This document shows positions 1-64,000 of a stretch of 64,000 bases of DNA, piece by piece. Location: contig JADLSH010000082.1 of the NCBI GenBank assembly GCA_016169945.1, forward strand, positions 992,001 to 1,056,000, given 5' to 3'. The notes under the pieces are model-generated. The model was not told the DNA's origin. It saw only the letters and a list, made by a program, of their open reading frames with translations, and made no database searches. Position 1 is the first letter of the stretch. The number at the start of each line of letters is the position of its first letter. Position numbers and translations under genes: made by a program. This DNA is from Trachythela sp. YZ-2020. Taxonomy: Eukaryota; Cnidaria; Anthozoa; Malacalcyonacea; Clavulariidae.

Positions 1-2604
1 ACTTAAGGATTTTATGTACCATTGCATGGTCTATCTACCAGTATGACTTTTATAACAATTCATGGGCGTGGTCAAAAGTTATGATGATTTTTCCATTTTT
101 GTTATTTTAGCGCTTGGGACCTGGGTATTAGAGTTGCTGACTACATGTTGGCGGGGTTATGTTGCGCACCAAGGGTACTATGGCATTGAGAAATGATATC
201 ACGTGATAGGCCAACAACTCGGTACCAGGCCCCATAACACAAAATGCCATTTACCCAACCCCCCGGTATGGGGTTCAGAGTACGACATTTTTTGACCATA
301 AATTCGTATGTAGAATCGTATTCTCTACCAACACACAAATTTTGGTGCTTTTACCGATTTTTTCCTGTTACTCAAATTTAGTTAAATTTCAATAAACCAA
401 TCAGATTTCAATGAAATTCTTTGAAACTTACTCTAATAACCGCCTTACAAGATACAAAAAGGCTATATATCATATAACTCATGAAAGCGAGGCTGGTTCA
501 TTCATTTTCCTGCAATCGAGTCTTTATTATTGGATGTTAATAATAACTATGTGATAGTTGTATGATTTTATTAGAAATTCAAAAATATATCTTAGGGTAA
601 ACTTTTTTAAATTTAGTATAACATTGCAGAGCCACCTTAAAGGTATAAACCAAACGGGTGCAACAGTAATAAAGGCTGACTAGTTCTTATCACTTATGGT
701 AAATTTAGTACATTTTCAATAAAAGCCAACTGTAATACAGGCATCCAAACCTGGCCCAGAAATTTTATTTTTTTCCTTCTCGCAAAGATTTCTGGATAGG
801 ATTTATTTTTTTCTCTTTAGATCATGGACAGTTGGAATGCCCATTCGAAGAGCTTTCATATGACACCTCATCGGCCTGTTTAAAGAAATATATGTTTTAA
901 CGCTAAAAAAGTATCATAGCCACCTTAACCTACATAACCACCTATATGGCAGGCATCTACTGACGACGGTCTATCACCACGTGAAGTTTGGTTATTTTTC
1001 CTGCTTTGGGGAAAAAGTTATTCGTGACCGAGTATTGGGAGACTATAGGGCGAGTTACGCTGCTGGGGGTAATTTTGAATATTTTTAGATGCAAATAAGG
1101 TAGTTAATAGCTATTACTACGGGTATACTGCTGGCCAAGCTTGAATACAAATGGTTGAATTCTCGATTAGTTATTAATAAAAAGGTGTTTATTCCTTATA
1201 TCTCATGAAATCGAGGCTGTCAATGAAAATTATTCATGTATGCGTATAAAGGATTGGGCGTTCTTTAGTACCATGGATGGCATTTTTCCATAGCACGAAA
1301 AACCAGCGAACAATCAATTTATTTTATTTAATTCATTAGTTTACTTTTATTCACCTTGACTCTCCTATGCCCATATAGAGCTCCCTAAGGCGTACCTAAT
1401 TATTATATTTAAAAATTATAACGAAGCAAGAGCAATATAAAAAAATTAGGATAAAATGTCACCCTGAACGATTTTTGCAGATAAAAATATGTCATTTATT
1501 TTTGGGCGTGGTCGATTTTGACCACGAAATTTGGTGTAGTCTTACTCCATAATCATTGTTGCCAAGTATAAACCGTTTTGGTTAAAACCAGAAAAAATAA
1601 TCCACGTCCGCACTTCAGACTTTGATGCGTGAAAAATATAAAAAAATTTATTAAAAATAGACGAATTAATTTTTAGCAACAAGATGTATTCAATATTATT
1701 GCACATATCAATATACATATGCAGGTAAACGTACGTAGTTCTAGCTTTAATATCCTAGGCTCTGCTAACTGGTGAGATGGTGAAAATCCTCTATTAATTT
1801 TCTTTGATAACACCTCTCCCCCTGCCATTGTAATAGCCAGACGAAGAAATATATATTAGGTAGAATGATTAGAGCCATTAATTTTCTTAGACGTTTTCAG
1901 TTTTTAGGTAACTGTATTCAGGGAATTCCCCTTCCCTCGTGCCATTACACCCCATGTTTTTTTTTTGTTTTTTTTTTTTATAAACATATTTTATTAATAA
2001 TATAATATGTTTGCCCCAAAAGCACAATTGGCTTATCTTAATTAAAGTACTGTAATTTCACTAAATACCCCCCCCCCCTCATACTTTGAGATTAATAGAG
2101 GATTCATGGTAGTGTGGTTCTTGCATGCATATGCTGTAGAAATGGCTGAGATAAACAATTTTGTGTCGAAATCTGAACGGTGTTATGGTATTGTTAGGTC
2201 TTTTAGATGTAAATTTCAAATATGGGATAACTACTGTATTAAATTTTCCTGTTGTAACATTACTACGTTTCCTACTGGTTTTGACATAGATAACATTTGT
2301 TGCAAATATATAGTATATTATGGTTATAAAAACACTCTCCTTCAGGGGTTGATTTACTTGGGAGGGGGGGGGGGGGTGCGCTCCCCCATTATCTGGCCAT
2401 TGATAGGCCTTTTTGACCATCTAGGCAATCATATTTTTCAAACATTTCTGACAAGATGACCCCATTGACCCTGCAGGGCATTCTAAGTGATGATTCACCC
2501 TCCTTCGGATGCCAGCCGCACCTGGCTTCATGACCAGCACCCTGTTAGTACCTCCCTTATCAGATCATGCTGGATCCATCCCTGCTATCCTTATATATAC
2601 AATA
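1..2604. other. No recognisable gene; AT-rich unassigned DNA
   Basis: I see no coding region with family resemblance on either strand. Short open frames exist (for example about 141-338 and 2106-2459) but look like chance frames in low-complexity DNA. Notable compositional features are a T-rich run near 1957-1980, a C run near 2069-2078 and a G run near 2361-2376. Confidence 0.5.
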
Positions 2605-3043
2605 TGAACTAACATGGGCTATTTTAACCAATTATCATTGGGCTGTTTTAACTAACTAGTTTTGGTTATTGACCAAGAATGCAATAATGCATGTTACCAA
2701 ACAATATTAAGTTATTTTAACTAATATCTATAAGTTACTGCCACAATGATACGAATAGTTAAAACAACCTATTGTTATTTGTTATAAACAATTAGTCTAT
2801 TTGACTAATAATAATAGGTTATAACAACCTATTAAATTAAGTTGGCTTGCATAACCAAAAAAATTGGTTGAATTAACATATTTTTATTAGTTAAATTCAA
2901 TCGCTCACAATTGACCAAATAATAATTGGTTATTTTAACCTATTTATATTGGTTCTAACCTATTCAAAAGGTTAAAACAACCTATTGATATTAGTTATAA
3001 CCTATAAAAATAGGTTATTTTAACCTATCAGTTTTTACAGTGT
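2605..3043. repeat. Subterminal array of AGGTTATTTTAACCTA-like palindromes ending in a TIR-like terminus
   Basis: About 440 bases are built from degenerate copies of a short palindromic motif (GGTTATTTTAACC and variants). They end sharply in TTTTTACAGTGT at 3043. This layout resembles one end of a DNA transposon with repeated transposase-binding sites, like the better preserved pair at 33994-37853, though the motif differs. I could not find a matching opposite end, so this may be a solitary end. The superfamily cannot be assigned. Confidence 0.55.
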
Positions 3044-5195
3044 ACATGCATAATATATGACTACATCCTTTCTTATATGTTTTTCAAAATTTATCAAAGC
3101 AGCATTCATCGCAGTCTTCAAGATAACAATTCCCAGTCCAATCCTATATAATTTCACCGTACTCATGTCTGTATTTTCAATCATGCCTGGCATGCAAAAT
3201 AATATACATGTACTGTAAAACAAGTTTGAGTGCCTTGGATGCAGCAAAAATTACCAAAATGTGTTAAATGCTTTCAAGGGGGATAATATATATTAGGTAT
3301 AAATATATAAGCTACATTTTTACAGAAATATATATGTGAGAACTGGGGAAACGTTTTAGAGATTTTCAAGATTTTTCCAAATGTAATGATGTGAGTTTGA
3401 GAGGCGCGTTCGTCTTGCAAGCACTAGCAAGGTATTCCCATATAATTTATACTCATTTTGCAAAACTATATTTTTGCATATGGCAACAGCTTCAGGATGC
3501 TTAATTTTGGTGGAATAAAGTATGCATTGCAAAACAATTTCCACTGTGACCCGCTTGAAGGCATTCCTATGCGCCTGGCAATGCTGGGATCTCTTCTTGC
3601 TCAAGAAGTGTTCAGGCTGACGAAAATAATAATATCAAGAAACAATATATGAGACAGGATCTCGGCTATAATGAGCAAGTTATGTTGTTGAGTCAGTCCA
3701 GGTTGTAAAACAGCCTTTATAAGCATTGATGCTTAACATATATCTTGTAATTATTTCTACCAGTGATTACTGTAAGTAGTTCAAAGATGGAGACATCTAA
3801 CACTAATATAAGTAGTCAAAGACCCTTTTTTTGTTGTCTGCTCGCAAAGCTTCAAAACAAAAGTAGGCTACGCTTCATACAGTAAAAGTAGGCTTGGCTA
3901 CGTTTTTTTTGGTACTGTCGATAGTACTGGGCATAGTGGGCATTTAGTCCAACAAGTTATTTACAATGGCAACAATTAGTGTAATTATGATAACAGCAAT
4001 CCTTATCTGGCCCAACATTGTTTCTTGAAGGAGAATTTCCCAGTCTATGATTACAATGTTCATCTGTATCTTGGGTGAGTTTCCATGCAGGGGTCATGAC
4101 ATGCAGGGGAAAGGCAATAAGAGAAGCATCAGTGTGGGTCCTGAACCGCCAATTTCCGACGGGAAGGCTATAATTGCTGCCGAGCGTGAGCGAGGCAGGA
4201 CACTATTCTTGACGTGCTAAGGTTTTTTCAGAGTTCACTCGACCCAATCTCTTTCGCGGATCCATGTATAGTCGAGAAGTCGACTTTGCGTCGAGTGTCC
4301 AGATGTCTGTCCATTTTCCTGGGAGAAAGTTGAGCTTCAAGTCACTTTTAAAATTAAGGGGAGTAAACAAGATATTTTAATTGCATGGGCACGCATGTTT
4401 CCTTCTATCCTTGTGCTCTATGCGGATGCAAAAGATTAAACATTTTCAGAAAAACTCAGGTAAGCGTGTCTATATTTCTTTCTGCTGAAATACATCAAGG
4501 TGATGAGCTATTTAGCGTTTAATCTAGATGTAACGAATGCGCTTTCATGGTTTACTGATCGGCGATTGAGTATTGTAATAAATTTAACAGCACAAGTCTT
4601 CATAATGATAAACATTCCATTAAATCGGCATTCTTTATACATTAATTCTCTCCATGACCATGTGTTTTCTTTTTATTTGAACAATCAAAGACCTATATAC
4701 AAACCGGTTGATGGGCTATTGTAAAATAATTCATAATATGAAAATGGTATACGTTTAATATGACAGTCACATATTGTATTTTGTTCACAAATTATGCGCT
4801 TTACACAGACACAGTTATACACAGACACAGTAATATTTTGACCATTATTTTGGAACAGCTATACTTATTAAAGCCTCTACATAAATTACAAATACATGCA
4901 AACCTTCCCAGATATCAATTAAATATTTAAACATACTTCAAAATATGTCATACAATATTAACATGGTACTTGCAAAATACAGCTAGATATATCCATATTG
5001 GCATGTGGATTCACATCATAATGATAGATCGGGCTAGCAATAAACTTTGACTGAAGACTACAAAAATCATCCTGTTTACCTGTTTACTAAAAATTTCAGT
5101 TTATTATTCACTCTCATAACTCCCATGGGAACCATGTGAAAACAAAGCATACATGCACAACTATTTGGTTAGCTGGAACTGCTTCAACATTGTTA
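3044..5195. other. No recognisable gene
   Basis: Open frames here (3035-3247 minus, 3356-3604 minus, 3458-3652 plus, 4500-4724 plus) show no family motifs and no splice-site context that would support exons. I see no structured repeat. Confidence 0.45.
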
Positions 5196-5197
5196 TA

Positions 5198-5650
5198 CAG
5201 GGTGTATAAAAAAAACGCAACACTTAATATTCTAAGATATTCACTTTGTTTTCAAGCACAATAGATTTTAGGCCCCTGGGAATTCAGCGGCAATGTTTTC
5301 CTCCGATCGTGCTGTTCTTCGCCTGCCAGAATTACCTTTGTTGAGATTAAGGCTCGTTCCTTCACTCGAACATTTCCTGACGTTCCTCAAGATTGTCGCT
5401 TTGTGAGGAGGGTCCCGATCAGGAAATCTTGCTCGAAAAAGGTTTTGCACTTCAGTTGTGTTTTGATTTCGGTTGTACTGTAAAACTATGAAAATTCGTT
5501 GTTCGGTTGTGAGCTGCACCATTATTAGTTTAGCTGATTTGTAAGATTAGAAGCCATTTTAAATTCCCAGGGGCCTAACATATTTTCTGCTTAAGAACAA
5601 TATGAATATCTTAGAATATTAAGTGGTTGCGTTTTTTTTTATACACCCTG
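5198..5650. mobile_element. Mariner/IS630-type mini-transposon with about 85 bp TIRs
   Basis: The two ends are long imperfect inverted repeats of about 85-90 bases, both starting CAGGGTGTAT. They are flanked by TA on each side (5196-5197 and 5651-5652), the target duplication expected for Tc1/mariner/IS630 elements. Only a short minus-strand frame with a helix-turn-helix domain remains between the TIRs, so this is an internally deleted non-autonomous copy. The inner TIR ends also pair (GGCCCCTGGGAATT on the left and its complement on the right). Confidence 0.85.
5268..5522 (-). CDS. Truncated mariner-type transposase, N-terminal helix-turn-helix domain only
   Basis: This is an uninterrupted 84-codon frame starting MVQLTTEQRIFIVLQY. 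It resembles the N-terminal helix-turn-helix (DUF4817-like) domain found in mariner-type transposases, with the recognisable stretch GTSLNLNKGNSGRRRTARSEE near the end. No DDE catalytic domain follows. The frame runs into the inner part of the left TIR and stops, so a deletion joined the HTH segment directly to the TIR. The copy could still encode a small DNA-binding protein, but nothing shows that it is expressed. Family call is confident; function is inference. Confidence 0.75.
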   Translation of the reverse strand: MVQLTTEQRIFIVLQYNRNQNTTEVQNLFRARFPDRDPPHKATILRNVRKCSSEGTSLNLNKGNSGRRRTARSEENIAAEFPGA

Positions 5651-5652
5651 TA

Positions 5653-5994
5653 CTGTATATTTTTATAAGGTCTGGTTTCTATTTGGTCATAAATGTAGTG
5701 AATAACTCATGTTTGACTGTGTGAGATAGTCAGGATGTATCTTATCTTTTGTGTGCCGTATGCAAATCGGTCTTAACCGTCTATAGAGATATATCAACAC
5801 TCTATTACATCGGTTACCTTGATTGTAAGGTTTTCTTACTCTACTATACGTATAAAGGAGTTGTAAAAAAGCAATTAAACTTTTGATAATTTAAGCTTTA
5901 ATAGTTAAATAATGGATTTAGCTAAGATTATTTGACCTCACACATTTGTTATGGTAGTTAAATATATAAATATTTATATTTACTTACTCTAGTG
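5653..5994. other. No gene seen
   Basis: AT-rich DNA between the mariner-type mini-element and the truncated LINE; no motif recognised. Confidence 0.4.
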
Positions 5995-8242
5995 TGTCCA
6001 ATGTGTGGATATGCATGCACCTGTTAAAAGTAAAACAAAAACATTACGCCCAATCACTCCATGGTATACTCCTGAAATTCAAGAACAAAATGTCATAAAG
6101 AGAAGGTTGGAACGCCGCTGGAGAACCACACAACTTATGGTTGATAGAGAGCTATACACGCAAAAATGCGCTGAGATTAACAGTCTTATCGTGAATTTAA
6201 AGTCTAATTATTATAAAGAGATGATAAATGATTGTGGGTCAGATCAAAGAGAACCTTTTAAGAAAATAGAAAGAATGTTTAATGGAACAGTTGAGAGAAA
6301 ATATCCGCCATATTGTGGCCCATCTGATCAACTGGCAAATAATTTTGCGGACTTTTTTGAAAACAAAATAGATACTATTAAAAATGAGTTACCAACACAT
6401 TTTACTAATACAACATGCACAAACACCATGGAAACAACATTACCATTGAAATATGGTGAGCTTAGATCATTTGTACCTACAACTATACCAAATATCTGTT
6501 TGTTCTCACTGGAAAAATGGCCCATAAATCATGTGTTCTTGATCCAATTCCTGCGAAGATCTATATGGAATGCTCGATTGACTTGTTATCGGCGATTACG
6601 AATATGATTAATATTTCTCTGGAAACAGCTACTGTACCTAGGAATTTAAAATGTGCGGCTCTCGAACCAAGATTGAAGAAAGATAACATGAGTACTGATG
6701 ATTATTCCAGTTTCCGTCCCATTTCAAACCTTAAGTTTTTGTCCAAATGTCTAGAGAAAGTGGTAGCTACTCAGCTAGATCAACACACCTCGAGAAACAT
6801 TCTGGGCTATTCCCTACAATCTGGATTCAAAAAACACCATAGCACTGAGACAGCCTTGGTAAAGGTTCAAAATGACATTTTACAAGCCATTGACAATCAA
6901 AACTCAGCTATCCTAGTTCTTCTCGATCTTTCTGCCGCATTTGATACGGTGGATCATGAAATATTATTGCGTAGACTCTCTTTGAGATATGGAATCATGG
7001 GAAAGGCTCACGAATGGTTTAAATCATATCTTATAGAAAGAACAGCTACGGTATATATTTTGGATGGCAAGTCCACTGCGCGGACTGTATTATCTGGCGT
7101 CCCTCAGGGTACCATTTTGGGTCCAATGCTCTTCTCACTTTACATTGCACCAATAGGAGAAATTATGCGATCATTGGGCATGGATTACCACCTCTATGCT
7201 GATGACACACAACTATATATCACTTTTAAATCAGATGACCCAGATAAACTAGCTGAGGCAAAGTTAAAAGTCGAGGATTGTATTAGGAAAATAAATGAAT
7301 GGCTATCTGAGAATAAATTAAAGCTAAACAGCGATAAGACAGAGATAATGTTGCTATCGTCTCGTTATCGTCCATGCCCATTTTCAGCATCTATAACTGT
7401 TTGTGATGACGTCATTGATCTATCCCAAAAAGCAAGGAATGTTGGCACTATTATGGACTCACATTTAACAATGGAAACACAAATAATAGCTGTGTGCAAA
7501 TCCGGATTTTACTATCTGAGGAAAATAAGTAAAATAAGGAAATATCTTAGTCCTGAATCTGCAAAAACTTTAGTACATGCTATGGTTACATTACGATTGG
7601 ATTATGGAAATGCGCTTTTGTATGGTCTACCAAATACTCTTTTGCAACGAATGCAGAAAGTACAAAACGCAGCAGCACGAATTATCATCTTGTCAAGAAA
7701 AAGAGATCATATATCACCTGTCTTGTTTGGATTGCACTGCCTGCCGATAAAGGAAAGAATTGAATATAAAATTCTATTACTAGTCCATAAGGCCCTATCT
7801 GGAACAGCACCGTCATATATTACCGACATGCTGAAGGTCTATGTTCCTGGGCCTAATTTACGATCTTCAGCTGATAGAAAGTTGGTAACACCTAAGTACA
7901 ACTCAAAATACTATGGTGGACGATCATTTTCTGTAGCCGCACCAACATTGTGGAATAACTTACCACTGGAACTAAGATCATTCGAGTCCGTAAACAGTTT
8001 TAAGTCAGGACTGAAAACACATTTGTTTAAAATAGCATATAAGGATTTTATATAACTTTCACTTAGATATTGTGAGATAGTCGATTTTTGATAATCCTAA
8101 ATTAATCGCCTTTTTAACATAATTTAACCTAAACTAATGGTCTTTTTAATCATATTTTTAACATTGATTTTAATGTGAAGCGCTTCTGGACATTTATGGA
8201 AGATGCGCTATATAAAATTTAAATATTATTATTATTATTATT
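5995..8242 (+). mobile_element. CR1-like non-LTR retrotransposon (LINE), 5' truncated
   Basis: The copy begins just after where the endonuclease domain would end, at the HAPVK linker motif. It continues through reverse transcriptase into a short 3' UTR with a GCGCTATATAAA-type terminus and an (ATT)n tail at about 8225-8242. 5' truncation and a short tandem 3' tail are typical of CR1/L2-like LINEs. No clear target-site duplication was found. Confidence 0.85.
6005..8055 (+). pseudogene. LINE reverse transcriptase, one frameshift
   Basis: Two overlapping frames (6005-6607 and 6517-8055) encode the linker and the RT. The first holds the post-endonuclease linker (HAPVK...WYTPEI). The second starts near KSCVLDPIPAKI and carries the RT fingers and palm: LDLSAAFDTVDH, SGVPQGTILGP and YADDTQLY with both catalytic aspartates, then the thumb and a C-terminal region ending LKTHLFKIAY. 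A one-base shift near 6510-6530 separates the frames. The RT core is otherwise uninterrupted for about 510 codons, suggesting a young copy. The endonuclease is missing, so the copy is not autonomous. Confidence 0.88.
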
Positions 8243-9604
8243 AATGTGTATCAAATCCATCAATAATCTTTCTCGTATTAAGAAAAGCCTGTATAAATCT
8301 CGGGTCTCAATCTCAGATCTCTCACTTCGCTTATATAAAGCTTTCCCGCACAATGTTTGCTTTGATTTGCTAGCAAATCCCGTTGAAAATTAAAATACAC
8401 CGTGTATCTTCTTTCAATTATACTGACAAATTTTCGTTTTGTAATCTGCATACTGTTTACTAGTTATTATCCCACGTCCCGGATATACCAAAATACTCAT
8501 TAGCGCGCCGGGCAACGCCGGTGAATAGATAGCTTTAAGTTTGTATTTATTCTGAACGCATCAGTATATCACTGAGAGATTTATGGATCGAATATCTCTG
8601 CATTGGGGACTAGAATTTAATTTCTTCAACGAGTTTTTCCCATTGGGGACTAGACTCCGGAAAATATATATATGCGTTATTGTATATGACATCCTCGCTT
8701 CAATAGTTAAAAGCAAGTCTAGAGGTATGAATATTTGCCATATATATTATCGTTGATTACTCTGAATTGTAACTCGCAGTGACATATAGAACATATCATA
8801 TGGAGATAGACAATACTCACAATTATATATCCTTACGCTACGTATACGCTAACCCGAATAACAACTTCCGTATTTGTATTACGTGCGGCAGCCATTCTTA
8901 GCAGTGTTTATTGAACTACCATATGTCATCGTCTGCCATACTATATACAGTATCTACCTCGCATTTTCAAGCTATACAAATTACAATAAACGGCGGAGAT
9001 ACGTACTCAATCATATGTATATATACGCCGCTACTACGCTTGCTCACTCAAACAAACATAATATTGTCTGTCAGTCTATTTACAAATATTTTAATTGACT
9101 GTCTACATAACAGGTATATGTCAATATTGTAAGAATTATTTCTTCAAGAATCAACTTACATTGCATTGTGAAACAAGCTGCATTACTTTTGCATGTCCGT
9201 CTATATCAGAACTTTGCCGAACAGTATTCCATTTACCCAGACAGCATTCCAGATTTTTTTTTACCAAATTTACAGACTAGTTATTGGGTGATTTGCTTTG
9301 AATTTTTGTGTTTACGTTCAATAAGCGATTTGTGTGGTAAAATTGTGCAATACGTTAGCTACGTTAAAAGACTTGCTTCGTCAAAACACACTATTAAGCT
9401 TTACAAACAAATACGACCATTTACTAAATTTTTAGGCTGGTTGCAATATACATGAAATTGTAATGCCAATGACAAAGTTGGAAATTAAACTGCCAAATTA
9501 GATCGTGTGATATTCTGATTTCTAAATACTAATTTGTCCACGTAAAATTCCGAGTTCGCAAGTCGTACTGTTTTCGTGTTCCGCCGTGAGTTACGGTCAA
9601 ACCT
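8243..9604. other. No recognisable gene
   Basis: AT-rich sequence with several overlapping short frames between 8874 and 9455 that show no domain. The GCCGGGCAACGCCGG segment near 8507-8521 is a small hairpin-like GC island without supporting context. Confidence 0.4.
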
Positions 9605-9815
9605 CAATACGCCCACACAACCGCGGGCGACCCGCGTGCAGCCTCCGGGGAAACCGCGGGCAACCTCCGGGCAGACCGCGGGCGGCCTCCAAGCAGACCG
9701 CGGGCGGCCTCCAAGCAGACCGCGGGCGGCCTCCAAGCAGACCGCGGGCGGCCTCCAAGCAGACCGCGGAGCGCCTGCGGTCAAACCGCGTGTCGCCCGC
9801 GGTTAACCGCGTATT
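9605..9815. repeat. GC-rich 22 bp minisatellite
   Basis: A compact, very GC-rich block in AT-rich surroundings. It holds about five near-identical tandem copies of a 22-base unit (GACCGCGGGCGGCCTCCAAGCA) at about 9675-9775, with diverged half-copies on both sides. Open frames on both strands across it (Arg/Pro/Gly-rich) are by-products of the repeat and should not be annotated as genes. Confidence 0.85.
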
Positions 9816-12370
9816 TGTGTTAAGTTACTTCTAGGCAGTACTGTATGTTCACAGCAGTATCCAGCGAATGGAAAAAGGATTAACACATTCTGTGAAACTT
9901 AGTACATTCAAATAGTACGATATTTGTGATTGCATGTTAGTTAACCCATTCTCTGTTTTATATAGGTCTCTCCAGGATGCTCAATGTGAATGTTACAACA
10001 TACCAGTATAGTCACTATATATGGAGGCAACAAAATAATGAGTAAAGGAACCCTTTCATCTTGACCTGTGGGACTGCATTTATTTCATGCACAACAGCTA
10101 TTATCTGTGATACTCAGACGATCATCTTATACCATTCTACCATACACAAGCTTTACTTGTATGGCTACACTGTTACATTGTACACTGAAATTAACTACAA
10201 CAATTGTTTAATACATGCGAACAATGAGTACTTAAGCTGTACATCATCTGTCTGTACTCGCATCAAACCCCAGATATCTCAATGGAATCGTTTGAAACTG
10301 TGAAATGCATTATTGATGAAAACGTTAATTGTAGTTTGAAATGTCATTTAGTGCTTGAGGAACCATGGTTTAATTAATATTCTCAAAAATTCTTAACAAA
10401 TTATGAATAATTATAATTAGTAGCAATTAAAAATTAGACAATATCAATGTTGTAAACAAACTTTTTATACATATGGACTACTGCATGTATAAGAACAAGT
10501 ATAACATATTTTTTAAGTTATTGATTATTCACTGTATCATAAAAACTTACACAGAAGAAAATACACAGTTCAAGTTGTAATATGCATGGTAGCGGTATTC
10601 ATACAAACTGTCTTCGCTTATTGCATTTATGGCGCCCTTCGGCAGCACTTTCCTTGCGGTAGCAACTTGTATTTTTAAAAGGGATGTGAGCCAGTATCTA
10701 TCAATTCATTTCTAGTAATTGACGCATACATTGGAGAATACTTGCTGCGGCCCAGTGACGTAGACGGCAGCTCTTTATTTATACAATTCTTGTATCAATT
10801 TTTTTTACAATTGTTGAGTTTGTGAGTTTAACAGTGATAACAATTTAGTGTAGTTCATTGTTCTTGTCCAGAGATGTTGATGTGAGATAACATATTTTAA
10901 CGTTTATCTGACGAAACATGCTAAAAGCAACACTTCATAGCCTATATAATCTCGACTGATTTACTTAAATGGTGAGAATCGCGTTATTTATTTGCAATTC
11001 TATTCTATTCTCTTATCTTCATTACTGGCACCGGGAAGTCACAAAAAAACTTCCCACCTCTTGGCAGGAAATCTGGTAGGGTCTAAGACACCAGCTAGCT
11101 GCCCGCTCAGCAAAGTTTTAAAGTCGTAAAATAGAAAGGAATATAACTATATAGAATAGAGAGCATAGAAAATTAGTTCCAATTTCTTCAAGTCGATCTA
11201 AGTTTGAGCTGCCAACTGGACTGACCGAGATTTTTCTCTTGAATAGCAACGCACTTTTATACTCTTGCTTCAGATGGAATATAGACTTTCTTCAAGTCGC
11301 ACTTTCTGCGTGGGCCCACTTTCTGCGTGGGCCATTTTACAATATAGTGGTCCTACACAGAAAGAGGGACTTGGAGCAAGTCTAGATCTACAGACGGAAC
11401 GTCCACTTTGGAATACTGCTTTGACCTCACGAATATTCTTTCCTATACTATACTTCGTACCGTAGGAAACCAGCACTTATCGCACGCTTGATTAATCATT
11501 GAAACCGGCAGCTGCGATCTTGTGGTGCTTAAATTTTCTATTTTCGAAATTTTATGGTGCCACTTTCAAAGCCAGAAAAGACGCCGTTACAATAAAAAAA
11601 CATGGCTTTATTTGATGTCAACAAAAGCAGGAAATTACCAAGAAAATCTTTAAACCTTACAAGGTCTTACAACATGTGAACACTTGCTGCGTATCGAAAA
11701 GATCTCTAACAAAACGAAAAATTGAACAATTCAATTGTTCTACATCATAATTTTCCTGTTGAGGCGATGTGATTTCCAGAGATCAAATGGTCCAGACGTT
11801 TTCACTCCCCGAATGGAAAAGTATACACTTGATGTCATATAACTAAAGTCAAATTGACTTTGGTCAACAAGTTTTTAAGAGAAATCGGAAAGGCAAGTCT
11901 CATTTTTTTCATGGCAAAAATACCCTCTTTTGAAGGCAAACATTTGGATCTCGGAGCACGGGTTTTGATTCAAAATGAACATTGATTAATTTTAAGGTCG
12001 CTCTTTTCTCAATTTTGATCGGCTTGCTTTTGATGTCAGGAAGGAATTAAGAAGGAATTACCTTATTTCTAATTAATCCTAAGAATACGCCAATTTCCAA
12101 GGAAATTCGCTTCAGAAAATGCCAAAAATGTTGTCCTGGAGAACACATAATCTCAAAATTTTCTGGGGAGGACCCCCAGATGCTTTTAACCCTTTTTCAA
12201 AATAAATTGATATAATTTGTTTTAAAACTAGAATCTTTAGGTTAAATACGTAAAATACCAACTAACATTCGTTAATTCTATTCAAAATTCACAAGAAAAA
12301 AAGGGGAAGGAAATTAAAAAATATTTGGAAGGAAATTTTCTCAAGGAAAAGAAAATTTACGGCGGTTGAG
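9816..12370. other. No recognisable gene
   Basis: About 2.5 kb without a family-like coding frame. A short direct repeat (CTTTCTGCGTGGGCC-like, twice at about 11303-11334) and a partly self-complementary segment around 11260-11420 are the only structure noticed. Confidence 0.4.
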
Positions 12371-12572
12371 AAGGAAATTATATTTTTCGAGAGTGGAAGC
12401 ACTACAACAACCTGTCATATCCCAATCACATGAAGTACAAGCACATTATAGCAGAGTTGTGGAAAGAATATGGAATCAGTGCCTCTGGAAGAAACGAACC
12501 GCTATGCTATTTGTTTAAAAATAATGATATCGATGGACTGCAGCTGCCATTAAAAGGCTCGAGCAGAGTTAA
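12371..12572 (+). other. Exon-like coding segment, unidentified
   Basis: An open stretch reading about KHYNNLSYPNHMKYKHIIAE through LPLKGSSRVK is followed directly by a plausible splice donor (AAG|GTTAGT at about 12573). Composition looks protein-like compared with its surroundings, but I do not recognise the family and found no partner exon. It may be a remnant of a mobile-element gene. Confidence 0.25.
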
Positions 12573-12889
12573 GGTTAGTTTTGACCATGTAGGAATTTTT
12601 TCATATTTCTATATCGCCTTGCTAATTATGCGCAAGGATGGGCTATTACATTTAAAAACCATACCCCCCTTATCGAGGGCCTCTGCTTTTCATGAAGTCA
12701 TAAAAATTCCTTTGAAACAGACACAATCACGAAAATCCGTAAATTTAACGATATAATACAAGGGGGGTCGTATACTTCAATACGAATATTTGTTAGGCCG
12801 TTAACTTCAATTGATCCCTTTGGAAGTGCTATTTTACACTTTAACCCATCTGGAACAGCAGTTTTTTTCAATGACACGTCTGGAAAAAT

Positions 12890-13085
12890 TGATTAATTAA
12901 CTTTCTTGGAAATCGAGGTCTTGGACAGGGGGGTACAGGTATTTCGAACGTGCGATGCCAGTGTTGGTAGAGTATAACGAAGATTCGGCGGTTGACTGTT
13001 GTGTAAAACTACCGGAAAAATACAATAAGAGCTTTGACGTTTCGAGCCAAGGCCCTTCGTCTGGAAGTTAGTAGAATACAGTGGA
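12890..13085. repeat. Penelope-type terminal motif
   Basis: The segment contains GACGTTTCGAGCCAAGGCCCTTCGTC at about 13037-13062 (quoted in parts: GACGTTTCGAGCCAAGG then CCCTTCGTC). Closely similar phrases are common near the ends of Penelope-like elements in invertebrates, and the GIY-YIG scrap lies just downstream. A related motif recurs near 42072. Exact boundaries are not visible. Confidence 0.45.
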
Positions 13086-13164
13086 TGAGATAAGAGGAGC
13101 ACCTTTCCTTGTGGTGAAGCTGTGTAAAACCTGTAAGTATATAGATACTTCCACTACAATTTCG

Positions 13165-13345
13165 GCACTAAAGTCTAAGTACCCTATTAAGCACCATTTC
13201 ACATGCACCTCTTCTAATCTCATCTACTATATTTCATGCATTAAATGTGGCATGTGAAATGGTGCTTAATAGTCTATATTGGTGAAACTGGAAGATATTT
13301 AAGGATAAAATTTAGTGAGCATTGTTGTGCTCTCACAAACAATGA
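13165..13345 (+). pseudogene. GIY-YIG endonuclease fragment of a Penelope-like element
   Basis: Translated in pieces, the segment shows the start of a Penelope-type GIY-YIG domain (KYPIKHHFTCTSSNLIYYIS, then CIKCG) and its core (YIGETGRYLRIKFSEH). Between CIKCG and YIGETG is a 23-base block (13250-13272) that is a perfect inverted copy of 13184-13206, placing a stop codon in the domain. The reverse transcriptase of the element is absent. Family call rests on the YIGETGR motif and the upstream CxxC-type pattern. Confidence 0.7.
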
Positions 13346-13592
13346 TCCTAAACAACCTAGCCTGTTGACAGACTTTTTAACACTGGCAATCACAGTGTTG
13401 AACATTTGCCCAAATGGAGGTTGCCTATGTGGGAAACATTAGACATTGTAAGTTCTCTGCAAACTTCCAGTTTCACAAAATGTTTTAACCACAAACTTTT
13501 GTTGTTAAATGGGGAGTTAAACCATCTTTAAATTCATCAATACTCTAATAATTCATCTTTAAATTCATCAACTTTAAATTCATCAATAATTC

Positions 13593-15168
13593 ATCATCGA
13601 TGTTTTGCCAACAATAAAAGAAATCCAGAGATTTCATTTTATAATTTTCCGGATGGTAAAAGTGTGGAATCTAAAGAACTCTGTAAGAAGTGGATAAATC
13701 TAATTGCCCGCGAAGATTTCTCTCCAACAAAAGGCCATAGAGTGTGTTCTTTTCATTTTCCGGGAGGACGTAAAACGTACATGAACCCGCTACCGTCTTT
13801 GTATGTTCCAAAGCTTACATCAACGAAGAATATACATCCATTGCCAAAAACAACAGAGGTCGAGACTGACAGACACATATTATTCTCCGAACTTGATATG
13901 TTTGAAAATGAAGATGTAGGTGAGAATGTTAATAGTTGTTTACCAGAGAGAACAGTCGAACTATTTCCTGACAATGAAAAACTGAATGTTGACCAGACTG
14001 GTGGCAGACGGACATTAATTTTTGAACTTGATGATGAAAATCAAGATGTAAGTAAGAATGTTGATGATGTTGTTAACTGTTTACAAGAGAGAGTCGCCGA
14101 ACTGTTATCTGCCAATGGGAAACTCAAATCTGAGAATGAAAAGGTAAAAGCAGAAAATGAACTCCATAATAATGAAATCAATGTTTTGACTGAACAGTTA
14201 CAAGAACAGACTAAAGAAAAATATTTATCATTGGAATACATCAAGAATAATGACAGTCTTTTCAAATTTTACACAAGGCTTCAAGATTATCAGACATTTA
14301 AATTACTTTTTGATTCATTTATGCCAGCACCCAAGAACCTTGTGTATTATGGTAGTATAACATGTGCAGAAAGACTAATTTCTGATGATGTGGTGAAACG
14401 TGGCCCTAAAAGGGGTCTGTCACCAGAGCAAGAACTTTTTCTTGTGTTGGTTCGCCTGCGGTTGGGTCTGATGGAAGTAGACCTTGCTACAAGAGCTGGT
14501 GTATCTCAGGCACAGATCTCAAGAATTTTCATCACATGGGTTGATTTCCTGCACTCTAGACTGCGAGGTTACCCAATTTGGCCAACCAGAGAATCTGTGG
14601 ACATGACAATGCCAACACAGTTTAAAGAGTTGTACCCACAACACGAGTGATTATCGATTGCTCAGAGTTATTCATAGAGACACCCAGCTCTTTCAGAAGC
14701 CAAAGTGCTACTTACTCTAGCTACAAACATAACAACACTGCCAAAGGTTTGATTGGTATTAGCCCATCAGAAGCGGTTACTTTTGTGTCTGATTTGTACT
14801 GTGGAAGGTCAAGAGATCAACAAATAACCCGTGATTGTGGCATTTTGAATTTGCTTGAGAATGGCGACTCAGTTATGGCAGATAAAGGATTTGAGATCGA
14901 AGATGACTTGCCAAATGGAGTCTCTCTGAACATTCCACCTTTTTTTCGCAATAAAGAGCATCTTACAATCGAAGAAGAAACAGAAACCCGAAGAATTGCC
15001 TCACTTAGGATCCATGTGGAACGAGCAATCGCTAGAATTAAAAGCTTCAGAATTTTAAGTAATGTTTTACCAATATCTATGGCAGCAGATCTAAACAAAA
15101 TTTGGGTTATTTGCTGCTATCTTACAAACCTTTTGCCTCCACTGCTTGCAGAGCAAAACACAGCTTGA
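13593..15168 (+). pseudogene. THAP-domain DDE transposase (ISL2EU type), frameshifted
   Basis: The N-terminal part carries most of a THAP zinc-finger domain (HRCFANNKRNPEISFYNFPD, KKWINLIAREDF, HRVCSFHF). The first cysteine pair looks incomplete, and the start is lost in short tandem TTTAAATTCATCAA repeats upstream. A coiled-coil-like Glu/Lys-rich stretch follows (about 14080-14230). Next comes a helix-turn-helix region (KRGLSPEQELFLVLVRLRLG ... AGVSQAQISRIF). The DDE nuclease of DDE_Tnp_4 type continues in another frame from about 14647: IIDCSEL (first Asp), MADKGFEI (second Asp) and HVERAIARIKSF (Glu). The frame change at about 14645 is the only clear break. This protein would cut and join the transposon ends. 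Confidence 0.85.
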
Positions 15169-15191
15169 TCTGGGATGGGGGGGGGGGGGGG

Positions 15192-15540
15192 GTTGCCAGA
15201 AGCAGTTAGCGTGCTGCCTCTTACCATTGAGTTAAGCCACATGGGATTTTATCAATTTATTTCTGTAGAGTAACTTCTGTGTGCTTATAAGCTCATGTAA
15301 AGTAGAATTTGGTTCATGGTTCTCTTCCATGTGCTTCGAGGAGTTTTCCCCAGATACTCCAGTTTTCCTCCCTCAGGTCAAAAAAATATGTAGGTTACCA
15401 GTCTCTTCTTAATTTTTTTTCTTTAAGTTTTCAGTTGTGTGTTTCCACTTGTTAAAACAATTTCCTTTAATAAAAAGGTTAGGGTTGGGTTGTAAAGGCT
15501 TTCTATCCACGTCAGAGTGGTAAACATATTAAACTGCACA
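15192..15540 (+). repeat. SINE-like repeat, copy 1
   Basis: Shares several diverged blocks with 58021-58325: TAGCGTGCTGCCTCTTACCA near the start, a GAG(G)TTTTC...TACTCC...TTTCCTCCCTC block in the middle, and a GGCTTTC(T/C)(A/G)TCCAC...AGTGTGGTAAA-like end. The start contains a box-A-like segment, consistent with a tRNA-derived SINE, but I cannot confirm the tRNA origin. It follows a G run at 15178-15192. Confidence 0.65.
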
Positions 15541-15712
15541 AACATGATAGTACCTTTTAAGTTTATAACTCACGGATGTAATTTTCAGATTTCCTAATTA
15601 AGCAAGCACATTAATAAAGAGTTAAAACAGACCATGTTGTTTTTATTTTATAAACAAAATTATGATATCATTTTACAAATAAATTAACAATAGATACTGG
15701 CAGATAGTTTTG

Positions 15713-15843
15713 TTAACCCATTTACTGGCAGTATCCTACCAATGACGAGTAAAATTGTCTGGTGTTAGACAATAGAGTAAAATACTCTGGCGTTGGACAG
15801 AGTAAAATACTAAAGTAGGGTGCATTGCCGGCTAATGGATTAA
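15713..15843. repeat. Short MITE with TTAACCCATT ends, copy 1
   Basis: Begins TTAACCCATTTACTGGCA and ends GCCGGCTAATGGATTAA, an inverted-repeat arrangement. Two related copies occur at 56641-56740 (partial) and 56766-56860. No coding capacity. Confidence 0.65.
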
Positions 15844-16017
15844 AAATAATTACACATTCAAAGGAAGAATAAAAGAAAATGAAGTCAGTTCTGGGAGCAT
15901 TACCTTTACCCACAAAGAAATATCTTTGTGAATTTGCTCCACATGCATATCAACATTAGTGTAAACCACAAAGTCAATCCAGTTTAAATTTAGGATGTTC
16001 ATTACTCCTTGGCACTG

Positions 16018-17032
16018 TTAATAGTAGCCATGATTCTCTTTCAATCTCCAACCATTCTCAGTTTGTTTTAGATAAAATTGTTTGTTCTGCACAGCTTCGG
16101 ATATCTTTAAATCTTTGCTGGCGAATGGACATTTAACTTCCACACAGCCAACAGCGACACCATCTTTAACCACAACACCATCCGGACTGCAACCCAACCA
16201 TGTCCACTTTGGACTTACAACTAACCCACAACTTCTCACAACACCATCTCCTTTCAGCATGTCATCTTCATACTTTAGAATGGCCTTACTTTCATTATCA
16301 AGGCCCCACTGCAACGGTTTTGGTACTGCAGCTAGCGGTTTATTATACTGTTTTGTAATTGATTTAATCAATGACTTAGGATATGTTGACTTTCTTCTGT
16401 TTAATACTTTTCCAAAAACCGAAGCAGTGACTCTCTTAGATCGTTCTGTGTACCAGCAAGGATTTTTGCTTTGCTCCATAGTACTTAAACATATCTCCTT
16501 AGCACAAGATATTGTTAAGCCAACTGTTCTTTCTGCAAGTTCTAACTGTTCCTGGGTATAATTTGCTGGTGGGTGATAATCTCTAGGCACATTTTCAAAC
16601 ACTAGGTCGATTAACAGGCTTTCTGGCACTTGGTGGATTTGGCTGGGAGGAGGTTCATCCTGTTGATGTTTATTTTTTTGCTGACTACAGGAAGTCTCAA
16701 AAAGTTCACAAGGCTTGAAATCATTTGACTCAAGAGTCTGGCAGAACAGTGATGCCCGTTTGGCTTTCTTGAAAGAATCAGCCATAGCTTTAATCTCTTC
16801 CCCTGTGAGAGTTTGGGCAAATGGTGGGGTGGAACAATAATTGTCTCTATTTCCCTTTACTGGATACCTGTTTGTTTTTTTTTGCATCAATCTTTTCAAA
16901 CGATAGCTCTCCAAACTTTACAACCCTATCCAAAGTCTTAGAGCTCCCAGCTGGAACATTCCACTTTTGGGGAAGTTGCGTACATGTAAGTTCCACTGGA
17001 ATGTTTTGCAAGTTCAGGTTGGTAAAATCCAA
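16018..17032 (-). pseudogene. YqaJ-family exonuclease of an ISL2EU-type transposon, frameshifted
   Basis: The main frame (16914-16018) carries a YqaJ/lambda-exonuclease-like nuclease domain. Its signature pieces are SKRVTASVFGKVLNRR, LQWGLDNESKAILKYE, WLGCSPDGVV and VGCVEVKCPFA; the aspartate of SPDG and the E-x-K of EVKCPF are expected metal-binding and catalytic residues. The N-terminal part (CTQLPQKWNVPAGS) lies in another frame at about 17032-16885. The frame changes at an A-run (T-run on the plus strand, about 16876-16884), suggesting a slippage indel. YqaJ nucleases process DNA ends in phages; their role in ISL2EU transposition is not established to my knowledge. The gene converges on the transposase gene, about 850 bases apart. 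Confidence 0.85.
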
Positions 17033-17559
17033 GATGGTATATAAAACTGGTGGAATTTGGTGTTCCCTCTAAATTTTTAGCGTGGTCCACCCCTTCATTC
17101 ACACTTTTCCCAGTGGCCCACTTCTTTTTCAAATGATCACCCCCCACCCTCTCCTCTAAAAATTCCAAATTATGTACATGTAGCCTTAAAAACGTTGTAG
17201 ATAGAACAACATATGTTGTAAATATCTTGCTCAAGATGTGTCAGGATGTATTTAAGCTGTAGTTGCAAGACTGATCCCAATTGCATAGTCATTCCATTGG
17301 GTCTGGCATAGCTACAGCTCTGGCTGATCTGCTGAGGTGATCTCACTGCGACCCTAGTTAGGTCTGGTCATATGGACATAAATCGCAGCATTTAACATTT
17401 GTGACCGTGGTAGTCTAAAATTGCGAGGTTCATCTAAGTGAGAATGTAGCGCGCAATCAACGGAAATCTTCGCCAACATTCTATCGTTCTCCTATGGAAA
17501 ACATCATAGTCTCTAAACCAGTCAATGAACATTTCCACCACTTCCAATGACAGCACCAA

Positions 17560-17839
17560 AACTCCAGCATGTCATAGTGATGAGCGACCAATTCACAAAA
17601 TGGATCTATAAGCGGTCCTACTGGTTGACCAAAAGGCAGAGATGGTAGCTCGTGCTGCGTTTGTATGCAGCGTAGTGGCTCGACATAGCGTACCAATGAA
17701 GTTTACCGATCAAGAGAGATATTTTGAGTCGGAGCTCATGAAAAAGGCGATAACGTTCACGTTGTTTGGTGTTCACAAGTCGCGGGCATCGCCCTATCGT
17801 CCACAAGGGGACAATGAATTGGAAAGACGTATTCGTTGA
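17560..17839 (+). pseudogene. Gypsy integrase fragment
   Basis: Broken frames contain a decayed integrase core: SDQFTKW, then FTDQERYFESELMKKA (second catalytic Asp region) and SRASPYRPQGDNELERR (Glu of the DDE triad). Surrounding sequence has lost the reading frame. It is unrelated in orientation to the two minus-strand Gypsy remnants that follow. Confidence 0.7.
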
Positions 17840-19705
17840 AGTAAAGCCTTGTTCCAGTCGTAACGGTCATGAACACATCAAGGTGGCCGATGTAATAGAA
17901 TGCCTATATACCTCGACAATCATGAAATACTGATTTCGGTATAGAGCATTACAAACGACAAGCTAGATGCAGACTATTTCACATCGTCTAACATGACTAC
18001 GGATCAGGACTAAGGATCGTTGCGTACTTAGTACTGACACTGCTAACATGTTCTTAAAATCTAGGCTATTTATGCGGATTGTTACTGTATGATAAATGCT
18101 CAATACAGTCTGAAAAACTGCTCTATGAATCTTACCAGGGCCCTGTTCAATATATATAACTCGTCTGTTCGGGGCTCCAGATCGATCGATAAAGAAAAAT
18201 CCGCACTATTTATATGTACAGTTACAACAAATGAATAGCTGAGATGTTTGTCTGAAAGTGAAATGTAAATAATTAGGAAAAAATCAACACGAATGAAAGT
18301 CGCATACCTGGCAAATATGGTTTACCCTACTCAATTTAATACGACATCTTTCATTAATTTGTAGGTATTTCCACAATCGGATTCCAGCAGATTAGTGGTA
18401 AGTACTTCTTTTCTATATATTCTACTAAGTCCGTTAAAGTTCGTCCTATTTGGCGATACTGATGAAGATGATTCCATATTATATTTTCTCTAAGTGATAA
18501 ATATAAAAAACATTTTAAGGTAATCACCTTCTGTGCGCTCAGATACCATATGACTATAATTTACTGTCTTGAACATGTTGTTGATAGTTACAATTAAGTA
18601 ATATCAGTTTACAGTATAACCTCCATATAACAGGACCTTGAAGCCGAAGCTAGTCTTTCGTGTACAACAAAAACGAAGGAATTTTCGAATAAGGAATTTG
18701 ATGAAGAGTAAGGAATTTGTGGAAGTCAATGGTTTAGATCGACTTGGAGCTACGTCTAGGCCGAAGCTTGCTGTCCGTTGTTTGAAGATGTTCGCTCTTA
18801 GAGGTTTAGTAATAGTAGCCGGAGGAGAGAAGTGTGCATGATACGGTGATAGCTTAGTGTTGTTTCGCTTTTTCTCGAGTAAATGTTTTTAAATTTCCTG
18901 GGTGTACATGTATACATGTAGAAATTTGTAGAGGCACTGGGATAAAGTGTTTTTTTTGCGAACTGCATGTTATATAAATGTTTCTTTTACTTGCATATAG
19001 TCAGTTAATAATCAGAATGGTGTCTGTCGGTTGTTCGTTGTGTGGTGAATTCTACCTAACACTGTGAAACGGACGATTAGCAAGGTCCATAACCCCTTTG
19101 AAAGGTAAACAAGTACAAATAACAGCCAGTGAAAGTGAGGATCGTTGTGGACAAATACTGTGGACAAAACTAAAGTGGACATTGCTAGTGCTGTGTGACT
19201 ACCTGCCGGAATTCACTGCCAAAAGTGCCGTTCTTCGCGACTATTTCACTGAGATTTATTAAGAGAGAAGGAATTCTATTTAACGGTTTCTCTCTCTACA
19301 CGCTCGTCTTGACAGTCTCTATTGTCTATCTTTATCAGATCGAATGTATTAACCGTATGAAAAAAAAATAAAGAACGCTGCAGAACTCTATAAATTTGTA
19401 AAGGAAGCAGTTTCCTCAATTATAGTAAAAGAGCAAAACGATCCGGAAACGACAGCGAGAGAAACAAACGGCAGTTGTCAAGCACAGTGACTCCAGATAG
19501 GAACGAGCCTGTAATATCTCTACTTTGGATATGTATTTTATATATACTTTATTGAAATAATAATTATTAAGTCACCTTTCAATCTTCGCTGTCAAATATG
19601 AACTTTTGTCTAATCTTCTATGGTTCTTTCATGTGTTCATTACCATATACGGAGTTGTTTCAACACTCAACGTAATTATTTATTATTTCGCTCCCTTTTT
19701 TTAGT
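17840..19705. other. No recognisable gene; possibly Gypsy LTR remnants
   Basis: No family-like frame is visible. The segment lies just 3' (minus strand) of a Gypsy integrase tail, so part of it may be a decayed LTR, but I could not define LTR ends. Confidence 0.3.
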
Positions 19706-19709
19706 TATT

Positions 19710-20146
19710 TTATAAGTTCAGTGTCCAACTTAAAGGTTGTCCATAACGTTGTCGAATTCTTCTTTCACGTCTTGATCTTCTGGTTGGAACTGCTGGGAGT
19801 CGGTTATAGTTTTCTCCAGTCTCATTCTGTTCCTGATCATTGTTGGCAGTTGTTCTGTCATCGTCGGTGTCCGTATCTGTTTCGGAATACGTTTGAAATG
19901 GGACAAAATGTGACCTGTTTCTTGCAATTGTACGTCCGCTCCTGCTTTGTGCTTTGTGCTGTGACTTGTTTCTTGCTGTAACTATGTACGGTGTATTATT
20001 GAATCTTGACGTTAACTTGTTCTGTCGTTGTCTTACTAGTACACGATCACCTACACAAAAGTCACTTGTCTTCACGTGTCGTCTTTGGTCTGCGTAAAGT
20101 TTATTATATATATCTGTTTCGTGATCTCGTTTTCACGAGCTTGCTT
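19710..20146 (-). pseudogene. Gypsy integrase C-terminal domain and tail
   Basis: The frame reads through the post-catalytic region typical of Gypsy integrases: a NKLYADQRRHVKTSDF segment, then VGDRVLVRQRQNKLTSRF, an RSGRTIARNRSHFVPF strand, an acidic Asp/Thr-rich linker and a basic end (RRSRRERRIRQRYGQP). The catalytic core is absent because the gene is cut off upstream by the hexanucleotide array at 20147. The tail differs from that of the neighbouring Gypsy element (24258-24765), so two families are represented. Confidence 0.75.
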
Positions 20147-20273
20147 GTGTTTGTGTTTGTGTTTGTGTTTGTGTTTGTGTTTGTGTTTGTGTTTGTGTTT
20201 GTGTTTGTGTTTGTGTTTGTGTTTGTGTTTGTGTTTGTGTTTGTGTTTGTGTTTGTGTTTGTGTTTGTGTTTG
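20147..20273. repeat. (GTGTTT)n microsatellite, about 21 units
   Basis: An almost perfect hexanucleotide array directly abutting the 3' end of the minus-strand LINE on one side and the truncated Gypsy integrase on the other. Frames across it (Val-Phe or Cys-Leu dipeptide repeats) are artefacts. Confidence 0.97.
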
Positions 20274-20449
20274 TTAGTTAGTGAACTTTATTTAGTCACG
20301 GTGGACTCATCAGGATTTTACACACTTATGATAAAGTAACAAAGGAAATTAGCTATATGATAAATTATACTATACATATTTACAAAACTACCTGTTTTTC
20401 ATGAGTGCCGTGCATTAAATTGATTAAAATTAGATAAAATATTTAAAAA

Positions 20450-22565
20450 TTATTGAATAAAGTTGCTACAGTCAGACTTAAATTTATGTAAAGTACTAGC
20501 CTGTCTTAACTCAGTAGGAAGAGAATTCCACAGTACTGCACCGCTATAACTAAAGCTATTTTTCAAGTAATTAGTACGCGGTAGTGGCAAAGCTAGTTTG
20601 TTACTGGTGTCTCTCAATGCATAATTTGTGATACTATTGCGATCAACAAACATATTAGAAAGATAATCTGGAGCAAGACCATTCAAGGATTTATACACCA
20701 TGATAGCCTTGGAAAGCCGACGCTGAGATACAAGATTTTTCCATCCAAGACTTTCGAAAAGATAATCGGCATTTGTATCATAACTAGAAGATGTTAATAC
20801 CCTGGCAGCACGATTTTGTAATTTTTGCAATTTGTTAACTAGATAACTACTGCAACTGTCCCAGACAGCAGAGCAGTAGTCGAAATATGGTTGAACTAAG
20901 CACTTGTAAATAAGTTGCATTGTGGTAAAAGGAACATAAGGTCTAATGCGTTTTAGTGCACCAATACCGGAAGCAACTTTTTACTCAGTTTCAATATGAA
21001 CATTCCAGGATAAGTTCTCATCAATGTGTACGCCGAGTGATTTTGTATGAGAGACTTGTTTAACTGGAACGTTATTTATTACTAATAAAGGAGTAGATTG
21101 AAAAGTATTTATTCTTTGGCGAGAGCCAATTAGCATAAATTCAGTTTTAGTCTGGTTTAAAGTAAGTTTGTTTGCTGATAACCATTCACTGACACTAGCA
21201 AGATCCTCGTTAAGATTATGATTAATTTCATGTATGTTATTACTTGCATATGTCAAATTAGTGTCATCAGCAAACATTCGTGCCAGAGAGTGTATTAGAC
21301 AATTAGGAAGATCATTAATATAGATTAAAAATAAAAGCGGGCCTAATATAGTTCCCTGAGGAACCCCACATTGTAGTAATCGATTCGAGGAGAAATGACC
21401 GTTAACAAAACACTTTTGATTACGTTCATTTAGATACGATCTTAACCAGTTACCCGCAGTTCCCTTGATTCCATATGCATTAAGTTTGTTCAGCAATATT
21501 TCATGATCTACAGTGTCGAACGCTTTTTAAGATCAAGAAACATTACAGCATTTACATTACCACTGTCAATATTATAAGCCCATTCGTTGGTAGCCTCAAG
21601 AAGAGAGGTGACGGTAGAATGTAGGCCTCGAAATCCTGATTGATAATTAGTTAATAATTCATTTTCAGCTATAAATGTATATAGCTGATCATAAATTACC
21701 CTTTCAAAACCTTAGCCACAATAGGAACAATAGAAATGGGACGATAGTTATCAACGCAATTGCGTTTACCTTGTTTGTATATAGGAATAACTTTAGCACA
21801 TTTCCATTCGTTTGGGAATATGCCTGTAGTGATAGAACGATTAAAAATAAGACAGAGGATTCTGCAATTAAGTCAGAGCATTCTCTAATTAACCTAGAAG
21901 ATATTTTGTCTAAACCTGTTGCTTTAGAAGTGTTTAACGTGGACAGTAATGCGTAAACGGTTGGAATACTTATTTCTCTCAGTTGAAAAATAGCATTATT
22001 TTGGTTAGGTAAATAATCAAGATAAGACCGATTGCTATAATTAAGATTAATTTTATCTGCAAGGTCTGGTCCGATGTTTGAAAAGTGATCGTTAAACGCA
22101 TCAGCAATTTTGCTAGGGTCATTAATTAATACGCCATTCAAATCAACCTCGCCAATGTGAGGGCTTTTCCTATTCTTAGAAGTAAGTTCATTAATGATCT
22201 TCCAGGTCTTATTAGGATTGTCTTTATTATCATTGAAAGAATTTTTGAAATAGGCTTGCTTTGCGTAGAAGATTTCAGAATTAACAAAATTACGCATTTT
22301 CTTAAAAGAAAGCCAATCTTGAGTATCGTTGGAACGAATTGCTTTAATTTTTAGGACATCTCGCCTATGCATTTTATCTTTCAAAGAGATGTGATCCAAG
22401 GCGATTTAATAGCCTTAACGCGCTTAGTTCGAATTGGGGCGTGCTTATCTGCGACAGAATTGAATGTGGCTTTCCAAGCATGCCACATGTCATTAGGGTT
22501 TTCGTACTGATTGATATAGTTCCAACTCTGTTGACTAATATCATTACGAAATTTAGTAGAATCAA
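20450..22565 (-). pseudogene. LINE linker and reverse transcriptase, broken frames
   Basis: Frames 22374-22565 and 21704-22399 cover the endonuclease-RT linker and RT fingers (KTWKIINELTSKNRKSPHIG, ATGLDKISSRLIRECS). Frame 20981-21496 holds the palm: SNRLLQCGVPQGTILGPLLF and ARMFADDTNLTYA with both catalytic aspartates. Frame 20450-20920 holds the C-terminal region (PYFDYCSAVWDSC, NSLPTELRQASTLHKFKSDC). Joining needs frameshifts near 22385, 21500-21700 and 20950. The catalytic motifs are intact but the copy is inactive as it stands. Confidence 0.85.
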
Positions 22566-22586
22566 AGTTTTTAAACTTTCTGTAGT

Positions 22587-23330
22587 TTATTGAAGAATGT
22601 ACCCCGTCGATGTACCCACAGAAAGTTTGCGAAAGGCGTAAATAAGACTATGATCGCTTATACTCACATGAGAAACACCAGAGCAAACAACCTTGTCAGG
22701 AGTATTTGTGAAAATATGATCTAACAATGTTGAGGAGGAGTCTGTGATTCGAGTAGGTTCATTTATAAGCTGAGAAAGATTATATAAATCGGCAATATCC
22801 ATGAGTGACTTCGAATCATGATCTAAGACTGTAGAGCTCAAATCACAGTTGAAGTCGCCCATGAGGTAATACTCGATATTTTCGGAATCGAGCATACCTA
22901 GAAGAATTTCAAAATAATTAAACATTGCTACAGGCGAATTAGGAGGCCTGTACCAAGTGGTAATAAGAAAAGGCTTGGCTCTAGGTTTATTAACTGAAAT
23001 ACACAGGTTTTCCAATTGCTCAAAAGATAGATCATGCCGAACTGAAAAATTTATACAGCTACGAATATAAAAACAAACCCCACCGCCAAATCTACCATTG
23101 GAATCTCTATCTCGCCTAACAATTTCGTATCCAGGTATATGTACTTCGTTGTCACCAACCATAGAGTCAAGCCTTGTCTCATTAATAGCCAGTACATCAA
23201 TCACATTATTTGATAGATAGATTCTAAGCTCATCAATATGTTTGACCAAACTGGTGATATTAAGTGAGGCAAGTTTAAAGCCACTCCTGTTTGGCAAGAG
23301 CAGGTTTTGAATGTTAGAAGTAGTTTGCAT
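22587..23330 (-). CDS. LINE endonuclease domain (exonuclease-endonuclease-phosphatase fold)
   Basis: This open frame encodes the target-nicking endonuclease: [17 protein letters not shown] (start), [10 protein letters not shown] (metal-binding Glu), [32 protein letters not shown] (Asp/Asn of the active site), LDHIFTN and [11 protein letters not shown] (the SDH motif). The fold and motifs match CR1-type LINE endonucleases. The frame ends where the linker continues in another frame. The start near 23330 follows an Asn/Thr-rich stretch and is not certain, because an upstream ORF1-type region is not visible before the hexamer array. Confidence 0.85.
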
Positions 23331-23370
23331 AGTCTTAGATTGAACATTATTTACTGAATTAGCAACTCTA

Positions 23371-23648
23371 GTGTTTGTGTTTGCGTTTGCGTTTGCGTTT
23401 GCGTTTGCGTTTGCGTTTGCGTTTGCGTTTGCGTTTGCGTTTGCGTTTGCGTTTGCGTTTGCGTTTGCGTTTGCGTTTGCGTTTGCGTTTGCGTTTGCGT
23501 TTGCGTTTGCGTTTGCGTTTGCGTTTGCGTTTGCGTTTGCGTTTGCGTTTGCGTTTGCGTTTGCGTTTGCGTTTGCGTTTGCGTTTGCGTTTGCGTTTGC
23601 GTTTGCGTTTGCGTTTGCGTTTGCGTTTGCGTTTGTGTTTGTGTTTGT
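23371..23648. repeat. (GCGTTT)n microsatellite with (GTGTTT) edges, about 46 units
   Basis: A long near-perfect hexanucleotide array. The two outermost units on each side are GTGTTT rather than GCGTTT, the same unit as the array on the other side of the LINE. It directly abuts the Gypsy 3' LTR at 23646. Ala-Phe and Arg-Leu dipeptide frames across it are artefacts. Confidence 0.97.
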
Positions 23649-23967
23649 TAACTACGTTTCGTTCCTGTAAAATACGTAGTTTACCCTTGATTAAAGAGTA
23701 GTTCGGATGGTGCTACTCCTGTCGATGTATGTGGCGCTGTTCGGTACTGTAGCAAGAATCGGCTTAATTCTTGCTGCCATGGTCGTCCTTGTATGTGTGT
23801 GTTACCCGCTCAAATTATACACGAAAAATACTACATCATTTGTTAAAACTTCACTTAAGTACAAAATATAAAAAGCAAGCTGCTTATCACGTGACTGATA
23901 TTTTACAGGGCACCCAAGACTAGACTTTTACTTAAATATTGGTGACTCAAATTTGTCACGTCACACA
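23646..23967 (-). repeat. Probable Gypsy 3' LTR
   Basis: On the minus strand a purine-rich tract (AGGATGGGAG) is followed by TGTGTGACGTGAC, the likely LTR start. The LTR end would be TTAACA at 23646, giving TG...CA ends and about 322 bases. The position just downstream of the integrase tail fits. No second LTR copy was found in the window, so the boundaries are inferred from the tract and the TG/CA ends. Confidence 0.6.
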
Positions 23968-24257
23968 CTCCCATCCTAAAAAGAGTGTCCTCTAACATTA
24001 AATGGTAATGTCAATAAATCCAAGCTATTATATAATACGTACGGTATCGTTCGAGTTTGTAATATGCGCCATAACTATAAGGAAACAGCCTCTTCGTCTA
24101 CTATACTTTGTCAATTTCTTCTCAGGCAATAACAACTCTTCAATACTTCTGCATCGAAACAGGTTATGAAGTAGAAGCCGTCTACTTATGTCCGAAAGTT
24201 TATAAACCAAATACTAAAATTATCTCCAACTTGAACCAGTAAACTACGTTAAAAGGA

Positions 24258-24765
24258 TTACAATAGTGCGAGTTCCAACAAGGACATTGGTAAATTACTG
24301 GAGGGTAGTAGGGATACGGAGGTGGGGGGATCCAGGGGGGAAACCATGGTGGTGGAACAAATGATGGGGGAACAAATTGTGTTGGTGGTGGGAAACTTTG
24401 TGGGTAGGAAGATGGAAGATAGTTTGGTGTGTGCATTAATTGACGACACGAAATAATCTGGGTTTCCAAGGTGTCTGTAGTTAAAAGGGTTTGGTGCATA
24501 CCGTATACGTGTGCCTCGCCGTGCTGGCGGTGTGGGTGGGGATTCTGTCGCATGTTGTACTGGTACTTCGTTTTGTTGGTCTTCCAACCTCGTGTTCAGG
24601 TTAGGTTGATGAGTGTTTTCTGTTGCTGGTGTTTCCGATATATTGTTTGCTAGTTCTGTATTATCCAGTTCGCCCTTGCTGTCTCGTTCATCGCGTATTG
24701 CGTCATTTGAATGTTCATCATCATCATTATCACTATGTTCTGCTCTGTCTGCAATTTAGATTGCA
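24258..24765 (-). pseudogene. Gypsy integrase C-terminal tail
   Basis: An acidic region (DDDEHSNDAIRDERDSKGEL) and a Thr/Pro-rich linker lead to the basic block RRGTRIRYAPNPFNYRHLGN, a typical end of Gypsy polyproteins of this type. Another frame here (24200-24553) is Pro-rich and probably a shadow. The link to the catalytic core upstream needs a frameshift. Confidence 0.6.
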
Positions 24766-24892
24766 CTTTTCTCCTTCTTGTGATCCTTTTTAATTTGTTC
24801 TACGTTTTACTTGGAGTCCTGCTGTAAGTGGTAGAAAATCACACGGTAACAAGAGATTACGATGAAGTACCCGTTTCTTTCCGTCTTTTGCC

Positions 24893-25714
24893 TCAGGTTT
24901 CACTTCGTAGACTGGACTGTTCGGCATACAGCTTACAATAACATGAATGTCCCCCTCCCCTTGCGATATATGTCAATATTCCCGGGTCGCCCCGTTCACT
25001 TAAATTTCTTACCAATACACGATCACCTGGATTTAGTTTCGAATAGCTCGCACCTTTATCGTAATTTTTCTTTCCCTTTGAACTATTCTCAATAGTGTGT
25101 TCGCTGGCAAGAGCGTAGGCATCGTTCATTACACTGGACCATTTTTGAACATAATCTTTGTTATCGGACCTGTCCTCGGATTTATCAGAGCCAAAGATCA
25201 AATCAATCAGTATTCTTGGGGAACGACCGAAAAGCAGGAAGAATGGTGAAAAATCGGTAGCAGTACATTTTGTGCAATTATATGCGTGCACATCTTTCGA
25301 GACATGTTGGTTCCATCTGTTCTTTTGATTCTCTGGTAGTGTTTTTAGCATGGACAAAAGCGTTCTGTTGAATCTTTCTGCTTTTCCGTTTCCCTGTGGG
25401 TGATACGGTGTTGTTCTCGATCGGATTATTCCGCATAACTTCTCTAACTTATGAAATAACTTATTCTCGAAATCCCGTCCTTGATCATGAAAAATCCGGC
25501 TCGGAAATCCGTATTTAAGAATAAAATCGTTGTACAGTTTATCTGCTGCTGTTCGTGCTTCTTTATTGCTTATTGGATATGCTTGAGCGAAACGGGTAAA
25601 ATGATCAACTATTACGAGTGTGTATTCGTAACCGCCCGTGTTTCCGTGCTCCACCGCCCCTGCTTTGGACAAAGTAGAAAGCATTGTTGCAGAAACATTT
25701 GAGAATTTCTCCAA
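24893..25714 (-). pseudogene. Gypsy integrase catalytic core, first Asp region disrupted
   Basis: The frame contains YTLVIVDHFTRFAQAYP, FHDQGRDFENKLFHKLEKLC (second catalytic Asp), TTPYHPQGNGKAERFNRTLL (catalytic Glu) and the post-core strand LNPGDRVLVRNLSERGDPG. The region that should carry the first catalytic Asp is replaced by unrelated sequence (VSATMLSTLSKAGAVEH) next to the inserted repeat at 25.7-26.45 kb, so the triad is incomplete. A frameshift ends the frame in the C-terminal domain. The parent enzyme would insert retrotransposon cDNA. Confidence 0.8.
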
Positions 25715-25825
25715 AAAATTACCAAAAAATTACTAAAAATATTTAGTTACTAAAAAAGTCCCAAAAATTGCCAAAAATTACCAAAAGTAATTAAAATTAC
25801 CAAATCTGGTCACACTGATTACAGT

Positions 25826-26450
25826 GTTCGCTTGCGTGTTACCATGGTTACAGTAATCGATTTAGTACCTTTTTTTTTTCTTTTTTTTTTAAAGAACTTT
25901 ATTGGGTTAACTAGTATATTTACAATATTTATATGACAACAAATAATAAGACGAACATACACAAGTATAAAACAAGATAACCCAAACGGGATAAGTGCGA
26001 ACGGGACACGAAGTCCCATGCAGGGCACTCCCCGTGGAATAAATAATAACAAAGTTTATGTACAGTTCCTATGACAGGGACAGTCACGCACGAGGGACCA
26101 CGTACACGGCTGATCTACATCAAAAATTTGAGTATTTACATTATGATACATAAGTTTGATTGAACTTTTAAAAGTAGAAAGACGTGAGAAACTCGTGGGA
26201 GGAAGTATTTTACAAATCGAGTTCCATAATTTAACAATACGATTAAAGTAGGATGCTTGAAAAGTTCTGGTTTTACATAACGGTACTTTAAGGGTAAGAG
26301 ATGGATTTTGACTAAGTCTGGTGCGATCACTATTGACAAAGGAAACAAAATCATAAACGTTCATGTTACAATAACTTTTGGGCTGTTCGGGAACAATAAT
26401 TGTTTGGTTCTAAGGGCGAGGGGATTCTGCATGAATGTATTTCTAGTTAT
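25826..26450 (-). repeat. Repeat inserted in the Gypsy integrase, itself carrying a LINE fragment
   Basis: The outer pieces (26450-26369 and 25864-25826, minus strand) match one continuous stretch at 39424-39543 on the plus strand: TGCAGAATCCCCTCGCCC, GTTATTGTAACATGAA, then CTGTAACCATGGTAACACGC. Here the match is interrupted by about 500 bases of LINE sequence. The repeat family is not recognised. Confidence 0.65.
25865..26368 (-). mobile_element. LINE 3' fragment with A-rich tail
   Basis: On the minus strand, a frame (26364-26056) reads as the C-terminal end of a LINE reverse transcriptase (NRIVKLWNSICKILPPTSFS, LSTFKSSIKLMY). It is followed by a 3' UTR, an AATAAA at about 25904-25899 and an interrupted A-rich tail at 25889-25869. 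It is severely 5' truncated. No target duplication is evident, but the uninterrupted relative at 39424-39543 shows both edges. Confidence 0.7.
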
Positions 26451-27435
26451 ATTTTGTAACGGTGCACTCGTTTTCGTCGCGGAAGCTCGTTGTTACAGAC
26501 AGCTACATTATTTAGTTACAAACTGCGTAATGTCCTTTTGCATGCGCGACCAGAAAAATCTTTCTCTTGCTTGCTCAACTACTCTTTCGGATCCGAGGTT
26601 ACCCATATTCTGGTGCAGCTCTTTGTAAACTATTATTGTACGATAACACTGCGGCAGAACTAATTGCGTCGTTGGTCCGCGTCTTCTACTCATTACCATT
26701 TCTAACTTTTTCCATTCTCTCAGCAAAGCTTTAGTTTCCGGTGTTAGACCGTTTGTCTCTTTGTCTGTTGGGTATTTATTATTTGCCTTTAACATACGGA
26801 TTTTTTTCAAGACAAAGATCGCTGTAATGAGCTTAGTTCGGGTATAAATTCGCTTGTGCTTATGACCTCGGAGTTTCCTGTGATTGCAGTGATCCACGGT
26901 TCTTGTACCCGTACTCCATTCATGCATGCTTTTATGCAGTTTTGCGAGGTTTCTCTGCTGTACAGTTTCATATTGTCAACTATGTCCATAGGCATTCTTG
27001 ACAAGGCGTCAGCGTCCTTGTTCAAGGCTCCAAGTCTGTATGTGATGGTGAAGTTGTAGTTAGCCAATTCCGCGATCCAACGGTGTCCTGTTGCATTTAG
27101 TTTCGCGGATATTAACACATATGTCAATGGGTTATTGTCCGTAAAAACTGTGAACGACTTACGTTGTACAAGTAATCGCGAAACTGTTCGCACACCGCCC
27201 ATTTTAGGGCTAAAAATTCAAGTTTGCACGAGTCTAAGTAGTAATTTTTGTCGGCAGGGGTCAGACTTCGCGAACCATAACCGATTACGCGCATTTCACC
27301 ATTTTGTTCTTGGTACAAGACTGCACCGAGTCCTTCTTGGGATGCGTCAGTATGTAAGACAAATGGTTCGTTGTATTCCGGATACGCTAGAATCTGAGCA
27401 ATAGCAATACGCTGCTACAGTTGGTCTAAAATTGC
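26450..27435 (-). pseudogene. Gypsy RNase H and integrase zinc-binding region
   Basis: RNase H is seen from 27430 downward: HTDASQEGLGAVLYQEQNG (Asp), CKLEFLALKWAV (Glu), FTDNNPLTYVLISAK (Asp) and DADALSRMP. A small frame disruption lies near 27170-27200. The H2C2 region (PQCYRTIIVYKELHQNMGN through RFFWSRMQKDITQFV) follows in another frame. The usual second zinc-binding His appears as Asn in NMGNLGSERV, and the cysteine pair is lost to stops near 26508-26460. The gene is therefore inactive. Confidence 0.8.
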
Positions 27436-27629
27436 ACTATTCCCACTGGGAGTTCCGGCGCATTATGCCAAGATAGGAGCTAATTTTAAAACACTCTGTT
27501 AGCTAGTAAAAGGGGAAACCACTAGGGACAAGCAAAATAGTTTAAAAGGAGTGCGGGGTCCAATTTTACTCATTCTACGTTGGAAAGCAGAAGAGATACA
27601 AGTTTTAAGTCGTTCAAGTATTTAGCGCG
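27436..27629 (+). repeat. Split direct repeat A1
   Basis: Left terminal repeat of the tyrosine-recombinase element; matches A2 at 31290-31480 with about three substitutions and two short indels. Both share the edge ACTATT and the end ATTTAGCGCG. A 15-base segment just inside (27640-27654) is the exact reverse complement of 31497-31511 near B2. Confidence 0.9.
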
Positions 27630-27900
27630 TGATTCTCAGGTGTCGCGACTGAGCCTCACCAGTATGGATAACCCAGTTGTTCCAGGGGAGATTAATGTAG
27701 ACGAAGTAATACAAGCTTTTAACGTCGCTCATCCGAACGCTATACATGAAGCAGCCCCAGAACGCCAACCTGCAGAAGCACCGCCACACGCCATCGAAGC
27801 ACCGCCGCATGTCAACGAAGCACCGCCACAGCAACCAGGGCAAATAATCCCGCCACCTATGCCTCAGGTTCGTATAGTTTGGGTTTATCAGCAAGGTTGA
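27580..27900 (+). CDS. Small proline/alanine-rich ORF in the YR element
   Basis: An open frame beginning inside A1, with an ATG at 27664 (MDNPVVPGEINVDEVIQAFN). It carries three near-copies of an EAPPH(A/V)xEAPPH repeat and ends RIVWVYQQG. Its position at the 5' end of the element suggests a short first ORF or a first exon of the Gag-like protein. I recognise no domain. Confidence 0.4.
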   Translation: MESRRDTSFKSFKYLARDSQVSRLSLTSMDNPVVPGEINVDEVIQAFNVAHPNAIHEAAPERQPAEAPPHAIEAPPHVNEAPPQQPGQIIPPPMPQVRIVWVYQQG

Positions 27901-28449
27901 TTTTCAGTGTGTCATTTACGTGGTATTGCAATGGTACGCTTAGCCTTAACGCTTAATCGTTCTTATTTGTTTACCCGATTAAAGCTCGTTAGTAATGCCT
28001 AATGCCGTAATGGTTTAGGGGCGTTATGTCAAATTAGCTTTTCTCCTTTATTCTATACAGTACATCTATGTTTGTAGCAATTAGCAGGGCTCAGTTTTGC
28101 GTTTGCATTACGCCCCAGACAGCGATATTTACGGCAACGTAGCACGTCCCATATATTTCTACGGTATTAAACACGATGTTTACCGTTAAATTCCCCGTTT
28201 TTATAGCCTTATGTGTTATGCATGCTACACACTATTGTAGTTAGACAATACCTCATAACACTTTATGAAATTCCCTACAGGCACTTTTATAGCGTTAATT
28301 AGAATACCGATTTCGTCGTTGGGTTTGCCGCGATTATTTATTCCGTTTACGGCCAGTTTGAAGTACGTTTAGCTGCTGTATACAGTATACTATAGCTATA
28401 TAAGCTATAGTTGGCAACCACTACGGGCGGTAACAAATAATCTATCCTT
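27901..28449 (+). other. Non-coding part of the YR element
   Basis: No coding signal; lies between the small Pro-rich ORF and the tandem repeat block. Confidence 0.4.
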
Positions 28450-29445
28450 TGAGCAAGACAATCTCTGGGTGAGACAACGAAGATTTATCCTCGGTGTGAG
28501 GCAACAAAATTTATTCTCTGTGTGAGACAACAGTTTATTCTCTGTGTGAGACAATCTCTGTGTGAGACAACAAAATTCATTCTCTGTGTGAGACAATCTC
28601 TGTGTGAGGCAACAAAATTTATTCTCTGTGTGAGACAATCGCTGTGTGAGACAACAAAATTTATTCTCTGTGTGAGATAATCTCTGTGTCAGACAACAAA
28701 ATTTATTCTCTGTGTGAGACAACAAAATGTATTCTCTGTGTGAGACAACGAAATTTATTCTCTGTGTGAGACAATCTCTGTGTGAGACAACAAAATTTAT
28801 TCTCTGTGTGAGACAACAAATTTTATTCTCTCTGTGAGACAACAAAATTTATTCTCTGTGTGAGACAACAGAATTTATTCTCTGTGTGAGACAATCTCTG
28901 TGTGAGACAACAAAATTTGTTCTCTGTGTGAGACAACGAAATGTATTCTCGGTGTGAGACAGCACATTTTATTCTCTCTGTGAGACAACAGAATTTATTC
29001 TCTGTGTGAGACAATCTCTGTGTGAGACAACACAATTCATTCTCTGTGTGAGATAATCTCTGTGTGAGACAACAAAATTTATTCTCTGTGTGAGACAATC
29101 TCTGTGTGAGACAACAAAATGTATTCTCTGTGTGAGACAACAAATTTTATTCTCTCTGTGAGACAACAAAATTTATTCTCTGTGTGAGATAATCTCTGTG
29201 TGAGACAACAAAATTTATTCTCTGTGTGAGACAACAAAATTTATTCTCTGTGTGCGAAAACGAAATTTATTCTCTGTGTGAGACAACAAAATTTATTCTC
29301 TGGGTGAGACAGTCTCGGTGTGAGACAACAAAATTTATTCTCTGTGTGAGACAACAAAATTTATTCTCTGTGTGAGACAATCTCTGTGTGAGACAACTAA
29401 ACTTATTCTCTGTGAGATAACAAAACGTATTCTCTGTGGGACGCG
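28450..29445. repeat. 1 kb tandem array of TCTCTGTGTGAGACAA-type units in the YR element
   Basis: About 1 kb of imperfect tandem units alternates short (TCTCTGTGTGAGACAA) and longer forms (adding CAAAATTTATTC). Variants (GGTGTGAG, TCTCTCTGTGAG, AATGTATTC) are scattered. Minus-strand frames that look like repeated CLTQRLSHTENKF are translations of the array, not a real protein. The array lies inside the element, before the Gag-like ORF. Confidence 0.93.
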
Positions 29446-29706
29446 AATAAATTTCTGAATGGCCCCACAATTTAGCTATGAACTATACCCTCTATAGACT
29501 ATACGCAACTATACTATGTCATCTAGGACTATGAATGGGAGCCAACGAATTATAGTTGAAAACATAGTCATAGTGTGAAACGCACAGGGGTTACTTAGGG
29601 GCCATTAAAATTATGCAACGGCATTCGGAATATGACGTATGCAGGGTATTTACAGTATGTTCGCCAAGTCTAAGCCTCGGGTCCGCAAAATGAGCGCTCC
29701 GCCGCC

Positions 29707-30015
29707 GTGACGAAAACTGTAAAACAAGTCCCCCACGGTACTTTGCGTCAGGCGATCGATAGGCGAAGAGGGTATAGCTCGTCAGGCTGTTTGTGTGTGG
29801 CAGGTGTAAGTACGGTATTAGCTATCCTCATTCACAACATGGGTCAACATTTTCTGTCCATGACTGATCATGATCCGTTCACTTTCATAGGCAATTTTCC
29901 GGGGTTTTATTACCCCTCTTGTATTTTGATTCGAGAGGGGCAATTCTTAATATACGCCTTATACTCTGTCCACGACGGAGTTCTCGATCAGATGCATTGG
30001 GGTGAGATTACCTAA
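29707..30015 (+). CDS. Unidentified ORF in the YR element
   Basis: A 102-codon frame (from a GTG-initiated stretch; first residues TKTVKQVPHGTLRQAIDRRR) with a hydrophobic middle (CVAGVSTVLAILIHNMGQHF). It ends at an A-rich tract (30015-30080). No family recognised. It could be a chance frame in the 5' part of the gag region. Confidence 0.25.
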   Translation: MTKTVKQVPHGTLRQAIDRRRGYSSSGCLCVAGVSTVLAILIHNMGQHFLSMTDHDPFTFIGNFPGFYYPSCILIREGQFLIYALYSVHDGVLDQMHWGEIT

Positions 30016-30120
30016 AAAAAACAAAAAAAACAAAAAAAACCCACAAAAAAAAAAAACCCCACAAAAAACCTCCCCAAAAAACCAATCACGCTCGATTCTC
30101 TACAAGCGCAAGTTGAACTA

Positions 30121-30498
30121 TTGTTGACAAAGACCAACACAAACACGATGGCGATGGCATTAGTCCAATTAAGGCATGAACTCTCAAAGCCAGCGGGGAT
30201 TTTTTATCCTTTTGTAGCGGTGGCTACACTCGAGAACCTAGTGGACGTGTCAAGGGAAAACGGAGACATCAACGCTCGTCGCTACAATTCCATATATAAA
30301 CACACTCGCTCCTTGCAACAGCATCCTCAGTTCCAGTCTCTACTATTGAAGTTGATGGACGACAAACAGGAAATGGAAATAGCCAAACTTATCGAGAAGT
30401 CACTCAAACATTCTGCGCCCACGTGGTCTCCCCCTGTGAACCCTCGAAGACAATCTGGTCCCAGCGCTTCATCCAGGCAATCACGTCTAGGTCTCTAG
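30121..30498 (+). CDS. Gag-like ORF of the YR element
   Basis: The frame (TKTNTNTMAMALVQLRHELS, KPAGIFYPFVAVATLENLVD, HTRSLQQHPQFQSLLLKLMD) resembles the charged, helical first ORF I associate with cnidarian tyrosine-recombinase elements. It lacks the zinc knuckle that often follows. The last 20 or so codons overlap the recombinase frame in another register and look unrelated. That suggests a deletion joined gag close to the recombinase gene, removing the RT/RNase H region. Function by analogy: particle or nucleic-acid binding. Confidence 0.5.
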   Translation: MLTKTNTNTMAMALVQLRHELSKPAGIFYPFVAVATLENLVDVSRENGDINARRYNSIYKHTRSLQQHPQFQSLLLKLMDDKQEMEIAKLIEKSLKHSAPTWSPPVNPRRQSGPSASSRQSRLGL

Positions 30499-31088
30499 GA
30501 CGTGTCAAGACCAAAGAAATACTTTCATTGCCCGATAACGAAGGACTCTTGTTTCGACACATCTGGGAAAACGCTCCGAGGCAACGATGTCCATATTTCG
30601 CGGTGCGTGCATGTGCTGATTCAACGGTCTGCCCGCTTACAAACCTCTTCCTATACGTGCATCTCTCAGAGGCCATGGGAATCAATTTACGAAATGGTTA
30701 TTTGTTTCGCGCATCAAACAGCAAGGGACAAATCACTCGAAACGCTTTCCAAGGTTCTGCAGTGGGAAACCGACTTAAAAGGCACCTGACCGCTTTACAG
30801 ATTTCTGACGGGGAAACAATGCACAGTTTTCGCTCAGGATGTTCCATAACTTTGTCTCTTTTAGGCGCCGACGACGACGATGTCGCGCAACATGTGGGCT
30901 GGAAGAGCTTGGGACCTGCGCAATACTACACACAAACCCGCCAAGTCATGCACACCTCGGACACAGCTACCCTCCTTAGTACCGCCGCCACGCCTACTAC
31001 GTCGATGCTTTCATCTCAAGCCTCTCGTGTTGGCTCGCAACTCCGGAACCGAAACAATTTGGACAATTTCTCGCTGACATTTCTTTAA
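30423..31088 (+). CDS. Tyrosine recombinase (C-terminal catalytic domain)
   Basis: The catalytic half of a phage-integrase-type recombinase is intact. The first Arg is likely in SRSLGRVKTKEIL. The strand CPLTNLFLYVHLSEAMGINL and NGYLFRASNSKG follow, then GETMHSFRSGCSITLSLLG (His-x-x-Arg box), DVAQHVGWKSLG (third-box His/Trp) and the nucleophile in AQYYTQTRQVM. Only about 220 codons remain, less than the 300-350 expected, so the N-terminal DNA-binding half is missing or lies across a deletion near 30420. The enzyme would insert the circular DNA form of the element. Immediately downstream is B1. Confidence 0.82.
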   Translation: MVSPCEPSKTIWSQRFIQAITSRSLGRVKTKEILSLPDNEGLLFRHIWENAPRQRCPYFAVRACADSTVCPLTNLFLYVHLSEAMGINLRNGYLFRASNSKGQITRNAFQGSAVGNRLKRHLTALQISDGETMHSFRSGCSITLSLLGADDDDVAQHVGWKSLGPAQYYTQTRQVMHTSDTATLLSTAATPTTSMLSSQASRVGSQLRNRNNLDNFSLTFL

Positions 31089-31215
31089 CTCTGCGCTTTA
31101 ATATTATATGGGGTCTTATTATACATTATTATATTCTGAGTATTGGAGAGAACGAGTGACGTATTTCTGTTTTGCTGGGGAAAATCGTTAAATAAAGCCC
31201 TACATCTGTGAGGGC

Positions 31216-31294
31216 GAAATTAATTTGTCCCCATTCTTAATGCCCTCAGCTTGGCCATTGTGTGGCGGAAGGAGCAGTGGAAATATAATACTAT
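31216..31294 (+). repeat. Split direct repeat B1
   Basis: Identical over 79 bases to B2 (31541-31619); shares its last five bases (ACTAT) with the start of A2. Confidence 0.93.
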
Positions 31295-31480
31295 TGCCAC
31301 TGGGAGTTCCGGCGCATTATGCCAAGATAGGAGCTCATTTTAAAACACTCTGTTAGCTAGTAAAGGGGAAACCACTAGGAACAAGCAAAATAGTTTAAAA
31401 GGAGTGCGGGGTCCAATTTTACTCATTCTACGTTGGAAAGCAGAAGAGATACAAGTTAAGTCGTTCAAGTATTTAGCGCG
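31290..31480 (+). repeat. Split direct repeat A2
   Basis: Near-identical to A1 at the left end of the element. The 60 bases that follow (31481-31540) separate it from B2 and include a segment complementary to a site just inside A1. Confidence 0.93.
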
Positions 31481-31540
31481 CGCCCACCCACCTCCCCTCA
31501 GTCGCGACACCCCTTACCTTTCGCCCACTTTGTCCAAGCT

Positions 31541-31619
31541 GAAATTAATTTGTCCCCATTCTTAATGCCCTCAGCTTGGCCATTGTGTGGCGGAAGGAGC
31601 AGTGGAAATATAATACTAT
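31541..31619 (+). repeat. Split direct repeat B2 (right end of element)
   Basis: Exact copy of B1. The element ends within the final ACTAT; Gypsy pol sequence resumes at once. Confidence 0.93.
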
Positions 31620-31690
31620 GTTCACCCGTCCATGAGATAGTTTGAGAAGACGGTACTTGGGGTGTTTTTGATTTATTGTTTCGTTCCACG
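31618..31690 (-). pseudogene. Gypsy reverse transcriptase C-terminal fragment
   Basis: The minus-strand frame PQVPSSQTISWTGEH is the segment that precedes the RNase H part located on the other side of the YR element. The Gypsy pol reading frame is resumed there if two bases at the junction are assigned to the target. Upstream RT motifs are not recognisable beyond 31690. Confidence 0.7.
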
Positions 31691-33290
31691 CAGGAACGAA
31701 ACGGTACTGTATTTGGTTTCGAGCAACGTCACAGCAAAATGAGGTCAAATGTCAAAGTTATCCAATCTTTAGCAAGTATTATTGCTGAAACGTCAATTAC
31801 TTTTTGAATCATCCAATGAGATGATCGTTCCTCGTATATGAAGTTTTATGGAGGCGTGGCCTACAACCGGAATTCTTAGTTAATTATTATACCAATAAAA
31901 CTACTGCTTTGTGTGACCCGGCCGTAGCCTAGATTTTAGCCAAAATAGTAGGCTCTTGCTTGGACTTCCCCTTATCTAGGCCTGGGAACAGCTTCACAAA
32001 GAATGAATGAGCCCAGATATTATATTATACGCTTAGCTAATACTTCATACAAAAAATTAAAAAATTAAGTTTTTATATGTTGAAAAATAAGAATACTGCA
32101 TCATTATAGGCATGTACAAATGCACGCTCGTTGCCACACGCTCTTGTCATATATAAATACCACCTAAAAACTCATTAATAATTCATGAGGAAAATTCAAA
32201 AGAAATGAATGTTTAATCAGAACCTCTTTCACAGGCTCTTATCTCTTGGGGCGATAATACCCTGTATGGAGCTGGTGTATCACGTGTCACCCGGATTTCG
32301 CGTGATAAATTGAGAATACACTTAGGGAGGGGTGGTACAGGAGCGTGTTGTCTTCTGTGATATTGTTGCGTTTGGAAAAAGTATTTTGGGGCGATGAATT
32401 GAAAATTTGCAACAAGAAATTGTGACAAAACTGTTGTTACAAAAAAGTCGCATTCATCACACGTCACTTCCTACTGTATCCTGGAGTGTTGAGTTACATT
32501 TCAAGCGATATCTGCGATAAGTAGCGATAAGTTGGATCAGATTTCAGTACACAACAATGCTTGTCCAGCCAAGGAAAGCACGCGTCGCACGGTATTTTAA
32601 TATAAAACACAATCAATAAAACATATCTTCTATAGACTGACTGATATGATTGTTAACAGTGTTGAACCTTATCCTGTTTGGTATTCAAACTGCAAACAAA
32701 ATGGATTTTTTTAATGTTGACATATGGAATTGCTATAAAATATCGAGATCCTACTGTGTGTAAACAACGCTATCCAGAGGTTAAATCTCGTTCAAGATTG
32801 TAAAATATCCCGCCTTGGCATCGCTAAACTCGACGATCAAGAAGTATGTCGAAGTATAACTTTCTGTTACCAAACGTACGGTAAAATTATCCGATAAAGG
32901 CAAATTCAACGACTCTTCCGTGCGTGCGGTACAACTTGAATATTAACGATAAAACATATGTAATTAAACTTCATATGTGTTAATAGCATACACCACATTT
33001 TAAATCCTAAATAGTTTTCATCGTCTTTCTAGCTTGATCTAATATAATGTAGAAAAGGGATTTAGAATACAGTTATTTAGTATTTGCTGAAAGTATCCAT
33101 ATCACTATGCTATTGTGTCTGCATGTGCATATGCCGGTCTGTAACTGTGAGACAATGAGACATCAGTGTCCAATAAGCCGACTTATTTTAAAGTCTTTAT
33201 CCTATAGTATAGACAAAATTTAGTGTACAACTATGTTTTTATTTTGCTGTACTATACACTCTACAGCTGATTCAATGGGAACTCTAACTC
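31691..33290. other. No recognisable gene
   Basis: A minus-strand frame at 32213-32467 (including LSREIRVTRDTPAPYRVLSP) is open but not recognised. Otherwise AT-rich sequence without structure. Confidence 0.4.
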
Positions 33291-33299
33291 TGAAGGGCT

Positions 33300-33575
33300 A
33301 AATTTTACATATATATATATATATAGTCTAATCTGCAGACATGCATGTTTCGCCGTTCAACGGCTCGTCAGTGCAGCTTGTAACGCAGTCTAGATGCGAG
33401 TGACTTCGTATTTATACACCATACTCTTGCCCTCACCAAGCGCATGTGGTACAATACTCAGACACATGCGCATCCAGACATGCGTGAAGTGTCTTGGGGC
33501 CAGAGTGCTCCAACGACCACAAGGGAAGTGAGCTTTTGCATTCATAAAGACTTTAATATATATATATATATATAT
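33300..33575. repeat. Penelope/Neptune-like terminal repeat scrap with (TA)n flanks
   Basis: Contains CATGTTTCGCCGTTCAACGG followed by CTCGTCAGTGCAGC, a phrase typical of Penelope-like element ends in marine invertebrates. It lies between two (TA)n runs (33308-33326 and about 33551-33573). No coding part is present. Confidence 0.45.
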
Positions 33576-33993
33576 CTGTGGAAAGGCTACGCATCAGTTT
33601 TTATGAATTATGTATAAAAAATATTTTGTAAAGTTTTGTAAAGCTGATGCGCTATCATTCCTTTGCATATAGCCTATATTTACAATACAATACTATATCG
33701 TAATTTGTATTTTCCCCCAGCTGCGCACGAGGCTATAAAATTTTGCCTTCACTCAGGCTTTAGACTTGTACATGTTTATAGAATCGGCAACAAGAAGGAA
33801 GTTCTCGAATAACATAAATCCGGCATAATATAATTACCACATTTCCCTGAGAATTTTTGTATCTTACTACCTTCTAAACTGTAAAATGCTTCAACAGATT
33901 TTAGAGTGGACATCAATCTCCGCACGTTTATAGCTTAGCTAGTGTTTGGTAAAAGCATAGTTAAAATGTCGTATATATAATGGTAAAAGTCCC
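33576..33993. other. No gene seen
   Basis: AT-rich sequence between the Penelope-like scrap and the next transposon end. Confidence 0.4.
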
Positions 33994-34265
33994 ACACTGT
34001 TAATTTTAGGGTGTCAATTTAACACCAAAAAGTGGTGCTAAAAAATTAGGTAAAAAATAACACCTTTTTTGGGTGCTATTTTAACACCGCCTTTGATGGT
34101 GTTGATTTAACACTAGTTACGGTGCTAAAACAACACCTTTCCTAGTGTGATATTAGCACTGGTTTTTAGAGTTAATTTAACACTTGTTGTGTAGTGCTAA
34201 AATAACACTTTGTTTTGGTGTTAAAGTAACACGCCTTTTCAGTGCTAAAGTCACACCAGTTTTTA
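33994..34265. repeat. Left subterminal array
   Basis: About ten degenerate copies of a palindromic GGTGTTAA...TTAACACC-like motif at roughly 25-30 base spacing. Confidence 0.8.
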
Positions 34266-34760
34266 AGTTTAACTGTTAACCCTGGTGAAAATAAAACTTA
34301 ATTTTGTTATTAGTTTGCACTGCACTAAAGTGATTTAGTGCACCCAAATGGCCTCATAATATTACACACAAACAAGAAAATAGTTTCATGATTATTATTA
34401 AATTAAATTAAAATTTTTTGGGTTCATTTTCCTTAGCTGTTCATGATTAAGTTTAACAATTGTTAATATTCTTCCACTTGAAATATCCTTTCACAAAACT
34501 TTTAACTAACCATTATGCATGCATTAAATGAAGTTTAATGTAAATGTTGTATATATACTATTTCCATTGGAGTCCCAGCTCATTGACAAATTTCTGGACA
34601 GAAATTCTTTCCTTAGCATCAGCGCGCTTGTCCATCAAAACCGCTTCCAGGAAGGCGTAGATATTCGAAACTCCTGGAGTGTACTCCATATTCAGCACAT
34701 AAAAAGTGGTGATAAGCATGGTCACCACCATAGCCACTGGAATGTTTTTGCCTGAGAAGT

Positions 34761-36854
34761 TTAAACAGATTTGTCCATCAGCAGCGCGATGTAAAAAGGA
34801 TCCAAGATTACCAGGTCTCCAGAAGCTATAATCCGTGCATAGGTCGATTTCTCTACTTCTTCGTCAATGGAATCATCATCCTGAAAATATTCATTTTGAT
34901 TTTAGCTTACAAGTTCAATATCGACTAACCTTAGGTCCTTAACCTCACCCCTTAACACTGAGCCTAAGTCACATTGTTGCATCTTTAAATAATTATGTCA
35001 TAAATATTTTTTACCAGGAAGCTTTGCTCTCATTAATAAAGACATAAGGCAATCGGCTCTAGAATCAGGCCTCCAGGCCAAAAAAGTGTTTACTGTATGA
35101 CGTAATTATCGAAATGGTCAAGTAATGATTTAACAAGAGGCATATAAATATATAGTTAACTCATCTATGCCCAACACTTCCGCTCTGCATGAAGTGTGTC
35201 AAATTTTCTATTAAAATATACTTACTGTGCAAATCATGAAAAAGATATTTTTGGATTATGGCCTTATTATGGCCTTCTCTTTCAAACAGGATTAGAGAAC
35301 CAATGCCGTAACAGTGCTCTCAATTTCTGGAAAAAAATAAAGGATAACTATAATTAGTAAAACATAAGTCGAGAAACAAAAGTCGAGAAACAAAAGTCGA
35401 GAGTCACTTCTTATATCATTAAAATAAAAATACATAAACTTGATCACTAGACAATACGTCAGTCCAATCAAGTTAGAGCAAAGCCAATCAGCCTGAGATA
35501 GTGTAACTGAAACAACAATGTCAAGCAAGGGAGCACGCCAGAGTTGTTTGAATCACTACCCTTTTATTCAATTCACAGCGATATCTGTATATTAAATTTA
35601 TTTTGTTCGACTGCCATTTGAAAATAAAGTGGAATACATCGTGTATCGCAGGCGCTTGTGACTTGTGACGATGACATAAGAATTCATTTTAAATCTTAAT
35701 TAATTCTTATGTCATCGTCATGAGTACAAAATATTGTATTTGCTATAACCTGTACCAAAGGTGGGGTTAATATTATTATTATACGACTAGACAGTACAGA
35801 TGAAAAATTCTCACCATAGGATTTGTATATATATGACCCAGAAGTTTCCAATCGTTTCTGCAGAAACTAAGGGCATTTCAGCCCCAGGGCTGAATTTGGC
35901 CCCGGGGTTGAAAAATCTCCATGTAATCAGCCCCTTACAGTAGTAGACAGCTATCTTTGTTCTAGCAGGATACCAGACATGGCAAAATTGCTTGCTTGCC
36001 ATGTATAAAACCCAACGTGAAAAAATAATGCTATTTACATTTAGAAGCTGAGCCAGTCTGGCTTTCCGAGTTGCCCCTATTCACCGGGTCAACTCACCTG
36101 AGTCACCTCATGCAATCAGCCCCTCAATACAATCCCATGGCCAAGCCAACTCAGTACATCACTACATGTATACCCAGGCTTATTGAGGCCAAAACTAATC
36201 AAGAGGCCTATACTCTGCTAAATTATATAATAACATTTCATAATACTTTACCATGAAAAAATTTCCAAAATATTTATATGTGGGGCCTGGCATCCATATT
36301 TTAAAATAATATTTTATCTAAGTCTTTATACTCAATCCTATTATAAATTGAAATCTCAAATTATTATTTAATATTAATTACCTGCTTTTTGAGGTTATTT
36401 TTGGAGAAATCTAAATCCATGTCGTTATGTCGCTTGTATTTTAATATATCAATGATTCAAACATAAATATTACCATGAATTAACAGCATGCTTTGTGGCC
36501 TTTGCTAGGACGCAAATATGGAAGAATTTTTTTGACACTAAATTTATAGTTTTTATACGATTTACGACATTGTTTTGATCTCGCACTTTATTGAGTTAAA
36601 ATAAAATGAGTTCGTGAATCATGTTGTGTTATTGTATAAAATATGGCCTTCGACTAGCAAATATTCAATGTTTTTTCCTACTGATGAACGCAAATATTAT
36701 GATTCAAGCGCTGGCACGGGGACGATCACGATATCCTAAATATATTTCAATAATATAAATGGCATAAATACAGTACCTCTTCATCCTCAAGAATAGAGAT
36801 GGTAATCTCCTTCAAACCCGTATTTATTAGAGTTTCGCGTAAAGAAGAATCCAT
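34761..36854 (-). CDS. Unidentified spliced gene inside the subterminal-array transposon (partial model)
   Basis: Three exon candidates on the minus strand have good splice signals. A coding start exon (36854-36777, MDSSLRETLINTGLKEITIS then ILEDEE) has a TTTCAG acceptor just upstream and donor GTACTG. An internal segment ends KNNLKKQ at a GTAATT donor (36382). A terminal exon (34880-34761) starts after TTTTCAG, reads DDDSIDEEVEKSTYARIIAS then GDLVILDPFYIALLMDKSV, and ends in a stop. A further possible exon lies near 35330-35290 (EIESTVTALVL). No DDE motifs are visible, so either catalytic exons are deleted or this is an accessory or unrelated gene. Not recognised. Confidence 0.4.
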
Positions 36855-37499
36855 CTTCTGAAACGAAAGGAAATCACAATTAAATATTAGATGATGTTTG
36901 ATATAAAGATACTTTGAGAATATCATACATAAATCGCGTTTTATCAACTCGTGTGGAACATACCAATTTAACAACAAAGTCGATTCCTTTTTGCTCTTCG
37001 TAAGAATGCCAATGTGCAGTTTAACATACGAACTAACAGCCGCGACAACACCAGAAAGTATAAAAAAACAAACAACTCGAAGCGGAATATAACCAAACGA
37101 TTAAGTCGCCAGCGATGAAATGAATAATTTCAATCTTGGCGCACGAAATTTGATCTCATGTTATGCCTAATATGGTATTCCATGCCATATAGAGAGATAC
37201 CGGAGTTGTTGGAGCGCGTGGGGCCTCGGAACCCGGTATTGTGCGTCACGTCTCGTATAGCACATCCACTGAGAATATTTTTGTGTTTCTGACAAAAATA
37301 TGGCCTAATGGCTTGCTTTCGTTGCAGCATTTGCCTCGAATTTGTATCAGAATCTATTCAAACATTAGTAAAGTATATTGGCAGGATTCATCGAAATGAA
37401 CCGAATTTCCATGTCGTTTGTGGTATCAAGAGGGTTGCACGAAAATATTCAAACATTCATATTTTCACCACAAGAAACGGAGTTAATTTAGCAATGCCA

Positions 37500-37853
37500 A
37501 TATAGGTGTTACTTTAACACCCATGTTCTACCTCCAGAAACGGTGCTAATTTAGCACTACGAATAACAAATGTTTAACACCCGTAGAGGTGTTATTTTAA
37601 GACCCAAAAATTAGCACCAGAAACCGGTGTTATTGTAACACTGCACTCCTCTTGTAGGTGCTAATTTAACACTTCTAAAGTGGTGTTAAACAAATCGAGT
37701 GTTAAATTGACCCTTTTGAAATATTTGTATTTCTTTGGTGTTAAATTAGCACTGAATTAGGTGCTAAAATGACACTTTCTATTTAGCACCACCCTTAGGT
37801 GTCAATCTAACACCAGTCGAGGTGCTATTTTAACACTCTAAAATTAACAGTGT
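37500..37853. repeat. Right subterminal array
   Basis: About twelve degenerate GGTGTTAAATTAGCACC-like palindromic units ending in the right TIR. Longer than the left array. Confidence 0.8.
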
Positions 37854-38096
37854 AACGATCACAATGACTGCACTTAAAACTGTTAAGTACTAGTTCATGT
37901 AAATGTTCCATCCTCGTATCCATGCTTTTCCGCTTGCGACCCTAAGCGCAGAAGCTCTGGGTACAAGGGTTTTCTCCGTTCCCAAAGATCATGTGCATGT
38001 TTGTAGAAAACTGATTTCTATATATACACTTGAGATTGTAACCACCCTCCCCTCTTTGGGCGGCCCTGGGTATAACTAAGATTCTACATATATGAC

Positions 38097-38709
38097 TTAA
38101 ACTGAAGTTCCACACAAGGTTCGATCGCCACCGGATAATAGGGTAGGATGTTGTTTCATTGACATCCCTTGCCCCTTGACAATTAATTGAGCAGATAGTG
38201 ATTTGCCAACGTTTTTATCTTTGGAGTACAGCATGCCAACACTGGCCTCATCTGTAAATACAATTACATACAACTTACGTAATGATATATCGAAATATAT
38301 AATAATATTTCCATGCAGCCCCAGGCTCAACAATCAATATATATATACCGTAGTCATAGATATTAGATCCCACGCAATGTCGGGACTCAGCAAATAATAT
38401 TTGATAAACAGGCTGTAGTGCAGTGGATAATTTGATGTACAATAATTATTTATATCACTCTTTTCTTCACCTGCATACCAAATGCTTACCTCAAAACTGG
38501 TCTGCAACAGGCTGTTTCATCTATAAAAGAATCATCAGGCAGTGATATGGAAGTATAGAAAGAAATGACCGCGCTTTCGATACTTGTCACTGCCTGATGA
38601 TTCTTTTACATATGAAACAGCCTGTTGCAGACCAGTTTTGAGGTAAGCGGAAATCTATAATTTGCTCTAACTATACATGTTGTCGAGCACTCGACCTAAA
38701 CCTATACAC

Positions 38710-38754
<45 letters not shown>

Positions 38755-41700
38755 TATATACCTGCAACATCATCTGCGTCATTTGTATCCATTGGGATTG
38801 GCTGTGTTGCTTTTCGTAATCACAAATGAAATTGCCAGTTTGAAAGCATTTTCGTTGATGCCGAAATTGCTTGACAATTCTAAAAGTCTTAATAACAATA
38901 TATAATTATCATTATCATGTCTATGGTACTTCTTATATATGAATGTTTATAGTTATGGGTAACTTAACATTATCATTGTAAATTTTGTGAAAATTATAAT
39001 CGTTACCAAAACTGAGTATAGTCTCCGACTATTACTCTGTATATGTTGGCTCTTGAGATGATAATTATATAACTGCAAAAGATTACCTTCTTCCTTTCTC
39101 TATTATAGAATCCTTGTTTAACAAATTTGGATTTATTTTAACTCCATATTCGTATGCTTTTTCATCGCACATAAAATATTTTTGCTCAGTTGCTTCAACT
39201 AATCGACCATCATACAGATGTTGCTAAATAAGAAAGGACGGTGTTTCTGTAGTTAGTATAGCAGGCGATCATACCATTTGTTTAGCATTACGAGAAGGAG
39301 CATAGGTAGTTTACGGTTTGGGGGTAATGAGGGCAACGGTATAAAGTCGCGTTTTCTTGGCCGATTTTTGCCTAACTTTTTCGCTTCATATTTTATTTCT
39401 TATATAGCAAACGAATTATGATTCAACTAGAAATACATGCATGCAGAATCCCCTCGCCCATTCGCACCACACAATTTACTCCCCCAAACGGTTATTGTAA
39501 CATGAAGTACTGAGTCGATCACTGTAACCATGGTAACACGCAACATTTTATTTTGTGTAAAATGCTAAAAATGGTAACATTTGTTAATTTTAACTATAAA
39601 ATGATCAATTGCCCAACTATATAAAGTTGGTATGTTATTATGTACTCTTTTAGCTTTGATTTACTGCAAAATTCAACCTTAGAAGTCTCACAAAACATTT
39701 CGAAATTTTCATAAAACTTCACCGGTTTTTTGAACAGTATTTTTATACCTCTTTTCGCACTTGTTTTTGAGATTTAACATGTTGTTTCTTATCCTATAAC
39801 GCATTTGAATTAATACTAAAATACCTTTTAAGATTAATCAATGTTGGATTGACCACACAGGATGACCTACGCATTTTCAAATCCACGAACTATAATATAC
39901 TTCATGCCAATACGGCAAAAGCAAGTATACAAAAATAAACACTTGCGCGTTTAAACGCTTTAAAACTCGAAAATTTTGTCTTTCTTGGGTCTTTTGACTG
40001 TTTTTTTCCTCCTGTTAATTTTACCATGTGAAAGTCCTCCAAATAATTTTCATTTATCTCGTTTTAGGGACTTTGTTTGTCTGTTTATGTCCCGACTCCC
40101 GAGTACAAAACAGTTTTCTCTCGACGGCTCCTGGCGGCTCGGCCTGAACTCGCGCATACGCATAACGTAGAAAACCGTGCATTGCATAATGGCGGACAAC
40201 TTTGCATTCCGCTATGTTGTCACATACCCGGGTGTAAATATCCGAGCGGAATTAGTACCCTCGCACGGCGCTTCGCGCCGGCTCGGGGATTATCACAGTT
40301 GCATTTTCCCTTTTTGCGGAAATTTTTTCTTCATTCGCCTGGCGTTTATCGTTTGGCTTGCAGAACACGAGGCTTAAACTCTCTAATAACGACATCATTA
40401 GTAATCCTTATAGGACCCCAAAAATATATATATGCTATTAATATATGTATGTGGTCAGATAACCGATGTTGTCTTCGGTGGGAGTATACCATGTTATATT
40501 GGCGCATGTCGTACCATTCACTACAAGTGGATACTTGGCTTGGGAGACTCGTGAATCAAGACGAAATGCTGTTCGCTTACGATTCATGAGAATGAGGCTC
40601 ACGGGTCCAATCTCACTTTTTTGCAACCTCACTAACCTAACTTTTTTGCCTTGCGTCGTTGGTAAATTGATATATATTCAATTGTAAATATCAGTAAACA
40701 TGTTTCAAGTCAGGAAGCCCATTTTATTTTATATCACAAAAAATATTAAAAGGGTGAACAGCTGGTGCAACTTAACCTGTTTTGAAAGAACCCAATATTT
40801 GTCGCCTTGAAACCCAACATGAGAAGTCAAATATTTGACCTGCGTCCTCTGGATTTGACCATAATTTTTAAAATCTTCTTTTAAAAAATAGCAGTAATCG
40901 GCGAGGTCATCAACGCTTACACCTTTGCTGAAGTTAAACGTGCCTCCACCAAACTTTTCCCACAACGTATCTAAAAACCTCTGTTTAGTGTCAAAGGCGC
41001 TTGCTGGAAGAACGATAGTTCTAAAAAATATTTGAAGATTCAATGAAGTCATTTAGTCATTTAAGAATATTTTATTTATGTTTGAATAAGACAGTCAACA
41101 TTTAAACATTCTCAAATATAAAGCTGAATAAGACTCGAGGAACTTTGTTGAAAGCTCAAGTAACCATATAATATTGCACTCATGATACCATATTCCCGGC
41201 TTGGGCAAACATTATCGAAATGTGTTAAAAATTGAATTGTACCAACAAATTGTGCAATTCGTCGCCTCAGTAAGTGTCACCAGGTTTATATAAAAACTAG
41301 GAGGAGTGCCCCTGATCTTTGACATCTCGCGCTCACAACCAGCAAGTCGATCAAGAGAAATATAACTTATAATAGTTATTATTTGGATACTGTAAGATTT
41401 TCGTATGTAACATTACTCGACATTCCTAATAGTGCAATTATAGTGAATCATTATAAGACGAAAGGTTCGAGATAAGTACCGTGTTGTTAGACCTCCAGCA
41501 ATCAGACATGTGCAATTGCATAGCCATGCATTGTCCTCCCTTGCAACTTTCTTTTTCGTTTTTTGCCAAATATTTTTTTGAGATTTCCACAATAATTTTT
41601 AACTGGAAATCGCCAATTTCTGTTACTTTTCCCTTTAGTACTTTAACAGTTTTTCCTTCAGTGGCCACAAATGAAGGCGTATGAGGATCTGCAGTAACCT

Positions 41701-43003
41701 GTTGAGTAAACTATATGTTATGTTTGTCTATTGGCAGCAGCTATGCCTGAAGGTAATAGGGGGTCCGGGGGCATGCTTCCCCCCCCCTCCCCCGCCACAG
41801 TAGTTACGCACCTGTGTTGATGAAATGAAGAAAATTGTAAGACAGGACAATGAAAATAATAACAATAACAACTATACGTTGTTCCCTTCGCATCAAAACA
41901 AATCTGTAGATATTGTTTCGTCGATAAAGCCTTGTTTTAATCCATCCATTAGTGTGTTTGTCTTAAAAGCACACTAATTGATGGGGCATGCTGAGGATTA
42001 TAAATCGCATAATTCAGCGATTGAGGATGTGTGGTCTACCGGTTGAAAAATACAGTTCACTTCAACAGAATTTCGACGTTTCGAGCGAAGGCCCTTCACT
42101 AACACCTCGTGTATATTCTTACAAAGTCCAGAAACATACATAGAGCTGCACAATATTGCTCTAGAACTAAACAGATACGACAAGATTTCCTAGGATGGCC
42201 ATGCAGTCCTCCATATTGCGTTACTGTATCTGAGATTTTTCCAACCACTCAAAAGCGAGATCTCGCTTATAGAGCCATTAAGGAGAGCCAGTCATAAACA
42301 GCTAGGGGCTTTATATAAACCCCAAAATTTGTTCGTACAATACTGTGCTATTGAAATTATAGCGTGAAAACGCTTATGCATGTGCAAAAGGGCCGGTATT
42401 TGCCCGGATGGAATTTTGTTCAGGATTAATATATTAGTTTCTAATGGCTTATCCTGTCCTACTCTCGCTTGGATCCGAACTATTCAGCGGAATTTCCGCC
42501 ATCGCCACGGTTTTTAGTTTTAGAATCCATGACATATTCTTTATATAATATAATGACGAGAAATTGGCATACATTAATGCATGTTAACAATACATTTTCG
42601 CATTACTGAACTAATATTTTATTGAATAAGGTAACATTGCATTGAATAAGGTAATAAATTTATTTCTCATTAATAATTCATTAGCAATTTACTCAATCAG
42701 ACTGATTCCGTCACGTGAATGGGCTTTCATACCTGGTAAAACACTGCATCAAACACTAGTGTTTGATAATCAAACACTAGTGTTTCATTCATCGTAATTT
42801 AACAAATTGGTTCACTGCCTTTTGTTTTGAGAAGCTATTTCAAAAACTCGTTCTGCGTGTTTGATCACAGTAACAAAACACTCATTAGCATTCTCGTGTT
42901 TTGATACCGTGATCAAACACTCAAACTCGTTTTTGAAATAGTACATATAAAGTGTGCGCAAATGTATTACTTTACTTACGCTTCCTTCGAATATTTCATC
43001 CAT
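38097..43003 (-). CDS. Unidentified multi-exon gene (partial model)
   Basis: Exon candidates with consensus splice sites, in order: 43003-42980 (MDEIFEGS, GTAAGT donor); 41698-41480 (VTADPHTPSFVATEGKTVK ... KGGQCMAMQLHMSDCWRSNN); 41020-40777 (TIVLPASAFDTKQRFLDTLW, RTQVKYLTSHVGFQGDKYWV); 39223-39087 (QHLYDGRLVEATEQKYFMCD); 38879-38762 (KCFQTGNFICDYEKQH); and 38250-38097 (SLSAQLIVKGQGMSMKQHPT then LLSGGDRTLCGTSV, stop). Phases agree for the first pair and for 39223/38879. They disagree at two other joins, so exons are missing or decayed. I have a vague impression of a multicopy cnidarian family but cannot name it. Introns hold several repeats. Confidence 0.42.
38484..38648. repeat. Hairpin with about 62 bp arms
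   Basis: The arms (38484-38545 and 38587-38648) are reverse complements with a few mismatches and a 41-base loop. Arm content (GTCTGCAACAGGCTGTTTCA, ATCATCAGGCAGTGA) resembles Penelope-like terminal sequence. It lies in an intron of the gene model above. Confidence 0.85.
38706..38761. repeat. (TA)n microsatellite
   Basis: About 25 TA units with one interruption, directly next to the splice donor of the exon at 38879-38762. Confidence 0.95.
39424..39543 (+). repeat. Uninterrupted copy of the repeat at 25826-26450
   Basis: Matches the minus strand of 26450-26369 plus 25864-25826 without the LINE insert. Shared blocks include TGCAGAATCCCCTCGCCC and CTGTAACCATGGTAACACGC. Confidence 0.7.
42025..42140. 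repeat. Penelope-type motif, second occurrence
   Basis: Contains TTTCGACGTTTCGAGCGAAG then GCCCTTCAC, close to the motif at 13037-13062. No coding part nearby. Confidence 0.4.
42744..42945. repeat. Tandem palindrome and adjacent 47 bp hairpin
   Basis: Two consecutive copies of the palindrome AAACACTAGTGTTT (42750-42787) are followed by a hairpin whose arms (about 42834-42880 and 42896-42942) share GTGTTTGATCAC and CTATTTCAAAAAC. The same AAACACT word recurs through both structures, suggesting a fold-back repeat family. It lies in the first intron of the unidentified gene. Confidence 0.7.
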
Positions 43004-43320
43004 TCTCTTTCCGTGTCAAAACTCTAAACGGTTGTGTACGCATGTATTATCTCTATGTTTTGACTTGACAACCCTCATTTAACCTCAATAATTGTCATGT
43101 GCGAGATTGAATAATTCCTGGTTTTGTGTTACTGTATATAAACACTCGTTTTTTAATTGCATTATGTAAACACTGTCATGCAATGAGTCAGAGTTACAAA
43201 ATAACTGTATATCTTACTGCCATAAATTGCCATAAATTAGCTGTATATATAGACTCGCTCCAAAGTCTCCTTAAAATTTTCCCTGAGATATCGGGATACA
43301 CATAGGCCTGCTCTGGGGAT

Positions 43321-43440
43321 CTTAACTCGCCTTAAATCGCCTTAAATCGCCCTAACTCGCCTTAAATCGCGGATAAAAATTGGCAACAATTCTCTTAAAT
43401 CGCTTAAACTCGCACTAAATCGCCTAAACTCGCCAACCAA
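43321..43440. repeat. Short tandem CTTAAATCGC/CTTAACTCGC repeats
   Basis: About ten imperfect copies of a 10-base unit alternating AATCGC and ACTCGC endings. Confidence 0.75.
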
Positions 43441-44994
43441 ATTAAAATGCTGAAAATAGTAAATACTATATACAGTGTAAACACCCTTTGGTTGTTTATT
43501 TCAGATAAGATTAGGAGGGCGCTTATCCGAGGGGGCTTGCTGGAGGGAGGGGGCTTAGCCGAAACAAGGGAAGTTACATGCTTATTGATAAAAGCCGAAA
43601 CACAGTAATGCACTAGTAATTGGAAAGCCACGCACCCCCCTACCCAGGGAACAGCGGACATTAGATAAAGGTTGTGTCCTAAATCATTCTAATCCCCAAC
43701 CTATACATGGCCTTCTTACTAGTCTAAACATGACTAAAGTCCCCCACTACCCAGGCACCAAAAATGAAGGCTACCATAATAATTGCTTTTTAAAATTCAA
43801 CAAACTATTCTAAAATTTCCCCAATTTTGATCATTGGAGGCCAAACATGCAATCCAGAGTTTGTCAAATCTTTGCCAAAGTAGGTAAATATTTTGCATTT
43901 TGTCTGTTAGTCAAAGTCAAATAATACATTATCCTGTAAAAGCTATTTTTAGTAAAACAATGTCTATAGAGTATAGGGTAAATGTCGATGAACAAGGCTT
44001 AATAATACATCTCGAACAGACGAATTCCCACTGATTCCCAGCCCATAATCTCTGGCCATCATGACACATATCTAACGTACGCTGTCTAATGCCCTGAGTA
44101 CCCAGGCACAACAGATAGGCTAATCTGCAAATAAATCCCCGCTATTTCCCGGCATGTCCCGGATAGGTGGGTGCGAGGCTTTCCATGACTGGTGCATAAG
44201 TTACATACTATCAAGCTTATAGGTATATAATATGACATAGGATTATAGGAACCCTTATATTCAAACAGAAAAAAGTCAGGATGGCAAGAATCAGTCTGTT
44301 TTCAACATTTTATCTATTTCGATAAGTATAATTAATATGCCAATATTGTGATATGAACTTCCAGAACAATTCATAAATTGTTTCGTTTTCCTTTATTGAA
44401 AATAGTGCGGGGCCTATAAATTACAGGGTAGAGGGCTTATCAACTTTCGAAATTTTAAGTGACGGTAAACTGATACTTTTAATAATTCCGACGGCCTTAT
44501 ATACAAGTGCTGAATTGCAGTGCCTGTAGTGCACAACATTTAATATTTTATATCAACAGTGTTCAAACTTACATCAATTGATAAACCACAGCATGATCCT
44601 GGTCAACTTTTATAGTCAGCATTGTCCGGTTCATATCGTCTTATATAAAGATCCATGATCGTTTTAATAACCGAGGTTTAACATTTTTAGCGTACGATCT
44701 TGGGTCGATAGCAAAACCTGGCATTTTCATGAATTCAGTTAAATACTTCATGTTGCCACTGCGGGGAGGGAGCCTCCTCTCAGGCTATCCAGCGGAAATT
44801 TATTATTCAAGTCTGGGAAACTTTATATAAACTAAATTTTAACATAACCGTCTGTTTTCCTTCATCAACTGTTCATTCTGAGATTTTAGAAATTTTATAT
44901 ACTCGGTTTGTTCATGATTTTATAGTTCGGTCTCTTGCATCGTCTTGAATTCTGATCGTAATTGGTCTATTCGTTTGTTTAAATCTGAATCAAG
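43441..44994. other. No recognisable gene
   Basis: Open frames at 43404-43661 and 43929-44111 (minus) show no domain. No structured repeat seen. Confidence 0.4.
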
Positions 44995-44999
44995 TTGAT

Positions 45000-45200
45000 T
45001 CATTCTACGCTCGATATTTTGTAGAACCGAAGCCTTGTGGTTGTATCCTGACGTATGTATTGTTCAATTCCTCGAACAGGGCAGATACTACCATCTCGAA
45101 GCATCTTTCCCCAGACATGGCTAGAGAGGAACCCATCGTTGCCCGGAAACCGGACTATTTCCACGACTATGACCCAACCCGACGTTGTACGGCATATTAT
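45000..45200 (-). pseudogene. Tyrosine recombinase fragment
   Basis: The minus-strand frame reads EIVRFPGNDGFLSSHVWGKM then LRDGSICPVRGIEQYI. This aligns by eye with KEILSLPDNEGLLFRHIWEN ... CPLTNLFLYV in the recombinase at 30423-31088, with a deletion between the two parts. The catalytic His-x-x-Arg and Tyr boxes are missing. It is a second, older copy of the same recombinase family. Confidence 0.6.
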
Positions 45201-45904
45201 CCACGCTGAAGAATAGAATTCCGCGTTGAAATAAGTTTGATCCCTTGCTAAAATGAACGTTGCTGGTAAGATGACCAACGAAACGATTAAGTTGACCGAT
45301 GAACTATCCATGAATGTCAAATTCTGAAGTGGTCCTAGTGATACTCTAGTATCGCCTTAATGAATGTATCCATCACCTCCGGTGACTCCTGCCGACTATT
45401 TGACCCATCGGATACGTCGTGGTGACAGCTGCATTGATGCTGAGAGATTATCATCAAAAGAGGAGGTGAATTCCCAATCCCATGCTATCTTAGGCAATGC
45501 ATCAAGGCTTCTTACGACGCATATTGAAAACAGGAAAACTATCGCGGAAAAAATCGCATGGACCAGCAGGGGGCGACAACTGTGACCCATCGTAACTAGG
45601 GTATGGAGTTAGAGAGGGGACAAGATTCAAAACAGATATCGTAGGGCCGGCTTACAATGTGGAGTAGCGATCATTTGCGACAATTTGAGGCTGTTTATTT
45701 CCAATAGCCTAACTGAAGTCGTTAGAATTTTTGAAGGAGTATCATGGAATAATGACCGTAGTCAATTTGAACATGCATTATACAAGTTGGAACAAGTTAT
45801 TCAAATTGGAATTAGAATGGCAACAAGTTTTTCCTGAACATTTGCTGGATACACACCTGAACATTTATTTATACATTTAGTACGTTACTTGAGGAAACTA
45901 TGGG

Positions 45905-46742
45905 TTGTTCAACGATGTCAGTAAGAAAACCAGCTACTGTCCCGAATGATTCAGTGGGCAGGCCAGCATTCGAAATACGTAGGGAAACACTAAAACATTT
46001 CCTGAGCTATGGCTTCTCTTGAGTTAAGATTGCTGAAATGCTAGGCGCAGTGCCAAGACAATAAGTCGGAGAATAAAGGAATTTGGTTTAAAAGAAGAGG
46101 TCCCCAAATTCACAAAACTATCAATGATGACCTTGATAAAATAGTGTCCGATATTTATAGAGAATTTCCAAATTGCGGGATTCAAAGAATGAAGTTTTTT
46201 TTAATTGTAAAAGGTATAAATTGGCAGCTGGAGTGTGTCAGATTGTCACTTAAGAGAATTGACCCGGAAGGTATCATACTGAGATCAATGCAATTAAACT
46301 TGGTTAACCGAAGGCGATACTTCGTACCTGGGCCGTTGTTCTTGTGGCACTTAGATGGTAAACACAAATTGATACGATGGGGGTTTGTTATTATCCATGG
46401 GGGTTTGTTATCCATGGGTGCATTGACGGATATTCTAGGCATATCATGTTTTTGAAAACGAACACCAACAATCAAGCAAACACAGTGTTCAACCTTTTCA
46501 TTGAAGCTGTTCACAGGTTTGATCTTCCGCAAGGAGTAAGAGGTGACCAAGGAGTAGAAAATGTTGACGTGGCATGGTATATGCTATCAAACCCTGCCCG
46601 AGGCCCTGGTCGTGGCAGCTTTATGGCAGGACAGAGCTGTGACAATCAGCGTATCGAAAGACCTCCGAGGGATCTCTTTCATGGTTGCACATTCATTTTT
46701 TACTACGTCTTCTGGTGTCTTGAAGAAAATGTTTATTTGGAG
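45905..46742 (+). pseudogene. Integrase-core transposase, 5' part (split by LINE)
   Basis: Decayed frames begin with a helix-turn-helix region (VGRPAFEIRRETLKHFLSYG, KIAEMLGAVPR, about 45955-46060). A linker follows (IYREFPNCGIQRMK, SLKRIDPEG), then an rve-type DDE core: LFLWHLDGKHKLIRW (first Asp), RGDQGVENVDVAWYM (second Asp) and CDNQRIERPPRDLF (Glu). A short tandem duplication (GGGGGTTTGTTAT twice, 46379-46415) shifts the frame in the core. The family resembles eukaryotic integrase-core transposases I know as IS3EU-like; that name is tentative. Coding stops abruptly at 46742, where the LINE begins, and resumes at about 63274. Confidence 0.75.
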
Positions 46743-46931
46743 ATCTATTTTATTTATTTATTTACTTGTACATTCTTTTACGAGGTCTCAGTCACCTAAA
46801 GTGATTTTCATGAGAGCCCTCAAAGTTATACAATTAAATACTTATACTTAATTACACAATAAAATCTAAAATCTAAAAATTGTTATCAATATAAGTTTGA
46901 TCTATATTACAGATAAAAATAGATGTTTATG

Positions 46932-48323
46932 TTAAAAAGAATGAGACCAATAATGTTTGACAAATTGCGCATATGAATCTGCTCCAACCACAGTCTTAGG
47001 TAGTTTATTAAATTCATCAATAAAGAGGAAATCTGATCTACTTTGACCCCAGTTCGTTCTATATACTGGAATGATAAGATCACTTCCCGATCTAGTATTA
47101 TGGTGATGAAGATCAGACCTACGTATTTGATTAAAGTTAAAATCTGTAAGAGCATTAAAACTTTTGAAAACCATGCACGATCTATGAAAGCGTCTACGAT
47201 CTGATAAATACTTCCAACCAAGGGTCTGAAGAGCATCACTAGCTGAGGAATATAATGGTCTATCAAGAATGACTTTTGTAGCTTTATTTTGTAATACTTG
47301 AAGCCTTTCCATCAGCGTATTATTAAATCGGTCACCCCAGACAATAATCTCCGTATTCCAATACAGGTTGGATCACAGTTTTATAGACAAGTTCTCTTGA
47401 TTGTCTCGGTAACAAATGCTTTACGCGTTTTAGCAAGCCAAGCCTCTTTGCGACCTTGGATTGGACATAATCAATATGATCAGACCAATCAAGCGTTTCA
47501 TTAATTATTATGCCAATATATTTGAATTTATCAACTTGATCAATTAACTCTTCGTTGATTGTCAGTTCGATGGGATTTAAACGTGATAATCTTTGCTTTC
47601 CCCCAACAACCATTAATTTGTTTTAGAAACATTCAAGGTCAACTTGTTTGTTTCCATACACTTGCCAGCAATCTTCAGATCCTCATTAAGATGTAACTGA
47701 AGGTCTGCAGCAGAAGTTGCCGAACAATAAATTGCGGTGACATCAGCAAACAATGCAGCTTTCGAGTTTTGCAAACCCTCAGCCAAATCGTTAATGTGAA
47801 CTAAGAAGAATAGAGGACCAAGTACGCTGCTTTGAGGGACTCCTATGTTCACTGAACGAGAAGAAGACATCGCATTTCCCACAACAGTTTTCTGACTACG
47901 ATTATTTAAATATGATTTAAACCACCTAATTGACGAATCATCAGCTCCCATGTCGCGTAACTTGAGAATTAGGATACGGTGATTAACCGTGTCAAAGGTC
48001 TTTTTTAAGTCAAGGTACACAACTCCAGTCACTTGATCATTCTCCATGTTCCCTAAGATGTCGTCCGTAAACTGGAGAAGAGCACTAGATGTCGATCTCT
48101 TCCGAAGAAAACCAAACTGCTTCATATGTAGGAGATTGTGTACTTGAAGGTAATTATAAAATTGCGTATACACTGCGCGTTCGATAATTTTGCTGATGGT
48201 AGGCAATATTGATATGGGTCTATAATTGTTGCAATCGTCCGTACTACCGTTTTTAAACAATGCCTTAACCTTAGCGGATTTCCAAGACTGAGGAAAAGAT
48301 TTTGAATTGAATGAACAATTCAT
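46932..48323 (-). pseudogene. LINE reverse transcriptase, mutated active site
   Basis: Frame 48323-47613 holds the RT palm: KALFKNGSTDDCNNYRPISI, VVYLDLKKTFDTVNH and IGVPQSSVLGPLFF. The catalytic FADD box reads ALFADVTAIYC, so the second Asp is Val. Frames 47613-47332 (IELTINEELIDQVDKFKYIG) and 47312-46932 (LQVLQNKATKVILDR, SDFLFIDEFNKLPKTVVG) hold the remainder. Two frame changes separate the parts. The enzyme is dead by both the active-site change and the shifts. Confidence 0.85.
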
Positions 48324-49378
48324 TATTTTCGCGAGGATAGGAGCGATAACTTCTTAATAATTTGGTAAACAACTTAATCTTTACTTTAAGGCCGCCAACT
48401 TCCATTACAGATTTAGAGCTCGGCAAAACTTGCTTTAGTGTTTTCCACATTCGAACGCCGTCACCTTGCGATTCATTAATCAGATTACAAAAGTATTCTA
48501 ATTTTAATCGTTTTTCTTCTCGATTTGCATAATTTCGAAGTCGTTTATACATTCCCCAATGGTATTTCGATTCCCCAATGGTATTTGCCTTTTTATGATG
48601 GTAATCTCGATCTCGTCGAACGTCAACAAGTTTTGATGTAACCCATGGAGTTTTATGTCCCTTTGTTCTACGTAACTGAATTGGAGCATGTAAATTAGCT
48701 ATATCAAGAAACAAACGTTGCCATAGCAATACAGCTTCGTCCACACAAGCATTGGTACCTTCACACACTGTATCAACAATACTCCAGGGAATTTGTTTAA
48801 GGTCTTTTATAAAAGCACTTTTATTGTAGTTCTTAAATGATCGGGCTTCATATATACGAATTCCACCTTTCATAACACAATAAATGACAGAGTGATCACT
48901 TAGAGATAGATGAATAACTCCAGATTGGACAATCTTGTGCTCATTGTTAACAAAGAGCAAATCTGTAAGCGTTTTTGAAGACTCAGTAATTCTCGTATGT
49001 TCGTCAATTAATTGCTTCATATCGTGCTCGATTGCAAATGACTTTACTAAACGTTTGGGAGAATTCGCTTTACTCAGTTGATCCAGGTTAATGTCTCCTA
49101 AGATAACTATTTCATGGTGATTTCCAGTTACTTTTGCCAAACTTGAGTTAATTGAATAAAAAAATGTTTTTTCGCTAATATCGGGAGACGATATACTGAA
49201 GCAATTCAGAGCGGTTTACACTTTGATCTTGTTATTTCAACCCATAGTAATTCCGTTTCGCTATCCATTACCTCTGTTCTCATAACAAAAGGAATACAGT
49301 CACGAATGTATATCAAAACACCCCCTCCAGATAATTTCGCCGAATTTGTACGGTTCTTATGAGCTAGTTTATATCCAG
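48271..49378 (-). pseudogene. LINE endonuclease (C-terminal part) and linker
   Basis: From 49378 down, the sequence reads YKLAHKNRTNSAKLSGGGVL and IYIRDCIPFVMRT, then after a stop the frame 49140-48271 continues with EIVILGDINLDQLS (active-site Asp/Asn), ITESSKTLTDLLFVNN and SLSDHSVIYCVM (SDH motif). The linker has APIQLRRTKGHKTPWVT and KTLKQVLPSSKS. The start of the domain is in the separate piece at 52392-52250. Confidence 0.82.
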
Positions 49379-50059
49379 GAGCCGGTTGTACGAAAGGCGT
49401 TTAAGTCGCTATCCACCGTTTAATTCGCTATCCGCCGGATAAAATTTAAACGCTCGAGAAATCGCGTTGTACGAAGCCCGTTTAGCGCTATCCACCGGTT
49501 AAATTTTGTTAAACGGTGGATAAATTTAAACGGTGTATTGAGGTCGTTTAAGTCGCTATCCGACGGATAAATTCGAAGTTCAGTCAAGAAAAACAATGAA
49601 TATTTCGCATGAAAGAGGGGTCAGATTGTAATAAAAATGCAAAAACCCTGTTGGGACTGGCCCTTTTCTATATCGAATAAACATAAAAACTCACTTTTGA
49701 CTTACGTCTTGAGTTCTTAAAATTCACGGAGCCAAGGTAACTAGCAATGCAATGTCTTTGTTGTAAATATGTATTTTATTTTCATGCCGGTGTCAGTCGG
49801 TTTATAGGAGTTCAGTATTCTGGATTTTTTTCTCCTTTCCTTTTGAAAACAAGCAGTACGTAAAATTCCAACTTTCAGTTATTTAAAAAAAACGAACAAC
49901 GAACTAGTGTATGAAGATACAACTTTCAAACTTTGCCTTTGGAAAGTCAAACAAATATACAAATAAACAGACAACGCGACGACGAAAGACGAAAAAACTT
50001 TGTTCGCTTGCTTAATGGCTTTCATAAGCCAATCAAAACTTGTGGGAAAATGTTCTTAA

Positions 50060-51748
50060 AGTGCACCTCACCCCAAAATTGTTTTTTGGCTTTATCAAAT
50101 CTTGGCATCATTTCTAGTATATTCGTGAAAATTTTTTTTAATTTGGCCAAATCGTTAGATTTTTATGGCGTTTTGAACTTAGCTTTCGATGGACCTTGGC
50201 CGTCGTATTTTCTAACCAAAAAGAGTCTGGGTCTAGCCCATTTTCTGACGTCACGCAAGGTAGTCGGCATTTAGCTTTGATCGGCTTGTATTCAGTTCGC
50301 CATTTCGGCTTTGCTTGCCTTGAATCAATCGAAGTTTACACTGTTTTTTTCTGGCTATCATGTCTAACCATGAACAGACTAGCACACAGGATATATATAA
50401 TTGCTATATATGGATAGAATCAGCTTTAGAAGAGCTATCTAACAATATGCCGCATTAAGCTATATCTGTAAGACTGTATTAGGCTATTTAGTTCGAGTAC
50501 GTTGAAAATCCAACTTCGCACGCGTGTAGGCATCTAAAACTATAACTTGTTTACACGATGTAGGTCACTGCTATATATATACAAAAAATCGCCTTTTTCT
50601 GGGCTATCTTTTGGTTGAAGCATGAGAATATATCTTGATTATTGACTTCAGGCACGTCAAAAAAGTTTACCCCTACTACAGCACAATTAGTACACACGAT
50701 ATATTTTCGTCGTTTGACCCGCGAAACATACATCGATTTTCGTGCACATTTCCTTGAGAACTACATATGTTTCATACATCTAAGATGCGTAGATCGAAAG
50801 CTCTGTTCAAGAGAAACATTTTACGTACAGTTTCGTGCTTGTAGGTCTGATATTGGCTGAGTTATGTCACTTATGAAGCGATATCCAAATGGAATATTAC
50901 TCACACGTCTTTCGCAGCGCCAATGTCACCGCGGCGCGAAATGAACTTAGTAAAATATATTTAAAGCTATTTTGTTGATAAACACATGTTTTATGCATGG
51001 ATAGAAAGCTGTAGGCATGACGAACACGCTCATAGTTGTTTCAAGGTTGTAGATTCAATATTTACAAAGTTATACGGGCAAATAGATCGGTTGTATATCT
51101 CTTTAAAGTCCTGCGCTTTAAAGCTGAAAACATACAAAATTTGTAGTAATGTTTGAATGGAAATACACAAACTATATAGACATATCATACACGAAAATAA
51201 AGCTCTCTTCATGACGGGATAGCTATTGGTTATTTCAAGTTCGTAGTTCATTATTTATGAGGTATTCCCCCACAGGCAAAGTGTACTAAAATTCAACGGC
51301 ACTAAACTTCTAAAAAATACAATCCCGGGGAATTATTTTCGTGCACATTTTCTTGAGAACTACACACGTTCTACGCATGTAAGATGCATAGATCGAAAGC
51401 TCTGATGTCTCTATTAACTATGCTCTGATCAAGAGAAACATTTTACGTACAGTTTCGTGCTTGTAGGTCTGATATATCATATGTAGATGGCCGACAGTAT
51501 ACAGGGAATTCGCATGTGGGCCGAAAGTTTATTTTGACGAGTCCCTTGCGTGACGTCACGAAATTTACTCGTTCCAGACTCCTCGTAACGACGGACAAGG
51601 TCCACCAAAAAGTGCCTTTTTGCCAACTTTAAACTGCCATAAAAATCGAACGATTTGACCAAATAAATTAAAATTTTCACGGATGCCCTAGAAATGATGC
51701 CAAGATTTGATATAGCCCCAAAAAAATTTTTTTGGGGTGAGGTGCACT
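50060..51748. mobile_element. TTAA-flanked fold-back element (Kolobok- or piggyBac-type, non-autonomous)
   Basis: Ends are AGTGCACCTCACCCCAAAA and its reverse complement, flanked by TTAA at 50056-50059 and 51749-51752. The inverted repeats are long: about 220-250 bases at each end are mutually complementary with divergence. The interior has no family-like frame. A direct repeat of about 135 bases is also present (see separate entry). TTAA duplications are typical of Kolobok and piggyBac. Confidence 0.8.
50730..51475 (+). repeat. Direct repeat of about 135 bp inside the TTAA element
   Basis: Copies at about 50736-50862 and 51338-51472 share TTTCGTGCACATTT(C/T)CTTGA, AGATCGAAAGCTCTG and ACATTTTACGTACAGTTTCG. 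The second copy carries an extra 19-base insertion-like segment (ATGTCTCTATTAACTATGC). Confidence 0.8.
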
Positions 51749-52249
51749 TTAAAACTATTCAGAATCTAGTGCAAGGTCAAGGAACAAATTATTAACAAAA
51801 TATTCAGTCACAGTTTCGGAATCAACGTAAACAAGGTAACGCAACTCACAGTATTTGCTATTGCATTCGTATAAAGAAGCCGAAAGTCTTCTTTGAAGCG
51901 AAATGCAGAAAAGAATATGAAACTCCTAAATTCCAACCAACAGCAAAATCTCTACTGCATTTAAAGCGTTGTGGATTTCACAAATTGAATAAACCTTCAA
52001 AGAATACAAATTTAAAAGTTGAAATGTTCAAAAATGCCTAACAACAGATGATGTAGAGGTACGAAATTTCAGGAAAATCCGGTTTTCCCCGGTTAGTTTT
52101 AAGGTTATCCGACGGATAGTTAAACGCGGCGCTAAACGGGCTTCACACAACGCAATTGTACCTGCCGGTTAACTAACCGTTGGATAGGAAACTTATCCGC
52201 TGGGTAGCGGCTAAACACCGTTTAAGTTAAACTTTCGTACAACCGGCCC

Positions 52250-52392
52250 CAGGAATATAAAGTTCGCAATCATCAATATCAGAAGTGAGAAATGTTTCAT
52301 TTAATGCCAAAACATCAAATATATATTGAGTAATGAGCTCACAAATTCCATCCATTTTGTTAATTAGCCTGTTAATGTTCAGATGGGCAATC
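52250..52392 (-). pseudogene. LINE endonuclease, N-terminal piece between two transposons
   Basis: This 143-base island reads KIAHLNINRLINKMDGICEL, ITQYIFDVLALNETFLTSDI and DDCELYIPG. That is the start of the LINE endonuclease, including the active-site Glu in LNETFL. Its downstream continuation is at 49378 and its upstream continuation at 62684. Confidence 0.88.
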
Positions 52393-52396
52393 TTAA

Positions 52397-52429
52397 AGGT
52401 AGGTTACAGTCGATTCTGCGCATGCGCGG
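52397..52429 (+). repeat. Kolobok left TIR
   Basis: 33 bases identical to the reverse complement of 62647-62679; outside base tetramer is TTAA (52393-52396). Confidence 0.95.
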
Positions 52430-52555
52430 TGAGTTTGTTATGAGTAGCCTACTCATATTACAATCATAACACGTTTCCAGTCCTAAAGCATAATAAACAC
52501 ACGCGCGACCGCCTTATAATCAATATTCATTCGACTGTCGCCATTGTAAGGAGTG

Positions 52556-55500
52556 ATGGCTGATTCCGGCACATCAAGTTCGAATGTAGATCCTTCAAAC
52601 ATAAGCCATCGTAGCAGATCTGAGGCTAGAAAAGAATACGACAAGAAAAGAGACGCATCTAAAGTGTCGTTATTTGATGCTTTCGAGAGGTGGAGAGCGT
52701 TCAAAGAAGATCACAACCTCAAAACCGATCAGCATGTCGCAAAGTTTCTGCTCGATTATTACGCATTGAGAAACACGTTATGGTAAGCATATTAATGATG
52801 CAAATAAACCTTTGACCTTTTATGATGATTTTACGCTTTTTATTTACTTTCTTTTACGTATTCTGTAATGTTTTAGCAACGTAGAAACTCAAACAGAGAG
52901 CGCAACGACAATGTGGCCATTGTCTGGCACTGAAGGAGTGAAGGAGAACAATGCACCCCACATTATTATCAGCACGACGTGTTCGCCAGGTAATGAAGTT
53001 GTTGAATCTTTGAGTTTTTTTATTTGATCTTGTTTTTATTTTATTCAATATATTCTTTTTTCTCTATTAAATAAATCCGTATGCAGTGACATCCTCAACA
53101 CCGGCGTATATGACTTTGAGAAGTTCTCGACGAAGGTTGATCCAAGACACTCCAACATTGTCTTTGAGGTTTGTTTAGCATAATGGCGTTATAATTTACA
53201 TTATTTGCTTACAAATTTCCATAATATGATTTGTTGCATTATTTATTTTTGTATATCTTGATACAGATCCGATCAATATTTAGATGAAACGGACGAGACT
53301 TTGACCGCTAGCGAAACCAGATCAAATTTCCCGTCGCCAGGTAGTCAACACTGAACAGGAAAATATGCACAACAAGTCTATAATTTAATATCTTATTTAA
53401 TATATTCTATCTTCTCTATTGAATCCTTACGTAGTGATATCCTCAACACCGATTGTAAGATCAACTCGACGAAGATTGGTCCAGTCGCAACAAAACAGCC
53501 CTTCATTGTCTTTGAGGTTTGTCACTTCTGCTGCCATAATTCTAATGAAGTTATTTTTTATATCAGACGGATAAATCTAGACGGGTTTAGCTTAGACGGA
53601 AATCCGTCTTCTAATATGAATTCAGCTAATAATCGCGTTCTTATTTGCATCATTTGCTCACAAAATTTATACATACGGTATATGTCAAATTTTGTGTTGT
53701 TTATTTATTTCTGTGGCAAGCTTTTGTGGCTTGCAGGCTAGCTACAAAAATAAATAAATAAAGTACTATAAGTGATAATCTAAATATTAACATGTGAGCT
53801 TATTGTGTAATATTATCTACCCATTATACGCATGTTTTCCAGTCTCATTCATTTTCTGGGACATGGTGCTTTGTTTTTATCGCAAATAAATTTAGCCTAA
53901 GCAATTAAGAAGCTGATTTGAGACTCAATTCAGTCTTGCAGATTTAGTGATTTTACTTGCAGATTTAGTGGCAAGTAATTGCATTGTTCGGTATGATATA
54001 CAGTATTAAGATTTTTATATATGAAGTATTTACAATTTACCAGATTTGATAAAAATCCTATTGGCGAAGAAACGATGTCTGCCAGTAGTGGAGAAAGTGA
54101 TGATGACTTTGGTGATGACATATCGGATCTGACTATCCAGCCACCAAACATACTATCTCCTACTGATGATTTTCCTCAGTAAGTATATGTAAGCCATCAA
54201 CACAACCCTTAAAAATCTGTTGTCAAACCTGTATTAATTAAGAATTAAAAAACGAGTCGCGTGCCGTTATGGTGTAATAATGCACGAGGGGTGAATGTTG
54301 GGAGAATACGAGAGAAGCTTGTAAAACACGAGGCGTAGCCGAGTGTTTTACACGCTTCTCGAGTATTCTCCCAACATTCCCCCGAGTGCATTATTACACC
54401 ATAACGGCACAAGACGAGTTTTTTAATTCTTTTATATTATACGTGGTATATAAGCACAGTAAACAATTTTGTTCAAAGATCAATATTGATATTCTCCTAA
54501 CATGTAATCACTGACGTCACTCGCAAGCTTTTTAATGTTTTCATTGCTTGGCAACAACTACAAGCTTGAATTCTGGCCGGCGAAGGAGCGAAAAACTTGC
54601 AACTCAACAAAAATTAGGGATTAAAAAGGCACAAAAACTGTTGAAATTTTTTCAAATATAGTGCACAATGATAGACAGATTGGTTTTTCGTTGTTCTGCT
54701 TCACTATTGTCCTGGATTCGTATAAAAGCGAAGGGTTTTTCCGTTTTTGTCAAGCTGCTTTGATGACATTGGCTGTCAAGTTGATTTTTCATCTTGAACC
54801 AAATATATCAGGCAGTTTTTGTTTGAAGGTACTGTTTGAATATTTGTGTTTTTTGCTAGTTCAGTGGTTGGTGGTTAAAAATTTTCTCAGACAAACTGTC
54901 AAGAAATGCATAAACATGTCGTATTTGTGTAGGTTTTTGTCGTTGCATCTTGACAGCTTAAAAACTGTACACATATTGTTTATATCTAAATCAATGCCAA
55001 AATGGTTAATTTTAATTTTTTGCACCTAGAACTGTGGATAAATTTGGTTTGGTTTGTGTTTAAAAACAGTTTTTGTACCTTTATATGTCAAAATAGTACA
55101 GATTTTCGCGTTTCTTGTCGCCGTTGAATGCCAACTTTCAAGCAAAAAAGTATATTTCAAACTCAGAAACAGCTACGAATCTTTATTCGCCGTTTATGTT
55201 CCGTTGTTATTTGTTGGCTGGCTTTTTTCCATCTCGTTTAGGTCTATTTTTTCTTGCTTTTTGACAGACTTTGGATTTAAAACTATTATAATTTTGTTCA
55301 TATTGTATTGACAATTCCGAGGAAAATTTAACAAGCGGGGACGATTGGGACGAAGTGAGAAAAATGAAAACGCTGGCCGTGCTTTATTGCGTCATAAAGC
55401 ACGCGCATTAGCCAATCAAATTGCTCGTTAGATACTACTTATAATATAAAGCAGGTTAGTGTCTGCTGAACAGAGGCTGTTAAGGTAATATTAAGGTGGC

Positions 55501-58500
55501 ATAAACTGATAAAGAGTTAGTCTATAATGTAATTAGACTTTCTCACACGGCAAATATTCCCCATTTTTGGGTACATGTTTTAAAAAACTTGTCTTTATAT
55601 ACCATATGATTTATGTATGTACAGTATTACTGTACATGCATGCAAGTAATACATACTTAATGCACAATTTAGATTGGATCCTGTTTTTGATGAACCCTTA
55701 ATACAGGACGTATAAAATATAACTATTAATGGGCATGATGGTGATGAGCATGAAGATGGAGGTGAGCCTGGAGGTGGAAATAGGGAAGGAGGAACCAAGA
55801 CAACGACATCATCAGAGTACATCTCTACTGTAGAAGAGGTTACCCCACAAGAAGCCATAAAGATGGAAAAGTGCATTGTATTTACAGACACTCTTATGTC
55901 ATTGATTACATCTATACATGGGAGTGTTTGTAAACGACAAGATTGTGGCCGTTCATTGGTTTATAGAAAGATGTATCGGGGAACCTGTCTTGTGGTATCC
56001 TGGGGGTGTCAGTCTGGCCATGTTGGTGGGAGATGGGCAGCTCAACCATCTTGCAACAAAATTAGAGCAGGAAATCTTACTCTTGCATCTGCTTTGTTGT
56101 TGTCAGGTAACTCATACACCAAAGTGGGGTTGATGTTCAACTTCTGCAATTTACAGTATTTCTCGCAAACACTGTTTAATCAGTATCAGCAGTTGTACAT
56201 CATCCCTGCAATCAGTGAGTTCTGGGAACAACACAAGCAACAAGCTTGGGAAGATAAACGTGAAAAAGATGTTGTGTTGAGTGGTGATGGTAGGAACGAC
56301 TCACCTGGTCACTCGGCACAATACTGCACTTACAGCCTGGCGGACATGGAAGATAATTCCATTCTACAAATGAACGTTGTGGATGTGAGGGAAGCAGCTG
56401 GAAAAAGCAACAACATGGAGAGAATAGGATTTGAAAGAGGAATGAATATGCTGCTCACATCACCGTTAGTTGTGAAAGAGGTAGTTACAGATGGTCATCT
56501 GGAAATTGCAGCATTGATGAGTAAGTTTGACAAATCGTGAAATGACATTGACAGTTTGCAACATTTTTCAATATTCTTACCCTGTCCACAACCTTTTCAT
56601 TTTAAAATATTTTTAAGGAGTGCAAATTATTCAGTGGTTTTTAACCCATTTACTATTAGTACCCTGCCACTGACAAATAAAATCATTAAATGTTTAACAG
56701 GGTAAGACACTAAAGTAAGGTGCATCTGCAGGCATCGCCATGCAGAGACACAAGAGACAAGTTTTGTTAACCCATTTACTGGCATCACCGTACCCTATCG
56801 TTGACAGGTAAAATTGTCTGGTGTTAGATGGGGTGCATTTGCCAGCTAATAATGGGTTAACAAAATTGTAACCAATTTTATCATATTCATTGACAACATG
56901 GATAAATTATGTTTTTTCATATGATATAGAAAGGGAAGAAAAGTACAAAAATGTTGTGCATCAAAACGATGTTTGGCATGGAGGAAAAAATCTTGCCAAG
57001 AAAGTCAATGCCGTAAGTACACTTATTTGATCAGGCCAAACTCTTTGTATGTTATTCTCTATAATAACATAGTCCAGACTAGTGTTCTTTTCAAGGGGAA
57101 AGTTTGTACCCAGTCAGATACGCTGTATAATATCTCCTAAATCTCCATGACAAATGACCTTTGTTTGAAACGTTGAGAACAATATTTATTCACTCTCTTA
57201 TAGGTGTGTGTTCATTATCAAACAAGACTGTATAATATTATTGTTGTGTTCAAATAAATGCTTTTCTATTCAGGCTGCAAAAGCAAAATGTAATGAGGAT
57301 CTGGAATTGTGGCCACCATCTATCCGTAATCATTTCTGGCACTGTTCCAAAATATGTGATAATGACAAGAAAAATCTCAAGGCAAGATTGGCCACTAATT
57401 TTTGCATTTAAATTGTGTGTGATCCTTTAAGGTCAATATCACAAAGAATATTTTGTGCATGTTAGTTTAAAGAAGTTGATCGATCAAATAGTTTAATACA
57501 TATCAGTTCTCGTTTTCAATTAATAAAAAAACTTGATACTGTATGCAATCACTTGATATGCATTTGCATACTTCTCAAAACAATTTACAGAAAATTTTAA
57601 GAGTAAAGAATCTACAATATGGTAATATTTTGTGTAAGTTTCATGTTTATACTGCCAAAGACTATTAAACTGTGCACATGAATGGGTGGTCTGTACATAT
57701 ATAGTATATAATCTAGGTTGTTATTGTTTAATAGGATAAATGGGTAGGGATCTTGCATCATGTGGTTGATGAACATGAGTGGGTGTTGAAGGAAGGCATC
57801 AATGAAGGAAAATGTGCACACGATCCACTAAATGAAGAAGAGCGAAGGAAACCGTGGTTGAAGAAGGACTCCCCTGCACACAAAGCACTTACCAAAATTG
57901 TTCTTGATACTCGCTTCCTCAACACACTTGGATACTACACCAACTTCAGGTAGTGATGGGTTAAAAAAATTATGGTATAATGTACAGTACATGTAAATAT
58001 CAGTATAACAATCACCCATAGGGATGCACGGGTGGCTAGCGTGCTGCCTCTTACCACTGCGTTAAGCCTGTAACTGCAGGTCTGAACACAGTAGTTAATT
58101 AAGTAGCGGTGCTTCCGGTGGGCTTTATCAACTCATGTAAGTAGAGTTTGGTTAGTTCTCTCCTGTGCTTTGAGGGTTTTCTCCCGGTACTCCGGTTTCC
58201 TCCCTCACAAAAAACTAACTTAGGCATTTCAAACTAAGCCTCGGGAACCTTTGTAATTGGGTTGTAAGTAAAACCTGTTAAGGCTTTCCGTCCACCTCAG
58301 TGTGGTAAAACATAAATAAATAATCATATAATGGTTGTTTTATTTTATTAATTTAAAGACACACTGGATTTCTGGAGTCATTTCATAATGTCATTTTGAT
58401 GTACGCTCCCAAGCGCCATGCATACTCGTAAGTATAAAGTTTAACAATTAGAATTATTGCAAATAATTAATCTTATGTTTTAGTTATAATTATCACCCTT

Positions 58501-59020
58501 GTTCCCCTTCAGAAAAATTACTGTATATAGCTAAACATACGGCATGTATGAGTGCTTGTGCTAATGAAGATGTTTTTATCTACAGATATCCTGTATACCG
58601 TGCCAGAAACCAACTTGCCGCGCTAGACCACAACCATCACAAAGGTAGAGCACATGCAACCACAGCTGATGGTCAACCAAGGTAACATAATGATGACTGT
58701 TTAATTAAATGAATTGTCTTCATTATGGTAATTTACTTGGTAATTGGAATTATAAAGTTGAATTTGTTATTAGGTTTGGACGCAAGTTCAGTAAGCGAAC
58801 ACAACGATGGTGCCATGTTCGTGTTCTGGAGCCAAAACAGTACAACTACATCCCGGAACTTTTGCTGAAGGTGTTCGAGAAGAGAATCAGTTCTGGGGGA
58901 ACTGTAGATACACGAATTGGTCTACTAAGCGAAGACCCAAGAAGGATTGCCCCAAACATAGCTGCTATTCATCCCCCTTCAGTAAAAGCACTTGTTGAAG
59001 CCCATCAATCAAGATTTTGA
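52556..59020 (+). CDS. Kolobok transposase (13 exons, one in-frame stop)
   Basis: Exons 52556-52782, 52877-52989, 53087-53168, 53267-53340, 53435-53516, 54044-54178, 55673-56520, 56930-57012, 57274-57381, 57735-57949, 58359-58427, 58586-58681, 58774-59020 sum to exactly 793 codons, with consistent phases. N-terminus: basic helical segment (RSRSEARKEYDKKRDASKVS). Exons 3 and 5 are duplicates (SSTP...RRRL). Core: Cys/His region (CKRQDCG ... GCQSGHVGGRWAAQPSC), GNSYTKVGLMF, LSGDGRNDSPGHSAQYC (first Asp), VVTDGHLEIAALM (second Asp), NDVWHGGKNLAKK, NHFWHCSKIC, HTGFLESFHNVILMYAPKR (Glu). Intron 9 is GC-AG. A TAA at 55713-55715 (codon 252) interrupts the model just before the core; otherwise it is intact. 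It would cut and paste TTAA-flanked ends. Confidence 0.9.
54241..54430. repeat. Hairpin with 88 bp arms in transposase intron 6
   Basis: Arms 54241-54328 and 54343-54430 are reverse complements with a few differences; the loop is only about 14 bases. Sequence includes CCGTTATGGTGTAATAATGC and its complement. Confidence 0.9.
54431..55450. mobile_element. Short TIR element in transposase intron 6
   Basis: TTTATATTATACGTGGTAT at 54431-54449 and its imperfect reverse complement at 55432-55450 could be the ends of a roughly 1 kb insertion adjoining the hairpin. Frames inside (54661-55029 and 55054-55311) are Leu/Phe/Lys-rich and resemble no family; I do not call them genes. Boundaries are tentative. 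Confidence 0.4.
56641..56860. repeat. Two TTAACCCATT MITE copies in transposase intron 7
   Basis: A partial copy at about 56641-56740 and a fuller one at 56766-56860 (ends TTAACCCATTTACTGGCA and GCCAGCTAATAATGGGTTAA). Related to 15713-15843. Confidence 0.65.
58021..58325 (+). repeat. SINE-like repeat, copy 2, in transposase intron 10
   Basis: Begins GGTGGCTAGCGTGCTGCCTC (box-A-like) with GGTCTGAACAC about 50 bases on (box-B-like). Contains GGGTTTTCTCCCGGTACTCC then GGTTTCCTCCCTC, and ends with GGTAAAACATAAATAAATAA. Related to 15192-15540. Confidence 0.7.
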
Positions 59021-60430
59021 TGAGATTACTGTGTGTAGATAGAGCTCGTAAGCCTTGGCAGGCAGTCTATCTAGGAGAAGGAAAACTCTGATTTCAAACC
59101 CCCAGACCCCACTTTCGGGTCAGGCTGTCCATGTCGGACTCATTGATGCAAATCAAAATTTTGTCAGTGTGTCCTAGGCATGCTGATGAGCTCTGATATA
59201 GAGCGAAACAGCCATACATTCAGCCATAGACATATTTTCTAGGGGGGGGGGCACCCACCCCAGAAAATTTTCCCACATCTAAACGAAATTGGCACCCCCA
59301 CCTCCCAGAAAATGAAATGCTAATTGACTTAAATGACAGTAGTGATGTAGTATGATTTAAATATAAAGTGACAGATTTCGTTTGCACACCCCCCCCCAGA
59401 AAAATTTGAAAATCCATCTATGCATTTACCGACTCTTTTCCATCTGGAAGAAATGTGATTGATGAACTGATTTAATTAATTTTGTACCAAGAATATGAAA
59501 TATTATACAATTAATAATTAATATGTAAATAGAACATGGTTATTTTGCTGATACCTGTACCAAGATCTTGATGGCCAATAAAATACAGTCGATGACCAGT
59601 AATTTATTGAAGAATTTGTTTTAGGCTACAGCAAATCATGACCAGACTGTGACTTGTCTATGGTTAAACTGAGTAGAAATTACAATGTAGGGAGGCACAA
59701 CCCAATAAGTTAATTGTTCACATACTATTTTTAGTATTGAACTCCACTAGTAAATAACAAAAAACGAAACTGCCTGCTAGAACTTCTTGTTAATAACCAC
59801 ATGCAAGAATTTGTTAACACAAAGGCTCTCCTCTTATTTATAATTCCATATCCAGCAAATAATGGAAGTAAACCCTAACGATATAGCCTGTGAACAGTAT
59901 ATACATAAATTTTGTTATCTGTATTGACTGTGAATCGGCAAACAATAACTTGTTCTGATCATGCGAGAATCAGGGGGAACTTGTGACAGGCTAAACAATA
60001 ATTATATAGAATAATATGACACGATAGACTATAAATCCGAAATTATGCACTAATAATATGAAGATGTGACTGAACAATATTTTGTTTGTCGATTCGCAGT
60101 CTATACACAGGAAACAAAATTTCTGTGTACACTGTGCACAGGCTACTAATTCCATAATACACGAATTGCAAAATTTGGACAAAAATCACAGTTAAAGAAA
60201 AACATGTAGCCAACACGAATGCATGACTGAACATTTGAATACTTTAGTACGCATATTTTAAATCATCCAGTCACAGCTACATGTTTTTCTTTAACTGTGA
60301 TTTTTGCCCGACTCAGAATGTGTCATTTGGATACGCAGCCGAATTTTGCGATTTGTGTATGCAGGCAAGTTAAATTGTCTGCTTTTAGACAAAATAGAAC
60401 ATATTAAATAAAGGATTGTATGCTTAATGT
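59021..60430. other. Gap between the two convergent Kolobok genes
   Basis: No coding frame of note. Contains two opposed C/G-rich scraps (59239-59298 and 59387-59399) and a 31-base-arm hairpin at 60179-60306. Confidence 0.5.
60179..60306. repeat. Hairpin with about 31 bp arms between the Kolobok genes
   Basis: ACAGTTAAAGAAAAACATGT in the left arm (60179-60210) pairs with the right arm (60276-60306); the loop is about 65 bases. It lies past the 3' ends of both genes. Confidence 0.8.
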
Positions 60431-62232
60431 CTACAAACGTGCAGGCCTATATCCTGTGTACACACCATTGGGTGAAGGGTAACGAGCACGTATGGCAACA
60501 ACACAGCAGCTTGGAACAACCCTTCTGTTACCCCTTCCCAACCTTCCATGTTGCCATAGTACATATTGTCTATATGCTGCATGGCGAAAACTTTGATTAT
60601 TTCTGACATTGTTCAGAACAAGAACATCCTCCCTGTATCTCATTGCAATCTCCAGAACATTGCCATCAGTAACTACTTGTCTAAATACATTTGTTCTGGA
60701 GATGCATGGACGTCTTACTGTTGCACAGCATTTGTTCTCATCCTGCGTTGGCATAACAATGCAGTGACCACAATTGCACCACTCAGGGGTTTCGTTGTCG
60801 GGATCTGGGCCTGGTGGTTGTTGTTGATCTGTGCCTGCCAACTCACCATTCACCACATCAGCAAATGCTGCTGGCTGTCTTCTTAGAAGCTCCAAAGCAA
60901 ATCTTCTAAGGGCGTCGATTTCCATTGCTTCTATTAGGTTCTAAAAAGATAATTAGCAAAGGGACTGTTCACACTGTTGCACTGGTAACACTAACATTAT
61001 GTCAATGAGTAAAATCAACTGAAGACAGAGTGAAAGAATAAAGCAGGTCACATTTCAATAGTTGGGGGAAAAAACTTTATCTTTTTAATCAGTAGATAAA
61101 TATTGTCAGATGATTTTAGTCATAAAAGAAAGAGCTTCGAAAGGCAGGTTTACATGCTCTCAGATGCTAGAATTTTGAGACCACAGTTTTTATTATGAGG
61201 GAACTGGCTGCCTACCCTGGTGGCTAGAGCATTATAGGTAATTAAAGAGTAATAGACATATAGGGACCTGGGTCCAAGTTTGTGTTATGTTCGTTCATCA
61301 TTCCGTATTTGTAGATAAGATTGATGCTTATATTAATAAAACTATAAAACTATACAAAGGTCTATGCAAAATGGATGAACTCCTATCTATGATGAACGAA
61401 CATAACACAAACTTGGACCCAGGTCCCTATATGTCTATTACTCTTTAATTACCTATAATGCTCTAGTGGCAAGTTTGTACTTATATAAATATAATAAAAG
61501 CTGACATATAGTTTTCTTACCACCAACTGCTGTTCATGGTTGGCTTGATTTTCAGCAGCATCTGGCTCTTCAGTTAAACGCCCCCTTCCAGTTCCACGAC
61601 CTCCTCTTCCACGACCTCCTCTTACACGACCTCTTCCACGACCACCTCTTCCACGCCCTCCTCTTCTTTGACCTCTCGCTCTACCTCTTCCCCTAGCACG
61701 ACCTCTAGCTCTTCCTCTGCCACGTCCTCTCCTATCTTCTGCTCCTATCAACTGCTCCTCTACCTCGCTTTCCAGTTCTTGCATTGAGAAATCAGAATCC
61801 TAAAAAAGTATAGTGTGAAAGTGAATAAAACTGTTCTTATATTAATGCAAAGAAAAAAAATAAGTATTTTATTCTTCTATCGATCTGAGGGTGACATCAG
61901 TGAGATATTTCCAGGCGATAATTGCAAATCATACATAATTCTTGTATATAATATACACAAAAGATTTGAATACTTACTGTGTCTTCACTGTCACTCTCTT
62001 GGGCTCTTCTGTTGTTCATGCAGCACCCAAAATCGTCTCCATGGCACGCGCTAGAACAAAAGCTGTTTAAGCTTTTACACGGACAATAATTCCGCCCTTT
62101 TTCGCGAAGACAGGCGCCGCGACAAGAACATGTAGTGATATTGTTGTCTACATTGGGCACTGCAGCAACACTTTCGATCACACTCGTTTCGAATTCGTCA
62201 AGCGAGAGGCTTTCTTCCAGTGCTTCTGCCAT
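60431..62232 (-). CDS. Kolobok-borne CXC / RGG / P2X7-ballast-like protein
   Basis: Three phase-0 exons (62232-61978, 61799-61521, about 60940-60431) give 347 residues with no internal stop. Exon 1: acidic start MAEALEESLSLDEFETS, then a cysteine cluster (TCSCRGACLREKGRNYCPCK, SFCSSACHGDDFGCCMNN) like CXC/CRC zinc-binding motifs. Exon 2: acidic segment, then a 50-residue RGRG/RARG-rich tract expected to bind nucleic acid. Exon 3: EWCNCGHCIVMPTQDENKCC, then FRHAAYRQYVLWQHGRLGRG and NRRVVPSCCVVAIRARYPSP. This pattern is the zinc-coordinating cytoplasmic ballast domain of P2X7 receptors and related invertebrate proteins. No membrane segments, so not a channel. Start ATG 62232 is the first in-frame Met. 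Converges on the transposase within the same TIRs; role in transposition unknown. Confidence 0.87.
61224..61466. repeat. MITE-like hairpin with perfect 78 bp arms
   Basis: Arms 61224-61301 and 61389-61466 are perfect reverse complements by eye, with an 87-base loop. TGG on both outer sides (61221-61223 and 61467-61469) may be a target duplication. It sits in intron 2 of the ballast-domain gene. Confidence 0.92.
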
Positions 62233-62646
62233 GACTGCAACAACAACTCTGGCAACATGTTTCGAACGAGAGATACCACATGAAATATTTTCATGATTAT
62301 ACACATTTATAACACTTCCAAGTCATTAAATTCCAAAAGTAAACACAAATTATCATTCATTGATCGAACTCGCACTTTCGGGATTTCACCGCTCCGGCTG
62401 TTGCCTTTTGATCTAGCTGACCACACACGGTTCAAAGCGGCCTCTTTATTCACGATTTTTCAATTAAAAGTCGTATAAAGATTTAAAAGTGTAGAAAAAA
62501 TTCAGTGAAGTACAAATTGTGAAACATTGCACTCCTTACGTCGCAAATTATTTCGAATGTACTGAACGTGTTCCGAACACCTGTCATATACTTCATGTTA
62601 TATAGTCAATGTGGTTCAAAACAAAAACAAAAAATGTAAACACAGC
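62233..62646. other. 5' region of the ballast-domain gene next to the right TIR
   Basis: About 400 bases between the ATG at 62232 and the TIR. The promoter of the minus-strand gene should lie here; I cannot point to a specific element. Confidence 0.4.
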
Positions 62647-62679
62647 CCGCGCATGCGCAGAATCGACTGTAACCTACCT
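62647..62679 (-). repeat. Kolobok right TIR
   Basis: Reverse complement of the left TIR, 33 of 33 bases; followed by TTAA (62680-62683). Confidence 0.95.
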
Positions 62680-62683
62680 TTAA

Positions 62684-63149
62684 AACCCCTTCGAAGACTA
62701 CACGTACCTTCAAACACATAATTATTAGGGATTTGTCCAACGTCAGGCGCAACATCCGATCCATTACAGTCGTTCAGTTCAAAAGGAAAAACACATTTGA
62801 AGCAGTACCAGTTTGTATTTGAATTAATACTTAAGTTGGCATATTCTCCATCTGTAACCCCAGAGGCAGAGCACTTTCCATGAAACCACACATCACAATC
62901 ATCACACTGAATTGCCTTTTGATTCTTTCGGCAGCCTTTTAGACACACTCCACATGCGTCTTTGACAGGACCAGGATTTTCACTAACATCACCAGCAAAA
63001 AGAACCAGACATGATGCAGGTAAGGTCAAGTTTAACGCTTGACATATAACTTTAGCTTTCAAAGATGGCGGTACATTATTTTGTAGTTTGGCTAAAACTA
63101 CGTTCAAAGCCTGGTGTATTTCGACTTGGATAACTTCGTTTATCAGCAT
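62684..63149 (-). CDS. LINE N-terminal ORF segment: 2A-like motif and PHD finger
   Basis: The frame starts near MLINEVIQVEIHQALNVVLA. A hydrophobic stretch leads to CLVLFAGDVSENPGP, matching the NPGP core of 2A-like translational-recoding sequences, though Glu and its neighbour are swapped relative to the D-x-E-x-NPGP consensus. A PHD finger follows (CGVCLKGCRKNQKAIQCDDC, DVWFHGKC, NTNWYCFKC), giving a C4-H-C3 pattern. The frame then reaches TCSLRRGF, where the Kolobok insertion begins, and continues in the endonuclease piece at 52392. PHD-bearing N-terminal parts with 2A-like motifs are known from CR1-like LINEs of marine invertebrates. Confidence 0.82.
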
Positions 63150-63273
63150 TTAGAGCAATCATCACAGACTGGGATGACTTAGACACATTTTCCAAACCAT
63201 TTATAAGTTTAAAATATAGCAATAGAGTTAAAAGTAATAAAAAATTACGAAGCGTCTAAATGAAACAGCCGCC
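63150..63273 (-). other. LINE 5' region
   Basis: Short non-coding stretch between the first Met and the point where integrase-core coding sequence resumes. Confidence 0.5.
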
Positions 63274-63713
63274 ATGCATTGCACATGTTTTGCTTACAAT
63301 ATGTCTTTCTTCCAAGAATAAATGGACATCTCCACCTTTTCAGAAACGGCTATGATAATCACCCATAAAGAACTGAATCAAACATGCCACCAGTCCAGTT
63401 ATTGGTTAAACCAACTTGATAGTCACCACATTCCTGCCTTGGAAGAAACAAATTTAATATGTACGGTATTGATTTTGAAGGACCGTTGCCTTCTCAATGT
63501 ACAATGGCGAAACTGACATTTGCTGAATTTTCTATTGATGTCCCTCCAGTTGCAAGCCCATTAAATGAAAGCCCGCTTAGGTTACTTAGTTCAACTGTTG
63601 ATCCATTAGCATTATCATCATCATATGGACTCGACATTTATTTAAGCACAGTACAAATGATCTTGTCGAATCTGGTGAAATTGATACTTAGATACTGCTC
63701 AACTCAATAAATA
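63274..63713 (+). pseudogene. Integrase-core transposase, 3' part (split by LINE)
   Basis: From about 63277 the plus strand reads LHMFCLQYVFLPRINGHLHL then FRNGYDNHP, stop, RTESNMPPVQLLV. After a shift it continues IDFEGPLPSQCT, VPPVASPLNESPLRLLSSTV and DPLALSSSYGLDIYLSTVQM to a stop at 63708-63710. These match the post-core and C-terminal parts of the integrase-core family whose first half ends at 46742. One stop and at least one frameshift show decay. Confidence 0.72.
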
Positions 63714-64000
63714 TAAAAGGCAGAAATAACTTTGAAAACGTCTTAAATCACATTATGTTTAATTTCCTATTGGCAGCGACGCCTGTATATATTTATAGGC
63801 TTTTAGCTATTAACAATTGTACTGTAGGCAATTATGTTAACACGCCTTAATTATCTTGACACGAATCTTAATTGCTTTTCCAAACCTATAAAATACTTGT
63901 AAATATTGTAAACTCTTCGCCTTGCGCTCTCGCTGTAATCACTCTTATGACAGCTTTGCATTGTTAATTAAATTAAAACTTTCTGTCATCGCCACACAGG
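63714..64000. other. No gene seen
   Basis: AT-rich end of the window; probably the 3' flank of the integrase-core element. Confidence 0.4.

Follow-up and report, generated by a model that had tools for sequence, protein, structure and literature searches.

The window analysed here, a 64-kb stretch of octocoral DNA, contains a Kolobok-type element with two convergent genes, one for a transposase and the other for a protein ending in a P2X7 ballast domain. We call this second protein KolX, the name given by Kojima and Bao 2022 (PMC9587614) to the accessory second protein of the Kol0 lineage, whose clear similarity to the P2X7 ballast is described in passages of their paper. Among the literature searched, the name is confined to that paper. 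The features of the locus are the following:

52393..62683, no strand: Kolobok-type element including both TTAA duplications (10,283 bp without these)
52393..52396, no strand: left TTAA target-site duplication
52397..52429, plus strand: left terminal inverted repeat, 33 bp, 100% complementary to the right arm
52556..52782, plus strand: transposase gene, probable first exon (open frame from ATG to a GT donor, assigned from its position)
55716..59020, plus strand: transposase core, seven exons, 540 residues, with D, D, DxxH and E motifs (exons 55716-56520, 56930-57012, 57274-57381, 57735-57949, 58359-58427, 58586-58681 and 58774-59020)
60431..60940, minus strand: KolX exon 3, with the helical ELLRRQP segment, the P2X7 ballast domain (PF20478) and the stop codon
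61521..61799, minus strand: KolX exon 2, with the RG-rich tract
61978..62232, minus strand: KolX exon 1, with the CXC-like cysteine cluster (Cys at residues 35, 37, 41, 50, 52, 59, 63, 70 and 71)
62647..62679, minus strand: right terminal inverted repeat, 33 bp
62680..62683, no strand: right TTAA target-site duplication

Organization of the Kolobok element

The 37-nt left arm of the element (TTAA plus 33 bp, 52393-52429) shows 100% complementarity with 62647-62683. When up to three mismatches are allowed, it has two matches in the 64-kb window, which are the element's own ends, while 100 shuffles yielded none. TTAA flanks both inverted repeats, as is the case for Kolobok target-site duplications, and the termini are AG...CT, in agreement with the 5'-RR...YY-3' form of Kolobok ends. 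An earlier note on this DNA had described a Kolobok copy with 33-bp inverted repeats and TTAA duplications, and these perfect arms, unique in the window, bear it out. Ends of the AG...CT type are given for Kolobok in passages of PMC9587614.

The transposase gene runs on the plus strand from a probable start at 52556 to an end at 59020. Its exon structure covers the probable first exon and the core from 55716, without the stretch between 52782 and 55716; within the core, one exon has a GC donor end and two joins are left open. The core matches PF20700 (Mutator-like transposase) with an E value of 1.1e-8 and carries, in this order, the motifs SGDGR, VTDGH, DVWH and LESFHN, i.e. the DDE arrangement with C/DxxH. 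The convergence of the two genes, also claimed in the earlier note, is borne out. Cys and His occur between C/DxxH and the last E (HFWHCSKIC), where they might form the zinc finger that Kolobok transposases have at this place. No CCHC finger was seen between the first and the second D, which rules out only the lineages that have one. The probable first exon has no THAP match (the N-terminal exons being only partly resolved); this domain is usual but not universal in Kolobok transposases, according to passages of PMC6004289. The long exon is preceded by an in-frame TAA at 55713-55715, which the earlier note had missed; it may break the transposase gene of this copy, or it may be spliced around. 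In KolX, by contrast, the frame is uninterrupted.

KolX lies at 60431-62232 on the minus strand, exactly where the earlier note had placed it, and its exons join into 347 codons without internal stop, also in line with that note. The exon junctions are AG/GT and in phase 0 throughout. The gene starts 447 bp inward of the right end and reads inward, as does the transposase gene from the left. Both N-terminal features read by the earlier note, the CXC-like cysteine cluster of exon 1 and the RG tract of exon 2, are present. Intron 2 contains a 243-bp stretch (61224-61466) with perfect 78-nt inverted arms, which appears to be a young miniature inverted-repeat element that inserted into the Kolobok.

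Four other sequences were recorded in the window. A minus-strand open frame at 62616-63149, with a PHD finger (E 3.6e-7), spans the right end of the element from outside and contains GDVSENPGP, which we take to resemble the 2A peptides of some retroelements. At 13532-16917, a THAP plus DDE_Tnp_4 transposase gene converges with one for a YqaJ nuclease, and the two make up another two-gene DNA transposon, presumably ISL2EU-like. The minus-strand open frame at 22587-23651 carries a long Asn-Ala repeat followed by a part that, judged by eye, is retroelement-endonuclease-like, and 28405-28848 (minus strand) is a minisatellite that reads open as a repeat of SHTENKFCCLTQRL.

A ballast-domain gene lies within the element, and encoding KolX is what characterizes Kol0. 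On balance, we lean towards reading the element as a copy of a Kolobok DNA transposon that probably belongs to Kol0 and whose second gene encodes a KolX protein with a ballast, predicted to bind DNA and likely to aid the element's own transposase. The octocoral-type copy is a new KolX-bearing Kolobok. Its KolX, like that of Kol0 described in PMC9587614, is the second protein encoded by a Kolobok that has TTAA flanks and AG...CT ends, and its ballast has seven zinc cysteines; it differs in its octocoral source and in its N-terminal cluster and RG tract, which are absent from the text passages of that paper that were compared.

The ballast domain and its relatives

Two protein searches returned 42 and 58 matches, corresponding to 86 different proteins combined (scoring in the second search being limited to the 7983 candidates with most words in common). 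The sources named among these relatives are octocorals (Dendronephthya, Paramuricea), acorn worms (Ptychodera, Saccoglossus), bivalves (Mytilus, Argopecten, Saccostrea), a sea urchin, a lancelet and a goby. A third search, queried with an acorn-worm N-terminus, gave 3 matches among 4 candidates, all from Ptychodera, and no additions; an NCBIfam search gave nothing useful.

The earlier note had identified the C-terminal exon as a P2X7 ballast, and this was confirmed by the P2RX7_C profile (Pfam PF20478), which exon 3 matches with an E value of 2.2e-35 and 122.8 bits, against a curated cut-off of 23.5. Among PDB sequences, exon 3 matches four distinct P2X7 sequences (E 4.9e-20 to 4.6e-19). The window KolX has Cys at each of the seven zinc-cysteine positions, which were confirmed to be Cys in mouse as well. 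Fold was assessed on a relative, P0002 of Dendronephthya (78% identity over the exon 3 part), and not on the window protein. The P0002 model, with 61 of the 86 fetched proteins as input, has a mean pLDDT of 69.9, and 10 of the 12 ten-residue blocks from residue 211 to 330 reach at least 86. Foldseek returned 32 matches for this model: all 14 at E <= 0.001 are P2X7, and the other 18 are at E >= 3.5.

Individual residues were compared in 22 non-P2X7 rows, namely 21 of the 86 fetched proteins and the window; the 65 fetched proteins left out include lancelet P0081 and P0085, which are gene models without part of the zinc motif. The seven zinc cysteines are complete in 21 of the 22 rows, P0035 having a gap at C506. 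Five rat GDP contacts are named by Rump et al. in passages of PMC7016195. Of these, R546 is found in all 22 rows, H547 in 21 (goby has Y) and R578 in 20 (H in urchin, a gap in P0068), while R574 and K583 are each found in none; the window KolX retains three of the five. Passages of the same paper report H547 as absent from invertebrates, with which its presence in 21 of 22 non-P2X7 rows disagrees. Compared by description, the fish nanor and nanor-like proteins are likewise free-standing ballast proteins with the R546, H547 and R578 pattern, but a short N-terminal region is reported for them (PMC7016195, in part).

KolX thus resembles the P2X7 ballast in profile, sequence and fold (the latter via P0002), and at the positions of the seven zinc cysteines, R546, H547, Y550 and R578. 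Unlike P2X7, it has no channel part, lacks R574 and K583, and carries an extra ELLRRQP segment outside the P2X7-aligned stretch. This helical segment (60850-60940, minus strand) lies ahead of the ballast and is conserved among KolX rows. The P2X7 alignment begins only at residue 48 of the exon 3 peptide, so that P2X7 appears to possess the ballast but not this segment.

The N-terminal cysteine cluster and RG tract

A relaxed pattern, derived from the same rows on which it was scored, detects the cysteine cluster in 15 of 87 proteins (the 86 relatives plus the window), nine of which also have the ballast cysteines. Saccoglossus P0044, with only the first part of the cluster, was left out of this count. 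Across 12 aligned rows, eight cysteines and a closing N (C-x-N) are invariant. Nine cysteines in CXC order are seen in the five rows from acorn worms; in the ten rows of octocoral type, including the window, the eighth is missing and a His stands next to the seventh. When the first 85 residues of the window KolX were shuffled 200,000 times, no shuffle fitted the relaxed pattern, a result that demonstrates order, not kinship. Passages of Rump et al. (PMC7016195) describe the N-terminal parts as lacking obvious homologs; in contrast, octocoral and acorn-worm KolX have, judging from their alignment, a common N-terminal cluster.

The cluster shares with the CXC domains of LIN54/tesmin and MSL2 the order of its cysteines, the closing C-x-N and a partial profile match. 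However, eight residues instead of 4-7 separate Cys3 from Cys4, octocoral KolX has no Cys8 and has a His beside Cys7, and KolX has a single cluster whereas LIN54 has two. The published CXC consensus, CX[C/H]X2-13CX4-7CXCX5-60CX2-4CX1-2CX2-15CXN (PMC3447885, seen in part), fits none of the 15 cluster rows: the acorn-worm rows miss it at one spacing only (8 for 4-7), and the octocoral rows also by the absence of Cys8. Pfam TCR matches the cluster fragments of 3 of 12 rows, under threshold (best E 0.71), and has no match at E <= 10 in seven whole proteins. With hhalign, comparison of the cluster with three CXC rows (two from LIN54 and one composite) gave 53% over 20 columns, with a score of 22.4; none of 200 column shuffles reached this score (best 18.9), and the reversed template gave 2.4%. 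The cluster itself is modelled poorly (pLDDT 52), and Foldseek found no chain. Against PDB sequences, it retrieved nothing as a single sequence and, as a profile, one unrelated weak match (E 0.98). Proven membership in the CXC domain was rejected, given the consensus result in the 15 rows and the poor model, and we call the cluster CXC-like on sequence grounds, without claim of membership. We also dropped the idea that TTAA is selected by a tyrosine that reads TT/AA steps in the manner of LIN54: ahead of Cys4, three of the 15 rows have Y, five have F and seven have A. The CXC domains of MSL2 and LIN54 bind DNA, according to passages of PMC3447885 and PMC4974476.

The RG tract of the window comprises 57 residues, of which 81% are R or G. 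A tract with at least eight RG/GR dipeptides precedes the ballast in octocoral, bivalve, urchin and lancelet proteins; the goby fragment has a short RG run, and such dipeptides number 2 to 5 in the five rows from acorn worms. A connection of KolX or the ballast with a CXC-like N-terminus was not found among the matches listed in our literature search (subscription journals and supplementary files lying outside it), nor, within the same scope, did we find in print the cysteine cluster common to octocoral and acorn-worm KolX, the occurrence of the RG tract in several phyla or H547 in non-P2X7 rows. A term search of the Xenopus Kolobok paper PMC6004289 gave no occurrence of P2X or nanor.

Origin and possible role of KolX

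According to passages of Kojima and Bao (PMC9587614), P2X7 originated when a P2X4-like gene fused with KolX, nanor is probably KolX in domesticated form, a few piggyBac families bear a relative of the protein in which most of the cysteines are missing, and Kol0 elements with KolX are present in diverse animals. A mobile-element origin of the P2X7 ballast is no new inference, since it is published there. The earlier note had suggested such an origin. One side of this suggestion stands, as a Kolobok carries a ballast gene whose relatives look multi-copy; the other gains no support from the tree, which is unable to root the event. In this ballast-domain tree of 24 rows, the window KolX is nearest to P0001 (94% over 120 columns), which represents 21 member sequences, and groups with the Dendronephthya rows, as would be expected of an octocoral host. 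Inner branches are open in 11 of 21 cases. P2X7 sits on a long branch (2.39), and the tree as aligned here gives no direction and no root for the P2X7 event.

The multi-copy appearance of the relatives is exemplified by the 21 member sequences of P0001 and by Ptychodera. The first 148 residues of P0033 are identical in P0076 and a 109-residue run is identical in P0084, and the three genes are located on three large contigs (41, 29 and 44 Mb). Near-identical KolX on three contigs would suit a mobile gene, element ends not being part of this evidence. That a host ballast gene was picked up by this copy alone is extremely unlikely: a single DNA copy is readable, and a related-locus pattern search of viral contigs (6 and 30 stretches) and genome contigs (38) found no further DNA copy of the family, but the relatives look multi-copy, KolX is a published Kol0 component (PMC9587614, in part), and the gene, with its start 447 bp from the right end, is directed inward, mirroring the transposase gene from the left.

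Transfer in the reverse direction, with an old host ballast gene being taken up by a Kolobok ancestor and P2X7 capturing the host gene and not the element, we regard as improbable. Markers near ballast genes are common to sponge, molluscs, arthropods and echinoderms according to passages of Rump et al. (PMC7016195), and the unrooted tree leaves room for this scenario, but KolX occurs in the Kol0 of diverse animals (PMC9587614, in part) and its relatives look multi-copy. Following Kojima and Bao 2022, the ballast of vertebrate P2X7 and of fish nanor would instead be a captured KolX domain.

As for the role of KolX in its element, the CXC-like cluster and the RG tract would tether the protein to element DNA, and the ballast would be a zinc-stapled module with a guanine-nucleotide pocket, acting in the transposition complex. 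KolX would thus be a DNA-tethered helper of the element's own transposase. The same predicted binding regions would also serve a regulator that binds nucleic acids through the cluster and the RG tract to repress or fine-tune the element itself, or to work against silencing by the host, and KolX is encoded separately, from its own start close to the right end. We nevertheless hold a regulatory role to be rather unlikely, as it draws on general knowledge of transposon accessory proteins and the analysis gave no sign of silencing or repression. The earlier note's suggestion that the protein may aid silencing escape is not supported, since nothing in the analysis speaks for silencing.

The helper role could take a more specific form, which we consider a long shot: by analogy, KolX might be a DNA-tethered guanine-nucleotide subunit of the Kolobok transpososome, with its pocket acting in trans like the GTP insert of the P element, and with the cluster and RG tract targeting the element ends. 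P-element transposase requires GTP, and its inserted GTP-binding domain positions the transposon end (passages of review PMC7776569). Kolobok and P have in common DDE transposition and the C/DxxH signature (PMC9587614, in part), and both may possess a guanine-nucleotide site, which is inside the transposase in P and predicted in a separate protein in KolX. The same review considers GTP use unique to P among transposases, which cuts both ways for the cofactor reading. The P2X7 ballast contains GDP/GTP, and passages of PMC9859053 call the roles of its zinc and guanine-nucleotide sites unknown.

Should the ballast be a transposon protein, a transposition assay could address what it originally did. 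The N-terminal cluster and RG tract offer a first concrete guess at this original function, DNA tethering, and the conserved pocket residues a second one, a nucleotide cofactor as in P elements. If the cofactor reading were true, the guanine nucleotide of the P2X7 ballast would be a leftover transposition cofactor in an immune ion channel.
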